In this document: positions 1 through 40,253 of the stretch, piece by piece
Layout of the letters: each line of letters begins with the position of its first letter
Position numbering within the stretch: the first letter of the stretch is position 1
Origin: Syntrophomonadaceae bacterium
GTDB lineage: Bacteria > Bacillota > Syntrophomonadia > Syntrophomonadales > Syntrophothermaceae
Direction of reading: 5' to 3'
DNA length: 40,253 nt
NCBI GenBank assembly: GCA_012719535.1
Contig: JAAYAC010000057.1
Coordinates: forward strand, 1 to 40,253
Notes under the pieces: model-generated
What the model saw: the letters and a program-made list of their open reading frames with translations, nothing else
The model's database searches: none
Told to the model about the DNA's origin: nothing
Made by a program: the position numbers and the translations under genes

Positions 1-239
1 AAAGCGCTGTTGTCCGAGCCGGTGGCAATCAGGGCATTGAATTTCTCAACGGCCTCCGCGGTTACCTTGCCCTTTTCCACCGCCTTCCCCCAGGCTTTGT
101 TCATGCTATTAACCGCTTTTTCCACGGCGCCGGGGACCACGACCACCAGAACCACCTTATATCCTGCTTCAGCACTTACCTGGGCGATACCCGCTCCCAT
201 CGTGCCGGCTCCCAGGACTCCGATTTTCTTGATATCCAT
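1..239 (-). CDS. hbd: 3-hydroxyacyl-CoA (3-hydroxybutyryl-CoA) dehydrogenase, N-terminal part
   Basis: Seventy-nine codons are present; the gene runs off the left edge. The protein opens MDIKKIGVLGAGTMGAGIAQ, the GxGxxG dinucleotide-binding loop of the 3-hydroxyacyl-CoA dehydrogenase family. These enzymes oxidise 3-hydroxyacyl-CoA with NAD in beta-oxidation, or run in reverse in butyrate formation. The ATG at 237-239 follows a strong AAGGAGG site. After the first Rossmann strand the usual acidic 'RD' that binds the NAD ribose is not seen; the strand reads KVVLVVVVPGA. A sigma-54 promoter lies about 200 bases upstream, so the gene is probably activator-controlled. Family is clear; substrate is inferred. 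Confidence 0.85.
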   Translation of the reverse strand, partial: MDIKKIGVLGAGTMGAGIAQVSAEAGYKVVLVVVVPGAVEKAVNSMNKAWGKAVEKGKVTAEAVEKFNALIATGSDNSA

Positions 240-251
240 ACAATTACCTCC

Positions 252-317
252 TTAATCACAGACTACCGTGGACTTAACGATTGTGTTGTGATAAACTAAG
301 ATGGTGTATGGTGTCAA
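252..317 (-). CDS. possible 21-residue leader peptide upstream of hbd
   Basis: A TTG codon at 315-317 lies five bases after GGAGG. It opens a 21-codon frame whose TAA (252-254) sits directly before the hbd ribosome site. The peptide begins MTPYTILVYHN and ends TVVCD. It lies inside the approximately 200-base leader made from the sigma-54 promoter. It could be a translated leader that couples to hbd, or the end of a lost gene. No family is recognised. Confidence 0.25.
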   Translation of the reverse strand: MTPYTILVYHNTIVKSTVVCD

Positions 318-413
318 AATCACCTCCCCCGGGGTTTTTTGGGATGCGTGTGGTAAGCGAAAGACCCGGGAAGCTAGCAATAAAGCTATCTTCTCGGACT
401 TTAGACGAGGAAT

Positions 414-433
414 GTACACTCCAAGACGTGTAC
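414..433 (-). promoter_or_regulatory. inverted repeat at the predicted sigma-54 transcription start
   Basis: GTACAC-N8-GTGTAC, a perfect 6-base dyad just inside the predicted start of the hbd transcript (about 437). It could be a repressor site or a hairpin at the 5' end of the RNA. The function is inferred from position only. Confidence 0.3.
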
Positions 434-447
434 TGTCTTTATATAAT

Positions 448-463
448 AGCAAGGGGCATGCCA
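448..463 (-). promoter_or_regulatory. sigma-54 (-24/-12) promoter for hbd
   Basis: On the minus strand the sequence is TGGCATG-CCCC-TTGCT. It has GG and GC exactly ten bases apart (GG at 462-461, GC at 450-449), matching the RpoN consensus TGGCAC-N5-TTGCW. It faces hbd, with the start of transcription expected near 437. The gene for a sigma-54 activator lies about 450 bases upstream, and several palindromes lie between them. Confidence 0.8.
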
Positions 464-515
464 GTTACCGCCGGGGAGGTTTTATGACCATGAAAAAGCT
501 GGTATGCCCGCTATT

Positions 516-664
516 GCGGAAATAGTTACCTTTTTCACATTATTTCCGCGAGATATAGCCCTATCGTTAAATGCGATAGTTTTTTTTGATTTATCTTTGT
601 AGTACGGCGTTTTGCAGGGTATTGCAAAACAGGAGAGGTATCGCATTTTGCGATACCTCTCCTG
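516..664. promoter_or_regulatory. cluster of palindromes, candidate upstream activator sites
   Basis: Four dyads lie 65-215 bases upstream of the -12 element, the usual range for enhancer sites of sigma-54 activators. They are 516-524/541-549 (GCGGAAATA, 16-base gap), 561-566/574-579 (CTATCG, 7-base gap), 609-616/623-630 (GTTTTGCA, 6-base gap) and 630-645/649-664 (16-base perfect arms, 3-base gap). Three share a TTGC-containing half-site related to TATCGCA/TGCGATA. The longest could instead fold as a leftward terminator, since TTTT follows it on the minus strand. Confidence 0.55.
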
Positions 665-719
665 GACGAGCCGGTCAGACCTGTACCTCTCCAATTGGTC
701 TTCCGGTTACGCAACACAA

Positions 720-744
720 AAGCCCGACCTTTACAGGCGGGCTT
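720..744 (-). terminator. terminator of the sigma-54 activator gene
   Basis: AAGCCCG/CGGGCTT arms with an inner CCT/AGG pairing form a GC-rich hairpin. On the minus strand it is followed by TTTTGTGTT. It lies about 170 bases after the activator stop codon. Confidence 0.55.
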
Positions 745-914
745 GCTGATCTCTTCAGTTCTGATTCCGCAGAAGGACGTTTCGTCGGCAATTACCCGTG
801 AAATTGAGCAGAGATTTGATAAAGGGTGGATGGTGTTGCGGTAGAATCAATTCTAATAATGCCAATGGCGAATAGCTGGTTTCAGCAGCAATAACACGTT
901 TTGCCAATATCGTT

Positions 915-2393
915 TTAGCCCAGATTATACTTCTTCAGCTTCCGGTACAGAACCGACCCATGCAACCCCAGGACTTTGGCGGTCTGGGACTTGTTGTGGC
1001 TGGTTTCCTGGAGCACCCTTCTGATCATCTCCTTTTCCAGCTTCTCCACCGCCTGAGCGAGGGTTTCCTCACCCCTGTGGCTCAGCACTTGCTCGAGGGC
1101 TGTCTTCTGTAGCGACGGAAAGTGCCGGGCCATGAGACAGGTTTCATTATTCAGGTCCGCCAGGTTAATGGCTCTTTCGAGCAGGTTTTCCAGCTCCCGG
1201 ACATTACCGGGCCAGTGGTAGCTACGTAACAGGTCCAACGCTTCCTGAGAAACCTTCTCTACACCGGTATTTAAACGCTGGTTGAGCCGGGGCAGCAGGT
1301 TCTTCACCAAGGCCGGTATATCATCCAGCCTTTGCCGGAGAGGTGGAATGTCCAGAACCACCACATTCAGACGGTAGAAAAGGTCCTCCCGAAACTTCCC
1401 CTGTTCAACCATTTTTTCCAGGTTGCGGTTGGTGGCTGCTATAACGCGCACATCTACCCGGACAGGCTTGGTTCCCCCTATCCTTTCGATCTCCCTTTCC
1501 TGCAGTACTATCAGTAACTTAGCCTGCATGCCCAGGGGCATATCCCCGATTTCGTCAAGGAAAATCGTTCCCCGGTTGGCCAGTTCGAACTTGCCCGGCT
1601 TACCTCCCTTACGGGCACCGGTGAACGCACCTTCTTCATAGCCGAACAACTCTGATTCCAGCAGGTTTTCCGGCAACGCCGCACAGTTGACCCGGACAAA
1701 AGGAAAATTCACGCGCGGGCTGGCCTGGTGAATGGAATGGGCAAATAACTCTTTGCCGGTACCGCTTTCTCCCGTAATAAGCACCGTGGATCCGGTTTGG
1801 GCCAGTTGCTCGGCCATGGATTTCACCCGGACTATGCAGGGATTGTTTCCCACAATCCGCTCGAAACAATACTTCGGACTGTAGATGCTGTTCACCACAT
1901 CCTTGTACAGGGCCAGTTCCTTTTCGAGCTCGGACAGTTTGTTTACCAGTATCTGGGCGCCGGACAAATCCAGGAACAAGCTCTTGCCAACGGCTCCAAT
2001 CAACTTCCCATCTTTGTTGTATATGGGAAAACGACTCACAATAGTATCATGCCCGTTAATCGGCCAGTAGTCAGCCAGGTGTACCTCACCTGTCTCCAAA
2101 ACCCGGGGCAGTTTCGAGTTAGACGTTACCTCCAAAACGTGTTTCCCTAGAACATCCTCCCGGCGATGTCCTATCAGTTCGAGATAGGTATCGTTGGCTA
2201 CGGTGATGTAGCCTCCTTTATCCACGATCACGATGCCCATATAGGGATTCTCAATCAGCCCCCCCAATATCTGGGTAAACTCCTCAGCCCGCAGATCCTC
2301 CACGGCACCAACCCCTCCCCCAAATGAGTAATCTTTCTCAGCAGAGGTTGGCTTCGACACCTCGGGGCAAAAGTCCTTCACCCCGTTTGTCAT
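915..2393 (-). CDS. sigma-54-dependent transcriptional activator, PAS-AAA+-Fis
   Basis: 492 residues. A PAS sensor region (about 40-150) and a short helical linker precede a sigma-54 AAA+ domain (about 180-410): Walker A GESGTGKE at 208, the sigma-54-contacting GAFTGA loop at 255, Walker B GTIFLDEIGD at 275, then HWPGNVREL near 393. A Fis-type helix-turn-helix closes the protein (about 465-490). Such proteins bind palindromes upstream of -24/-12 promoters and use ATP to open the sigma-54 holoenzyme. The architecture matches PAS activators of fatty-acid and propionate catabolism in Clostridia. The start overlaps the end of the small upstream gene (TGA, then ATG 8 bases on), so the two are probably co-translated. 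The likely target is the neighbouring hbd promoter. Confidence 0.92.
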   Translation of the reverse strand: MTNGVKDFCPEVSKPTSAEKDYSFGGGVGAVEDLRAEEFTQILGGLIENPYMGIVIVDKGGYITVANDTYLELIGHRREDVLGKHVLEVTSNSKLPRVLETGEVHLADYWPINGHDTIVSRFPIYNKDGKLIGAVGKSLFLDLSGAQILVNKLSELEKELALYKDVVNSIYSPKYCFERIVGNNPCIVRVKSMAEQLAQTGSTVLITGESGTGKELFAHSIHQASPRVNFPFVRVNCAALPENLLESELFGYEEGAFTGARKGGKPGKFELANRGTIFLDEIGDMPLGMQAKLLIVLQEREIERIGGTKPVRVDVRVIAATNRNLEKMVEQGKFREDLFYRLNVVVLDIPPLRQRLDDIPALVKNLLPRLNQRLNTGVEKVSQEALDLLRSYHWPGNVRELENLLERAINLADLNNETCLMARHFPSLQKTALEQVLSHRGEETLAQAVEKLEKEMIRRVLQETSHNKSQTAKVLGLHGSVLYRKLKKYNLG

Positions 2394-2400
2394 TCTTTTC

Positions 2401-2583
2401 TCAAAGTACCTGCAGTCTCTTCAGACGGTTACGTAACATGGCGATGCGCTGTCTCAAGACCAGCATCTCCTCGCCGGCCTCAGACACACCCTGCCAGCGC
2501 CGAGCCTTGGCTTCGACCTCTTTCTCCAATTCTCCCAGCCTGCAGGCCAACCCCTTCGCCAATTCCCGAACATAACCGTCCAT
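2401..2583 (-). CDS. small coiled-coil protein upstream of the activator gene
   Basis: 60 residues from the ATG at 2581-2583, which has an AAGGAGG site; a longer frame upstream has no such site. The sequence is almost all charged helix (RLGELEKEVEAKARR, then LRQRIAMLRNRLKRL) with heptad-like leucines, so a short coiled coil is likely. It ends 8 bases before the sigma-54 activator start, so the two genes should share a transcript. No family is recognised. An antagonist or partner of the activator is possible but unproven. Confidence 0.6.
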   Translation of the reverse strand: MDGYVRELAKGLACRLGELEKEVEAKARRWQGVSEAGEEMLVLRQRIAMLRNRLKRLQVL

Positions 2584-2713
2584 ACTCGTTTCCTCCTTGA
2601 AGCCTTTTCGGTTATTATTGCCAGAAAACCGTTTAAACTTTACGCCTATTCGGCCCGTGACGGGGATTTCATGGCCAATGGTATTGGGCAAAGCCTGCGA
2701 AATCCGGGCATAA

Positions 2714-2746
2714 AAAAACCGGGGCTTTAACCCGGCCCCGGTTTTT
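2714..2746 (-). terminator. terminator of hpt-guaA
   Basis: AAAACCGGGGC and GCCCCGGTTTT pair around a short loop and run into a T tract on the minus strand. The hairpin begins at the guaA stop codon. Confidence 0.85.
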
Positions 2747-4274
2747 ATTCCCACTCAATCGTCCCCGGCGGTTTGGAGGTAATATCGTAGGCTACCCGGT
2801 TGACGTGCCGCACCTCGTTGACAATGCGGCGGGCAATTATATCCAGTAACTCATAGGGCAGCCGAGCCCAGTCCGCCGTCATAGCGTCATCGCTCACCAC
2901 CGCCCTCACTATAATAGGATAGGCATAGGTCCTTTCGTCCCCCATTACCCCAACGCTCCTTACGGGGGGCAACACAGCGAAATACTGCCATATGTCCCTG
3001 TCCAGTCCGGCCCTGGCTATTTCCTCGGTTACAATGGCATCCGCTTCTCTTAATATCTCCACTTTTTCGCGGGTAACCTCTTCCAGCACCCGGACCCCCA
3101 ACCCGGGTCCCGGGAAAGGCTGCCTCCAGACGATTTCGCGCGGTAACCCCAATTCCTCGCCGATACGGCGTACTTCATCCTTAAACAGCAGCCGCAGAGG
3201 TTCAATAAGTTCAAACTGCATGTCCTCCGGCAGGCCGCCCACATTATGGTGGGTCTTGATGGTCGCCGCCGTCTTGGTACCGCTCTCCACAACATCAGGA
3301 TACAGGGTGCCCTGTACCAGGAAATCGACCTTGCCGATACGGGCGGCTTCTTCCTCGAACACCCTTATGAACTCGCGCCCTATGATCTTCCTCTTCGCTT
3401 CTGGGTCCCTTACCCCCGCCAGCCTGTCCAGGAACCTGTCCCGGGCATCCACCTGAACCAGGTTCATGTTTCTCTCATCCCGAAAAGTCCTGACCACCTG
3501 CTCGGGTTCTCCCTTGCGCAGTAAGCCGTGATCCACGAAAACACAGGTGAGTTTATTACCCACCGCCCGGTCTACCAGGGCTGCCGCCACCGAAGAGTCC
3601 ACTCCACCGCTCAAGGCACACAGGACTTTCCCGTCCCCGACCCTTTCCTGGACTTCACTGACCGTCCGGGTGATAAAATCAGCCAGGTTCCAGGTTCCCC
3701 GGCACCCGCATATATCAAACAGAAACTTCTTCAGTATCTCATTACCCAGAGGTGTGTGCTTGACTTCCGGGTGGAACTGTACCCCATAAAGCTTACGCTC
3801 AGGATTACTCATAGCGGCTACCGGACAGTCCGGGGTCCGGGCGATAACGTTGAAGCCTTCCGGCACCCGGGTTATCGAATCCCCGTGACTCATCCAAACC
3901 TGCATCTTAGGTTCTAACCCGTGAAAGAGGGGATCCGGGGCGGTCTCCACGAAAGTCTTACCATATTCCCGAATCTGGGCCGGGCTTACTTCTCCCCCCA
4001 ACTGAAAGGCCATCAGCTGCATGCCGTAACAAATACCCAGAATGGGCAAACCCAGGTTAAAGATGCCCGCATCGCAGGCCGGGGCGTCGGGAAGATAGAT
4101 ACTGGCAGGACCTCCCGAGAAAATCAACCCGCGCGGGTTCTTTTTCACTATGTCAGCCAGGGGCGTGTCGTAAGGAACCATCTCACTGTAGACCGCCAGT
4201 TCCCTGACCCTTCTGGCAATCAACTGGCTGTATTGGCCACCAAAATCCACAACCAGGACTAATTCCTGTTCCAT
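2745..4274 (-). CDS. guaA: GMP synthase (glutamine-hydrolysing)
   Basis: 509 residues from [20 protein letters not shown], the standard length. It converts XMP to GMP with glutamine and ATP. The N-terminal class I glutaminase shows the nucleophile motif GICYGMQ and FHPEV. The PP-loop ATP pyrophosphatase is seen as [12 protein letters not shown], and the C-terminus is the dimerisation domain (KPPGTIEWE). The frame is open further upstream, but family alignment favours the ATG at 4272-4274, which lies just after a run of nine G on the minus strand and has only a weak ribosome site. It follows hpt by about 20 bases and is probably co-transcribed. Confidence 0.96.
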
Positions 4275-4293
4275 CTTCAACCCCCCCCCGGTA

Positions 4294-4824
4294 CTAGGCT
4301 TCTGCTGGTACGATGCAGATGTCCCGGAAGTTACGATACTGGTCATTATAGTCGAGGCCGTATCCCACCACAAAGTGGTCGGGGATGGTAAACCCACAGT
4401 AGTCCGGAACAATATCCACCTTCCGGCGAGAAGGCTTGTCCAACAACGCACAGATCCGGACACTCTTGGGGCTGCGGTTCCGAAGAAGCTCAGCAATATA
4501 ATTAAGGGTTAACCCGGTATCCACAATGTCTTCGACAATCAGCACATGCTTGCCTTCGATGGGCTTTTCCAGATCCTTTAAAATGCGCACCTCGCCCGAG
4601 GACCTGGTGGATGAACCATAGCTGGACATATCCATAAAATCAACCGTTACCGGAAGCCTTATATGCCTGACCAGATCAGCCATAAAAATAAAGGCCCCTT
4701 TAAGGATCCCTACCACCAGCAGGTCCTGGCCCGCATAGTCCCTGGTTATGGTTTCCGCCAGCTCACCAACCTTCGCTTGGATCTCCTTTTCGCTTATCAA
4801 CACTTCCAAATCAGCCTGGTTCAC
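4294..4824 (-). CDS. hpt: hypoxanthine phosphoribosyltransferase
   Basis: 176 residues from a GTG at 4822-4824 behind AGGAGGGATGGGAGA. It salvages hypoxanthine and guanine with PRPP. The PRPP-binding signature [14 protein letters not shown] and the flexible-loop region [13 protein letters not shown] are present. A longer frame begins at 4875, but a consensus promoter overlaps that extension, so the GTG is preferred. It pairs with guaA in a purine nucleotide operon rather than with tilS-ftsH as in many Firmicutes. Confidence 0.94.
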
Positions 4825-4845
4825 TCTCCCATCCCTCCTGTCTGG

Positions 4846-4875
4846 ATTATAGCAACTGAAATCGAGGGATGTCAA
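4846..4875 (-). promoter_or_regulatory. sigma-70-type promoter of hpt-guaA
   Basis: TTGACA (4875-4870), an 18-base spacer and TATAAT (4851-4846) on the minus strand. The predicted start is near 4839, leaving a leader of about 15 bases before the hpt GTG. Confidence 0.75.
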
Positions 4876-4877
4876 AG

Positions 4878-4903
4878 AATTGAGGCCTGAACAGGCCTCA
4901 ATT
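4878..4903. terminator. palindromic terminator between the lipoprotein gene and hpt
   Basis: AATTGAGGCCTG-AA-CAGGCCTCAATT is a perfect 12-base dyad with a 2-base loop. It overlaps the TGA of the upstream gene. The T tract is short, so it may be a weak or bidirectional terminator. Confidence 0.55.
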
Positions 4904-5590
4904 TAAATCAGGCTTCTTTATAGTTATCTCCCGGTTATAATCATCAAACTCGACTTTCATATTAAGACGTGCATCCGGATTATTCTTGCTGACAGCACTC
5001 AAAGTAGCTTTGCGAATTAACTTATCTTTATAGTCAATCCAAAGTTTGTACCGGAAATCTTTCAGAGCGACCTCCATTAGTTCGTTTTCTACACTGGGAG
5101 CACATTTGATAGTAATGCACTTCCGGTTACCAACCTTTTCAAACCCCACTTTTTCTACCTGAGATATGCTCTTGAAATTAAAGTTGGATAACGGGTCAAG
5201 TTCGGCGATAAGGACGTTGCTGGTGTTGCTATTGATATCGCTGATAACCAACCACTTCTTGCTCGAGTCATCCCAGTTATACGTAGTCCGGTCAATGTGG
5301 TAGATATCAACAGGTGTTTTTACCATCTCCCCCTTTATGTGAGTGCTTCCCGAACTGTTTCTCTCCCCCTGTATCCGGCTTATCACCTCCCTCCGGTTAT
5401 CCACGGATATGGTGGACTCCAGTCTGTATTTGAAACTCTTAGCCGCGGCCATATTTTGAAGAGGCTCCTCAAGAACCTGGTTGGGGTCGAGCTGCGCTTC
5501 TTCTCTCAACCCATAAAACCAGGCCAGGCAACCGCTTATCAATACCAGGGCCACCAGCCCCGCTGTCATCCATCTCTTACGTTTCTTCAT
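4898..5590 (-). CDS. LolA/LppX-like lipoprotein of unknown role
   Basis: 230 residues. A basic start (MKKRKRW), a hydrophobic stretch and the lipobox-like LISGC (Cys at 21) indicate a membrane-anchored lipoprotein. The mature part alternates beta strands (SFKYRLESTISVDNRREV, KLWIDYKDKLIRKATL), as in half-barrel LppX/LolA-type proteins that carry hydrophobic ligands or sense the envelope. The family call rests on pattern, not on a search. It is transcribed alone between a terminator and a palindromic operator. Confidence 0.6.
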   Translation of the reverse strand: MKKRKRWMTAGLVALVLISGCLAWFYGLREEAQLDPNQVLEEPLQNMAAAKSFKYRLESTISVDNRREVISRIQGERNSSGSTHIKGEMVKTPVDIYHIDRTTYNWDDSSKKWLVISDINSNTSNVLIAELDPLSNFNFKSISQVEKVGFEKVGNRKCITIKCAPSVENELMEVALKDFRYKLWIDYKDKLIRKATLSAVSKNNPDARLNMKVEFDDYNREITIKKPDLN

Positions 5591-5606
5591 GCCTCACGCC
5601 CTCTCT

Positions 5607-5625
5607 GCTAATACAGTGTATTAGC
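5607..5625. promoter_or_regulatory. palindromic operator upstream of the lipoprotein gene
   Basis: GCTAATACA-G-TGTATTAGC, perfect 9-base arms around one base, 17 bases before the lipoprotein ATG. The position suits a repressor site. The regulator is not identifiable. Confidence 0.5.
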
Positions 5626-5700
5626 CAGGGTAACCGAATATACTCGCGCTCATAAATGAATATTATTCCATGACTCCCAGAAATACGAATACTGAGGGGT

Positions 5701-5774
5701 TTTGTACCTTACAGGTAAATGCCGGCATTAAAGTATTAAGTATACAATATATTGTCGAATTTGTACTTTACTGG
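5701..5774 (+). repeat. direct repeat and palindrome upstream of the glnA promoter
   Basis: TTTGTACYTTACWGG occurs at 5701-5715 and 5760-5774, the second copy overlapping the -35 box of glnA. Between them, ACAATATATTGT (5744-5755) is a perfect 12-base palindrome. Both could be sites for a nitrogen regulator. They do not match the GlnR/TnrA consensus convincingly. Confidence 0.4.
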
Positions 5775-5795
5775 CAGTAACCCCCGTAGTATAAT
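5767..5795 (+). promoter_or_regulatory. glnA promoter
   Basis: TTTACT-N17-TATAAT (5767-5772, 5790-5795), about 50 bases upstream of the glutamine synthetase ATG. The -10 box is perfect. Confidence 0.6.
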
Positions 5796-5844
5796 GTGCA
5801 CGGTATATTTCATCCAGTCTACATAGGAAGGAGTATAGGCAAAA

Positions 5845-7272
5845 ATGTTTGCAAGCGCTGAACAGGTCCTGGAATACTGTCGTAATAACCACATCAAAAT
5901 GATTGATTTCAAAATGGTAGACCTGTATGGGAGGTGGCGCCACCTGGGTATCCCGGTGGAAAGGTTCTCCGAAAACATCCTCGCATCCGGGATTGGATTT
6001 GACGGTTCAAACTACGGTTATGCCCCGGTAGAAAAAAGTGACATGGTTTTTATTCCTGATATCAGCACCGCCGTCACAGATCCTTTCGTAGGAACCCCTA
6101 CCCTGAGCATGATCGGCGATGTTTTCGTTATCGGCACCAACCGCCTGTTTGAACAATATCCCCGGGCCATTGCCATGAAGGCAGAACAATTCATGCAGTC
6201 CAGCGGTATCGCCGATGAGATGCGGATTTTACCCGAATTCGAATTTTTTGTCTTTGACTCCATTACCTTCGAATGCCGTCCTGAGCGGACTGGTTTCGAA
6301 ATCGACGCCGAACAGGCGGCATGGAACACCGGCACCCACCCGTTGTGCAACCAGGGATACAAGATACCTGTCAAGGGAGGATATCATATTGCCCCGCCTT
6401 CTGACATCCTTTACGACCTGCGCTCCGAAATGTGTCTCTTGTTAGAAGAAAGAAACATACCTGTTAAGTATCATCACCACGAAGTCGGCGGTCCGGGGCA
6501 GCTGGAGATCGAGGTGGAACCTGGTCCCATGCGGGAAATGGCTGACAAGACCATGCTCTTGAAGTACATCGTTAAGAACGCCGCCTTTGCTGCCGGCAAG
6601 ACGGCGACTTTCATGCCCAAGCCGTTGTTTGGCGAGGCCGGCAACGGGATGCACGTGCATATGCATCTTTTTAAGAATGGCGCACCGCTATTCTATGATG
6701 AAAACGGCTATTCCGGCCTCAGCGATACCGCTCTCTATTTTATCGGCGGGCTCCTGAAACATGCTCCGGCAGTGCTGGCCTTTACCAATCCGAGCACTAA
6801 CTCTTACAAACGGTTGGTTCCCGGTTATGAAGCGCCGGTGAGCATCTGTTTTGCCACCGCCAACCGCAGCGCCGTGATCCGGATACCTGACTACGCCAGG
6901 CGACCGGAGGAAAAACGGTTCGAGTTCCGTTCCTCCGATGCCACCTGTAACCCCTATTTCGCCTACTCCGCCATCCTCATGGCCGGATTGGACGGTATCC
7001 TTAACCATATCGACCCGGTGGCGGAAGGTTTTGGGCCTTATGACGTAAACCTCTACACCTTGCCACGGGAAGAACAGGCCCGCATCAAAGCACTACCCGC
7101 ATCCCTGGACGAAGCCCTCACCGCCCTGGAAAACGATTACGAGTTTCTGCTCCAGGGAGACGTTTTCCCCAAGCGGTTGATTGAAATCTGGATCGAGCGC
7201 AAACGCGAGGAAGCTCGTACGGTAAACCAGATTCCCCACCCGAAGGAATTCGAACTGTATTATGACCTGTAG
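5845..7272 (+). CDS. glnA: glutamine synthetase, type I
   Basis: 475 residues. It makes glutamine from glutamate, ammonia and ATP. The family order is intact: beta-grasp start (MIDFKMVDLYGRWRH), DGSNYGYAPVEKSDM, the metal-ligand segment ILPEFEFFVFD, the ATP-site region KPLFGEAGNGMHVHMHL, and RIPDYARRPEEKRFEFRSSDATCNPYF cut by motif (NRSAVIRIP; RFEFRSSDA). NLYTLPREE near the C-terminus aligns with the tyrosine region that is adenylylated in GSI-beta enzymes, but no adenylyltransferase gene is nearby. GGAAGGAGT precedes the ATG. It is a single-gene unit. Confidence 0.95.
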   Translation: MFASAEQVLEYCRNNHIKMIDFKMVDLYGRWRHLGIPVERFSENILASGIGFDGSNYGYAPVEKSDMVFIPDISTAVTDPFVGTPTLSMIGDVFVIGTNRLFEQYPRAIAMKAEQFMQSSGIADEMRILPEFEFFVFDSITFECRPERTGFEIDAEQAAWNTGTHPLCNQGYKIPVKGGYHIAPPSDILYDLRSEMCLLLEERNIPVKYHHHEVGGPGQLEIEVEPGPMREMADKTMLLKYIVKNAAFAAGKTATFMPKPLFGEAGNGMHVHMHLFKNGAPLFYDENGYSGLSDTALYFIGGLLKHAPAVLAFTNPSTNSYKRLVPGYEAPVSICFATANRSAVIRIPDYARRPEEKRFEFRSSDATCNPYFAYSAILMAGLDGILNHIDPVAEGFGPYDVNLYTLPREEQARIKALPASLDEALTALENDYEFLLQGDVFPKRLIEIWIERKREEARTVNQIPHPKEFELYYDL

Positions 7273-7332
7273 CGGTTCAACCACGGGAAGATAGCCAAAT
7301 TACACCATCCGGTGTACAAGCACGACTGCCAA

Positions 7333-7372
7333 ACCCACCTGGCCCGCCGGAAAAAAACGGTGCCAGGTGGGT
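7333..7372 (+). terminator. glnA terminator
   Basis: ACCCACCTGGC (7333-7343) pairs with GCCAGGTGGGT (7362-7372), and an inner CCG/CGG brackets an A7 run. TATTCTTTC follows. It lies 60 bases after the glnA stop. Confidence 0.65.
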
Positions 7373-7494
7373 ATTCTTTCGCCGGAACAAACAGGAATCC
7401 GGGCCGCCTGCAACGAATTAGGAATGTACTCTCCAGCATAACCAACCCGAAGAACGGCTCGCGAGCCGGTTGAGCAAGAAAGGAGGCTATAATT

Positions 7495-7944
7495 ATGTTC
7501 AAGAAGATTCTGGTGCCCATCGACGGTTCCGACCAGTCAGTTGAGGCGGCCCGCATCGCCGTTTCCATCGCCGGCAAGTACGGGAGCCAGGTGCAGTTGC
7601 TGCACGTCGTTGCCCCACCATCCTACGACTCTCCGGGCCTTGACGTTCAACCTACCTTCATGAGTATAGCCTTGGAACATTGGGAAAAAATGGGGCGCGA
7701 TGTCCTGCAAAGAGCTTGCCAGGAATGCAAGGTTGAGGAAGTAAAGGTGACTATGGAACTTGCCTGGGGAAATCCGGCCCGGGTTATCTGTGACAAGGCG
7801 GAGGAAGGCGAGTACGATCTCATCGTAATCGGGAGCCGGGGACTCGGGGGGTTAACCGGCCTCATCCTGGGAAGCGTCAGTGACCGGGTCAGCCACATGG
7901 CCCCCTGCCCGGTACTGATAACCCATCAGAAAACCAGGAAGTGA
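7495..7944 (+). CDS. universal stress protein, UspA family
   Basis: 149 residues with the start KKILVPIDGSDQSVEAAR and the ATP-binding signature GSRGLGGLTGLILGSVS near the C-terminus (G2xG9xGS/T pattern). This predicts a nucleotide-binding Usp dimer in the cytoplasm. An AAAGGAGG site precedes the ATG. It follows glnA by 220 bases with a terminator between, so it is probably a separate unit. The exact physiological role cannot be read. Confidence 0.9.
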   Translation: MFKKILVPIDGSDQSVEAARIAVSIAGKYGSQVQLLHVVAPPSYDSPGLDVQPTFMSIALEHWEKMGRDVLQRACQECKVEEVKVTMELAWGNPARVICDKAEEGEYDLIVIGSRGLGGLTGLILGSVSDRVSHMAPCPVLITHQKTRK

Positions 7945-7965
7945 AAATCGGGTACGCCACTCAAT

Positions 7966-8045
7966 TGAGCAGGGTAACGCCCCAGTATCTTGCTGCGGCG
8001 TTACCCTGCTCACAGAACCGTACGTACGGGCCTCGTATACGGCTC
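7966..8045 (-). ncRNA. group II intron 3' fragment (domains V and VI)
   Basis: On the minus strand, GAGCCGTATAC...GTACGGTTC (8045-8015) folds as intron domain V: outer helix GAGCCGUA/UACGGUUC-type, a 2-base bulge and a short upper helix. It follows the pattern of domain V in Ll.LtrB-like introns, but at 31 rather than 34 bases. A perfect 16-base hairpin (8012-7997 with 7981-7966) follows, in the position of domain VI. The usual bulged branch-point A is not evident, and no reverse transcriptase gene precedes it. It is probably a dead remnant. Confidence 0.6.
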
Positions 8046-8097
8046 CTGGTAGACCTCAGGTTGTTGTCTTTCATGATCCTTCGTCATTAGAGTACCC

Positions 8098-8368
8098 CAA
8101 GGCTCACCTGGAGATGTTGGCCTCCCAGGTCCACGACGTACCGTATTACGGCAGAAGGGAGAACGGGCAAAGGATCGAGGTGCGCTTTGCTGCCGATAAC
8201 CCGACTTTGTACAGGATGGTGTATTTCCCCTTGTCTACCATCATGGTAAATGATTTCTACCGGGGCCCGCCTTTGGGCCTGGGCCTGGAGGCCACTTTTC
8301 GCAAGGTGGATCTGCTCAAGCAGATCCTGAGGCTATCCAAAGCCTATACTCTGAGCGCTTCTATATAA
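8098..8368 (+). pseudogene. transposase remnant (DDE/IS481-like N-terminal piece)
   Basis: The frame reads HLEMLASQVHDVPYYGRRE, the conserved stretch near the N-terminus of a clostridial IS481-like transposase family, then continues for about 65 residues that no longer resemble it (VRFAADNPTLYRMVYFPL...). The first 60 bases are nearly identical to 12181-12240. There is no start codon context and no catalytic domain. It is best read as a deletion remnant; the origin of the second half is unknown. Confidence 0.45.
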
Positions 8369-8627
8369 CATTATCTTCCAAAACAGCTATCAGGTCTCCT
8401 TTTTTTAACGTAATCGTCGGTTTCCACGTATATTTTCTCAAATAGTTTCTTCCCCGATCTTGGGGTAAACGTCTACCGCAGTTGCCGGTTTGATCTCTCC
8501 TGTCAGTCCCAATGTCCGTTGCAACTTCTTTAACCCGGCTTCGGCCACCTGTACAGGAATAGTTTCTCCTCTATTAATAGCAGTCTCTTAATAGCAGTCT
8601 CTTTCTCTTTGTCGTGCTGCACATCCC
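8369..8627 (-). other. gap with a decayed reading frame and a 14-base tandem repeat
   Basis: No intact gene. On the minus strand a frame reads VAEAGLKKLQRTLGLTGEI then DVYPKIGEETI before a stop. It looks like the end of a mobile-element protein, but the family is not recognised. TTAATAGCAGTCTC occurs twice in tandem at 8574-8587 and 8588-8601, probably a recent duplication. Confidence 0.3.
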
Positions 8628-9974
8628 TTAGCTTTTTCCTGTTTCTCCCCAAATTCTATCGGCTTTCTTGCCCCACTCGCTGGCGTAGCCTTCCAAGCTG
8701 CCGGCAAACTTTTCGGCATCAAGCGAAACCGTCTGGGTGCAGCGAGCCTCGCTCTCCTTGACGCAGGCTGCCAGCCCGTGCGGATTGTCTATAAGGGGGC
8801 AGGGACGCAGGTGATTCTCGTTGAACGGTTGCCGCTTTTGATAAGCCAGAAAAAGTGGATTACCGAGTGCTTCTTTTAAGCTCGTGTCCTTGATGTTGAC
8901 GCAAGAATAGTGGACAAAAGCACACGGCTCTACCTCGCCTGCCGCGTTGATGTGGAAATAGCGCCGTCCCCCCGCGATGCACCCGCCGGTGAGTTCCCCG
9001 TCGTTCCAGAAGTCGGCAACAAGGATAGGCTTGGTGGCCCTAATCTCTCGGATGCGCTTCCAGACGTACGCCCTCTGCTCAGGGGTAGCCATGAACTCCA
9101 AATCAGATTCAGAGCCTACCGGAACATAGGTGAAAAGCCATCCGAAACGGAAACCCTGGTCGACGAGCATGTCGATGTATTCGTCGGAGGTGATTTCTTC
9201 GACGTTGTGGCGGTGGTAAGTGGTTGAGAAGCCGTAAATGAGCCCATATTGGTGCAGGATATCGGCAGCCTGCATGACTTTGGCGAAAGTCCCTTTACCA
9301 CGGCGCATGTCGGTAGATTCCTCGAAACCGTCGATGCTGATTGCGAATACTATGTTGGCTGCGTCTGCGCATTCTTCGGCAAACTTTTCATCAATCAGAG
9401 TCCCGTTGGTGAAGATGTGGAAAACGCTGTCGGGATGTTTTTTAGCCAGCTTTAAAATGTCGTCTTTCCTGAGGAGCGGTTCGCCGCCGGAGAAGAGGTA
9501 GAAAAATATGCTGAGTTCCTCGCCTTCCTTTACTATTCGGTCCATTAGTTCAAAAGTGAGGTCGTTCTTCTTCGGGTATTCGCCCGCCCAGCAACCTTTG
9601 CAGCGTAGGTTGCAACGGTCGGTAGGATCCATGAGAATAGCCCACGGTACGGCATAACCCAGCTTTTCCGCTAATTCGTATTGTTTGGGGATGCCGAGCA
9701 GCACCGAGTTGATGATGAAATTGACGGCCAGACGTTCGCGGACTTTCGGATGGGTTTCTCTCAAAGTCCTGACAAACAGCTTGTACCAGTGAGAATCTCT
9801 GTTGGAAAGATGTTTACCGGCTGATGCAATCTGTTCTTTATGGTTTTGGCGTATAGCCAGCTTACTGGCGATATTTAGAAGTTTTTCAATGTTGTTTTCC
9901 GGGTCTTTGGCCAGGTAATTCGTCGCTTCCGTTATCACGGCTTCTCCGACCAATTTTTTGGCATACTCAAACAC
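8628..9974 (-). CDS. radical SAM protein with SPASM-like C-terminus
   Basis: 448 residues. The radical SAM cluster motif CNLRCKGC (Cys 121, 125, 128) is followed by FLFSGGEPLL, the SAM-binding GGEP element. The C-terminal part has further cysteines (GGCIAGG, EVEPCAFVHYSC, RPCPLID, ACVKESEARC), as in SPASM auxiliary Fe-S domains. About 100 helical residues precede the core. Such enzymes modify peptides or small molecules through a 5'-deoxyadenosyl radical; the substrate cannot be told. The start is a GTG (9972-9974) behind AAAGGAGTG. A winged-helix regulator gene lies upstream on the same strand, and mobile debris lies on both sides. Confidence 0.85.
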   Translation of the reverse strand: MFEYAKKLVGEAVITEATNYLAKDPENNIEKLLNIASKLAIRQNHKEQIASAGKHLSNRDSHWYKLFVRTLRETHPKVRERLAVNFIINSVLLGIPKQYELAEKLGYAVPWAILMDPTDRCNLRCKGCWAGEYPKKNDLTFELMDRIVKEGEELSIFFYLFSGGEPLLRKDDILKLAKKHPDSVFHIFTNGTLIDEKFAEECADAANIVFAISIDGFEESTDMRRGKGTFAKVMQAADILHQYGLIYGFSTTYHRHNVEEITSDEYIDMLVDQGFRFGWLFTYVPVGSESDLEFMATPEQRAYVWKRIREIRATKPILVADFWNDGELTGGCIAGGRRYFHINAAGEVEPCAFVHYSCVNIKDTSLKEALGNPLFLAYQKRQPFNENHLRPCPLIDNPHGLAACVKESEARCTQTVSLDAEKFAGSLEGYASEWGKKADRIWGETGKS

Positions 9975-9998
9975 TTGGGAGTCACTCCTTTCTTTCCG

Positions 9999-10064
9999 TT
10001 ATCGGTTTGGGATTGTGCTAACCGCACGTTGGAACCTAAAAGGCGAAAGAGAATTAGAAGACAA
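9999..10064 (-). CDS. possible 21-residue peptide before the radical SAM gene
   Basis: AGGAGGTGAGAAG precedes a TTG (10062-10064) and a 21-codon frame ending in TAA 25 bases before the radical SAM start. The peptide begins MSSNSLSPFRFQRAV. It lacks cysteine. It could be a leader peptide, a substrate of the enzyme, or a chance frame. The ribosome site is the only strong support. Confidence 0.25.
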   Translation of the reverse strand: MSSNSLSPFRFQRAVSTIPNR

Positions 10065-10449
10065 CTTCTCACCTCCTAATTCAGAAAAGTTTCACAACCT
10101 TTTGTACGCTGCTAAGCTCCAACTCCAGAAAATATTTAAATCCAGACAGAACAGTCACCGCAGTCCACTCTCATTGGTTTTGGCTAATCTGATGTGTTGT
10201 GTAGTCATAATGCCGGCGAGCAGATATTTTACGTTCATTGCAACAGTATTTACAAACTTATAAGGGATGGGTGAATAAACTCACCACTCCCCATATATTG
10301 CCGGTACTGAAACTGGCAGTGGATTCTCTTCTCTCCCCAAAATCCCCAAAATCATCTTAAAAAAATTAGTATCTTGCGCTTTCTTAGTATTCTTATGCTT
10401 CCCCAATATCAACATTATCCCCAACTTCCACAAATAACTCGCAAAAAAA
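10065..10449. other. AT-rich intergenic stretch between regulator and radical SAM gene
   Basis: Lower GC than the surroundings. No convincing coding frame, and no clear promoter or terminator was found. It presumably holds the promoter or leader of the radical SAM gene. Confidence 0.4.
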
Positions 10450-11148
10450 TTATGTCGTTTTTGCCAACATCTCACTCAAAAAGTCCATCAATAGCGCCTG
10501 TTCAGATCGGTTCAGTATTGCTAGATTTTTCTGGAACCCCGATAGGCAGTCAGCCATATGAGAAAGCAGTTGAACCTGGGAGGCTGTTTTCGCCATGCTG
10601 CCAATTGCAGCCCCAACAAACATGGCCAGCCCTATTTTCCCCTCGGATACTTCCAAAGCCACGTTTTTGAGCAGAGAAATGCTGGTTTTGCTCAGGGTTT
10701 GCAACTGCAATATCAAGATGGTGATTACATATGCGCAGAACACTAAGGGATTTTCCACGCCGGACAATTCAGTCCTCATTTGTTCCTCAAGTTCTCCCGG
10801 AGCGGTCTTGGTGGTTTTGTCGTAGAAGGACATTAATCTTTCTTTGAGCAACTGAAACTCCTTGACGGGTGCCATGTCTTCCAACGTTTTTCCCGACAGG
10901 ACCAGATTAACCAGTTGAGTAGGCGCAAACATTACCCGTGCCCGCCCAGGATACTTTTTCTCTTGATCAACCTCGTATTGGCTGGTCAAGAATCCTTTTC
11001 TTTCCAGCGTTTTCAGCATTTCATAAGCGCTCCATTTGCTTATTCCCAGCATTTCAGCCACGCGAGCGTAATGCACGGGCAGGTTGGTAGCTTCGTATAC
11101 CTGTTTGATGATTTGCAAGAAGTCCATTTGCCGCCTGGTAACAGCCAT
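10450..11148 (-). CDS. winged-helix transcriptional regulator
   Basis: 232 residues. Residues about 1-80 form a winged helix (VAEMLGISKWSAYEMLKTLERKGFL, then a basic wing YEVDQEKKYPGRARV). The C-terminal part is helical and rather hydrophobic (FCAYVITILILQLQTLS; GLAMFVGAAIGSMAKTAS), suggesting a dimer or ligand domain. It reads toward the radical SAM gene and may regulate it. Two palindromes over its own promoter indicate autoregulation. The exact family is not recognised. Confidence 0.75.
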   Translation of the reverse strand: MAVTRRQMDFLQIIKQVYEATNLPVHYARVAEMLGISKWSAYEMLKTLERKGFLTSQYEVDQEKKYPGRARVMFAPTQLVNLVLSGKTLEDMAPVKEFQLLKERLMSFYDKTTKTAPGELEEQMRTELSGVENPLVFCAYVITILILQLQTLSKTSISLLKNVALEVSEGKIGLAMFVGAAIGSMAKTASQVQLLSHMADCLSGFQKNLAILNRSEQALLMDFLSEMLAKTT

Positions 11149-11215
11149 TATAAACCTCCGATACAGGGAAACCGGTCGCTATAAATAAACCCCAATTTCC
11201 CCAAAATACCTTTGT

Positions 11216-11265
11216 CGTAAATATACGTCCTGTCAAACACGATTGTCAAGACGTAAAAAACGTCT
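11216..11265 (-). promoter_or_regulatory. promoter of the winged-helix regulator with two operator palindromes
   Basis: On the minus strand TTGACA (11249-11244), 18 bases and TATATT (11225-11220) form a good sigma-70 promoter. CGTA-AATA-TACG (11216-11227) covers the -10 box. AGACGT-AAAAA-ACGTCT (11249-11265) sits at the upstream edge of the -35 box. Both contain CGT/ACG arms around an A-rich centre, so one dimeric repressor could bind both sites. Confidence 0.65.
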
Positions 11266-11586
11266 GAATCAAATCCCAAATCATCGCAACAGCCTGTTCC
11301 GTTTGAAACAAAGCCCGCTGCCAGAATCCATCGATCGAACTCCCGCTCCAGATCGTTTCGTGGGGTAACGCCAAAACCTTGGCTGGAAACCCCATCAACC
11401 TCCGAATGCTGTCGATGTACAAATGATATCCTTGGCAGAATATAGGAAATAGCTCAGTGTCCTAAATCTGGAAACCGGCTCTTGACATGCATACTCGTTT
11501 ACCATTTCTTGCTTGTCAGAAACATTTAGAGATATGCTAAAAGCACAAAACCGGTGGGTAAAAACAATTAAAGGAGGTGATTTTTA
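11266..11586 (+). promoter_or_regulatory. intergenic region with a weak thioesterase promoter
   Basis: No gene is seen. TTGCTT (11509-11514), 18 bases and TATGCT (11533-11538) form a plausible promoter about 50 bases before the thioesterase start. A TTGACA at 11482-11487 lacks a good -10 partner. Confidence 0.35.
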
Positions 11587-12075
11587 GTGGCACGAAAGCT
11601 TAATCCCGAGCACGTAGAAGCAGTTATCAATCTGATAAACAGAGGTCCCTATTTTCAACTGCTTTCCATGGTAGTCCGCGATATCGGTCCCGGCTATTCA
11701 TCAGTAGAAGCCAACATGGAAGGAAAGCACCTCAATCCGTTCGGAGGTATTCACGGTGGCGTCTATTCTTCGCTGATCGACACTGCGGCCTACTGGGCAG
11801 TGTACTGCGAGCTGGATGAAAATGTAGGGTTAATCTCGCTCGATCTAAAAGTTGACAATTTGGCCCCAGTTAAAGAAGGGAAGCTTATTGTTAAGGGCCG
11901 CCGCATTAAAATCGGGAGGAACGTTTGCCTGGCCGAAGCAACGGTTACTAATGAAGAAGGGAAGCCGCTCGCCCACGGTACTTCCAAGCAAATGATAACC
12001 CGCGGCTTGCAAACCATAGAGCAAGCAGTAATCGCAATGGGCAGTAAACCCCTGCCTCCTAAGTTTATTGAGTGA
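11587..12075 (+). CDS. PaaI-type hotdog thioesterase
   Basis: 162 residues from a GTG behind AAAGGAGGTGATTTTTA. The fold is given by LNPFGGIHGGVYSSLIDTAA, the HGG(V/M)..L.D hotdog helix of the PaaI/YbgC-like acyl-CoA thioesterases, and by the strands SLDLKVDNLAPVKEGKLIV and ATVTNEEGKPLAHGTSKQM. It probably hydrolyses an acyl- or aryl-CoA; the substrate is unknown. It stands divergent from the regulator gene and just upstream of a transposase fragment. Confidence 0.85.
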   Translation: MARKLNPEHVEAVINLINRGPYFQLLSMVVRDIGPGYSSVEANMEGKHLNPFGGIHGGVYSSLIDTAAYWAVYCELDENVGLISLDLKVDNLAPVKEGKLIVKGRRIKIGRNVCLAEATVTNEEGKPLAHGTSKQMITRGLQTIEQAVIAMGSKPLPPKFIE

Positions 12076-12247
12076 CACCCTTGCACAGTTCAATCTAACT
12101 GAAGAACAAGAGATGGAAGTAGCGTTGTTTCGCTTCGGCCTCATCGCTCCCCTTTTGAACAACCAGGTAGAAGACTCCATGGCTTACCTGGAGATGTTGG
12201 CCTCCCAGGTCCACGCCGTAATGTATTACGGCAGAAGGGAGTTTTGA
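12076..12247 (+). pseudogene. transposase N-terminal remnant (second copy)
   Basis: The frame reads LTEEQEMEVALFRFGLIAPL and continues to LEMLASQVHAVMYYGRREF before TGA. This is the N-terminal segment of an IS481-like clostridial transposase, cut off before the helix-turn-helix and DDE core. The last 60 bases repeat at 8101-8150 in the same orientation. No terminal repeats are visible. Confidence 0.55.
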
Positions 12248-12405
12248 TGGTGTTCGAGGATGTCACCTAAGGATTTCAGCTAAGGAAGAAAAAACATCGA
12301 CTAATCAGTTGTTTCTCAAAACCATTTTGCAACCAGAAATTAGGTACGAAATGCGGGGCACGCCATGAATAGCATCAACGAGAACATAAACAGAGTCCCA
12401 ATCGG

Positions 12406-12435
12406 TTGCTGGTCGGAAACATATACCGTTATAAT
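12406..12435 (+). promoter_or_regulatory. promoter of the Rpn-like gene
   Basis: TTGCTG (12406-12411), 18 bases and TATAAT (12430-12435). Transcription would begin about 12442, at the ribosome site, leaving a leader of under 20 bases. Confidence 0.55.
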
Positions 12436-12458
12436 GGAGACAAGGAGGGAATGAGAAA

Positions 12459-13337
12459 CTGGAGACCAGAATAACCCGCCAGAAAAACGACATAATCCTT
12501 AAGGCCACGGCTGAAGCCTTCCGCGGGCAGACGCTGGAGGCTATCGGGCTCGACCTTCCCCCTATAGTCGATATGCTACCGACCGTACTACCGACGGCCG
12601 AGGTCAAAGAGGAACGCGTAGACTTTCTCTTTCGCCTGGCAGATGAAAGCCTCCTACACCTGGAATTTCAGACGACATCGGTGGCCAGAAATGACCTGCA
12701 GCGCTTTGCCGGGTACGATCTGAAGCTGCTGGAAAGATACTGGCAAACCATCAGGACTGTGGTTATTTATTCGGGCCGAGTAAAAGAAGCACCAGACGGT
12801 TTTGACTATGGCTCGCTCGTATACCGGGTAAAAAACGTTTACTTAAACCGACTGGATGGAGAAAAAGAATACCGGCACTTAAGCGAAAAGATTGAAAGAG
12901 GGGAAGAATTGAGTAAGAGCGAGGTAGTGCGCCTGATTTTTCTTCCCTTGATGAAGCATGAAGAAAGTGAAGGAGAAGTAGCGTTGAAGGCGGCGGAGCT
13001 GGCGAAAAAGATTAAGGATGAGAAGCAGAACCTTGCATTTGCCGCGATTATAGCCTTAAGTGACAAGTACATGACAGAAGCGGAGAAAAGGCGTTTATTG
13101 GAGGTGGTAGCGATGACCCAAATCGAACAGTGGATAAGAGAAGAAGGGAGAAAGGAAGGAAGGATCGAAGGAAGGATCGAAGGAAAGATAGAGGGAAAGA
13201 TGGAGGGAAAGATGGAGGGAAAGATAGAAACAGCTAAGGCGGCTTTAAGAAAAGGGTTCTCGCCCGAGGACGTGGCGGAAATAACCGGTCTTCCTTTAGA
13301 TAAGGTATTAGATCTCAAGCGTGAGATAGGTAATTAG
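12459..13337 (+). CDS. Rpn-type PD-(D/E)XK nuclease / putative transposase-family protein
   Basis: 292 residues if read from the CTG at 12459-12461. The homologous-looking N-terminus ETRITRQKNDIILKATAEAF lies in frame upstream of the first ATG (12573), with GGAGG 10 bases before the CTG and a TAA at 12432. No ATG, GTG or TTG is available between. The PD-(D/E)XK core is RVDFLFRLADESLLHLEFQT, with the D and E-x-Q expected of Rpn recombination-promoting nucleases. The tail carries six 4-residue repeats (G-K/R-I/M-E) and then a helical SPEDVAEITGLPLDKV unit. These genes are common, patchily distributed and linked to genome rearrangement. Confidence 0.8.
   Translation: METRITRQKNDIILKATAEAFRGQTLEAIGLDLPPIVDMLPTVLPTAEVKEERVDFLFRLADESLLHLEFQTTSVARNDLQRFAGYDLKLLERYWQTIRTVVIYSGRVKEAPDGFDYGSLVYRVKNVYLNRLDGEKEYRHLSEKIERGEELSKSEVVRLIFLPLMKHEESEGEVALKAAELAKKIKDEKQNLAFAAIIALSDKYMTEAEKRRLLEVVAMTQIEQWIREEGRKEGRIEGRIEGKIEGKMEGKMEGKIETAKAALRKGFSPEDVAEITGLPLDKVLDLKREIGN
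13158..13229 (+). repeat. 12-base tandem repeat inside the Rpn-like gene
   Basis: Six units of GGAARGATNGAR encode G-K/R-I/M-E. Units 4 and 5 are identical and the others differ by one to three bases. The period keeps the reading frame, so length changes would only alter the linker before the C-terminal helix. Confidence 0.85.
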
Positions 13338-13389
13338 GTCATCAAGGGAACCCGGCACAGAGAATGCCTACGGTGGGCTTCATAGGCAA

Positions 13390-13836
13390 TCAGTATTCGG
13401 ACAAAAGGGGAACGTGCCATGACTTCAGCCGTTCTACTATCTGCTCCGTGTAGCTACCAGGGGCGTCGTATGCTATGCAGGCGTCATCCGCAAGGGAGGC
13501 AACGAGTTCGTTGCGCCGTACGGCAGATTCCCGGGTAACACGCTTCGGCTGCCCAATAAACCGGGACAGAAAGAGAAGGCGGCCGGCCTCGAACGCGGGG
13601 CGACATTCGGAGGGGATGCGCATAGTTTCAATAGCGCACGCCGGACAAATGATGATGGGTTGTCGGCCGCGCAGCAGAATGCGCAGGCATTCCTTTTTGA
13701 TCGGCAAGTGAAAGCCGCTGATGACGGTGACGCCGTCATCTCTGAATCGTCGCGTGGTATCGAGAGTGCGCAGGATCGCATCGCCAGGCGCCCGGGCGGA
13801 GCAGAAAAGGGCGGTCTTATAAGGTTCTTGTCGGTA
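13390..13836 (-). pseudogene. DprA-like (SMF family) protein, N-terminally truncated
   Basis: The frame runs from just after a TAA at 13837-13839 to the stop at 13390. It reads KTALFCSARAPGDAIL, DGVTVISGFH, KECLRILLRGRQPIIICP and RRNELVASLADDACIAYDAP. These are the Rossmann-fold blocks of the short DprA-like proteins of Clostridia, which resemble the DNA-processing protein that loads RecA onto single strands. Roughly the first 50 residues and the start codon are missing, and a different remnant abuts the break. It may be made from a TTG at 13707, but the fold would be incomplete. Confidence 0.55.
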
Positions 13837-13951
13837 TTACCTGATTCATGTCATGCTCCAGGTAACCCCTGGTCTCCTCGCGGGCCAGGGGCTGCATCTT
13901 GTAGCGCATAATGGGCCTCTGCTGCAAAGGCTGCTGGTGGTTGATAGACAC
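13817..13951 (-). pseudogene. AAA ATPase (ExeA/TniB-like) C-terminal fragment
   Basis: The frame includes QRPIMRYKMQPLAREETRGY and LEHDMNQ. It resembles the block after the sensor region of ExeA-type ATPases that pair with transposases, where a helix of the form L..EET..YI.H follows. Only about 45 codons survive, between the intron fragment and the DprA-like fragment. The identification rests on this one motif. Confidence 0.35.
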
Positions 13952-14034
13952 AACTTGGTAACCGGAACCACCTTTCTCTCAAAGTACAGGCCTTGAATAG
14001 CCTCCTGAATCTGCTTGAACAAATCCACCCCTTA

Positions 14035-14601
14035 CGTTCCCCTCGGCTTTTCAGCTTCGGTTGTCTTCTCTTTACGATTCCAGCCGGTTCTTTGGTTGCA
14101 TACTTTGGTTTACCTTCGTCCCTTCGCAAGTGTGGGCGCTTTGGGCTTCTCCCACACCCCACTGTAACTTAGTACAGTGTCCCCTCAGTTTTACCCTCCC
14201 GTCCGTTACCGGCTTTCATCGGCTGAGGGTTCTTCACTACTACGGACTCTTCTGCCACCCTGCACCACGTCTTCTCTCCCTTGTGTCTCCACTCGTTCGG
14301 GCTTACTTGCTTTCGCCAGATGATGTAGGGCTTCCCCAGTTAAGTTTGCCTGCCTGAATCCGAATCCATCCGTCCTAACTCCCCAGGTTATCCAGTTTTT
14401 AGGCTTTCCCACTCCTTGCAAGATTACCCACCTGACGAGCCAACCTCGGTTCGCTTTCGCTGTGTTCCGGATTCCGCCTGCGGCTTCCTTCAGACCCCAC
14501 CGTTACCAGTGGCGCCCTTGCCCTCGGGTTGTCTTCCAGCTGGTTAGGCGGCATGGGTTTATTTCAACCCACCGGCTTCAGCAAACATGCTGGGCGAACA
14601 C
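14035..14601 (-). ncRNA. group II intron 5' portion (domains I-IV), truncated
   Basis: On the minus strand the RNA begins GUGUUCGCCCAGCAUG, close to the GUGCGCCCAG start of Ll.LtrB-type introns. It then runs about 570 bases with the GC-rich paired blocks of an intron domain I-III and no open frame of its own. It begins four bases after the T tract of the groEL terminator, a target typical of group IIC introns. No maturase gene follows; the sequence breaks into ATPase and DprA remnants near 14030. The other half type (domains V-VI) is found 6 kb away on the same strand. Confidence 0.6.
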
Positions 14602-14603
14602 GT

Positions 14604-14632
14604 AAAAACCCCGCCTATCAAAGCGGGGTTTT
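14604..14632 (-). terminator. groESL terminator
   Basis: AAAACCCCGC (14605-14614) and GCGGGGTTTT (14623-14632) form a stem with an 8-base loop and a T5 tract on the minus strand. It lies 35 bases after the groEL stop. Confidence 0.85.
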
Positions 14633-14666
14633 GAGTTTCGCGATATAATTGTGTTTTACCGGCTCA

Positions 14667-15425
14667 TTACATGGGAGGCATTCCACCGCCCATATTGGGC
14701 ATGGGTTCTTCCTTAGGCACCTCGGTAATGAGAGCCTCCGTGGTAATCAGCATCCCGGCAATACTGGCGGCATTTTGCAGAGCCGACCTGGTTACCTTGA
14801 CCGGGTCAATAATCCCGGCTTCAATCATATCCTCGTAGTTGCCGGTTAGAGCATTGTAACCAACTCCCGCAGGCAGATCCTTCACTCTTTGCACCACTAC
14901 CGAACCTTCCATTCCTGCATTGTTGGCAATCTGCCGGAGTGGCTCCTCCAGGGCCCGCATGACCAACTTGACCCCGGTCGCCTCGTCACCCTCGGCATCC
15001 ACCGCTTCAATGGCCTTCTGTATGTTGATGAGGGCCGTTCCTCCGCCGGCTACGATGCCTTCCTCAACCGCGGCCTTGGTCGCAGCCAGGGCGTCCTCGA
15101 TGCGGTGCTTCTTCTCCTTGAGCTCGGTTTCGGTGGCGGCCCCAACCTGGATAACCGCTACTCCACCGGCCAGTTTCGCCAGCCTTTCCTGGAGTTTCTC
15201 CTTGTCATACTCGGACTTGCTTTCCTCAAGCTGTTTCTTGATCTGGGTAATGCGTTCCCGGATAGCGCTGTCACTACCCGCACCATCAATGATGATGGTC
15301 TCTTCCTTCTTGACCACTACCTGGCGTGCTTTGCCCAGCATATCCAGGGTAACGTTCTCCAGCTTAACACCAAGCTCCTCGGAAGCCACTTCTCCACCCG
15401 TCAGGATAGCAATGTCCTGGAGCAT
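14667..15425 (-). CDS. groEL: chaperonin GroEL, C-terminal half (after an in-frame TAG)
   Basis: 252 residues from the ATG at 15423-15425. It covers the rest of the apical domain and the second intermediate and equatorial segments ([36 protein letters not shown]), and ends with the GGM-type tail NMGGGMPPM. The 21 codons between the TAG (15489-15491) and this ATG are in frame and read as GroEL ([20 protein letters not shown]), so this is one gene broken by a nonsense codon. AAAGGAG stands 8 bases before the ATG, so separate translation is possible. In the linking stretch the conserved KAPGFGD reads KAPAFGE. Confidence 0.85.
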
Positions 15426-15488
15426 GGCCTTTCTCCTTTCCCCGAACGCCGGGGCCTTAACCGCCGCACAGCTGAAGGTACCTCTCAG

Positions 15489-16286
<798 letters not shown>

Positions 16287-16303
16287 TCAGTACCCCCTTA
16301 ATC

Positions 16304-16600
16304 TTATTTGCGGTCAACCTTAGCCAGGATATTTCTTTCTTCGATGATCAGATATTCTTCGCCATCAATCTTTACTTCAGTGCCTGCATACTTGGAGTAG
16401 ATAACCCTGTCACCAACTGCTACTTCGAGTGCAACCCGCTCGCCGTTATCGAGTATCCGGCCTGGGCCCACCGCCAGTACTTCACCCTCCTGGGGTCTCT
16501 CTTTGGCGGTGTCAGGAAGTACTATTCCACTCTTGGTCTTTTCCTCCAGGGTGTCGACAACCTTGATTACTACCCGATCACCTAATGGCTTGAGAAACAC
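16304..16600 (-). CDS. groES: co-chaperonin GroES
   Basis: 98 residues with the family start [15 protein letters not shown], the mobile loop [19 protein letters not shown] and [20 protein letters not shown]. It caps the GroEL ring. It starts at a GTG behind AAGGGGGTATACTA and precedes groEL by 20 bases in one operon. Nothing is abnormal in this gene. Confidence 0.96.
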
Positions 16601-16632
16601 TAGTATACCCCCTTAGGTTACTAATATATTTG

Positions 16633-16659
16633 TTAGCACTCATCTTTATTGAGTGCTAA
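16633..16659. promoter_or_regulatory. CIRCE element (HrcA operator) of groESL
   Basis: TTAGCACTC-N9-GAGTGCTAA, a perfect match to the CIRCE consensus, 33 bases before the groES start. HrcA repression of groESL is the established role. TATTAT-like -10 boxes lie just upstream on the minus strand. Confidence 0.95.
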
Positions 16660-16807
16660 TACACTAATAATATTAGGCAAGAAAAGGAGTGGAAGCAACT
16701 TAATGCTGTGGCGAAATGCAGCGGATATTCCCAATTAAGATTTTGTACCTAGTGTTTTCTTTTTATACCTTTACTTACCTTAAATTTTTTTATTTCTTAC
16801 TAAATCT

Positions 16808-17299
16808 TTAATCTTGTCCACACTCAACTGCCTGTCCTTTCAGGGTTCCCAAGGCATGTTCGAGGGCCGGCAAAATGGCCTCCAGCGATTCCCGGCTGCC
16901 CTTGACACTACCGGGTAAATTGATGATAAGCGTCTTGCGGCGGATACCGGCTATGCCTCTGGAGAGCATAGCCCGCGGCGTGTTACGCAAGCCATAAGCC
17001 CGCATCGCCTCACCAATGCCCGGGACAGGCCTGTCAATAACCTGAGCAGTAGCCTCAGGCGTAACATCGCGCGGGGCAAGGCCGGTACCTCCTGAGGTCA
17101 ACACCAGGTCAACCTCCACCTCATCGCACAAAGCCACGAGTTTTTTTACAATAGTCTCTTTATCATCCGGCAGGATTTCATAGTGGACGACCCTGCCGCC
17201 GATAGACCCGATGATTTCCTTTACAACCTCCCCGCTTTTATCCTCCCTTTCCCCCCGTGACCCCTTGTCACTCAATACCAGGATTCCAACCTTAAACAT
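16808..17299 (-). CDS. mogA: molybdopterin adenylyltransferase-type protein (MogA/MoaB family)
   Basis: 163 residues from the ATG at 17297-17299, which overlaps the end of the preceding MOSC gene by 8 bases. The family motifs VGILVLSDKGSRGEREDKSG, LTSGGTGLAPRDVTPEA and INLPGSVKGSRESL are present. It adenylylates molybdopterin before metal insertion. It is the last gene of the molybdopterin operon. Confidence 0.9.
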   Translation of the reverse strand: MFKVGILVLSDKGSRGEREDKSGEVVKEIIGSIGGRVVHYEILPDDKETIVKKLVALCDEVEVDLVLTSGGTGLAPRDVTPEATAQVIDRPVPGIGEAMRAYGLRNTPRAMLSRGIAGIRRKTLIINLPGSVKGSRESLEAILPALEHALGTLKGQAVECGQD

Positions 17300-17735
17300 C
17301 CCGCAACACCTCAATCTTGTCCCCGGCTCTTATCCAACCTTCCTCCAATACCCGGGCAAAGATTCCTTCCCGGGGCATAACGCAATCGCCTACCTGGGTG
17401 CGGATAGCACATCCCTTGTGGCACTCCTTACCGATCTGCGTAACTTCCAACAGTACATTCTCGCCCGCCTTCAGCCGGGTGCCTACCGGTAGGCTGTAAA
17501 GTTCGATACCTTCCACGGTAAGATTTTCCGCCAAGTCTCCCGGGTTTACGTCCACCCCCCGGGCTCTCATCTTATTGATGCTGTCAATCCCAAGCAGGCT
17601 CACCTGGCGGTGCCAGGGACCACTGTGGGCATCATCGACCAGCCCATGCTCCTTTTTAAAATAGCCTTCCCGTATGTCTGTCTTTCTTTCGCCCTTGTCC
17701 TGGCTGTAACATACTGCCAGCACCTTGCCCTCCAT
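17292..17735 (-). CDS. MOSC-domain protein, cysteine-containing copy
   Basis: 147 residues, a stand-alone MOSC domain related to the C-terminus of molybdenum cofactor sulfurases. The block IGKECHKGCAIRTQVGDC followed by VMPREGIFARV carries the conserved cysteines that bind sulfur or cofactor. It sits between a second MOSC gene and mogA, separated from the former by 12 bases. A role in Moco sulfuration or carrier function is the usual inference. Confidence 0.88.
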   Translation of the reverse strand: MEGKVLAVCYSQDKGERKTDIREGYFKKEHGLVDDAHSGPWHRQVSLLGIDSINKMRARGVDVNPGDLAENLTVEGIELYSLPVGTRLKAGENVLLEVTQIGKECHKGCAIRTQVGDCVMPREGIFARVLEEGWIRAGDKIEVLRDV

Positions 17736-17747
17736 CTACTCAGCCCC

Positions 17748-18185
17748 CTAATCAAGCACCTCGATGGCATCGCCAGCCCGCACCGTTCCGCCCCGAATTA
17801 CCCGCGCAAAAAGGCCCGCATCCGGTATCAGGCTAACACCCAGGGTCCGGGTCACCACACTCTCGTGCTTTTCTTTGCCGAATTGCGTTACTTCCAGAAT
17901 GGCCTCTTTACCTATTTTTAATCTGGTGCCTACCGGTAAGGACCACAGCTCCAGCCCCCGGGTGGTGATGTTTTCGGCAAAATCACCGGGTTTGACCTGC
18001 AGGTTGTGTTGCCGTGCCGCTTCTTCAATATCCTCAAGGGCCAGCAGGCTAACCTGCCGCTCCCAGTCACCACCATGGCCATCGTTTTCCAGGCCGAAGT
18101 TCTCGATAAACCGACCTTCCTCAACCGGTCTCTTGAGCTGACCCCTTTCCGGACTTGTATTTACCGCCACCACCTCGCCTCTCAT
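17748..18185 (-). CDS. MOSC-domain protein, copy without the conserved cysteines
   Basis: 145 residues from the ATG at 18183-18185, which overlaps the moaC stop as TGATG. It is a clear paralogue of the next gene (VKPGDFAENITTRGLELWSL against VNPGDLAENLTVEGIELYSL). The equivalent of its cysteine block reads FGKEKHESVVTRTLGVSL, so all three cysteines are gone, and MPREG is IPDAG. The fold is kept. The pair may act as a heterodimer, or this copy may bind cofactor without sulfur chemistry. Confidence 0.85.
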   Translation of the reverse strand: MRGEVVAVNTSPERGQLKRPVEEGRFIENFGLENDGHGGDWERQVSLLALEDIEEAARQHNLQVKPGDFAENITTRGLELWSLPVGTRLKIGKEAILEVTQFGKEKHESVVTRTLGVSLIPDAGLFARVIRGGTVRAGDAIEVLD

Positions 18186-18676
18186 CACTGACCTGCACCT
18201 CCCTGTTCTCTTATAAGGTGACCACTTTTCCCCCCCGACTTTTCCAGTAGCCGGACGCCATCTATGGTCATCCAGCGGTCCACCGCCTTGCACATATCAT
18301 AGACGGTTAAGGCCGCCACCGAAGCTGCGGTCATTGCCTCCATCTCCACACCCGTCTTTCCGGTGGTCACCACTTCAGCGGTAATCACCAGCCTGGCCTT
18401 CTCTTCCTCAAAGTGAAAAGATATATCGACCGCGGTCAACAGCAACGGGTGACACATGGGAATGAGGTCCGGAGTTCGCTTGGCGGCCATAATTCCGGCC
18501 CCCTGGGCAACGGCCAGTACATCCCCGTTCATCACCCCCCCCGTTTGGATAAGCTTCAAGGTTTCAGATTGCATGGAGACTGACGCCTCGGCCCGGGCTA
18601 CCCGTCTGGTTTCGCTCTTTTCGGTAACATCCACCATGCGGGCGCGGCCTTCCGGGTTGATGTGGGTCAACTGCAA
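18185..18676 (-). CDS. moaC: cyclic pyranopterin monophosphate synthase
   Basis: 163 residues with [13 protein letters not shown] and [20 protein letters not shown], the MoaC active-site blocks, and [14 protein letters not shown] at the end. It converts the MoaA product to cyclic pyranopterin. It begins at a TTG (18674-18676) after GGGGGTAG, 5 bases after moaA. Confidence 0.95.
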
Positions 18677-18680
18677 GAGA

Positions 18681-19661
18681 CTACCCCCCTATTTGATACA
18701 TCTTGCGGTTTTCTCTTCCCCAGTTATTTTTGTTCATCTGGTGACGATCCGGTTTCATGTTGATAGCCCTAATGAACAACTTGCGGATTTCTTCATCACT
18801 GCCGCCTTCCCGGAGCACCTTTTTCACATCGATTTCCCTCTCATCGTATAAGCAACCCCGTATCTTGCCGTCCGCAGTCAGGCGGAGCCGGTTGCATTCG
18901 TTGCAGAAGTGATTGCTCATCGGGCTGATAAAACCGATGGAGCCTTGTCCACCTTCCATGTGGTAGTACTTGGCGGGACCGTTTCCCCGGCTAACCCGCC
19001 CGGGGGTCAACCGGTAGTGTTTTTCAATGTTTTGCCGAATCTCTTCGCAACTGATGATCTTGTCGCTACTCCAGTACTGCAACTCTCCCACCGGCATGAA
19101 TTCGATAAAGCGGATATGCACCGGCCGGGTGTAAGCCAGCCGACAAAGCTCCATTATCTCATCATCGTTAAAACCCCTTATAATTACAGTATTCAGCTTT
19201 ACCGGGTGAAAGCCAAGTTCCAGGGCCTGCTCCAGCGCTTGCAACACCTGATTCAATTCGCCGTTGCGGGTAATGTAGCGGTACTTGTTGGCATCCAGGG
19301 TGTCAAGACTCACGTTGACGCGGTGCAACCCGGCAGCCTTCAGCTCGGCTGCCATCCCGGCAAACAAAACACCGTTGGTAGTGAGGGCAACATCGTCCAC
19401 CTGCGGTATGGAAGATATCCACCCGACCAGGCGGGCAAGATCGCGCCGGATAAGCGGTTCGCCTCCAGTCAGCCGTACCTTGCGTATACCCACCTGGGCG
19501 CCGATCTCCACCACGCGACGGATTTCCTCCAGGCGCAGGATTTCACCGTGTTCTTTCAGTTCTACCCCCTCTTCGGGCATGCAGTACCGGCAGCGCAGGT
19601 TACACCGGTCAGTCACCGAAATGCGCAAATAGTTTATCTCTCTCCCCAGACCATCCAACAA
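18681..19661 (-). CDS. moaA: GTP 3',8-cyclase
   Basis: 326 residues. Radical SAM cluster CNLRCRYC at the N-terminus, [11 protein letters not shown] for SAM, the second cluster [18 protein letters not shown], and the C-terminal GG that is needed for activity. It makes the first intermediate of molybdopterin from GTP with MoaC. A TTG start follows the preceding stop by 2 bases, so translation is coupled. Confidence 0.95.
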
Positions 19662-19663
19662 CG

Positions 19664-21586
19664 CTAATCACTCTCCCAGATTACCTGACCGGACAGACTC
19701 AGGTCATATCCCCCGAATTGCTCAACCTCACAACGGAACTCTTCACTGGCAATAACCTCGAGAATCTTATCGTACACCGGGCCATCCAGTAAACCCGGCA
19801 GGAAACAGAGGTCGTATCTTTCCTCGGCCACCGGAATGAAGTCCAGATCCAGGGCCCGGGCACTGGCATAGATACCCATACCGGCGTCGGCCGTATCACT
19901 CTGCACGGCAGCCGCTACGGCCAGGTGAGTAAACTCTTCTCTGCCGTACCCGTTAATAAGTTCAGGGTCAATCCCCTTTTCCCCCAGGAGATAGTCCAGG
20001 AGGATGCGGGTACCGGCCCCCTTCTGACGGTTGACAAATCTTACCCCTTTACGAACCAGGTCCTGCAACCCCCTGATACCCAGCGGGTTGCCCTTTTGGA
20101 CCAGCAATCCCTGCTGGCGCTTGACCAGGTTTACCAGCTTGACCTTTTCCCCTGCCAGGTATCTCCGAATATAGCTCACATTATACTCGCCACTGGCCGG
20201 ATCCAGGAGATGGATGCCCGCGAAGTGGGTCTCCCGGCGCCTGAGGGCCACCAATCCTCCCATGCTCCCTACATTGGTAGAGGTCAACCTTATACCATGC
20301 TTGAGATTGAGGATATTGCCCAGCCAGTCAAGGGCCAGGTCGTGGCTACCGATAGTCACCACGGTCTTCTGGATGGTTTCGGAAGGCCGCCGTAATTCAA
20401 CCTCTACCGTCTGCCCCGCTTCGAATCCTTCGGTACCCCGGTGAACCCGGATGACCCCGTCCGACCTCACCAGGCTGGTGGTTATACCCGCCCCTCGGCT
20501 GAGGGGATACGCGAGCAGTTGTCCTCCGACCATTCCCAGGTTAACCAGCACGAACTCGTCCACCCCCATGGCGGAAGCCAGCTTACGGGAAAGCCGGGCC
20601 TCCATCCGGGGTTGGGATGGGACTTCCCGCCCTTGCTTGCGGTAAATAATGGGCCGGGCCAGTAGTTCGAAGACCAGGGCCGCGGAGACAGGATACCCCG
20701 GAACACCAATAACCGGTTTATTACCAACCAGACCCAGTATGGCAGGTTTCCCCGGCCTGGTAGCCAGCCCGTGCACGAGTAATTCCCCAACCTCACTTAC
20801 GATGGAAGCGGTAAAATCTTCCCGCCCGGCTGACGAGCCGGAACATACAACTATAATGTCCGAACTGTCGGCACATTTGAGTACAGCCTCTTTGATAAGT
20901 TTCCTGTCATCAACAACTATTGGATAACGATAAGGAATTGCCCCCCATTCCCGGCAAAGGCCGGCCAACATTTGACTGTTCGATTCCATTATCTGCCCGG
21001 GAGCCAGTTCCCGCCCTCCCGGCTCCACCAGTTCAGTTCCGGTGGGGATGATTCCCACCCTGGGTTGCTTGACAACCCTGACCTTGCGCACCCCCGAGGT
21101 AAGAAGTGCTCCTATTTCGTAAGGTCTGAGACAGTAAAGCGCGGGCACGATCATCTGCGAGGCAATGACATCTTCCCCCACCGAGCGAATATGCTGCCAG
21201 GGAATAGCCGGGGCAATTATTTCGGCGGTGTCCTCATCCGGAAAGTTAACCTCTTCAATCATTATTACTGCGTCAAATTCCCTGGGAACGCAATCCCCGG
21301 TATCAACTTCGATAAACTGCTTCCCCCTTTGCAGGCGCACCGGGCTCGTTTCCGAGGCCGCGTAAGTTTCCTCCGCCCGCACTGCAATCCCGTCCATAGC
21401 CGAGGCGCTATAATGGGGGGAGGACCTGCGGGCACTGACCGGTGCCGCAGTGATGCGCCCGAGGGCATCCACCACGTCGATTTCTTCCGTCTCCCACGCA
21501 AAAAAGCCCGCCTCCTCCAGACGTCTGAACAACAGACCCAGGGCATCCTCCAGGGGCTTGTTATCGATATATACCTTCCTCGCCAT
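19664..21586 (-). CDS. moeA: MoeA fused to a periplasmic-binding-protein-like domain
   Basis: 640 residues. Residues 1 to about 405 are MoeA (SASAMDGIAVRAEE, VEPGGRELAPGQIMESNS, VCSGSSAGREDF, VIGVPGYPVSA). Residues about 415-640 are a solute-binding-like domain (GSHDLALDWLGNILN, STNVGSMGGLVALRRRE, NRQKGAGTRILLDYLL, ADAGMGIYASARALDLDF), as in the MoeA-LysR-type fusions of archaea and Clostridia. MoeA inserts molybdate or tungstate into adenylylated molybdopterin; the extra domain probably binds the oxyanion. It is a second MoeA beside the plain one upstream, which suggests separate metal use. Confidence 0.92.
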   Translation of the reverse strand: MARKVYIDNKPLEDALGLLFRRLEEAGFFAWETEEIDVVDALGRITAAPVSARRSSPHYSASAMDGIAVRAEETYAASETSPVRLQRGKQFIEVDTGDCVPREFDAVIMIEEVNFPDEDTAEIIAPAIPWQHIRSVGEDVIASQMIVPALYCLRPYEIGALLTSGVRKVRVVKQPRVGIIPTGTELVEPGGRELAPGQIMESNSQMLAGLCREWGAIPYRYPIVVDDRKLIKEAVLKCADSSDIIVVCSGSSAGREDFTASIVSEVGELLVHGLATRPGKPAILGLVGNKPVIGVPGYPVSAALVFELLARPIIYRKQGREVPSQPRMEARLSRKLASAMGVDEFVLVNLGMVGGQLLAYPLSRGAGITTSLVRSDGVIRVHRGTEGFEAGQTVEVELRRPSETIQKTVVTIGSHDLALDWLGNILNLKHGIRLTSTNVGSMGGLVALRRRETHFAGIHLLDPASGEYNVSYIRRYLAGEKVKLVNLVKRQQGLLVQKGNPLGIRGLQDLVRKGVRFVNRQKGAGTRILLDYLLGEKGIDPELINGYGREEFTHLAVAAAVQSDTADAGMGIYASARALDLDFIPVAEERYDLCFLPGLLDGPVYDKILEVIASEEFRCEVEQFGGYDLSLSGQVIWESD

Positions 21587-21719
21587 ACACTCTCTCCTCG
21601 CGCGTGACTGGTGGAACCGCAGCAGACCCTAACACCCGGGTTACCCAGTACCTCCTTGAGCCGGTGCAGACTTCCAGACCGGCCCGCCGGCACCAGCAAA
21701 GGTATGAAAATGTTTCATG

Positions 21720-22928
21720 CTAAAATAGCGTCACCAGAACCGGTTCACCGGCCTTGATTCCCTGCTTTTCGTATGGTATATGCACATATCCCTGGGCCGA
21801 GGACATAACCCTTACCAGGCCCGACTTGCCGTGCACCGGGTTCGCCAGCATGCGTTCCCCATCATCAATCAGTTCTACCCGGACAAAATCGTCCCTGCCG
21901 GCCTGCGAAGCCACGTTGGCCGTTAGAGTCGCTCTCACCCGCCGCATCGCCGCCGTGCCCAGCAAAGGGGCGCAGAAGATCTCGAACATCATCAACGCAG
22001 CCACCGGGTGCCCGGGTAAGCCGACGATCAACCCGCCATCAACTCTCACCGCCAGGGTAGGCTTGCCGGGACGGGCTGCAACCCCGTGGAAAAGCATGCT
22101 GGCTTCAGGTAAAGATAACATGGCTTTCAGGCTGAAATCTCGCTGCCCGATCGAACTTCCCCCGGACAGTATAACCAGGTGATTTTCCCGAACAGCCTTC
22201 GCCAGTGTCGCCGTAAGCAGTTCCATGTTATCGGGAATAACCCCGTAAACGCGGGGCGTGCCCCCGGCCTTTTCCACTGCCGCCGCCAGGCTATACGAGT
22301 TGACATCCCGCACCTGCCCAATATTCGGAGTACAAGTAATGGGAACAATTTCATCCCCGCTGGAGATTATCCCTACCCGGTGGGAAGCTACCACCTCAAC
22401 CCGGTTCAGCCCCAGCGCGGCCAACACCCCTATGTCTTGCGGCCGCAGCCGGTGGCCCTGCGTAAAGATAGTCTCTCCCTTCCGAGCATCCTCGCCAACA
22501 CGAATAACATTATCATACGGCCCCACCGGGCGGTTAACCAGGACAGTGTCCTCCCCTAACCGCTCCGTATGCTCCACCATCACTACCGCATCCGCACCCG
22601 GTGGCAACATTCCCCCGGTGGGTATCCACGCACACCAGCCCTCCCGGATGCTAAACTCCGGCTGCTCACCCATGACCACCTCACCCTTCATAGTCAGGAA
22701 ACCAGGCATGGATTCGCTGCTGCCGAAAGTATCCCGCGCCCTGACCGCGTAACCGTCGACCGTGGAACGTTCAAAGCCTGGAATATCCTCTTGACCTACA
22801 ATATCTCGTGCCAGCACCCGGTTTAGGGCCGCAGAAAGATCAATCTCCTCCGCCCGCTGGTGGGGGAAGTTGTCCCTCAGCATCGCCAGCGCATCCTCGC
22901 ACCGCACTACTTTAAAAAACTCAGGCAA
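21720..22928 (-). CDS. moeA: molybdopterin molybdenumtransferase MoeA
   Basis: 402 residues from the TTG at 22926-22928, preceded by AAGGAGCGGTGAAG; a TTG nine codons earlier is also possible. Family blocks: FERSTVDGYAVRARDT, PTGGMLPPGADAVVMVEHTE, GIISSGDEIV, VILSGGSSIGQRDFS, GLPGHPVAALMMFEIF, and the C-terminal domain with HGKSGLVRVMSSAQGYV. It inserts molybdate into MPT-AMP. A gap of 133 bases before the fused moeA holds no recognised gene. Confidence 0.93.
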   Translation of the reverse strand: MPEFFKVVRCEDALAMLRDNFPHQRAEEIDLSAALNRVLARDIVGQEDIPGFERSTVDGYAVRARDTFGSSESMPGFLTMKGEVVMGEQPEFSIREGWCAWIPTGGMLPPGADAVVMVEHTERLGEDTVLVNRPVGPYDNVIRVGEDARKGETIFTQGHRLRPQDIGVLAALGLNRVEVVASHRVGIISSGDEIVPITCTPNIGQVRDVNSYSLAAAVEKAGGTPRVYGVIPDNMELLTATLAKAVRENHLVILSGGSSIGQRDFSLKAMLSLPEASMLFHGVAARPGKPTLAVRVDGGLIVGLPGHPVAALMMFEIFCAPLLGTAAMRRVRATLTANVASQAGRDDFVRVELIDDGERMLANPVHGKSGLVRVMSSAQGYVHIPYEKQGIKAGEPVLVTLF

Positions 22929-22945
22929 CTTTGCTTCACCGCTCC

Positions 22946-23122
22946 TTAGAAACAACCCAGTTCACAGGCAAATATTTTGATTCCCATTTCGTCACACAGC
23001 GCTCCGACCTCCCGGGGCGGTACCTGTAGTTCCTCCGCTAGCTTGCGGGCCTCGATGCAGCTGATACGCCCGTCACCGGCTATTTGTTTCAGTCTTTCCA
23101 TTATCTCCGCTTTTCTATCCAT
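22946..23122 (-). CDS. small conserved-looking protein ending CELGCF, first gene of the Mo operon
   Basis: 58 residues from the ATG at 23120-23122, with GGGGGAAGAG upstream. The sequence is a short helix-turn-helix-like unit (ARKLAEELQVPPREVGALCDEM) ending GIKIFACELGCF. The CxxxC at the tail suggests metal or thiol chemistry. It is the first gene behind the operon promoter and overlaps nothing. No named family is recognised; a link to Mo/W enzymes is inferred from place. Confidence 0.6.
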   Translation of the reverse strand: MDRKAEIMERLKQIAGDGRISCIEARKLAEELQVPPREVGALCDEMGIKIFACELGCF

Positions 23123-23298
23123 GCTCTTCCCCCACTTCATAAAAACAGGCACCCGGAAAGAGTGCCCTTTTATTACGTTAAAGCTCCTTTCCACACGGGA
23201 GGCATACCAGTTTCCCAGCAAACCCTTTCGCCCGGCGGGCCATAGCGCCTTGAGGCATCCCGCCTTAGGCCCGCCGAATCGGAGTCTCTGTCTTCATT
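23123..23298 (-). promoter_or_regulatory. structured leader of the molybdopterin operon, candidate Moco-type riboswitch
   Basis: About 175 bases between the predicted start and the first gene. On the minus strand GGCGGGCC and GGCCCGCC pair across about 25 bases that include a smaller stem. They are followed by GGGCGAAAGGG, then GCCTCCCG near the 3' side, a short motif I associate with Moco leader RNAs. Position before a Moco operon supports a Moco/Tuco RNA. I cannot confirm the fold without a covariance search. Confidence 0.4.
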
Positions 23299-23305
23299 TT
23301 TCTGC

Positions 23306-23335
23306 ATTATACTACATTTGCTCACCAGCTAGCAA
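23306..23335 (-). promoter_or_regulatory. promoter of the molybdopterin operon
   Basis: TTGCTA (23335-23330), 18 bases and a perfect TATAAT (23311-23306) on the minus strand, about 185 bases before the first gene of the operon. Confidence 0.6.
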
Positions 23336-23508
23336 ACACCTCGCTTAGAGCGAAACACACTCACTGTCTCTGACACTTCTCTTAACTCCACGGCCGTCCC
23401 TCCAAGAAAGTCCACTTCCTTTGAGTTATCCTTCAACAGTATGATAGATGTGTGCATCTGCGCCCGTTCCACGCCATATTTGGCAACTCTCTTCCACGAT
23501 GGTTTTCA
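23330..23508 (-). pseudogene. unrecognised gene remnant
   Basis: A minus-strand frame reads WKRVAKYGVERAQMHTSIIL, then KEVDFLGGTAVELREVSETV and VFRSKR before a stop. The composition is protein-like, but there is no start, and the piece abuts the end of the DUF6544-like pseudogene. No family is recognised. Confidence 0.3.
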
Positions 23509-23519
23509 GAGGACGATAG

Positions 23520-24379
23520 CTAATACAATGCTTTCTGATTGAAATCGATATCTGTAACCTCAATTTGCAGCCAATTAAAGTCGCCTGTCTTATACTTCCA
23601 AATCACGTCTGACTTGTTAGAAATCCTTATTCCATTGAATTATTTATACACACGGGCAACTCCCCCCAATCGTCCAAAACAAACTCGCCATTGACTTCCC
23701 GTTACCGCCGCGCCACACTGCTGACCATATCGCCCTCGTCATTAAAGCGAAATACCATAGATGCACTTACTCCCTGCCAGGTCATGGTGGCCCGTGCGGA
23801 ATGGGCGTCGAGCTCTTCCCAGTTAATGTAGTCATTCAAAGCCGCCGTAGGATACCAGAGCATCTCCGCCAAATACCTCAGTAATGTACTCTGGTCCATC
23901 TCCTTGCCCGGTCTTGCGTCAACTATAGGCACCAGGCCCAGCAGTCTGAACTGCATACTCCCATGTCCCTGATAATACTTATCCCTGCCTACCAGGTTTA
24001 TTAGCGGAGCCGCCTTCACCTCTGCCTTCCAGACAAACCCTGGTTCATCCACGTTAATATACTGCACAGCCTCCACCGGCATCCATGGTTTTCCCTCCTC
24101 CAGACGCATGTGGCCCCTTTGTGTCAGCCTGACAGTGCGGGTTTTTTCTTTGCCTACTACACCAGAGCGCTCCATCCACTTTTGCACACAGTGCGGCAGG
24201 CCCACCAAATCCGCTTGCTCAATCATTTCCCTCGGCTCCAGCGGTACTGTGCTCAAGACCTCCAATGCCTCTTTATCTGTCCGGCGGTTAAGCAAAGCGC
24301 TGGCTGTAACTACGGCAGCAACGGTTATCAGGATGAGGGCCAAAACAGCGACCAAGCCTATTCGCCAAGCATACGACAT
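23520..24379 (-). pseudogene. DUF6544-like membrane-anchored protein, broken by a stop and a frameshift
   Basis: The open part (24379-23702, 225 codons) starts with one transmembrane helix (residues 7-30) and reads as the DUF6544-type fold (QRGHMRLEEGKPWMPVEAVQ; HGSMQFRLLGLVPIVDA). After SSVARR comes TAA where the family has tyrosine. The same frame then continues REVNGEFVLDDWGELPVCIN to a second stop. A frame change yields FNGIRISNKSDVIWKYKTGD, then FNWLQIEVTDIDFN, the expected C-terminus. So at least two lesions separate the ends. A shortened protein could still be made. Confidence 0.65.
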
Positions 24380-24700
24380 AGAACATCTCTCCTTTTCTCA
24401 GCTTTGAATCCATGCAACCTGGATACCTATACCACCCGGCAACCGACGCAGGCCCTGACAGGTCTGCGCCCCCAGCACGTTCAACCCAAGAACCAGCATT
24501 GACGATAATATCCAGGCCCATTCATAAAGCAACCCTTCACTCCACGTTTATGTTCATACGGTAAAGGTGTCGCATTTACTTAAATCGTTGGTACATATAG
24601 TACCATGTAATAATCTCAGTGGAAATGGAAGCTACATTTGCCTCAAATTATCTTGAAATGGGCAGGGTATGCTAATCGCAAAGGAAAGGAGGTGAACCAT
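24380..24700 (+). promoter_or_regulatory. intergenic region with a palindrome before the secreted-protein remnant
   Basis: No gene is seen. TGGTAC-ATATA-GTACCA (24589-24605) is a perfect 6-base dyad about 95 bases before the next start and may be an operator. No good -35/-10 pair was found. Confidence 0.35.
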
Positions 24701-24886
24701 GTGTTGAGGAAGTTTGGAGGGAAAGCGGCCCTCATAGTAACCGTGCTGGTGGGCATAGCGCTAGTAGCTGGCAGCGTACCGGCCCTCGCCAGTACTGCAG
24801 CCAGCAACCCCGCAGCTTACCCGGTTCCGGGCATATGTAGAACCGGCGGGACCCTGGCAGATATAGTTTGCTGCTTAATGCCATAA
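24701..24886 (+). pseudogene. secreted DUF2680-like protein, truncated by deletion
   Basis: A GTG at 24701 follows AAAGGAGGTGAACC. The first 30 residues are a signal peptide (KAALIVTVLVGIALVAGSV, ALA cleavage site). The start of a mature domain follows (PVPGICRTGGTLADI), as in small secreted clostridial proteins of the DUF2680 type. After about 24858 the sequence switches to a histidine kinase in another frame, so only 61 codons remain. Confidence 0.5.
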
Positions 24887-25170
24887 ACCACAGCCCGCCA
24901 GAAGGCAAGATCACCGTTCAAATCCACAGAAAGACAGGAAATATCCAGGTGGCGGTAAGCGACGAGGGCCCCGGCATTCCGGCCGAGGAACTGCCCTTCA
25001 TATTCGAGAGGTTCTACCGGGTGGACAAGGCCCGGTCCCGTAAGGAAGGCGGGATGGGATTGGGCTTGGCTATCGCCAGGAGTTACGTAGAAGCTCACGG
25101 AGGCCGTATCTGGGTCGAAAGCATCCCGCTAAGAGGTAGTACCTTTTATTTCACAATACCCGTAGTATAA
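24862..25170 (+). pseudogene. sensor histidine kinase, C-terminal ATPase fragment
   Basis: About 100 codons of HATPase_c: N-box NAINHSPPEGKITV, G1 DEGPGIP, F-box FERFYRVDKARS, G2 GGMGLGLAIA and the end HGGRIWVES. The sensor, the dimerisation helix with the phosphorylated histidine, and the start are missing. It joins the signal-peptide fragment upstream at a deletion point near 24860. Confidence 0.8.
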
Positions 25171-25181
25171 GCTGAGCGGGT

Positions 25182-25787
25182 CTACCCAGGCACCCATAAC
25201 CCCTTGCCGGGGTCGTCAACATCAAGGTTAAGAACCCCCTTTTCGGTGACCAGACAGGGGATGCGAAAGTCACCGGCGTGCGGCATGATGTCTGAAACCA
25301 CCTGGCAACTGTGGGCTACTCCACAGATGAAGGCCGAAGGTCGCAAGCAGGTAAGAAACCGGTCATAGTAGCCTTTTCCGTAGCCCAGGCGGTATCCCCG
25401 CCTGTCAAACGCTACCCCCGGCACGATAACTACCTCAATCCTGTCCGGGGGGAATACTGCTCCCAAGGGTTCACGAATGCCGAAATCACCGGTACTTATG
25501 TTATCCGGCCCGGTATAGGGTACGGCAACCATGGTTGCCCGGTCTTTCTCCACCCGTGGCAACAGAACTGTCTTCCCCTCAAGCCAGCAGGCTTCCAGGT
25601 ACGGCCACACATCCACTTCATTTTCAATAGCCATGTAGCCCATCAGTACCTGTGCCCGGCTGAGCTTCTCCAGAGTCTGTAAAAGCCTTACCACCCGCTC
25701 GCTATTGCGCCTAACCGCAGACCGGGATAAAGCGCTTCGTTGCTCCCTCGCCCGGCGCCGCAGGGCTTCCCGTTGCTCCCGGCTCAT
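25182..25787 (-). CDS. 5-formyltetrahydrofolate cyclo-ligase
   Basis: 201 residues from the ATG at 25785-25787 behind GGAGGTACAGGAA; the frame is open further upstream but only overlaps lgt. The family blocks are NEVDVWPYLEACWLEGKTVLLPRV, cut short here as EVDVWPYLEACW, then DFGIREP, VIVPGVAFDRRGYRLGYGKG and YYDRFL. It recycles 5-formyl-THF to methenyl-THF, useful in acetogenic or syntrophic C1 metabolism. Confidence 0.92.
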   Translation of the reverse strand: MSREQREALRRRAREQRSALSRSAVRRNSERVVRLLQTLEKLSRAQVLMGYMAIENEVDVWPYLEACWLEGKTVLLPRVEKDRATMVAVPYTGPDNISTGDFGIREPLGAVFPPDRIEVVIVPGVAFDRRGYRLGYGKGYYDRFLTCLRPSAFICGVAHSCQVVSDIMPHAGDFRIPCLVTEKGVLNLDVDDPGKGLWVPG

Positions 25788-25846
25788 TTCCTGTACCTCC
25801 TCGCTGCCGCTGCAACCCGCTACTTGTCCCTGATACTGGCAATACC

Positions 25847-26587
25847 TTAACGGCGATTTCGGGCCCGGAACAGGTACAAGGGCGCGGCCACGGCCACCAC
25901 CGCCAAAGCGGTGACCTGGGCTAGAGTTAAGCCCGGCCAGATAACCAGGTTTTCCCTCCAGAACTCCAGAACGAACCTGAGCAGAGCATACCCGAGCAAA
26001 TACACCAGCAAGACTTGACCGCGGAAGGTCCGGCGAGGATACAACCAATACAGCAGGGCAAAGAGCATAAACCCCGTTACCGAACTGTATAACTGCGTCG
26101 GGTGCCGGGGCAAACCATCCACCAGGGGAAAAACCACCCCCCAGGGCAAAGCGGTGGGCCTGCCGTAGCAGCAACCGTTGAGAAAACACCCGATGCGGGC
26201 AATAGCATACCCCAGTGCCACATACGGGGCATAAATGTCGGCCATGTCCCAGAAGGGGAGGTGTTTCGCCCAGATGTAGACAACGAAGCCGAGAAATCCC
26301 CCCAACAAGGCCCCGTAGAAAACCAACCCCCCGCTCCTTAGATCAAAAAACACCAGGGGGTGGGCCAGGAAATAGTCCCAGGCATAAAACACCACATAAA
26401 ATATCCGGGCTCCTAACAGCCCCCCCAGGACCATGATGATGGCCATGTCAAATACCGCTTCTTCAGGATAACCTTGCGCCCTGAACACCCTGAGAATACC
26501 CACCACCGCAACGGTAATGGCAACGGCCAGCATCACCCCGTAGGCATATATGTTCACACTTGCAAACTTATATAAAACCGGATACAA
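25847..26587 (-). CDS. lgt: prolipoprotein diacylglyceryl transferase
   Basis: 246 residues from the TTG at 26585-26587 with AAAGGGGGACTGGGG upstream; a TTG 12 codons earlier is possible. About seven membrane helices. The Lgt signature RIGCFLNGCCYGRPT and HPTQLYSS are present. It attaches diacylglycerol to the lipobox cysteine of exported lipoproteins such as the one at 4898-5590. Confidence 0.93.
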   Translation of the reverse strand: MYPVLYKFASVNIYAYGVMLAVAITVAVVGILRVFRAQGYPEEAVFDMAIIMVLGGLLGARIFYVVFYAWDYFLAHPLVFFDLRSGGLVFYGALLGGFLGFVVYIWAKHLPFWDMADIYAPYVALGYAIARIGCFLNGCCYGRPTALPWGVVFPLVDGLPRHPTQLYSSVTGFMLFALLYWLYPRRTFRGQVLLVYLLGYALLRFVLEFWRENLVIWPGLTLAQVTALAVVAVAAPLYLFRARNRR

Positions 26588-26613
26588 GCCCCAGTCCCCC
26601 TTTACCCCGCAAA

Positions 26614-26738
26614 TTATCCACAAGAGTACAAGGCCTGATGAAAGGTTTTGTCAAATTGTGGGATGAAATTCCCCTATGGGGCAAACACTTCTAACCGCGA
26701 ACTACCAGTTATCAACAGAGTTATCCACAATATCCACA
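26614..26738 (+). promoter_or_regulatory. cluster of DnaA-box-like sequences
   Basis: TTATCCACA at 26614-26622 and 26721-26729 are perfect DnaA boxes. TTATCAACA (26709-26717) and ATATCCACA (26730-26738) are one base off. All have the same orientation in the 125 bases between tsaD and lgt. The replication genes are not here, so a DnaA-binding or titration site, not the origin, is the natural reading. Confidence 0.5.
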
Positions 26739-26746
26739 AGCGATTT

Positions 26747-27763
26747 TCACAGGGAAGATAGTCCTGGGTGGGCGTTGAGCGTAAGCGGAGCCCACCTCCT
26801 CCGGGTATAATCGCTGTGGGCGCAGGCGGCGATCATGGCTGCATTGTCCGTACATAGTACCGGGGACGGGCAGTAAAGCAGGAGACCTTCCTCTCGCGCC
26901 CGTCCTTCCAGGCGGGCACGCAGAGCCCGGTTGGCGGCCACCCCCCCGGCCAGGAGAACCGTCTCTACTCCCTTATGCCTGGCGGCGGAAATGGTTTTTT
27001 CCACTAGTACCTCCACCAGGGCCGCTTGAAATTCTGCTGCCAGGTGGTGAACCTCCACCTGTTTCCCGTCACGTTTCAGTTTGTTCCACAGGTTCATGGT
27101 TGCAGTTTTCAGACCGCTGAAACTGAACTCAAAGTCATCCTTATCCAGGAAAACCCGGGGTAGGTGGTAAATACCCTCTTCTCCCAGCCGGGCGGCTCCT
27201 TCAACAGCCGGCCCCCCGGGGTACCCCAAACCAAGAAAGCGCGCGACCTTGTCAAAGGCCTCCCCGGCCGCATCATCCCGGGTCTCTCCCATTATCTCAA
27301 AACTTCCTTCTTCTCGCATGTAAACCAGGCTGGTATGGCCGCCCGAAACCACCAGGCACACTAGGGGAAATTCAACCTCCGGGTGTTCCAGAAAGTTGGC
27401 GTAAATATGTCCCTGCAGGTGGTTCACCCCGAGTAACGGTTTGTCCAGGGCATAGGCCAGGCCCTTGGCGAAGGAAACCCCTACCAGGAGGGCTCCCACC
27501 AGCCCCGGCCGGTTGGTAACCGCCACCGCATCGATGTCGCCGTACTCTAGGGAAGCGTCCCGGAAGGCATGTTCAACCACCCGGGCGATGTTCTCGATAT
27601 GCTTGCGGGAAGCCACCTCGGGCACTACACCGCCAAATTTCTTGTGCACCACTACCTGGGAGTTTATCACATTCGACAGTATCTGCCGGCCACCCCTGAC
27701 GATAGCCGCGGCTGTCTCGTCACACGAGGTTTCAATCCCCAGGATAAGGCTATCATTCAACAC
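26747..27763 (-). CDS. tsaD: tRNA N6-threonylcarbamoyladenosine synthase subunit TsaD
   Basis: 338 residues. ILGIETSCDETAAAIV at the start, the metal-binding HLQGH, VVSGGHTSLVYM, AGEAFDKVARFLGLGYPGGP and LLAGGVAANRALR. It transfers the threonylcarbamoyl group to A37 of ANN-decoding tRNAs with TsaB and TsaE, both encoded just upstream. Starts at a GTG. Confidence 0.96.
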   Translation of the reverse strand: MLNDSLILGIETSCDETAAAIVRGGRQILSNVINSQVVVHKKFGGVVPEVASRKHIENIARVVEHAFRDASLEYGDIDAVAVTNRPGLVGALLVGVSFAKGLAYALDKPLLGVNHLQGHIYANFLEHPEVEFPLVCLVVSGGHTSLVYMREEGSFEIMGETRDDAAGEAFDKVARFLGLGYPGGPAVEGAARLGEEGIYHLPRVFLDKDDFEFSFSGLKTATMNLWNKLKRDGKQVEVHHLAAEFQAALVEVLVEKTISAARHKGVETVLLAGGVAANRALRARLEGRAREEGLLLYCPSPVLCTDNAAMIAACAHSDYTRRRWAPLTLNAHPGLSSL

Positions 27764-27853
27764 CTGTCACCAACCTTCTCCAGTCTCACCATGGAACCAC
27801 GGATCCACCCTCACGACCCGGTACTCAGCCCGGCCTTTACGGGAAACAACTCT

Positions 27854-28297
27854 TCAGAAAATCGGCTTGGCCATGACGATGGCATCCTCATTGGAATCGG
27901 CATAGTATTGCTTGCGCAGGCCCACCGGCAGGAAACCCAGCCGGCGATAAAGCCGGAGGGCTGGCGTGTTGCTGGGTCTGACCTCTAGGGTAATCCGACG
28001 CGCCCCCCTGAGAAAGACCATTTGTTCCAGGGTCCTGAGCAGTTCTTCACCCAGAACCTGGCCGCGCCACTCGGGGTGAACGGCAACATTGGTAATGTGG
28101 GCTTCGTCCAGGATGCACCAGGCCCCGGCGTAGCCGGTTACCACCCCATCGTGTTCGCTAACTATGTAGCAGGCTAGCTGGTTGAACAGCTCGGCCTCGT
28201 AAGCCTCTCTGGACCACGGAGTGGGGAAGGAAACCTTTTCGATAGCCATGACTTGTTCCAGGTCCGTCATTTGCATTGGCCTGAAGTTCTTTCCCAT
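27854..28297 (-). CDS. rimI: ribosomal protein S18 alanine N-acetyltransferase
   Basis: 147 residues, GNAT fold: AIEKVSFPTPWSREAYEAEL, the acetyl-CoA loop VHPEWRGQVLGEELL (V-x-x-x-x-R-x-x-G-x-G/A form with Q-V-L), and LEVRPSNTPALRLYRRLGF. Lies between tsaB and tsaD, the common order tsaE-tsaB-rimI-tsaD. Starts at an ATG after GGGGGAACGG. Confidence 0.93.
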   Translation of the reverse strand: MGKNFRPMQMTDLEQVMAIEKVSFPTPWSREAYEAELFNQLACYIVSEHDGVVTGYAGAWCILDEAHITNVAVHPEWRGQVLGEELLRTLEQMVFLRGARRITLEVRPSNTPALRLYRRLGFLPVGLRKQYYADSNEDAIVMAKPIF

Positions 28298-28311
28298 GTT
28301 TACCGTTCCCC

Positions 28312-29016
28312 CTACACCGCTCCCAGCCTCAGCCGGTTCTCGGCTTCTGACAACCGTACATAAACCGGCACCAGGGTCATGACATCATCATACTGCCCCT
28401 GCCGCAGCCTTTCCAGCGCCAAAAGCCCCAGGCTTGAGGCACGAGGCAGGAGCAGGTTGGGAGGTGGCCAGACAAGTTTAGAGCCCAAAGCCTGCTGAAA
28501 AAACTCCGGGTACCGCAAGGCACCGTCCCCGAGCATCGCCACGCGCCGCACTCCCCGTTCCTGTATCTCATCAACCAACGCTTGGGGAGAACAGGCCCGG
28601 TACTCGCTGAGACGCTCCACTCCGGTGCCGAGGCCACGGTAAAAGGCAGTATACACCTCCTGCTTGCGCGCATCGAGTACCGGGCAGATAATCCCTTCGA
28701 ACAAGCACATATTATAGGCCAGGGCGTCCAGGGTAGGAACCCCGACTAGGGGCTTTGCGCTTCCCATAGCCAGTCCTTTGGCGGTGGCCAGTCCAATGCG
28801 CAGCCCGGTGAATGATCCCGGCCCGCGGCTTACCGCTATGCCATCTATGTCCTTCAGGCCCACCTCCGCCTGTTTCAGCACCTCGTCCACCATCACCATC
28901 AAGGTTTGGGAATGGGTCTGCCGGTGATTCAGAAATACCTCCTTGAGCACCCTATCTTCTGCCACTAATGCCACCCCGGCCACCGGGGTGGCACTGTCAA
29001 TCGCCAGCACCAACAA
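28312..29016 (-). CDS. tsaB: tRNA threonylcarbamoyladenosine biosynthesis protein TsaB
   Basis: 234 residues, with LAIDSATPVAGVAL, VSRGPGSFTGLRIGLATAKG and LDALAYN, the ASKHA-fold partner of TsaD. TTG start inside the end of tsaE (20-base overlap), so the two are coupled. Confidence 0.95.
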   Translation of the reverse strand: MLVLAIDSATPVAGVALVAEDRVLKEVFLNHRQTHSQTLMVMVDEVLKQAEVGLKDIDGIAVSRGPGSFTGLRIGLATAKGLAMGSAKPLVGVPTLDALAYNMCLFEGIICPVLDARKQEVYTAFYRGLGTGVERLSEYRACSPQALVDEIQERGVRRVAMLGDGALRYPEFFQQALGSKLVWPPPNLLLPRASSLGLLALERLRQGQYDDVMTLVPVYVRLSEAENRLRLGAV

Positions 29017-29482
29017 TGGCCTTCAACTCCTCAACCCGGGCTGCGCCCGTTGCGCCCACGCCCTTTATATCAACTATCCGGGGCAGATCATAATCACCGG
29101 CGATAAGCCCGAGCTCGATAACCAGCCCCCGGCCGGGCAAGCCCCGTTCCATCTTTTCCGGCCACTCCACCAGCACCACCGCGTCTTTCTCCAAAAAGTC
29201 CTCCAGGCCCAGATCAGGCAGGTCCTCTTCCCCCAGGCGGTAAAAGTCGCAGTGGTACACCTGTATCCGTGCTTCGTACATATTGACAATGGTAAAGGTG
29301 GGGCTGGTAACCCTGCCCGCGTATCCCAGTCCTTTGACAATACCCCGGGCCAGGGTAGTCTTGCCGGCTCCGATTTCTCCCACCAGGTAAACGGTATCCC
29401 CGGCTTGCAGAACCCGGGCAATCTTTTCCCCCAGTTGCACCATCGCTTCCGGCTTGTCAACCATCAGCTTCAGATTAGTCAC
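28997..29482 (-). CDS. tsaE: tRNA threonylcarbamoyladenosine biosynthesis ATPase TsaE
   Basis: 161 residues. Walker A GEIGAGKTTLARG, TSPTFTIVNMYE and VYHCDFYRL are the TsaE blocks. It drives the t6A cycle. A GTG start overlaps the stop of the glycosylase gene by 8 bases. Confidence 0.95.
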   Translation of the reverse strand: MTNLKLMVDKPEAMVQLGEKIARVLQAGDTVYLVGEIGAGKTTLARGIVKGLGYAGRVTSPTFTIVNMYEARIQVYHCDFYRLGEEDLPDLGLEDFLEKDAVVLVEWPEKMERGLPGRGLVIELGLIAGDYDLPRIVDIKGVGATGAARVEELKAIVGAGD

Positions 29483-30155
29483 CTCGTTTAACCTCCAGGT
29501 ACCTATCCCGGATAAGCTTAAAATCTTCCCAGGTAGGCCTTTTCAGCTCCTCCCGGCGCAACAGCGCAGCCGGGTGGTAGGTAGCCATTAACAGAATCCC
29601 CTGGCGGGTAAACCACTTCCCCCGGATAGTTGCCATGGTCGCCCGGCCGTCGAGAATTGCCCGGGTGGCCAGCAACCCCAGGCAGACTATGATATTCGGT
29701 TTCACCAGCCTTATCTGCGCTTCCAGGCACCCCCGGCAGGCTGCCACCTCGTCCGGGTTGGGCAGGCGGTTGCCGGGAGGCCTGCATTTCACCACATTGG
29801 TTATGTAAACCTCTTCCCGCTCCAGGGAAGCAGCCTTAAGTATACGGTTCAAGAGCTGGCCGGCCCTGCCCACGAAAGGCAGTCCCTGCTCGTCCTCCAC
29901 CTGTCCCGGTCCCTCTCCGACGAACATCAACCGGGCCTGAGGGTTGCCATCTGCAAAAACCACCTGCCGGCATCCCTCCCGCAACCCGCACTTGCTGCAG
30001 CCGGCCATAATACCCGCCAGAGCCGCCAGGCTCTTCACCTCCAGATAGGCCTCCTCCGGTTTCACCCCCGGCAAGAACGGCCGGTAGAGCGGCAGCTCCG
30101 CCTCCAATTCCGGTGGTTTCATTTCGGGAAACAGGCTCAACTGCTCTTCTGACAT
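29475..30155 (-). CDS. uracil-DNA glycosylase, family 4 (Fe-S)
   Basis: 226 residues. The cysteines CSKCGLREGC and a later CRGC are suited to the 4Fe-4S cluster. Motif 1 is GEGPGQVEDEQGLPFVGRAG, motif 2 TYHPAALLRR. It removes uracil from DNA, typical of thermophiles and anaerobes. An N-terminal extension of about 50 residues starts MSEEQLSLFP, a sliding-clamp-binding-like QLSLFP peptide. It leads the tsa operon. Confidence 0.92.
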   Translation of the reverse strand: MSEEQLSLFPEMKPPELEAELPLYRPFLPGVKPEEAYLEVKSLAALAGIMAGCSKCGLREGCRQVVFADGNPQARLMFVGEGPGQVEDEQGLPFVGRAGQLLNRILKAASLEREEVYITNVVKCRPPGNRLPNPDEVAACRGCLEAQIRLVKPNIIVCLGLLATRAILDGRATMATIRGKWFTRQGILLMATYHPAALLRREELKRPTWEDFKLIRDRYLEVKRGD

Positions 30156-30269
30156 TTTACCACCCCAACCTGCTTGCTATCCAATCTCCCCCAATGGGGA
30201 TGCTCGCTCCATGCTTTAACCTTAATTCTATTATTTCTCCCGGCAAGTGAAAAGAGCCGCGTATATGTA

Positions 30270-31078
30270 TTAGACTATCCCTACCCCCACCACGCACTGG
30301 TACGACTGCCCGCCCAGGTTATGAGCCAACCCCAGTTTGGGATTCTCCAGTTGGCGTTTCCCGGCCCGGCCATGGAACTGTAACCACGATTCATACAGCA
30401 TCCGTATCCCGCTTGCCCCGATGGGGTACCCGAACGATTTCAGTCCCCCGTCGGGGTTGACCGGCAGCTCGCCATTCAGGTCGAAAAACCCGTCCAGAGC
30501 GTCCTTCCATCCCCGACCCCGGGGACTGAACTGCAGGTCTTCGTAAATAATCAGTTCAGTAGGGGTAAAACAGTCGTGCACCTCCGCCGGGCTAAGCTGT
30601 TCGCGCGGGTTGGTAATGCCGGGCGGGCTTGCCATCATGGGAGATTTTAGTATGGCCTCCATGGAAACCCCAGCCTTAAACTGCGCCTTGGGGGTTCAGG
30701 GCTCCATTCTTATGGTTTTTCCAACCGACACGGGCCATGACCTCCTTCATTTACTGCATACTGAGACCGTACTTGTGGGCATAGGCGAGGGCAATGACTG
30801 CGAACCGTGCCGGGGCGGTCAGGTCGGGCAGGGTGCGGTCGGAATCCTCGGCAGGAACCTCCAGACCACTGTAACCGCCGTCCTTCAGCTTCTCGGCTCC
30901 GATCGCCATGACCACGTCATATGCCACGGATATCACCGCGTAGCAGGCGTTGCGAAACGTATCCAACCCGGTACAACACATGTGGGTGAAAATGGTGACG
31001 TTGGCGTAATCCTGGTGCATTCCCGGGCTGCCGAAGACAAGTTTGTGGCCGGCGGATTCGGGGTTAACCGTAAAGACG
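30270..31078 (-). pseudogene. acetyl-CoA acetyltransferase (thiolase), truncated and frameshifted
   Basis: Pieces in order on the minus strand: FTVNPESAGHKLVF near 31078, then CCTGLDTFRNACYAVI and VVMAIGAEKLKDGGYSGLEV, KEVMARVGWKNHKNGALNP, AQFKAGVSMEAILKSPMM, and the thiolase C-terminus FGYPIGASGIRMLYES with LGLAHNLGGQS. A TAA follows YGLSMQ (about 30751), and a one-base change near 30680 is needed to join to the C-terminal part. The N-terminus is lost at about 31078, where a transporter gene remnant in opposite orientation begins. Confidence 0.75.
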
Positions 31079-31579
31079 TAATGTACAACGCCCTGTCAGC
31101 TCTGGTAATAGCCGGTCTTCTGGGTGTGCCCCTGGGAGCTCTTTTCGCTCTCAAAGCTTTTCCCGGTAGAAAAACATTACTTAACATTACCTATACACTG
31201 ATGGGATTACCCCCGGTCCTGGCCGGTCTCATTGTCTACCTTGTGGTGAGAAGCAAAGGGCCTCTGGGCCAGTTTGAACTCCTTTTTACCCCGGCGGCAA
31301 TGGTCATTGCCCAGGTCTTGCTGGGCCTGCCTATTGTGTGTGGTTTGACCGCCCGGGCGGTAATGGCCCAACGGCAGGAGGTTTACGATACAGCAGTAAT
31401 CCTGGGAGCTTCGCGCCTCCAGGCGGTATGGACTCCTGTTTCAGGCTAGACGGCTTGCGCACCAAATCGTCTTTATGTGGAATGGAGAGATCATCGAAAG
31501 AGGCCCCGTAGAAGAATTGTTCAACCATGCCCAAGACAGCAGAACCATGGCTTTTTTGCTTGGCGAAATCGTATTCTAG
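31079..31579 (+). pseudogene. tungstate ABC transporter relic: TupB permease fragment joined to the ATPase tail
   Basis: From 31079 a frame reads YNALSALVIAGLLGVPLGAL, LMGLPPVLAGLIVYLVVRSK and TAVILGASRLQAV, the TupB/ModB permease core with its EAA-like loop. Near 31435 the frame changes to RRLAHQIVFMWNGEIIERGP then MAFLLGEIVF, the C-terminus of the partner ATPase (TupC-like). The ends of the permease and most of the ATPase are deleted. It is related to molybdate/tungstate uptake, which fits the Moco operon upstream. Confidence 0.7.
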
Positions 31580-31656
31580 GCCCTGGGGTAACCAATACCC
31601 CGGCGGCGATGGAAGTATGGATGTCATTCTTGGTACATGCTGTACCGCCCCGGGGC

Positions 31657-33000
31657 CTACTGGCGAGACGACTCTAACATGGCATAGAAATCGGTAAAAG
31701 CTCCGCTCAGCTTCCAGTAGGAGATGCCAGCTATACCGTGCTCCAGGTAGAGTGCCCACTTTTCTTCCAGGCTGGCCCGGTTTTCATACCAAACCTCATG
31801 CCGGTGGCCATCCTGATCCTGATACACCAGGTAGGGGGAACAGGCCTGCCGGTCAAAACCTTCCTCTGCCTGAAACTGGGCCTTGAGGCGGTCCAACTGG
31901 GATTGGTACACGCTTTTTCTGGACTTGCCTTCCCAGTCGTAACCGTATGTGCCTATGCCCATCAGGATCTTCTCCCGGGGGATGTTTTTTTCGGCGTACT
32001 CCAGCACCTGCTGGCACCAGTCAATGGGCGCCAACGCACCGGCGGCTTCGTAGTGGTAGTCGTACGCCATTATCACCACCATGTCACACACCCGGCCCAG
32101 CGCCTGGTAATCATAAGCAGTAGGCCACTTTTCCAACCCGGTGCGGGCGAACACCGCTACCGACACCGTTTTGTCCGGCCCGAGGGCGGTCTTCAATTCC
32201 TGCACCAAACGGGTAAAGTTATCCCGTTCCTCGGGGGCTATGAACTCAAAGTCAATATTAACCCCGTCGTACCCCTGGCGAACCACCATTTGCTTGACGT
32301 TTTCGACCAGGGCCTGCCGGTTTTGGGGGCTACTTAACAGTACCGTCAGCTTTTGCCGGTCCATCAACATGACCCCGGCATGGGTCTTTAACCCCGCTTG
32401 TCTGGCCAGAGAGAGTGCCTCGTCAAACTTATGCTCGTAGTAGGTATCGCTGTATTCATAGAACACCCGCCCCTGCTCATCCGTCTGGTACCAACGGAAA
32501 ACCACATCAGTCAAAAGGTGCGCCCTCTGCTGCAGCTCGGCAAAACCATCACCGTAGTAGTAGGCCAGCACCCGGGGCCGCGGGGTAAAATTAAGAATCG
32601 CGGTCCTGTCCCGGTCCTTCCAGCCAACCGTGGCTCCCGTCCACCGAGAAAAAAAGCGCAGGGGAATGAACATCCGCCGCGCAAATATGTACGGCGCAAC
32701 ATCCAGCTGTACTGCCTGGCCGTTCAAGCGAGCGGTTCTGTTGCCTGCGTAGAAGTCAAATCTTTGCTTCCGGCAGTAAACGGTGGCCTGTTGCCGGGCC
32801 GCGTCCCAGGCAACCTGGGATTGAAGGGCCTCATCTTCCACAACGAAACGCAGGGGAACCATGATCCTGCCGTCACGCACCTGGCATGGAGGAGACAGAT
32901 CTCTCTCCCGGCCATTGATTTTAATCTTCACCGGGGCCGCTGCCTCCAGGGGATACTGAACCAGGAAATAACAGATTGCCGCTACCAACAACAAAACCAT
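31657..33000 (-). CDS. GH18 family hydrolase with copper-amine-oxidase-like N-terminal domain
   Basis: 447 residues. A signal/anchor helix (1-20) is followed by two stalk-type repeats (VPLRFVVEDEALQSQVAWD; IPLRFFSRWTGATVGWKD), then a GH18 barrel with the catalytic DGVNIDFEF (DxxDxDxE class form DG-x-x-IDxE), MVVIMAYDYHYE and GIGTYGYDW. It resembles SleL/YaaH-like cortex or wall hydrolases of spore formers. Probably acts outside the membrane on peptidoglycan or related glycans. Confidence 0.88.
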   Translation of the reverse strand: MVLLLVAAICYFLVQYPLEAAAPVKIKINGRERDLSPPCQVRDGRIMVPLRFVVEDEALQSQVAWDAARQQATVYCRKQRFDFYAGNRTARLNGQAVQLDVAPYIFARRMFIPLRFFSRWTGATVGWKDRDRTAILNFTPRPRVLAYYYGDGFAELQQRAHLLTDVVFRWYQTDEQGRVFYEYSDTYYEHKFDEALSLARQAGLKTHAGVMLMDRQKLTVLLSSPQNRQALVENVKQMVVRQGYDGVNIDFEFIAPEERDNFTRLVQELKTALGPDKTVSVAVFARTGLEKWPTAYDYQALGRVCDMVVIMAYDYHYEAAGALAPIDWCQQVLEYAEKNIPREKILMGIGTYGYDWEGKSRKSVYQSQLDRLKAQFQAEEGFDRQACSPYLVYQDQDGHRHEVWYENRASLEEKWALYLEHGIAGISYWKLSGAFTDFYAMLESSRQ

Positions 33001-33032
33001 GATCCTCTGTATCGCCAGTCACCTCAATCACG

Positions 33033-33165
33033 GAAGCAAAAGGACATTCGTTTTGCTTCTTTCTTGGCTTATGTTTCGACTCATAACTTATAATAGTTCA
33101 ACATAACTTCGACTGACTCCTTGAGGTAATTCCTGGGGAAGCAAGAGGACGTTCTTCTTGCTTCC
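33033..33165. repeat. two related hairpins with one compensatory base-pair change
   Basis: GAAGCAAAA-GGACATTCG-TTTTGCTTC (33033-33059) and GGAAGCAAGA-GGACGTTCT-TCTTGCTTCC (33137-33165). The loops match GGACRTTCK and one pair changes A-T to G-C. Each is followed by a pyrimidine run and TTGGCTT or GTGGCTTT. Between them a plus-strand TTGGCT-N18-TATAAT (33065-33094) looks like a promoter. No function is known to me. Confidence 0.5.
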
Positions 33166-33430
33166 TTTAGTGGCTTTGGACAGCAGGGGAAGCAGTTCAC
33201 TGCGTTACCGCGGAGGCCCCAGCCGGCATTTCAGCAAATCTTCCCCGTGATGCTTCCTGCCCATACGCTAAAGCGGCGAAAGTATCTTCCTCGCACAATG
33301 GCGAATATTCAGCTAAGTTCCCTCGACCTGCCGGCCGGGAGCAAGCATATCAAGGCTAGGACTATGGTTCTGTTTTGGTACAGGCTTCGACAATGGGATC
33401 TCTAGAAGAAAATACTTTGGTTTCCGTGCA
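33166..33430. other. intergenic region without a recognised gene
   Basis: No long frame or strong signal. TTGACA (33431-33436), 18 bases and TAGAGA could serve as a weak promoter for the following gene. Confidence 0.35.
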
Positions 33431-33498
33431 TTGACATGGTAAACTCAAGATAGGTAGAGAATAGGTTCATTCCTTGCCATTCAGAAAGGGGGTGAATT

Positions 33499-33927
33499 AT
33501 GAGCAGGAAAATAGTCATCAGAGCCATTTCCAATTCTCCCGGTGGTAAGGATCCTAATTTTAAGTTGACGGACGAATGGGTTTGCATTTCCAACCAGGGA
33601 ACTACCACAGAAAAGCTGGCCAACTGGATTTTGTTGAACCGCAAACCAGACAACAAGCACTATTACCACTTCCATTTCCCCGCCATGCTGGGAAGCCGGA
33701 CGGTAGAACTGAAGCCGGGTCAATCCGTCTTTGTCATTACCGGACCGGGCGAGGACGTTTTTCTCCCGGGTGATGAGAATTCACCGGGTCAATTCTTCTT
33801 CTACCGGGGCTTCGATAAGTTTATCTGGAACGAACCAGGCGATAAGGCTTTACTATATAGCTACGTCAGGCAAGGCGCGGATAAGGAGGCTTTTGAACTA
33901 GTGGCGCAAAAGGTCATCACGGAGTAA
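33499..33927 (+). CDS. lamin-tail domain protein
   Basis: 142 residues without a signal peptide. NFKLTDEWVCISNQGTTTEK, LANWILLN, VELKPGQSVFVITGPGEDVF and KFIWNEPGDKALLYSY follow the lamin-tail immunoglobulin-like pattern (E.V.I.N.G...v.L.gW.L; I.nN.GD.a.L). The bacterial proteins of this type are of unknown use, often linked to surface or nucleic-acid-binding proteins. A strong AAAGGGGGTG site precedes the ATG. Alone in its unit. Confidence 0.65.
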   Translation: MSRKIVIRAISNSPGGKDPNFKLTDEWVCISNQGTTTEKLANWILLNRKPDNKHYYHFHFPAMLGSRTVELKPGQSVFVITGPGEDVFLPGDENSPGQFFFYRGFDKFIWNEPGDKALLYSYVRQGADKEAFELVAQKVITE

Positions 33928-34015
33928 GCTTGGCACCGCGGTGGTAATGGTCACTGGTACCTTGCCTAACCCTTGATACTTAGCCCGGCAACCGGGCCAA
34001 CATGGAAGGGTGCTT

Positions 34016-34044
34016 GGACTGGCTCAACAGCCAGTCCTTTGTTT
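34016..34044 (+). terminator. terminator of the lamin-tail gene
   Basis: GGACTGGCT (34016-34024) and AGCCAGTCC (34029-34037) with a 4-base loop and TTTGTTTG after. Confidence 0.7.
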
Positions 34045-34060
34045 GTACCGGCTTATTCAA

Positions 34061-34912
34061 TCAGGCCTCGTAGAAGCAAACCCCCAACAGGCCGGGCCCG
34101 GTATGAACCCCCAGCACCGGGCTGATCTGCCCGAAAAGCAGTTCGACAATGTTACCGCTGGAAAGGCCCTGGATGCGCTTCCTCAACTGCTCACCCTCTA
34201 GCGGTGCGCCACCGTGCATGACCGCCGCGACAACCTTCTTGCCGGCGATGGCCTTATCGACCACTTCCACCAGTTTGTCAACAGATTTCTTGCGTCCCCT
34301 AACCTTGCAGAAGGTGAAATACTTGCCTTCCTCGTTCACCGAGATGATAGGCTTGAGATCCAACATCCCTCCCAGGGCCGCGGCCACCAGCCCGAGCCTT
34401 CCTCCCCGGCGCAAGTATTCCAGGGTTTCCAGAACATAGAAAAGGCGCACCGTTTTTTGCTTGGCCCGAATGTTTTCCAGGATGCGCTGGAAGTTCAGTC
34501 CCCGGGCAACGCCCCGGGCCGCCTCATAAACCAGAAAACCCAGGCCCATCGAGAGGGATTTCGAGTCGATGACCCTGGTTTCCAGGTTCCTAAATTCACG
34601 GCTGACTGATTTTACCAGGTCAGAGGTTCCACTAAGACCACCTGATATGTGTATGGCTAGCACCTTGGTAAATCCTTCCGTTTTCAGCCGGGCCAGCAAC
34701 TCCCTAATCTCGCCCGCTGGCGGTTGGGAGGTGGTTGGCACCTCTTGGGACATGCGTGCATATACCTCCTGTGGGGTGATGTCACAAACATCCCGGTACT
34801 CCCTGGACGGATAGATGACCCTTAACGGTAGCACATGGATGCCGTATTCCTTGATAACCTGTTCGGGCAGGTCACAGGAACTGTCGGTTACTAACGCGAT
34901 CTTTTCTTCCAT
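34061..34912 (-). CDS. DegV family fatty-acid-binding protein
   Basis: 283 residues, ALVTDSSCDLPEQVIKEYGI, TSQPPAGEIRELLARL, ISGGLSGTSDLVKSV, VIDSKSLSMGLGFLVYEAA and GVHTGPGLLGVCF, the DegV pattern with the ligand-contacting TSQP and SxGxSGT elements. Such proteins carry fatty acids, for example for fatty acid kinase. ATG after a weak site. Confidence 0.93.
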   Translation of the reverse strand: MEEKIALVTDSSCDLPEQVIKEYGIHVLPLRVIYPSREYRDVCDITPQEVYARMSQEVPTTSQPPAGEIRELLARLKTEGFTKVLAIHISGGLSGTSDLVKSVSREFRNLETRVIDSKSLSMGLGFLVYEAARGVARGLNFQRILENIRAKQKTVRLFYVLETLEYLRRGGRLGLVAAALGGMLDLKPIISVNEEGKYFTFCKVRGRKKSVDKLVEVVDKAIAGKKVVAAVMHGGAPLEGEQLRKRIQGLSSGNIVELLFGQISPVLGVHTGPGLLGVCFYEA

Positions 34913-35053
34913 CCCCTATTCTCCCCTCATCGCTTATATGGGTAAACCTGTTCAGATATCCTGATATGACCAGTATAAAGAAGGCCGTCAGTTCCCGAAT
35001 CCGACCTTTCCCTTCCTGCAAGCGTTCGCTTCCGCCGGGCACGTGGCTGTTTG

Positions 35054-35695
35054 TTACTTGCTCATAATACCCATGGTCAACCGGGGCACGGTGAGCAACC
35101 CTTCTCGCTGCCAGTAAGGCATATCACGGTAGAAGCGGTCCATGCGGTGCAGGGCGTCCGAGAGATCCTGGTAGACTCTCCCCCCGAACCGTTGCTCTCC
35201 ATACCTTATTAGGGACCATGGCCCGTGCTTCCGCAGCATCTCCACCGCAGGGCAGTGGCTACGCACGTCACAGATGACGCTTTTATTTCGTTTTTGCTTG
35301 AGGATCACGGTGTGCTGTTCACCAGCAGCCGGTACGTTCTCAACCAGGCACAATTGCCGGTATACACCCAAGCATTCTCCCGGCGCAAAGCGGGTAACAG
35401 GCTGCTTGTCCAGCAGGTCGTTAAATAAAGCCCGGTTGGCCAGCAGCATCTCCTCCGCTGTCCGGCCGCGCCCGGCATCATATAACAATCTGGCCATCAG
35501 AGCTACATAGAAAGTCTGAAAAAGCCAGTACTGCTCTCGCGGGTTCACACCGGCCGGCCATCTGACATTTACTGCGCACTCCCGCGCGTGGCCAAACTGC
35601 AGGATAGCGCGCAGGAGTTTCCGCTCCCGGTCAAAAAACAGCACCCTGGCATCACCCCCTGCCGTTTTTTGATGTCTCCAGCCTCTATTATTCAC
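35054..35695 (-). CDS. hypothetical protein
   Basis: 213 residues from a GTG at 35693-35695 behind GGAGAAGGTTG. Mixed helix and strand; RERKLLRAILQFGHARECAVN, GVNPREQYWLFQTFYVALMARLLYD and the tail YWQREGLLTVPRLTMGIMSK. No domain is recognised and no signal peptide is seen. It stands between spmB and degV, so a spore-linked role is possible but not shown. Confidence 0.65.
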   Translation of the reverse strand: MNNRGWRHQKTAGGDARVLFFDRERKLLRAILQFGHARECAVNVRWPAGVNPREQYWLFQTFYVALMARLLYDAGRGRTAEEMLLANRALFNDLLDKQPVTRFAPGECLGVYRQLCLVENVPAAGEQHTVILKQKRNKSVICDVRSHCPAVEMLRKHGPWSLIRYGEQRFGGRVYQDLSDALHRMDRFYRDMPYWQREGLLTVPRLTMGIMSK

Positions 35696-35796
35696 CAACC
35701 TTCTCCAGCTGGCAACCTTCTATTCACAATTGCGCACAATGGCTCTGTTATTTCACTTCAACTCCGGCCCGGTTTCACATCCAGCCGTACCTCCGG

Positions 35797-36333
35797 TCAG
35801 CGAAAAAGAAGGTTACAGATGTAGATTGAAGCCAGAAGGCCGCTGATGTCTGCACACAGGCCGGTGATGATGGAGTAGCGATAGCGCGTGATACCCACTG
35901 AGCCGAAGTACACCGTCAATACGAAGAAAGTGGTATCCGTACTCCCCTGCATGGTAGAGGCCAGGCGGCCGATAAAGGAATCCGGACCGTATACGCGCAT
36001 CAGTTCGGTGGCCAGCCCCAGCACGCCGCTCCCGGAAAGCGGCCTCATAAGGGCCAGCGGCAGGACTTCTGAGGGGGTACCGATAGCAGCCAGCGCCGGG
36101 CCCAACAGCCTGGAAAGGTAGTCCAGTGCCCCTGAAGCCCTGAACACCGAGATGGCCACCAGCATTCCCACCAGGAAGGGAATTATCTTAACAGCGGTGG
36201 TAAACCCTTCCTCTGCCCCCTCGACAAAGGCCTCGTATACCGGGACCTTCTTAAGCTGCCCGTAGAGGGGAATAACCAGAAGCAAGAAGGGGATCGCCCA
36301 CTTGGAGACGAGGGTGAGGACTTTAGTCAACAC
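35797..36333 (-). CDS. spmB: spore maturation protein SpmB
   Basis: 178 residues, a membrane protein with the SpmB pattern (VPVYEAFVEGAEEGFTTAVK, ISVFRASGALDYLSRL, MRPLSGSGVLGL, STMQGSTDTTFFVLTVYFGS). With SpmA it is needed for spore core dehydration. GTG start overlaps the spmA stop by 11 bases. Confidence 0.95.
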   Translation of the reverse strand: MLTKVLTLVSKWAIPFLLLVIPLYGQLKKVPVYEAFVEGAEEGFTTAVKIIPFLVGMLVAISVFRASGALDYLSRLLGPALAAIGTPSEVLPLALMRPLSGSGVLGLATELMRVYGPDSFIGRLASTMQGSTDTTFFVLTVYFGSVGITRYRYSIITGLCADISGLLASIYICNLLFR

Positions 36334-36934
36334 GGCGGTTTCTCCCCCATCTGCTCTGAGTACGGAACAGGTAGTCTACAGTGATAGCCAGGAGCATAGA
36401 ACAGGTGGTGGCAAAGATGGTGGCTCCCACGATTTCGGTGGGGTTGGTTGAGTTGAAAGATACCCTGACCCCTATTATGGTGGCCGGGATGAGGGTGATA
36501 CAGGAGGTGTTTAGAGCTAAAAAAGTACACATCGCTTCGGAAGCTTCTTCAGAATTGTGATTCAGCTTTTGCAGTTCCTGCATGGCCTTCATACCAAATG
36601 GGGTGGCCGCGTTCCCCAGACCCAGTACGTTGGCGGAAAGGTTGAGGATGATTGCCCCCATAGCCGGGTGGTCGGCAGGTACCGACGGAAACAACCTGCC
36701 CATGACCGGACGCATGGCCCGGGCCAGGGCTTCTACCAGCCCGGCCTTTTCTCCAATTCTCATGATACCAAGCCACAACGCCATAACGCCGATAAGGTCA
36801 AAACATATTTTTACCGCCCCCCGGGCCGCTCCCAGGGCCGCCTCCGTCGCAACCTCCACCTGGCCATTGATGGCTGCGATAATAATTCCGGAGGCCAGTA
36901 ACGCCAGCCAGATGATGTTAAGCAATCCCCTCAC
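36323..36934 (-). CDS. spmA: spore maturation protein SpmA
   Basis: 203 residues, NIIWLALLASGIIIAAINGQ, MRIGEKAGLVEALARAM and NVLGLGNAATPFGMKAMQEL. Membrane protein that acts with SpmB. GTG start after AGGAAAGGAACCAGG. The usual dacB neighbour is not present. Confidence 0.95.
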   Translation of the reverse strand: MRGLLNIIWLALLASGIIIAAINGQVEVATEAALGAARGAVKICFDLIGVMALWLGIMRIGEKAGLVEALARAMRPVMGRLFPSVPADHPAMGAIILNLSANVLGLGNAATPFGMKAMQELQKLNHNSEEASEAMCTFLALNTSCITLIPATIIGVRVSFNSTNPTEIVGATIFATTCSMLLAITVDYLFRTQSRWGRNRRVD

Positions 36935-37255
36935 CCCCTGGTTCCTTTCCTTAACAGGTTATGAAAGACGGCAAGGAATAAGAACCCGGCACCCAACCGC
37001 AGGGTGTCAGCCGGAGTGGCCCGATCCCCAGCTTGAGCCAGGTACCGTAAGCTGGCCGGGCAAGGATTTCACAAAACTGAGTGCCGGGGTGAGGTGTGGC
37101 CGCTCACGCCCGGCACTTGGGTAATCGCGTAAGTATGGCTCCACCGGGCACCCCTTTGGTTACGGGGTGAGAACACATCTTTATTCATTCCCCCGGTAGA
37201 GCTTGGACTGGACCAACTTGGCCAACCCATACAGGCTGGCGTCTGTGGCATGGTA
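36935..37255 (-). terminator. intergenic region with a probable ytfJ terminator
   Basis: No gene is seen. A long hairpin at 37080-37117 (AGTGCCGGG/CCCGGCACT extended by GTGAG/CTCAC with one bulge) is followed on the minus strand by CAGTTTTGTG, in place to end the ytfJ transcript. Confidence 0.5.
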
Positions 37256-37672
37256 CTACTGGAGCCGTTGTTCCGCCCGGTTATTCATCAAGGCCTCGAT
37301 CTTTTCCAGGATTTGGGGGGCCAGGTCGACCACCCTTTCCGCCAGGTGGTTGCCGTACACGGGCAGCAACCTGATATCGTTGGCACGAACTACCAGAAAT
37401 CCGATAGGTTTCAGAGAAACCCCACCCCCGCTTCCGCCCCCGAACGGCATTTGTTTCGCTCCATTTTGCCCGGTAACCTCGTACTCTCCACCACCGGCGG
37501 CAAATCCGAAAGCCACCTGGGAAAGCGGAATAATAACAGTCCCGTCATTGGTTTCTACCGCGTCTCCCACCACGGTATTGACATCCACCATCTGTTTCAG
37601 GTTTTCCATGGCAGTGGTCATCAGGCCTTCGATAGGATGGTAATGCTGAGTCTGCATCGCTTCGTTAGGCAT
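37256..37672 (-). CDS. ytfJ: YtfJ/GerW-family sporulation protein
   Basis: 138 residues. HPIEGLMTTAMENLKQMVDV, TVVGDAVETNDGTVIIPLSQ, the glycine-rich stretch GGGSGGGVSLKPIGFLVV and a helical tail are the YtfJ (GerW) pattern. In Bacillus it acts in spore germination or cortex lysis. It precedes spmA on the same strand by about 320 bases with a terminator-like hairpin between. Confidence 0.92.
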   Translation of the reverse strand: MPNEAMQTQHYHPIEGLMTTAMENLKQMVDVNTVVGDAVETNDGTVIIPLSQVAFGFAAGGGEYEVTGQNGAKQMPFGGGSGGGVSLKPIGFLVVRANDIRLLPVYGNHLAERVVDLAPQILEKIEALMNNRAEQRLQ

Positions 37673-37795
37673 TGTTCTTCCTCCTCATGCATGGCAGTTA
37701 ACCCACCAGTATCAGTAATAATATGAACTAGTTTCTACGCGGCTATACGGCTGAAACCGGTTACGGAAAATGCATGACGCGGGCCTTTTTTGCTT

Positions 37796-37801
37796 TATAA
37801 T
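37796..37801 (+). promoter_or_regulatory. -10 box of the phosphatase-like membrane protein gene
   Basis: A perfect TATAAT about 40 bases before the start; no good -35 box is seen at 16-18 bases. Confidence 0.35.
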
Positions 37802-37842
37802 AAAGTTGTGTGAGCAAGAAACTTGACCGGAGGATAATGGCC

Positions 37843-40053
37843 ATGAAAAAGTGCATCCTGGGCTTAGTGTTCGTCATACTGTCACTGTTACCGGCAGGTG
37901 TGGTTCAAGCCACTGCTGGACCGGGTCAGGCCTATGTGTTGGTAATAGATAAGCTGGCCATTTCGGATATCGACCGGACAACAACTCCCGTCCTGGAAAA
38001 GCTGGTCAAGGACGGAGCAGTCGGGCTGGCCAGTAATCGTACCCTGGGACGCTCCACTACCGATGATGGAAGCCTCACCATCGGCGCGGGCAACCTGGCC
38101 CGTTCTCCGGTCAGGGGCATTATGGGTTACAACCGTGATGAAATGGTACCGGAAAGAGGTAAACCGGCGGGACAGCTTTACCGCAGTTTGACAGGGATTG
38201 ACCCGGTGGGCTATCAGTGCCTGCTGGTCAACCTTCCCGAAGTCATGGACGCGCTGCTGGAACAAAACGTAACCACGCGGCCGGGCGCCCTGGGGGAGGT
38301 CCTGCACCGGCACAACCTGAAGGTATGCGTGCTGGGTAATGGGGACACCATTATGGAAAAATCACGGTCGGCGGTGGCTATTGCCATGGATGCCAGCGGA
38401 AGGATCCCCCTGGGAGATGTCGGTCCCGCCACCTGCCAATCCTCCACCCGGGGCTTCCTGGACCTGGAAACCGATTATGCTTACCTCCGGAGCCAGGTCG
38501 CCCGCTACAGGACCCGGGCCGATGTGCTGTTCATCCAACTCTCAGACCTGTACCGGCTGGAAAAGGCGGAGATGGCCCTGCCGGAAGTTCAACTGGCCGA
38601 ACGCCACCGGATTTTACACAACATAGACCAACTGGTGGGAAGTATCAGGGAGCAGGTGGACCCCTCCCGCGATATCCTTATGGTTATCTCGCCGTCACCG
38701 GCCGCGGAACAGATCAAGAACAAGAACACCTTCACCCCGGTCATACTATACGGACCCGGCTACCAGGAGAGCCTTTTGACTTCTGGGGCCACCCGGCGTG
38801 ATTATATAGTGGCCAATACCGACATCGCTCCGACCATCCTGAACTTCTTCGGGCTCAAGGATGAAGACGGGACCATGATCGGCCAGCCCATGCTGGCCAA
38901 ACCGGCCGGCACCCATGATAAGCTAGCCCAGGTCAACAGCATAAGCCAGGCAAGCAGTACCACCAACCGCCTGCGGCCACCGCTGGTCAAGGGATATGTT
39001 GTCCTGCAAATAGCTGTCATCATCCTGGCCTTACTGGCCATATTGCTGCCCCGGAGGCCGTTCAAGGGAGTGGCACCCCTGGTGCTGGCCCTGGCTGTGG
39101 TCCCATTAGTCCTACTACCGCTGGGTAAACTGAGAATGCCTTACGACTGGAATTACGTCCTGGTGGCCATCCTGGGTACCATGCTGTTGACCCTGGTTCT
39201 GGTGCGGTTTTTCCGGCGCAACTACTTCCGGGCGTTTGTGGCCCTGTGCTTGCTGACCCTGGTAACTCTTAACCTGGATGTCCTCACCGGAACCACCATG
39301 ATCCAAAACTCGGTTCTGGGGTATGACGCCATGGCCGGGGCCCGGTATTATGGCCTTGGTAACGAGTATATGGGTGTCTTACTAGGATGCACTCTCATTG
39401 TTGCAGCGGCACTTTACCAGAGATTCAGTCAACCCTGGATGCTGGGGCTGTTGGCCATTCTGTTCATCAGCCAGTGTTACCTCATTGCCGCCCCGGGGCT
39501 GGGAGCTAGCTCCGACGGGGTCATTACCGCCCCGATCGCCTTCCTGCTGAGCCTGGCCCTCCTGGCAGATGTCAGGATAAACCACAGGGTGCTGCTGCTT
39601 GTCGGGCTGCTGGTAGTGCTGGGCATCAGCGGAGTGGCCCTCTATGATATGACTCGCCCGCTGGAACACCAGTCACACATCGGGCGGGCCGCCAATCAGG
39701 TACTTGTGGGAGGATGGCAGGAAGGTTTCACTATAATGGCCCGGAAAGTCGGCATGAATGTCAAATTGATAAGGTACACGGTATGGAGCCGGGTATTTCT
39801 GGTTATACTGGCTTCCCTGGCTATTCTGGTCTATCGCCCGGCGGGAGCCATGGCCCGGATAAAAGACGAGTACCCATGTCTCATGAAGGGTTTTGCCGGG
39901 ATAATCATCGCAGCCGTGGTAGGCCTGGTAATCAACGACTCCGGTATAGTGGCAGCCGCCACCACCAGCATTTACATCGTTATTCCCGCACTGATTCTGG
40001 TCCTTGAGCAAGTGGCCCGCCATCACCCGGAACGCCCCTTGTTCAAGCCCTGA
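37843..40053 (+). CDS. alkaline-phosphatase-like membrane protein of unknown role
   Basis: 736 residues from the ATG at 37843, GGAGG nine bases before; an in-frame ATG two codons earlier is too close to it. A signal peptide (ILGLVFVILSLLPAGVVQA) leads to an exported domain (about 30-375) with VLVIDKLAISDI and NTDIAPTILNFFGL, the latter typical of the alkaline phosphatase/sulfatase superfamily. Most metal ligands are not obvious. About ten membrane helices follow (from about 385), with conserved-looking loops ARYYGLGNEYMGVLLG, SDGVITAPIAFLL and VINDSGIVAAATT. A flippase- or envelope-polymer-related role is possible. It is not a family I can name. Confidence 0.65.
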   Translation: MKKCILGLVFVILSLLPAGVVQATAGPGQAYVLVIDKLAISDIDRTTTPVLEKLVKDGAVGLASNRTLGRSTTDDGSLTIGAGNLARSPVRGIMGYNRDEMVPERGKPAGQLYRSLTGIDPVGYQCLLVNLPEVMDALLEQNVTTRPGALGEVLHRHNLKVCVLGNGDTIMEKSRSAVAIAMDASGRIPLGDVGPATCQSSTRGFLDLETDYAYLRSQVARYRTRADVLFIQLSDLYRLEKAEMALPEVQLAERHRILHNIDQLVGSIREQVDPSRDILMVISPSPAAEQIKNKNTFTPVILYGPGYQESLLTSGATRRDYIVANTDIAPTILNFFGLKDEDGTMIGQPMLAKPAGTHDKLAQVNSISQASSTTNRLRPPLVKGYVVLQIAVIILALLAILLPRRPFKGVAPLVLALAVVPLVLLPLGKLRMPYDWNYVLVAILGTMLLTLVLVRFFRRNYFRAFVALCLLTLVTLNLDVLTGTTMIQNSVLGYDAMAGARYYGLGNEYMGVLLGCTLIVAAALYQRFSQPWMLGLLAILFISQCYLIAAPGLGASSDGVITAPIAFLLSLALLADVRINHRVLLLVGLLVVLGISGVALYDMTRPLEHQSHIGRAANQVLVGGWQEGFTIMARKVGMNVKLIRYTVWSRVFLVILASLAILVYRPAGAMARIKDEYPCLMKGFAGIIIAAVVGLVINDSGIVAAATTSIYIVIPALILVLEQVARHHPERPLFKP

Positions 40054-40253
40054 TACAGCCTGATAATCCATATAACCACCGACCAGAGACCCGCAGCGGC
40101 GTAGCTAACCAGCACATTGCTGACCAGATAGCCCTCCCCCACCCGAACGACCGCCAGCAGCAACAACACCAGGAAGCCGGCCAGCGCCCCGGGCCACCGG
40201 CTCCTGAGCCAAGCCGGGGGATAGACCAGCAGCGCCCAGATGCCCAGACTCAC
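40023..40253 (-). CDS. small polytopic membrane protein, N-terminus outside the window
   Basis: At least 76 residues, open to the right edge, with two or three membrane helices (WPGALAGFLVLLLLAVVR; VLVSYAAAGLWSVVIWIIRL). Its last 31 bases overlap the end of the large membrane protein gene tail to tail. No family is recognised. Confidence 0.5.
   Translation of the reverse strand: MSLGIWALLVYPPAWLRSRWPGALAGFLVLLLLAVVRVGEGYLVSNVLVSYAAAGLWSVVIWIIRLYQGLNKGRSG

Follow-up and report, generated by a model that had tools for sequence, protein, structure and literature searches.

The window, the whole stretch of 40,253 nucleotides that was analyzed, begins within a gene for 3-hydroxybutyryl-CoA dehydrogenase (hbd), and the gene of a sigma-54 activator reads toward it. 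A sigma-54 promoter and four palindromes lie between the two genes (palindrome centers are given relative to the predicted transcription start):

3..239, minus strand: 5' end of hbd, the proposed target; start at 239, cut by the contig start
245..255, minus strand: ribosome-binding site of hbd, TTAAGGAGGTA, read from the sequence
448..463, minus strand (463 to 448): sigma-54 promoter with -24/-12 elements, TGGCATGCCCCTTGCT, a perfect fit to TGGCAYGNNNNTTGCW
516..549: long-loop dyad GCGGAAATA...TATTTCCGC, 9-bp arms, 16-nt loop, center about -96; the least certain operator
561..579: palindrome CTATCGTTAAATGCGATAG, 6-bp arms, 7-nt loop, center about -133; second copy of TATCG-N7-CGATA, with T8 beside it on the plus strand
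609..630: palindrome GTTTTGCAGGGTATTGCAAAAC, 8-bp arms, 6-nt loop, center about -183; half-site TATTGCAAAA
630..664: distal palindrome, 16-bp perfect arms, 3-nt loop, center about -210; core TCGCATTTTGCGA at 641-653
720..744, minus strand: likely terminator of the activator gene, a stem-loop followed by TTTTGTGTT, between this gene and the palindromes
915..2393, minus strand: sigma-54 activator (enhancer-binding protein) of 492 aa, PAS - AAA+ (GAFTGA) - Fis-type HTH according to Pfam

The 79 visible residues of hbd match 3-hydroxybutyryl-CoA dehydrogenase models and agree at 67% with the hbd product of a related genome, G062. Because the contig end cuts hbd, the operon of the window had to be inferred. 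In G062 the operon comprises hbd, crotonase (crt), acyl-CoA dehydrogenase (bcd), a butyryl-CoA:acetate CoA-transferase-like gene and thiolase. G030 harbors hbd-crt-bcd-CoA-transferase-thiolase, assigned by sequence likeness, and G031 contains hbd, crotonase, CoA transferase and thiolase. This content fits acyl-CoA metabolism, the target function proposed in an earlier note on this DNA. The bacterium looks like a syntroph living on butyrate; if its relatives are syntrophic butyrate oxidizers, the operon would function in this process.

The element TGGCATGCCCCTTGCT agrees without mismatch with the GG-N10-GC form TGGCAY-N5-TTGCW of -24/-12 promoters. Genome-wide, 19 perfect matches to TGGCAYGNNNNTTGCW were located in the 2.49-Mb assembly, compared to about 1.2 expected from base composition. 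Both results bear out the sigma-54 promoter that the earlier note had placed before hbd, and the same kind of element precedes hbd in relatives. The earlier note had also made its proposal depend on an rpoN gene, and one was found in the genome (PF04552, E 1.4e-60, G000:C172). From the -12 C at position 449 the transcription start is predicted at 437, in agreement with the position given earlier, and the hbd leader, counted from 437, is predicted to span about 198 nt. A hairpin-forming inverted repeat, GTACAC...GTGTAC, is positioned in this leader at 414-433, beginning 4 nt past the predicted start.

All four dyads described previously were recovered at exactly the positions listed above, and the array exceeds what shuffling produces. 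When the 300-bp region was dinucleotide-shuffled 2000 times, a 16-bp arm and a set of three dyads with arms of at least 8 bp were never obtained (0/2000 each), and six dyads with arms of at least 6 bp occurred once (1/2000). The 40-kb window contains two inverted repeats with arms of at least 12 bp and a loop of at most 6 nt, of which 630-664 is the longest by far. Weak sigma-54-like matches are common, as shown by 62 genomic sites with up to one mismatch to the pattern versus 31 for a reversed control, and this would favor reading the region as a lone match beside ordinary inverted repeats that came together by chance. However, the excess of perfect matches (19 versus 1.2), the excess of dyads over the shuffles and the conservation of the arrangement in six relatives make such a coincidence extremely improbable.

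With both strands counted, 501-664 contains five copies of the hexamer TATYGC, compared to 0.18 expected from the window-wide rate, and this number was reached in 0/2000 shuffles. The idea that the dyads have TTGC-bearing half-sites in common was right in substance as far as the sharing is concerned, but the unit is TAT(C/T)GC, and TTGC is present in only two of the five copies. A single TTGC half-site was rejected as the code; what recurs is TATYGC, and the core that is conserved reads TYGCA-N3-TGCRA. One half-site, TATTGC at 512-517, merely overlaps the edge of dyad 516-549. The full conserved core is found in one of the four dyads, 630-664, which is the best-supported candidate operator. 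Dyad 561-579 repeats the outer half-sites of 630-664 around an imperfect core and is a weaker copy. At 609-630, the minus-strand sequence CGATACCTCTCCTGTTTTG aligns at 17/19 positions with G062, where the palindrome following it differs. Dyad 516-549, for which no counterpart was noticed in the relatives, is the weakest candidate. The genome contains four copies of the outer pattern TATCG-N7-CGATA, versus about two expected, and two of the four lie in the array; when one mismatch was allowed, the genome-wide count of this pattern was near background (71 versus 55 for the control). No RNA family or riboswitch was found in window positions 1-3000. As competitor sequences for window 448-670, TATCGCAAAATGCGATA and TCTCAAATTGAGA were named.

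The order activator gene, sigma-54 site and hbd recurs in G062, G030, G031, G032 and G033. A chemoreceptor-like gene (711 aa) with its own sigma-54 site is located between activator and hbd in G060, and in G040 the genes past the sigma-54 site are thiolase and CoA transferase. The activator adjoins the array in seven genomes, and its orthologs share 60-75% identity. In the activator tree, which was calculated without G032 (removed by the motif filter), the proteins of the window, G062, G060, G030, G031 and G033 form one clade with a support of 1.000, and G040 falls outside. The putative activator-operator-promoter set is conserved across several genera.

At least one exact copy of the core, written as TYKCA-N3-TGMRA, is present in each of the eight promoter regions linked to an activator gene and in a second hbd promoter of the window's genome, on contig C189. 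The corresponding shuffle means of 0.002-0.010 per region are descriptive for all regions except G033, because those regions helped to define the pattern. The pattern was written from the other promoters, and G033 was fetched only after it had been fixed; this region contains two exact matches versus a shuffle mean of 0.006. The window core, TCGCAAAATGCGA, recurs as an identical 13-mer in G033, which harbors TTGCAATATGCAA as its other core. The remaining cores are TCGCAATTTGCAA in G030, TTGCAAAATGCAA in G031, TTGCAAAATGAAA in G032, TTGCAAATTGAAA in G040, TCTCAAATTGAGA in G062 and TCTCATTTTGAGA, in two copies, in G060.

In genome-wide searches, the core proved to be nearly confined to the activator-hbd locus. 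The whole genome of the window contains one match to TYGCAWWWTGCRA, at 641-653 within dyad 630-664; with this single site, no wider regulon of TYGCA-N3-TGCRA was found in that genome. All five exact matches to GTYGCAWWWTGCRAC in the G030-G033 genomes are located at the activator-hbd locus. The related pattern TCTCAWWWTGAGA precedes hbd at two of two sites in G060 and at one of two in G062, and two of its three sites in the window's genome lie before other hbd copies (C189 and C173). The earlier proposal of one regulator with a readable operator code was upheld in part: the core recurs at the promoters, but it reads TCGCA in the window and TCTCA in G062 despite identical recognition helices (LHGSVLYRKLKKYNLG) in the two activators. 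This indicates that the operator code is not simple, and an attempt to match recognition-helix residues directly to operator class failed on this pair. The TCGCA/TCTCA split despite the same helix represents a small, testable specificity problem.

Operator-like palindromes were also found outside the hbd promoters. In G030 (C68, about 31.8 kb; L193 about 1490-1660), a one-mismatch site and a neighboring inverted copy are positioned upstream of a sigma-54 site and a chemoreceptor gene, which is likely a second target in this genome. Because of these palindromes, and because a chemoreceptor gene lies between activator and hbd in G060, the comparison suggests that chemotaxis and butyrate oxidation may be co-controlled.

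The dyads might instead be terminators or attenuator hairpins, as the T8 following 561-579 on the plus strand, the strong RNA fold of 630-664 and the occurrence of cores within hairpins ahead of T-runs in G033 and G031 would suggest. However, no plus-strand gene is transcribed toward 561-579, a T-run is absent in G060, at C189 and at one G031 site, and G030, G032 and G062 possess a separate terminator hairpin. Moreover, a terminator does not require that a loop-proximal core be conserved across genera. A role as terminators or attenuators rather than operators is thus very unlikely. A combination of both functions is conceivable, in which an intrinsic terminator separating the activator gene from the target operon would have the operator core as its loop-proximal part. 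A single palindrome would then terminate transcription at the RNA level and act as an enhancer at the DNA level. The exact core TCGCAAAATGCGA of G033 is located about 13 nt past the activator stop codon in a perfect hairpin followed by T5, and the second core of this genome also lies in a perfect hairpin before T5. One core in G031 shows the same arrangement, and the window shows a weaker likeness, a 16-bp hairpin followed by T4. The remaining core sites have an A-run 5' of the site or no run. This dual role is a tentative and rather doubtful proposal; if it is true, activator binding could also alter read-through from the activator's own gene.

The protein encoded beyond the array was described in the earlier note as a PAS-AAA-Fis activator, and the Pfam domains PF13426, PF00158, PF25601 and PF02954 (Fis-type HTH, residues 449-489) were identified in it. 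It also harbors the AAA+ motifs GESGTGKE at residue 208, GAFTGA at 255 and DEIG at 280. These domains and motifs indicate that it should act with sigma-54. Among the solved PAS sequences closest to that of the activator are the PAS domain of CitA and a further histidine kinase; this likeness does not point to a particular ligand. Between guaA and the activator gene lies a coiled-coil-like ORF of 60 aa, preceded by a good ribosome-binding site (window 2401-2583, minus strand), and a 44% relative of it occupies the same place in G060.

The window's genome encodes 16 full-length sigma-54 activators, among them a 65% paralog of this protein on contig C165, and one of these could bind the palindromes in place of the neighboring gene product. 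The C189 hbd operator is of the TCTCA type, the class that accompanies the closest activator ortholog (G062), which would fit a non-cognate neighbor. Against this, the array adjoins the activator in seven genomes, such operators occur in G031, G032 and G033 only at the activator-hbd locus, and one exact GTYGCAWWWTGCRAC site in G032 lies upstream of the activator gene itself. No operator was found upstream of the window's activator gene at up to one mismatch. Binding by another activator is unlikely on balance, and the array very likely serves to bind the product of the adjacent activator gene.

In regulation of this class, activator dimers bound at an upstream activating sequence (UAS) form a ring upon a signal to the PAS domain, contact the closed complex by looping and open it with ATP. 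The promoter, the array with its conservation and confinement to the locus, and the activator domains are established by sequence and comparison. We consider it highly probable that an hbd-led operon for butyrate beta-oxidation has its sigma-54 promoter and its UAS or enhancer in 448-664 and is run by the neighboring PAS-AAA-Fis protein. For the binding and looping, the signal and the direction in which the operon is regulated, we infer the following course. The PAS-AAA-Fis protein would bind dyads that lie about 100-210 bp ahead of the start and have the core TYGCA-N3-TGCRA, here inside TATCG-N7-CGATA. Its PAS domain would receive a signal, perhaps a fatty-acid/acyl-CoA or redox cue, upon which the activator would oligomerize. 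The oligomer would reach RNA polymerase-sigma-54 at 448-463 through DNA looping, and the promoter would be opened at about 437 at the expense of ATP. By these comparisons the control region is real, well-formed and conserved; it is ordinary in kind and represents a new example of a known gene switch.

To our knowledge, the switching of beta-oxidation genes in syntrophic butyrate oxidizers has been little studied. The present locus offers a concrete candidate set of activator, operator and promoter for butyrate oxidation, and in one genome a chemoreceptor gene appears to be a further target. No operator for syntrophic butyrate oxidizers was found in the literature searched, to which most subscription journals did not belong. 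For Clostridium, it has been published that AhcR and CrbR exert sigma-54 control over operons containing hbd (PMC6615313), in a study that does not mention Syntrophomonas. These systems share with the window a sigma-54 promoter and a UAS before hbd-containing butyryl-CoA genes, the UAS lying mostly 100-250 bp upstream. However, their UAS is TGT-N10-12-ACA, which does not occur between the activator gene and the -24 element of the window, whereas the array carries the TYGCA-N3-TGCRA core. In addition, their hosts are butyrate or butanol producers, whereas the relatives of the window look like butyrate oxidizers. Among the NCBIfam models, PrdR (NF041552) fits the activator best, aligned over residues 34-490 (PAS-AAA-Fis). 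An assignment as PrdR was rejected, as the score of 455 bits falls far short of the 795 bits set as the cut-off for this family; the target also differs, hbd versus proline reductase. PAS/sigma-54 regulators such as Swol_0456, one of them seen only on butyrate, have been reported for Syntrophomonas wolfei, and the available part of that report proposes no operator or target for them (PMC4324140). Judged from position only, Swol_0456 would be the 63% homolog at G043:C1:535880.

Further hbd copies occur in the same genome. The window and contig C189 (L117) begin at the same hbd base and are identical at 238 of 239 positions up to the ATG (1-239 in both), where their similarity stops, each having a separate sigma-54 promoter. 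Two hbd operons have probably been collapsed here by the assembly, and the absence of differences in the first 141 bases is consistent with a k-mer break. The sole difference, at window position 142, replaces Asp by Val at residue 33 of hbd, a position presumably held by the Asp for NAD-ribose binding in the 3-hydroxybutyryl-CoA dehydrogenase family; a variant, an error or a decaying copy could each account for it. A third promoter of the C189 type (351 bp, 99%) is located on contig C173 (L124 2222-3310). The hbd frame there joins 15 N-terminal residues in frame to the C-terminal part, possibly by deletion or as an assembly chimera, and is followed by a CoA transferase gene; upstream lie the end of a thiolase gene and a gene for a 610-aa acyl-CoA dehydrogenase. 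Another hbd, on contig C69 (L119 7771-8210), has a perfect sigma-54 site and several palindromes of the TAATGC...GCATTA type, which represent another operator class.

Follow-up and report, generated by a model that had tools for sequence, protein, structure and literature searches.

What does a winged-helix regulator control when it stands beside a lone radical SAM enzyme, and on what does that enzyme act? The two genes lie in a contig of a Syntrophomonadaceae bacterium (GenBank assembly GCA_012719535.1, contig JAAYAC010000057.1), of which a stretch of 40,253 nucleotides, here called the window, was analysed. A sequence-only reading of this DNA had called a radical SAM gene, a winged-helix gene and a divergent thioesterase gene, all of which were confirmed; gene calls throughout the loci are the longest open frames. 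The features of the locus are as follows.

8628–9974, reverse strand: radical SAM gene (448 aa, GTG start); the protein has a helical N-terminal domain (residues 1–105), a core with CxxxCxxC at residues 121, 125 and 128 and a twitch-like tail with Cys 332, 351 and 392
9999–10064, reverse strand: 21-codon frame with a TTG start, preceded by ATTAGGAGGTGAG; not conserved and judged not to be a gene
10166–10287, reverse strand: cmpB-HD remnant, matched to a relative's locus, L243
10335–10349, reverse strand: putative operator 2, TTGGGGATTTTGGGG, 3′ of the regulator gene and 5′ of the cmpB-HD remnant and the radical SAM gene
10401–10424, reverse strand: two extra TTGGGG words at an 18-bp interval (5′ ends at 10424 and 10406), which Syntrophothermus lipocalidus has too
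10450–11148, reverse strand: winged-helix regulator gene (232 aa); a LexA/MarR/MntR-like DNA-binding domain and an all-helical C-terminal part
11190–11204, reverse strand: putative operator 1, TTGGGGAAATTGGGG, with 14 nt from the −10 box to its TTTGGGG
11220–11249, reverse strand: regulator promoter, with −35 TTGACA (11249–11244), an 18-bp spacer and −10 TATATT (11225–11220), matching the consensus at 11 of 12 positions
11249–11265, reverse strand: inverted repeat AGACGT-N5-ACGTCT beside the −35 box; not conserved
11587–12075, forward strand: hotdog-fold thioesterase gene (TIGR00369), a divergent neighbour and no recurring partner

Regulator and enzyme as conserved neighbours

The relatives of the enzyme number at least 548; the gene neighbourhood was read in the 80 best-ranked of them, and per-locus counts use 78 of these 80 named loci (L084 and L099, with an incomplete enzyme frame, were omitted). 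Full-length homologues of the regulator adjoin the enzyme gene in 13 of the 78 and occur at no other position there. The regulator family itself was found in 80 of 398 genomes drawn (93 matches listed), and 27 regulators were taken from the 30 best-scoring loci of these matches, five of them being at least 80% identical to earlier regulators. A radical SAM gene is present in the locus of 21 of the 27, with two more on reading longer stretches. Of the 22 further regulators, those that fall below 80% identity, 18 share their locus or operon with the enzyme. Four regulator loci (L197, L208, L218 and L219) contain no radical SAM relative; the neighbour scan covered the first two, which have lipid-type neighbours, a patatin and a FabH.

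Regulators are by far the commonest genes at positions −1 and +1 of the enzyme, forming clusters of 24, 13 and 9 loci, and are followed by LemA with 5 loci. Elsewhere, TetR, ArsR or MerR regulators occupy the place of the winged-helix regulator. These families were counted by neighbour-seeded profiles and not row by row with Pfam, which when run on the same-strand upstream genes gives TetR_N in 21/60 and HTH_5 in 4/60. For the 52 labelled rows of the tree, the type of regulator must have changed 10 times or more (35 of the 87 rows are unlabelled; L042 and L046 were labelled as ArsR by size and place, L041 as MerR via the matching copy L040 in the same genome, and L044 as TetR via C-terminal domain matches alone), so the slot appears to have been refilled repeatedly. 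Part of GroEL served as the yardstick of relatedness, glutamine synthetase having been rejected because of its paralogues.

Chance or shared ancestry alone is a hardly credible source of this adjacency. The regulator is found in just 13/78 named loci and close relatives inflate the counts, which would suit such an explanation, but it takes up no other position in those loci, the enzyme accompanies most of the further regulators (18/22), and the tree needs its many switches of regulator type. At the level of sequence, the regulator and the enzyme are conserved partners, as the earlier reading had proposed.

That reading had also counted the thioesterase in the set and suggested a small modification pathway. 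The thioesterase was rejected as a partner: S. lipocalidus aside, a single match (34% over 116 residues) occurs among the genes of the 80 loci, and in S. lipocalidus the gene is ∼2.8 kb from the regulator. As for the suggested pathway, the adjoining genes are mostly regulators and then LemA, and in two relatives (L242 and L243) a CmpB-HD gene separates the regulator from the enzyme. CmpB-HD is a membrane protein, and the gene order in these two loci is regulator, CmpB/HD, radical SAM. The gap between regulator and enzyme in the window holds remains of this gene, as matched in L243 (the first bases of the frame at ∼10287–10277, the middle at 10282–10205 and the end of the HD frame at 10204–10166), and the ancestral order would therefore have been regulator, cmpB-HD, radical SAM. 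Neither the remnant nor the TTGGGG direct repeats described below had figured in the earlier reading.

Direct repeats and the regulator promoter

The N-terminal 87 residues of the regulator resemble winged helices of the LexA, MntR and MarR type (Z scores of 10.7 to 13.5 for the matches listed), which in those proteins bind DNA. The protease domain of LexA is absent, TIGR00498 covering residues 3–56 alone with 22 bits against 111, and the helical C-terminal part has no clear Pfam match at an E value of 0.1. A search of solved structures with the regulator sequence gave no convincing match, and the Foldseek matches were generic winged helices, all with E values above 0.001. The family is without a description in the literature searched and has a probable cognate operator, which would differ from the operators of LexA-, MntR- and MarR-type repressors in being a direct and not an inverted repeat.

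The pattern TTGGGG-N3-TTGGGG has two exact sites in the whole 2.49-Mb genome, both at this locus (the reversed-pattern control has 0), one just past the promoter of the regulator and one behind the regulator gene. The regulator of S. lipocalidus is 93% identical to that of the window, and many relatives, not all, carry TTTTGG(TT)TTTTGGG at a similar distance from the −10 box. The looser form TTGG-N4/5-TTGG lies upstream of 9/17 regulators and upstream of 7/13 enzymes adjoining such a regulator, compared with 2/65 enzymes without the regulator, 0/31 TetR genes, 0/9 ArsR genes and 20/882 called genes; shuffled sequences have a mean of 0.43 and a maximum of 3. These counts are not independent, since the repeat was first noticed in some of these loci. 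A better test is offered by the 22 of the 27 further regulators, with no background computed for exactly these windows: the repeat is in the leader of the regulator or the enzyme for 10/22, for 13/22 if sites just behind the regulator are included, and is not found in the DNA examined for 9/22. In the promoter scan, which covered a different set of 22 leaders, the motif starts 12–17 nt past the −10 box in 14/22, with promoter scores of 9–12 of 12 that lean high because the scan takes the best-scoring upstream promoter; the remaining 8/22 lack the motif or have a promoter spacing that does not suit. A direct repeat (TTTTGG-N2/3-TTTTGGG) just past the predicted promoter of the first gene is thus evident in many such loci.

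Two palindromes in the regulator promoter had previously been taken as the signs of self-regulation. Both can be seen in the window, as an inverted repeat at 11249–11265 beside the −35 box (exact 6-bp arms around a 5-nt loop) and as CGTA-N4-TACG over the −10 box (read by eye), and an imperfect 13-nt pair (85%) spans 11224–11255. Neither palindrome is present in the corresponding S. lipocalidus promoter, and they were rejected as the operator for this reason. Self-regulation itself is likely, through the direct repeats past the promoter; the control element is likely to be TTGGGG-N3-TTGGGG, a putative operator. No wider regulon emerges, two-mismatch sites in four genomes being overall no commoner than in the reversed-pattern control.

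The repeat might instead act in the leader RNA (UUUUGGUUUUUUGGG), bound post-transcriptionally by the regulator or another factor. Its position past the promoter in 14/22 leaders would permit this, as would its sense direction (antisense matches in 0/17 regulators, 0/27 further regulators and 1/17 enzyme leaders) and its overlap with the ribosome site in some loci. We nevertheless regard this as improbable: the regulator has a winged helix like the DNA-binding MntR, MarR and LexA, and in the leaders scanned the spacing of the motif is tight to the −10 box and loose to the start codon, which suits a roadblock on DNA. In the preferred DNA-operator model the regulator would bind the direct repeat at roughly positions +9 to +23 of the regulator transcript (assuming a start site ∼7 nt past the −10 box) and would block transcription of its own gene and of the enzyme gene. 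Its helical C-terminal part may sense a ligand, probably a lipid or the membrane state, that releases it. The locus would then be what survives, as two genes, of a small and apparently mobile operon. Ancestrally this operon would have comprised a winged-helix autoregulator, the CmpB-HD membrane protein (decayed here) and a radical SAM enzyme, which in most cases stands alone. The part of this explanation that joins regulator, enzyme and operator is very probably correct.

The radical SAM enzyme and its possible product

The enzyme belongs to the radical SAM proteins (PF04055, E = 1.9e-23), with C121, C125 and C128 in 87/87 aligned sequences (87 of 89 sequences were aligned; L105 and L125 were omitted). 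The family has six invariant cysteines, those after the radical SAM cysteines being C332, C351 and C392. SPASM enzymes have a seven-cysteine tail and two auxiliary clusters. The SPASM-like tail proposed earlier finds some expression in a PF13186 match barely above the cut-off (E = 7e-5), but with three invariant cysteines among the 87 aligned sequences in place of seven, the tail is on alignment grounds twitch-like and not a full SPASM domain. The N-terminal domain is predicted to be entirely helical. The fold search gave SkfB (Z = 26.5, 291 aligned residues, r.m.s.d. 3.5), SuiB, anSME and ChlB as best matches, and the likeness to SkfB, SuiB, anSME and viperin extends over the core and part of the tail. 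The match to the tetraether synthase Tes/GDGT-MAS (7tol, 7tom) has Z = 18.3 (248 aligned residues, r.m.s.d. 3.5); by sequence it covers the radical SAM core alone (E = 3.6e-7, profile positions 114–220), and peptide maturases match the enzyme better. The enzyme family crosses phyla, with plasmid copies in Escherichia albertii, Klebsiella and Methanosphaera; megablast of the E. albertii copy against 5,426 E. coli genomes gave no match, and a search of viral_contigs for relatives found none.

These fold matches, the presence of several maturases among the NCBIfam scores and the good ribosome site before the 21-codon frame could be read as those of a peptide (RiPP) maturase with a nearby precursor, perhaps the 21-codon frame, and a regulator that controls the peptide system. 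We assign this a low probability. All 25 NCBIfam scores listed (of 67) are far below their cut-offs, and the enzyme has three invariant tail cysteines, not seven, and a helical N-terminal domain. The 21-codon frame exists, as the earlier reading had seen, but three relatives lack its start: the TTG is TTA in S. lipocalidus and is missing in the L243 and L242 operons (read by eye). Small frames with a ribosome-site word precede the enzyme in 30/81 loci (39 frames; 34 frames in 26 loci without five faulty site windows), and within 300 nt upstream of the 81 enzymes a small frame is shared only by two pairs of close relatives, in both cases lying across the last part of the regulator gene upstream. 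A conserved adjacent precursor, as expected for a RiPP maturase, is not found in these upstream regions; a peptide precursor was therefore rejected, and with it the small peptide suggested earlier.

The enzyme could also make or modify a cofactor or another small molecule, with the regulator sensing its product, which we consider rather unlikely, if clearly less so than a maturase. The spread across phyla and onto plasmids of the three genera would agree with such a role, and the NirJ2 and heme b synthase models have the best NCBIfam scores listed; those scores, however, reach 84–85 bits where the cut-offs are 500 and fit mainly the shared core. No plain cofactor pathway appears among the neighbour clusters scanned (part of all clusters), although 9 loci have a ThiI/aminotransferase-V pair upstream.

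A possible link to membrane-spanning lipids

The explanation that we prefer as a whole is an autoregulated operon with an enzyme that may act on membrane lipids, and we hold it to be somewhat better than an even chance. Less surely than the regulatory part, the enzyme would act on a substrate that every cell has, most likely the fatty acyl chains of the membrane, as a diabolic acid (membrane-spanning lipid) synthase of the Mss type. From distribution and neighbours, we would give this identity a little under an even chance. Mss is an enzyme of the radical SAM kind that links the tails of fatty acyl chains into diabolic acids, reportedly introduced as the bacterial membrane-spanning lipid synthase by Sahonero-Canavesi et al. 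in 2022. To our knowledge, such lipids are not known in the hosts of the plasmid-borne relatives.

Excerpts of three papers describe Mss (PMC13274423, PMC11868695, PMC11604127). In those of PMC13274423 it is compared with Tes, is predicted to use a SAM cofactor, is recognized by >30% identity and E ≤ 1e-30 to a reference Mss, and is placed in Moorella thermoacetica, Caldanaerobacter subterraneus, T. wiegelii and members of the Tepidimicrobiaceae and Syntrophomonadaceae. The present enzyme is likewise of the radical SAM kind, and the species and groups in which its family occurs overlap with these. Seven iso-diabolic acid strains appear in Table 1 as excerpted from the same source, and the species, genus or family of five of the seven is represented in the 80 top-ranked loci of the at least 548 relatives, while the other two may rank lower; the matches are to species for M. 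thermoacetica and C. subterraneus, to genus for Thermoanaerobacter and to family for Thermosediminibacteraceae and Tepidimicrobiaceae. In a Tepidimicrobium MAG, the family enzyme is the sole SPASM match. Against the lipid reading, the fold is nearer to peptide maturases than to GDGT-MAS. PF09989 is represented in the bacterium's own genome and in S. lipocalidus by frames of 337–470 aa only; a fused PlsA/Ger-like frame (the 1,438-aa kind, as in G021) is absent from both. As of 2010, there was no report on S. lipocalidus lipids, according to the part of PMC3035303 consulted.

Among the literature matches listed, none concerns a regulator of mss or diabolic acid together with Syntrophomonas. How membrane-spanning lipid synthesis responds to temperature and to oxygen is reported to vary from strain to strain, and the excerpts name no regulator (PMC13274423). 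It is conceivable, although we would sooner doubt than assert it, that this regulator family with its head-to-tail TTTTGG operator past the promoter serves specifically to switch the synthesis of membrane-spanning lipids in bacteria, in a slot repeatedly refilled by TetR, ArsR and MerR regulators. Such refilling would explain why the lipid response to temperature and oxygen differs between species.

The pairing of regulator and enzyme recurs in many anaerobic bacteria, and the enzyme may reshape their membrane lipids. Bacterial membrane-spanning lipids underlie the brGDGT climate proxies. If the enzyme is of the Mss type, the local regulators would be direct candidates for the control of such lipids by temperature and oxygen; whatever its product, a widespread regulator family with a probable cognate operator is now defined.

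Locus and pairing of regulator and enzyme

The window's genome, 2.49 Mb in size, belongs to the same family as Syntrophothermus lipocalidus. The radical SAM enzyme (448 residues) and the adjoining winged-helix regulator (232 residues) are arranged as follows.

10450–11148, minus strand: regulator gene, 5′ of the radical SAM gene
8628–9974, minus strand: radical SAM gene, 3′ of the regulator gene
11587–12075, plus strand: thioesterase gene, pointing away from both
G000:C12:1055–2386: second enzyme copy in the window's genome, intact and 72% identical to the window enzyme
G001:C1:2131882–2132664: S. lipocalidus counterpart of the second copy, reduced to a 264-codon fragment

The thioesterase, which the sequence-only reading had included in the set, is not supported as a member of it. 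The two frames scanned upstream of the second copy gave no recognisable regulator. The groEL gene in the window lies in two separate frames (14667–15425 and 15489–16283, minus strand), resembling a frameshift interruption or an assembly error.

Regulator residues 1–87 match the winged helices of MntR, MarR and LexA, and the remainder is helical with no clear Pfam match. A scan of named genomes gave at least 548 enzyme relatives; the best 80 were retained, and 78 of their loci were counted. Regulator homologues (21–31% identical) directly adjoin the enzyme gene in 13 of the 78, including those of Caldanaerobacter subterraneus, Thermoanaerobacter, Ammonifex and Mahella, and none was found elsewhere in these loci. 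Other neighbours at −1 or +1 are TetR (25/78) and ArsR (8/78) genes, so that 46 of the 78 have a directly adjacent regulator of one of the three types; all remaining called positions hold just four TetR genes and one ArsR gene. MerR adjoins the enzyme in one relative. On the enzyme tree, regulator type switches at least ten times over 52 labelled rows (minimum possible three; shuffled mean 23.1).

The regulator is present in 80 of 398 genomes drawn from the phylum. The 27 best-scoring loci of this draw that had not been fetched earlier contain the enzyme within the fetched stretch in 21 cases, with two more in which it lies past a CmpB-HD gene. When five regulators that share 80% or more identity with alignment members are left out, the enzyme accompanies 18 of the remaining 22. 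Together with the 13 of 78 named loci, this bears out the proposal that the regulator is a true partner of the enzyme.

A direct repeat as putative operator

TTGGGG-N3-TTGGGG has two matches in the whole genome, at 11190–11204 (operator 1) and 10335–10349 (operator 2), both on the operon coding strand; the reversed pattern has none. In S. lipocalidus operator 2 is exact and operator 1 has one mismatch, with three more exact matches outside the locus. Two genomes with more distant regulators, G018 and G021 (57% and 49% identical to that of the window), also have the repeat. In G018 it lies at the regulator promoter; in G021 an exact copy precedes the gene after the regulator, and the promoter of the regulator itself has a copy with one mismatch. 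Each genome has one additional exact match elsewhere, and the search for full-length radical SAM relatives found none in either. The gene after the regulator is CmpB-HD by Pfam in G021, and its G018 counterpart was judged similar by eye.

Still more remote relatives have the form TTTTGG(TT)TTTTGGG. For 17 regulators, the relaxed pattern TTGG-N4/5-TTGG lies 5′ of nine, against a mean of 0.43 and a maximum of 3 after dinucleotide shuffling and no antisense match. It precedes 7 of 13 regulator-adjacent enzymes versus 2 of 65 enzymes with no such regulator and none of 31 TetR or 9 ArsR genes; for called genes overall the count is 20 of 882. The repeat starts 12–17 nt past the −10 box of a strong sigma-70 promoter in 14 of 22 scanned leaders, a distance that holds for start codons near or far; in the other eight the repeat is missing or the spacing unfit. 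Among the 22 further regulators, the regulator or enzyme leader holds a repeat in ten, rising to 13 when sites just 3′ of the regulator are counted; the DNA read for the other nine has none, a real limit on the operator claim.

Self-control of the regulator, as proposed earlier, is probably right, with a different putative element: the direct repeat past the promoter replaces the promoter palindromes. Judging from the geometry, the regulator would bind the repeat just past its own start site and halt transcription, and the second repeat would work in the same way on the genes 3′ of it; binding of a lipid or membrane signal to the helical part might free the regulator. No wider regulon shows up in the site counts, so the regulator looks like a dedicated local switch. 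We regard it as a new family with a probable operator.

The gap before the enzyme

Loci L243 (genome G096) and L242 (G100) have the order regulator, repeat, CmpB and HD frames, radical SAM gene. The window gap from operator 2 to the enzyme, where a CmpB-HD gene has been lost, consists of pieces of the corresponding L243 region.

Ending 10277: leader and first bases of cmpB
10282–10205: middle piece
10204–10166: end of the HD frame
From 10164: enzyme leader

About 400, 670 and 110 bases are absent between successive pieces. In translation, pieces match the HD frame at 59% over 22 residues and 80% over 10. The 21-codon frame suggested earlier as a small peptide sits inside the enzyme leader shared with L243 and is judged not to be a gene: four genomes retain the ribosome-site-like word AGGTGAGAA, but only the window has the TTG start. 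This word lies at 10066–10074 (minus strand), about 95 nt 5′ of the window enzyme, and also in L037, L242 and L243, and the start codon after it is missing at that place in three of the four.

CmpB-HD is one frame in G021 and G018 and two overlapping frames with the same break point in two genomes; the break falls at a TTGGGG/TTGGGGG run and could be either a frameshift mutation or a programmed shift.

L243:4615–5022 and 5001–5807: split CmpB-HD frames
L242:3315–3722 and 2632–3330 (minus strand): split CmpB-HD frames

The window enzyme is 94% identical to that of G096 and 95% to that of S. lipocalidus, but the corresponding identities for a 264-residue part of GroEL are 79% and 91%; the operon has therefore probably moved between families.

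The enzyme and its possible product

Pfam assigns the enzyme to radical SAM (E = 1.9e-23) with a marginal SPASM tail; no NCBIfam model came near its cut-off among the 25 listed of 67. Of 41 genomes searched, 10 encode a full-length relative at E below 1e-130; the window's genome is one of the 10. The best 80 of the at least 548 relatives are chiefly from anaerobic Bacillota (Moorella, Caldanaerobacter, Thermoanaerobacter, Tepidanaerobacter, Caloramator and Thermosediminibacter among the genera), with Spirochaetes, Synergistales and others. Plasmids of Escherichia albertii, Klebsiella pneumoniae and the archaeon Methanosphaera carry relatives with 33–35% identity to the enzyme, the Methanosphaera one immediately 3′ of a TetR gene. 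A megablast search of 5,426 E. coli genomes gave no match to the E. albertii copy.

L162:2254–3633, L163:12010–13311 and L164:7848–8933: plasmid-borne enzyme relatives

Exactly six window cysteines are invariant among 87 aligned members (121, 125, 128, 332, 351 and 392). The spacing of the last three in the window sequence fits C-x13-G-x4-C plus one more, and by the family rule we take them to hold a single auxiliary cluster of the twitch kind. The predicted model is confident (mean pLDDT 92.6, pTM 0.92), with residues 1–105 almost wholly helical. Its fold matches (SkfB, Z = 26.5; SuiB, 25.9; anSME, 24.9; viperin-like, 22.6; GDGT-MAS, 18.3) are, for this model, general radical SAM enzymes.

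The enzyme mostly stands alone with a switch in varied lineages, no conserved precursor peptide was seen beside it, and membrane or lipid genes are linked in places (CmpB-HD, and patatin and FabH adjoining two regulators); this suggests a substrate that every cell contains. No radical SAM relative was found in the fetched stretches of the patatin- and FabH-adjacent regulator homologues.

L240:4918–6120 and L241:2135–3250: patatin-like phospholipase and FabH-type synthase next to regulator homologues

Among known radical SAM reactions, tail-to-tail joining of fatty acyl chains is the one that agrees with the distribution of the enzyme; we put this lipid reading at slightly under even odds. PMC13274423 lists seven iso-diabolic acid strains, and five of these seven are represented by species, genus or family among the best 80 relatives. 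In one Tepidimicrobium MAG the enzyme family protein is the sole SPASM match. Two observations count against acyl-chain joining: no fused Ger/PlsA-like frame was found in the window's own genome, and the enzyme fold ranks closer to peptide maturases than to GDGT-MAS. In this locus a new regulator family, with its probable operator, is joined to an enzyme family that may produce membrane-spanning lipids.
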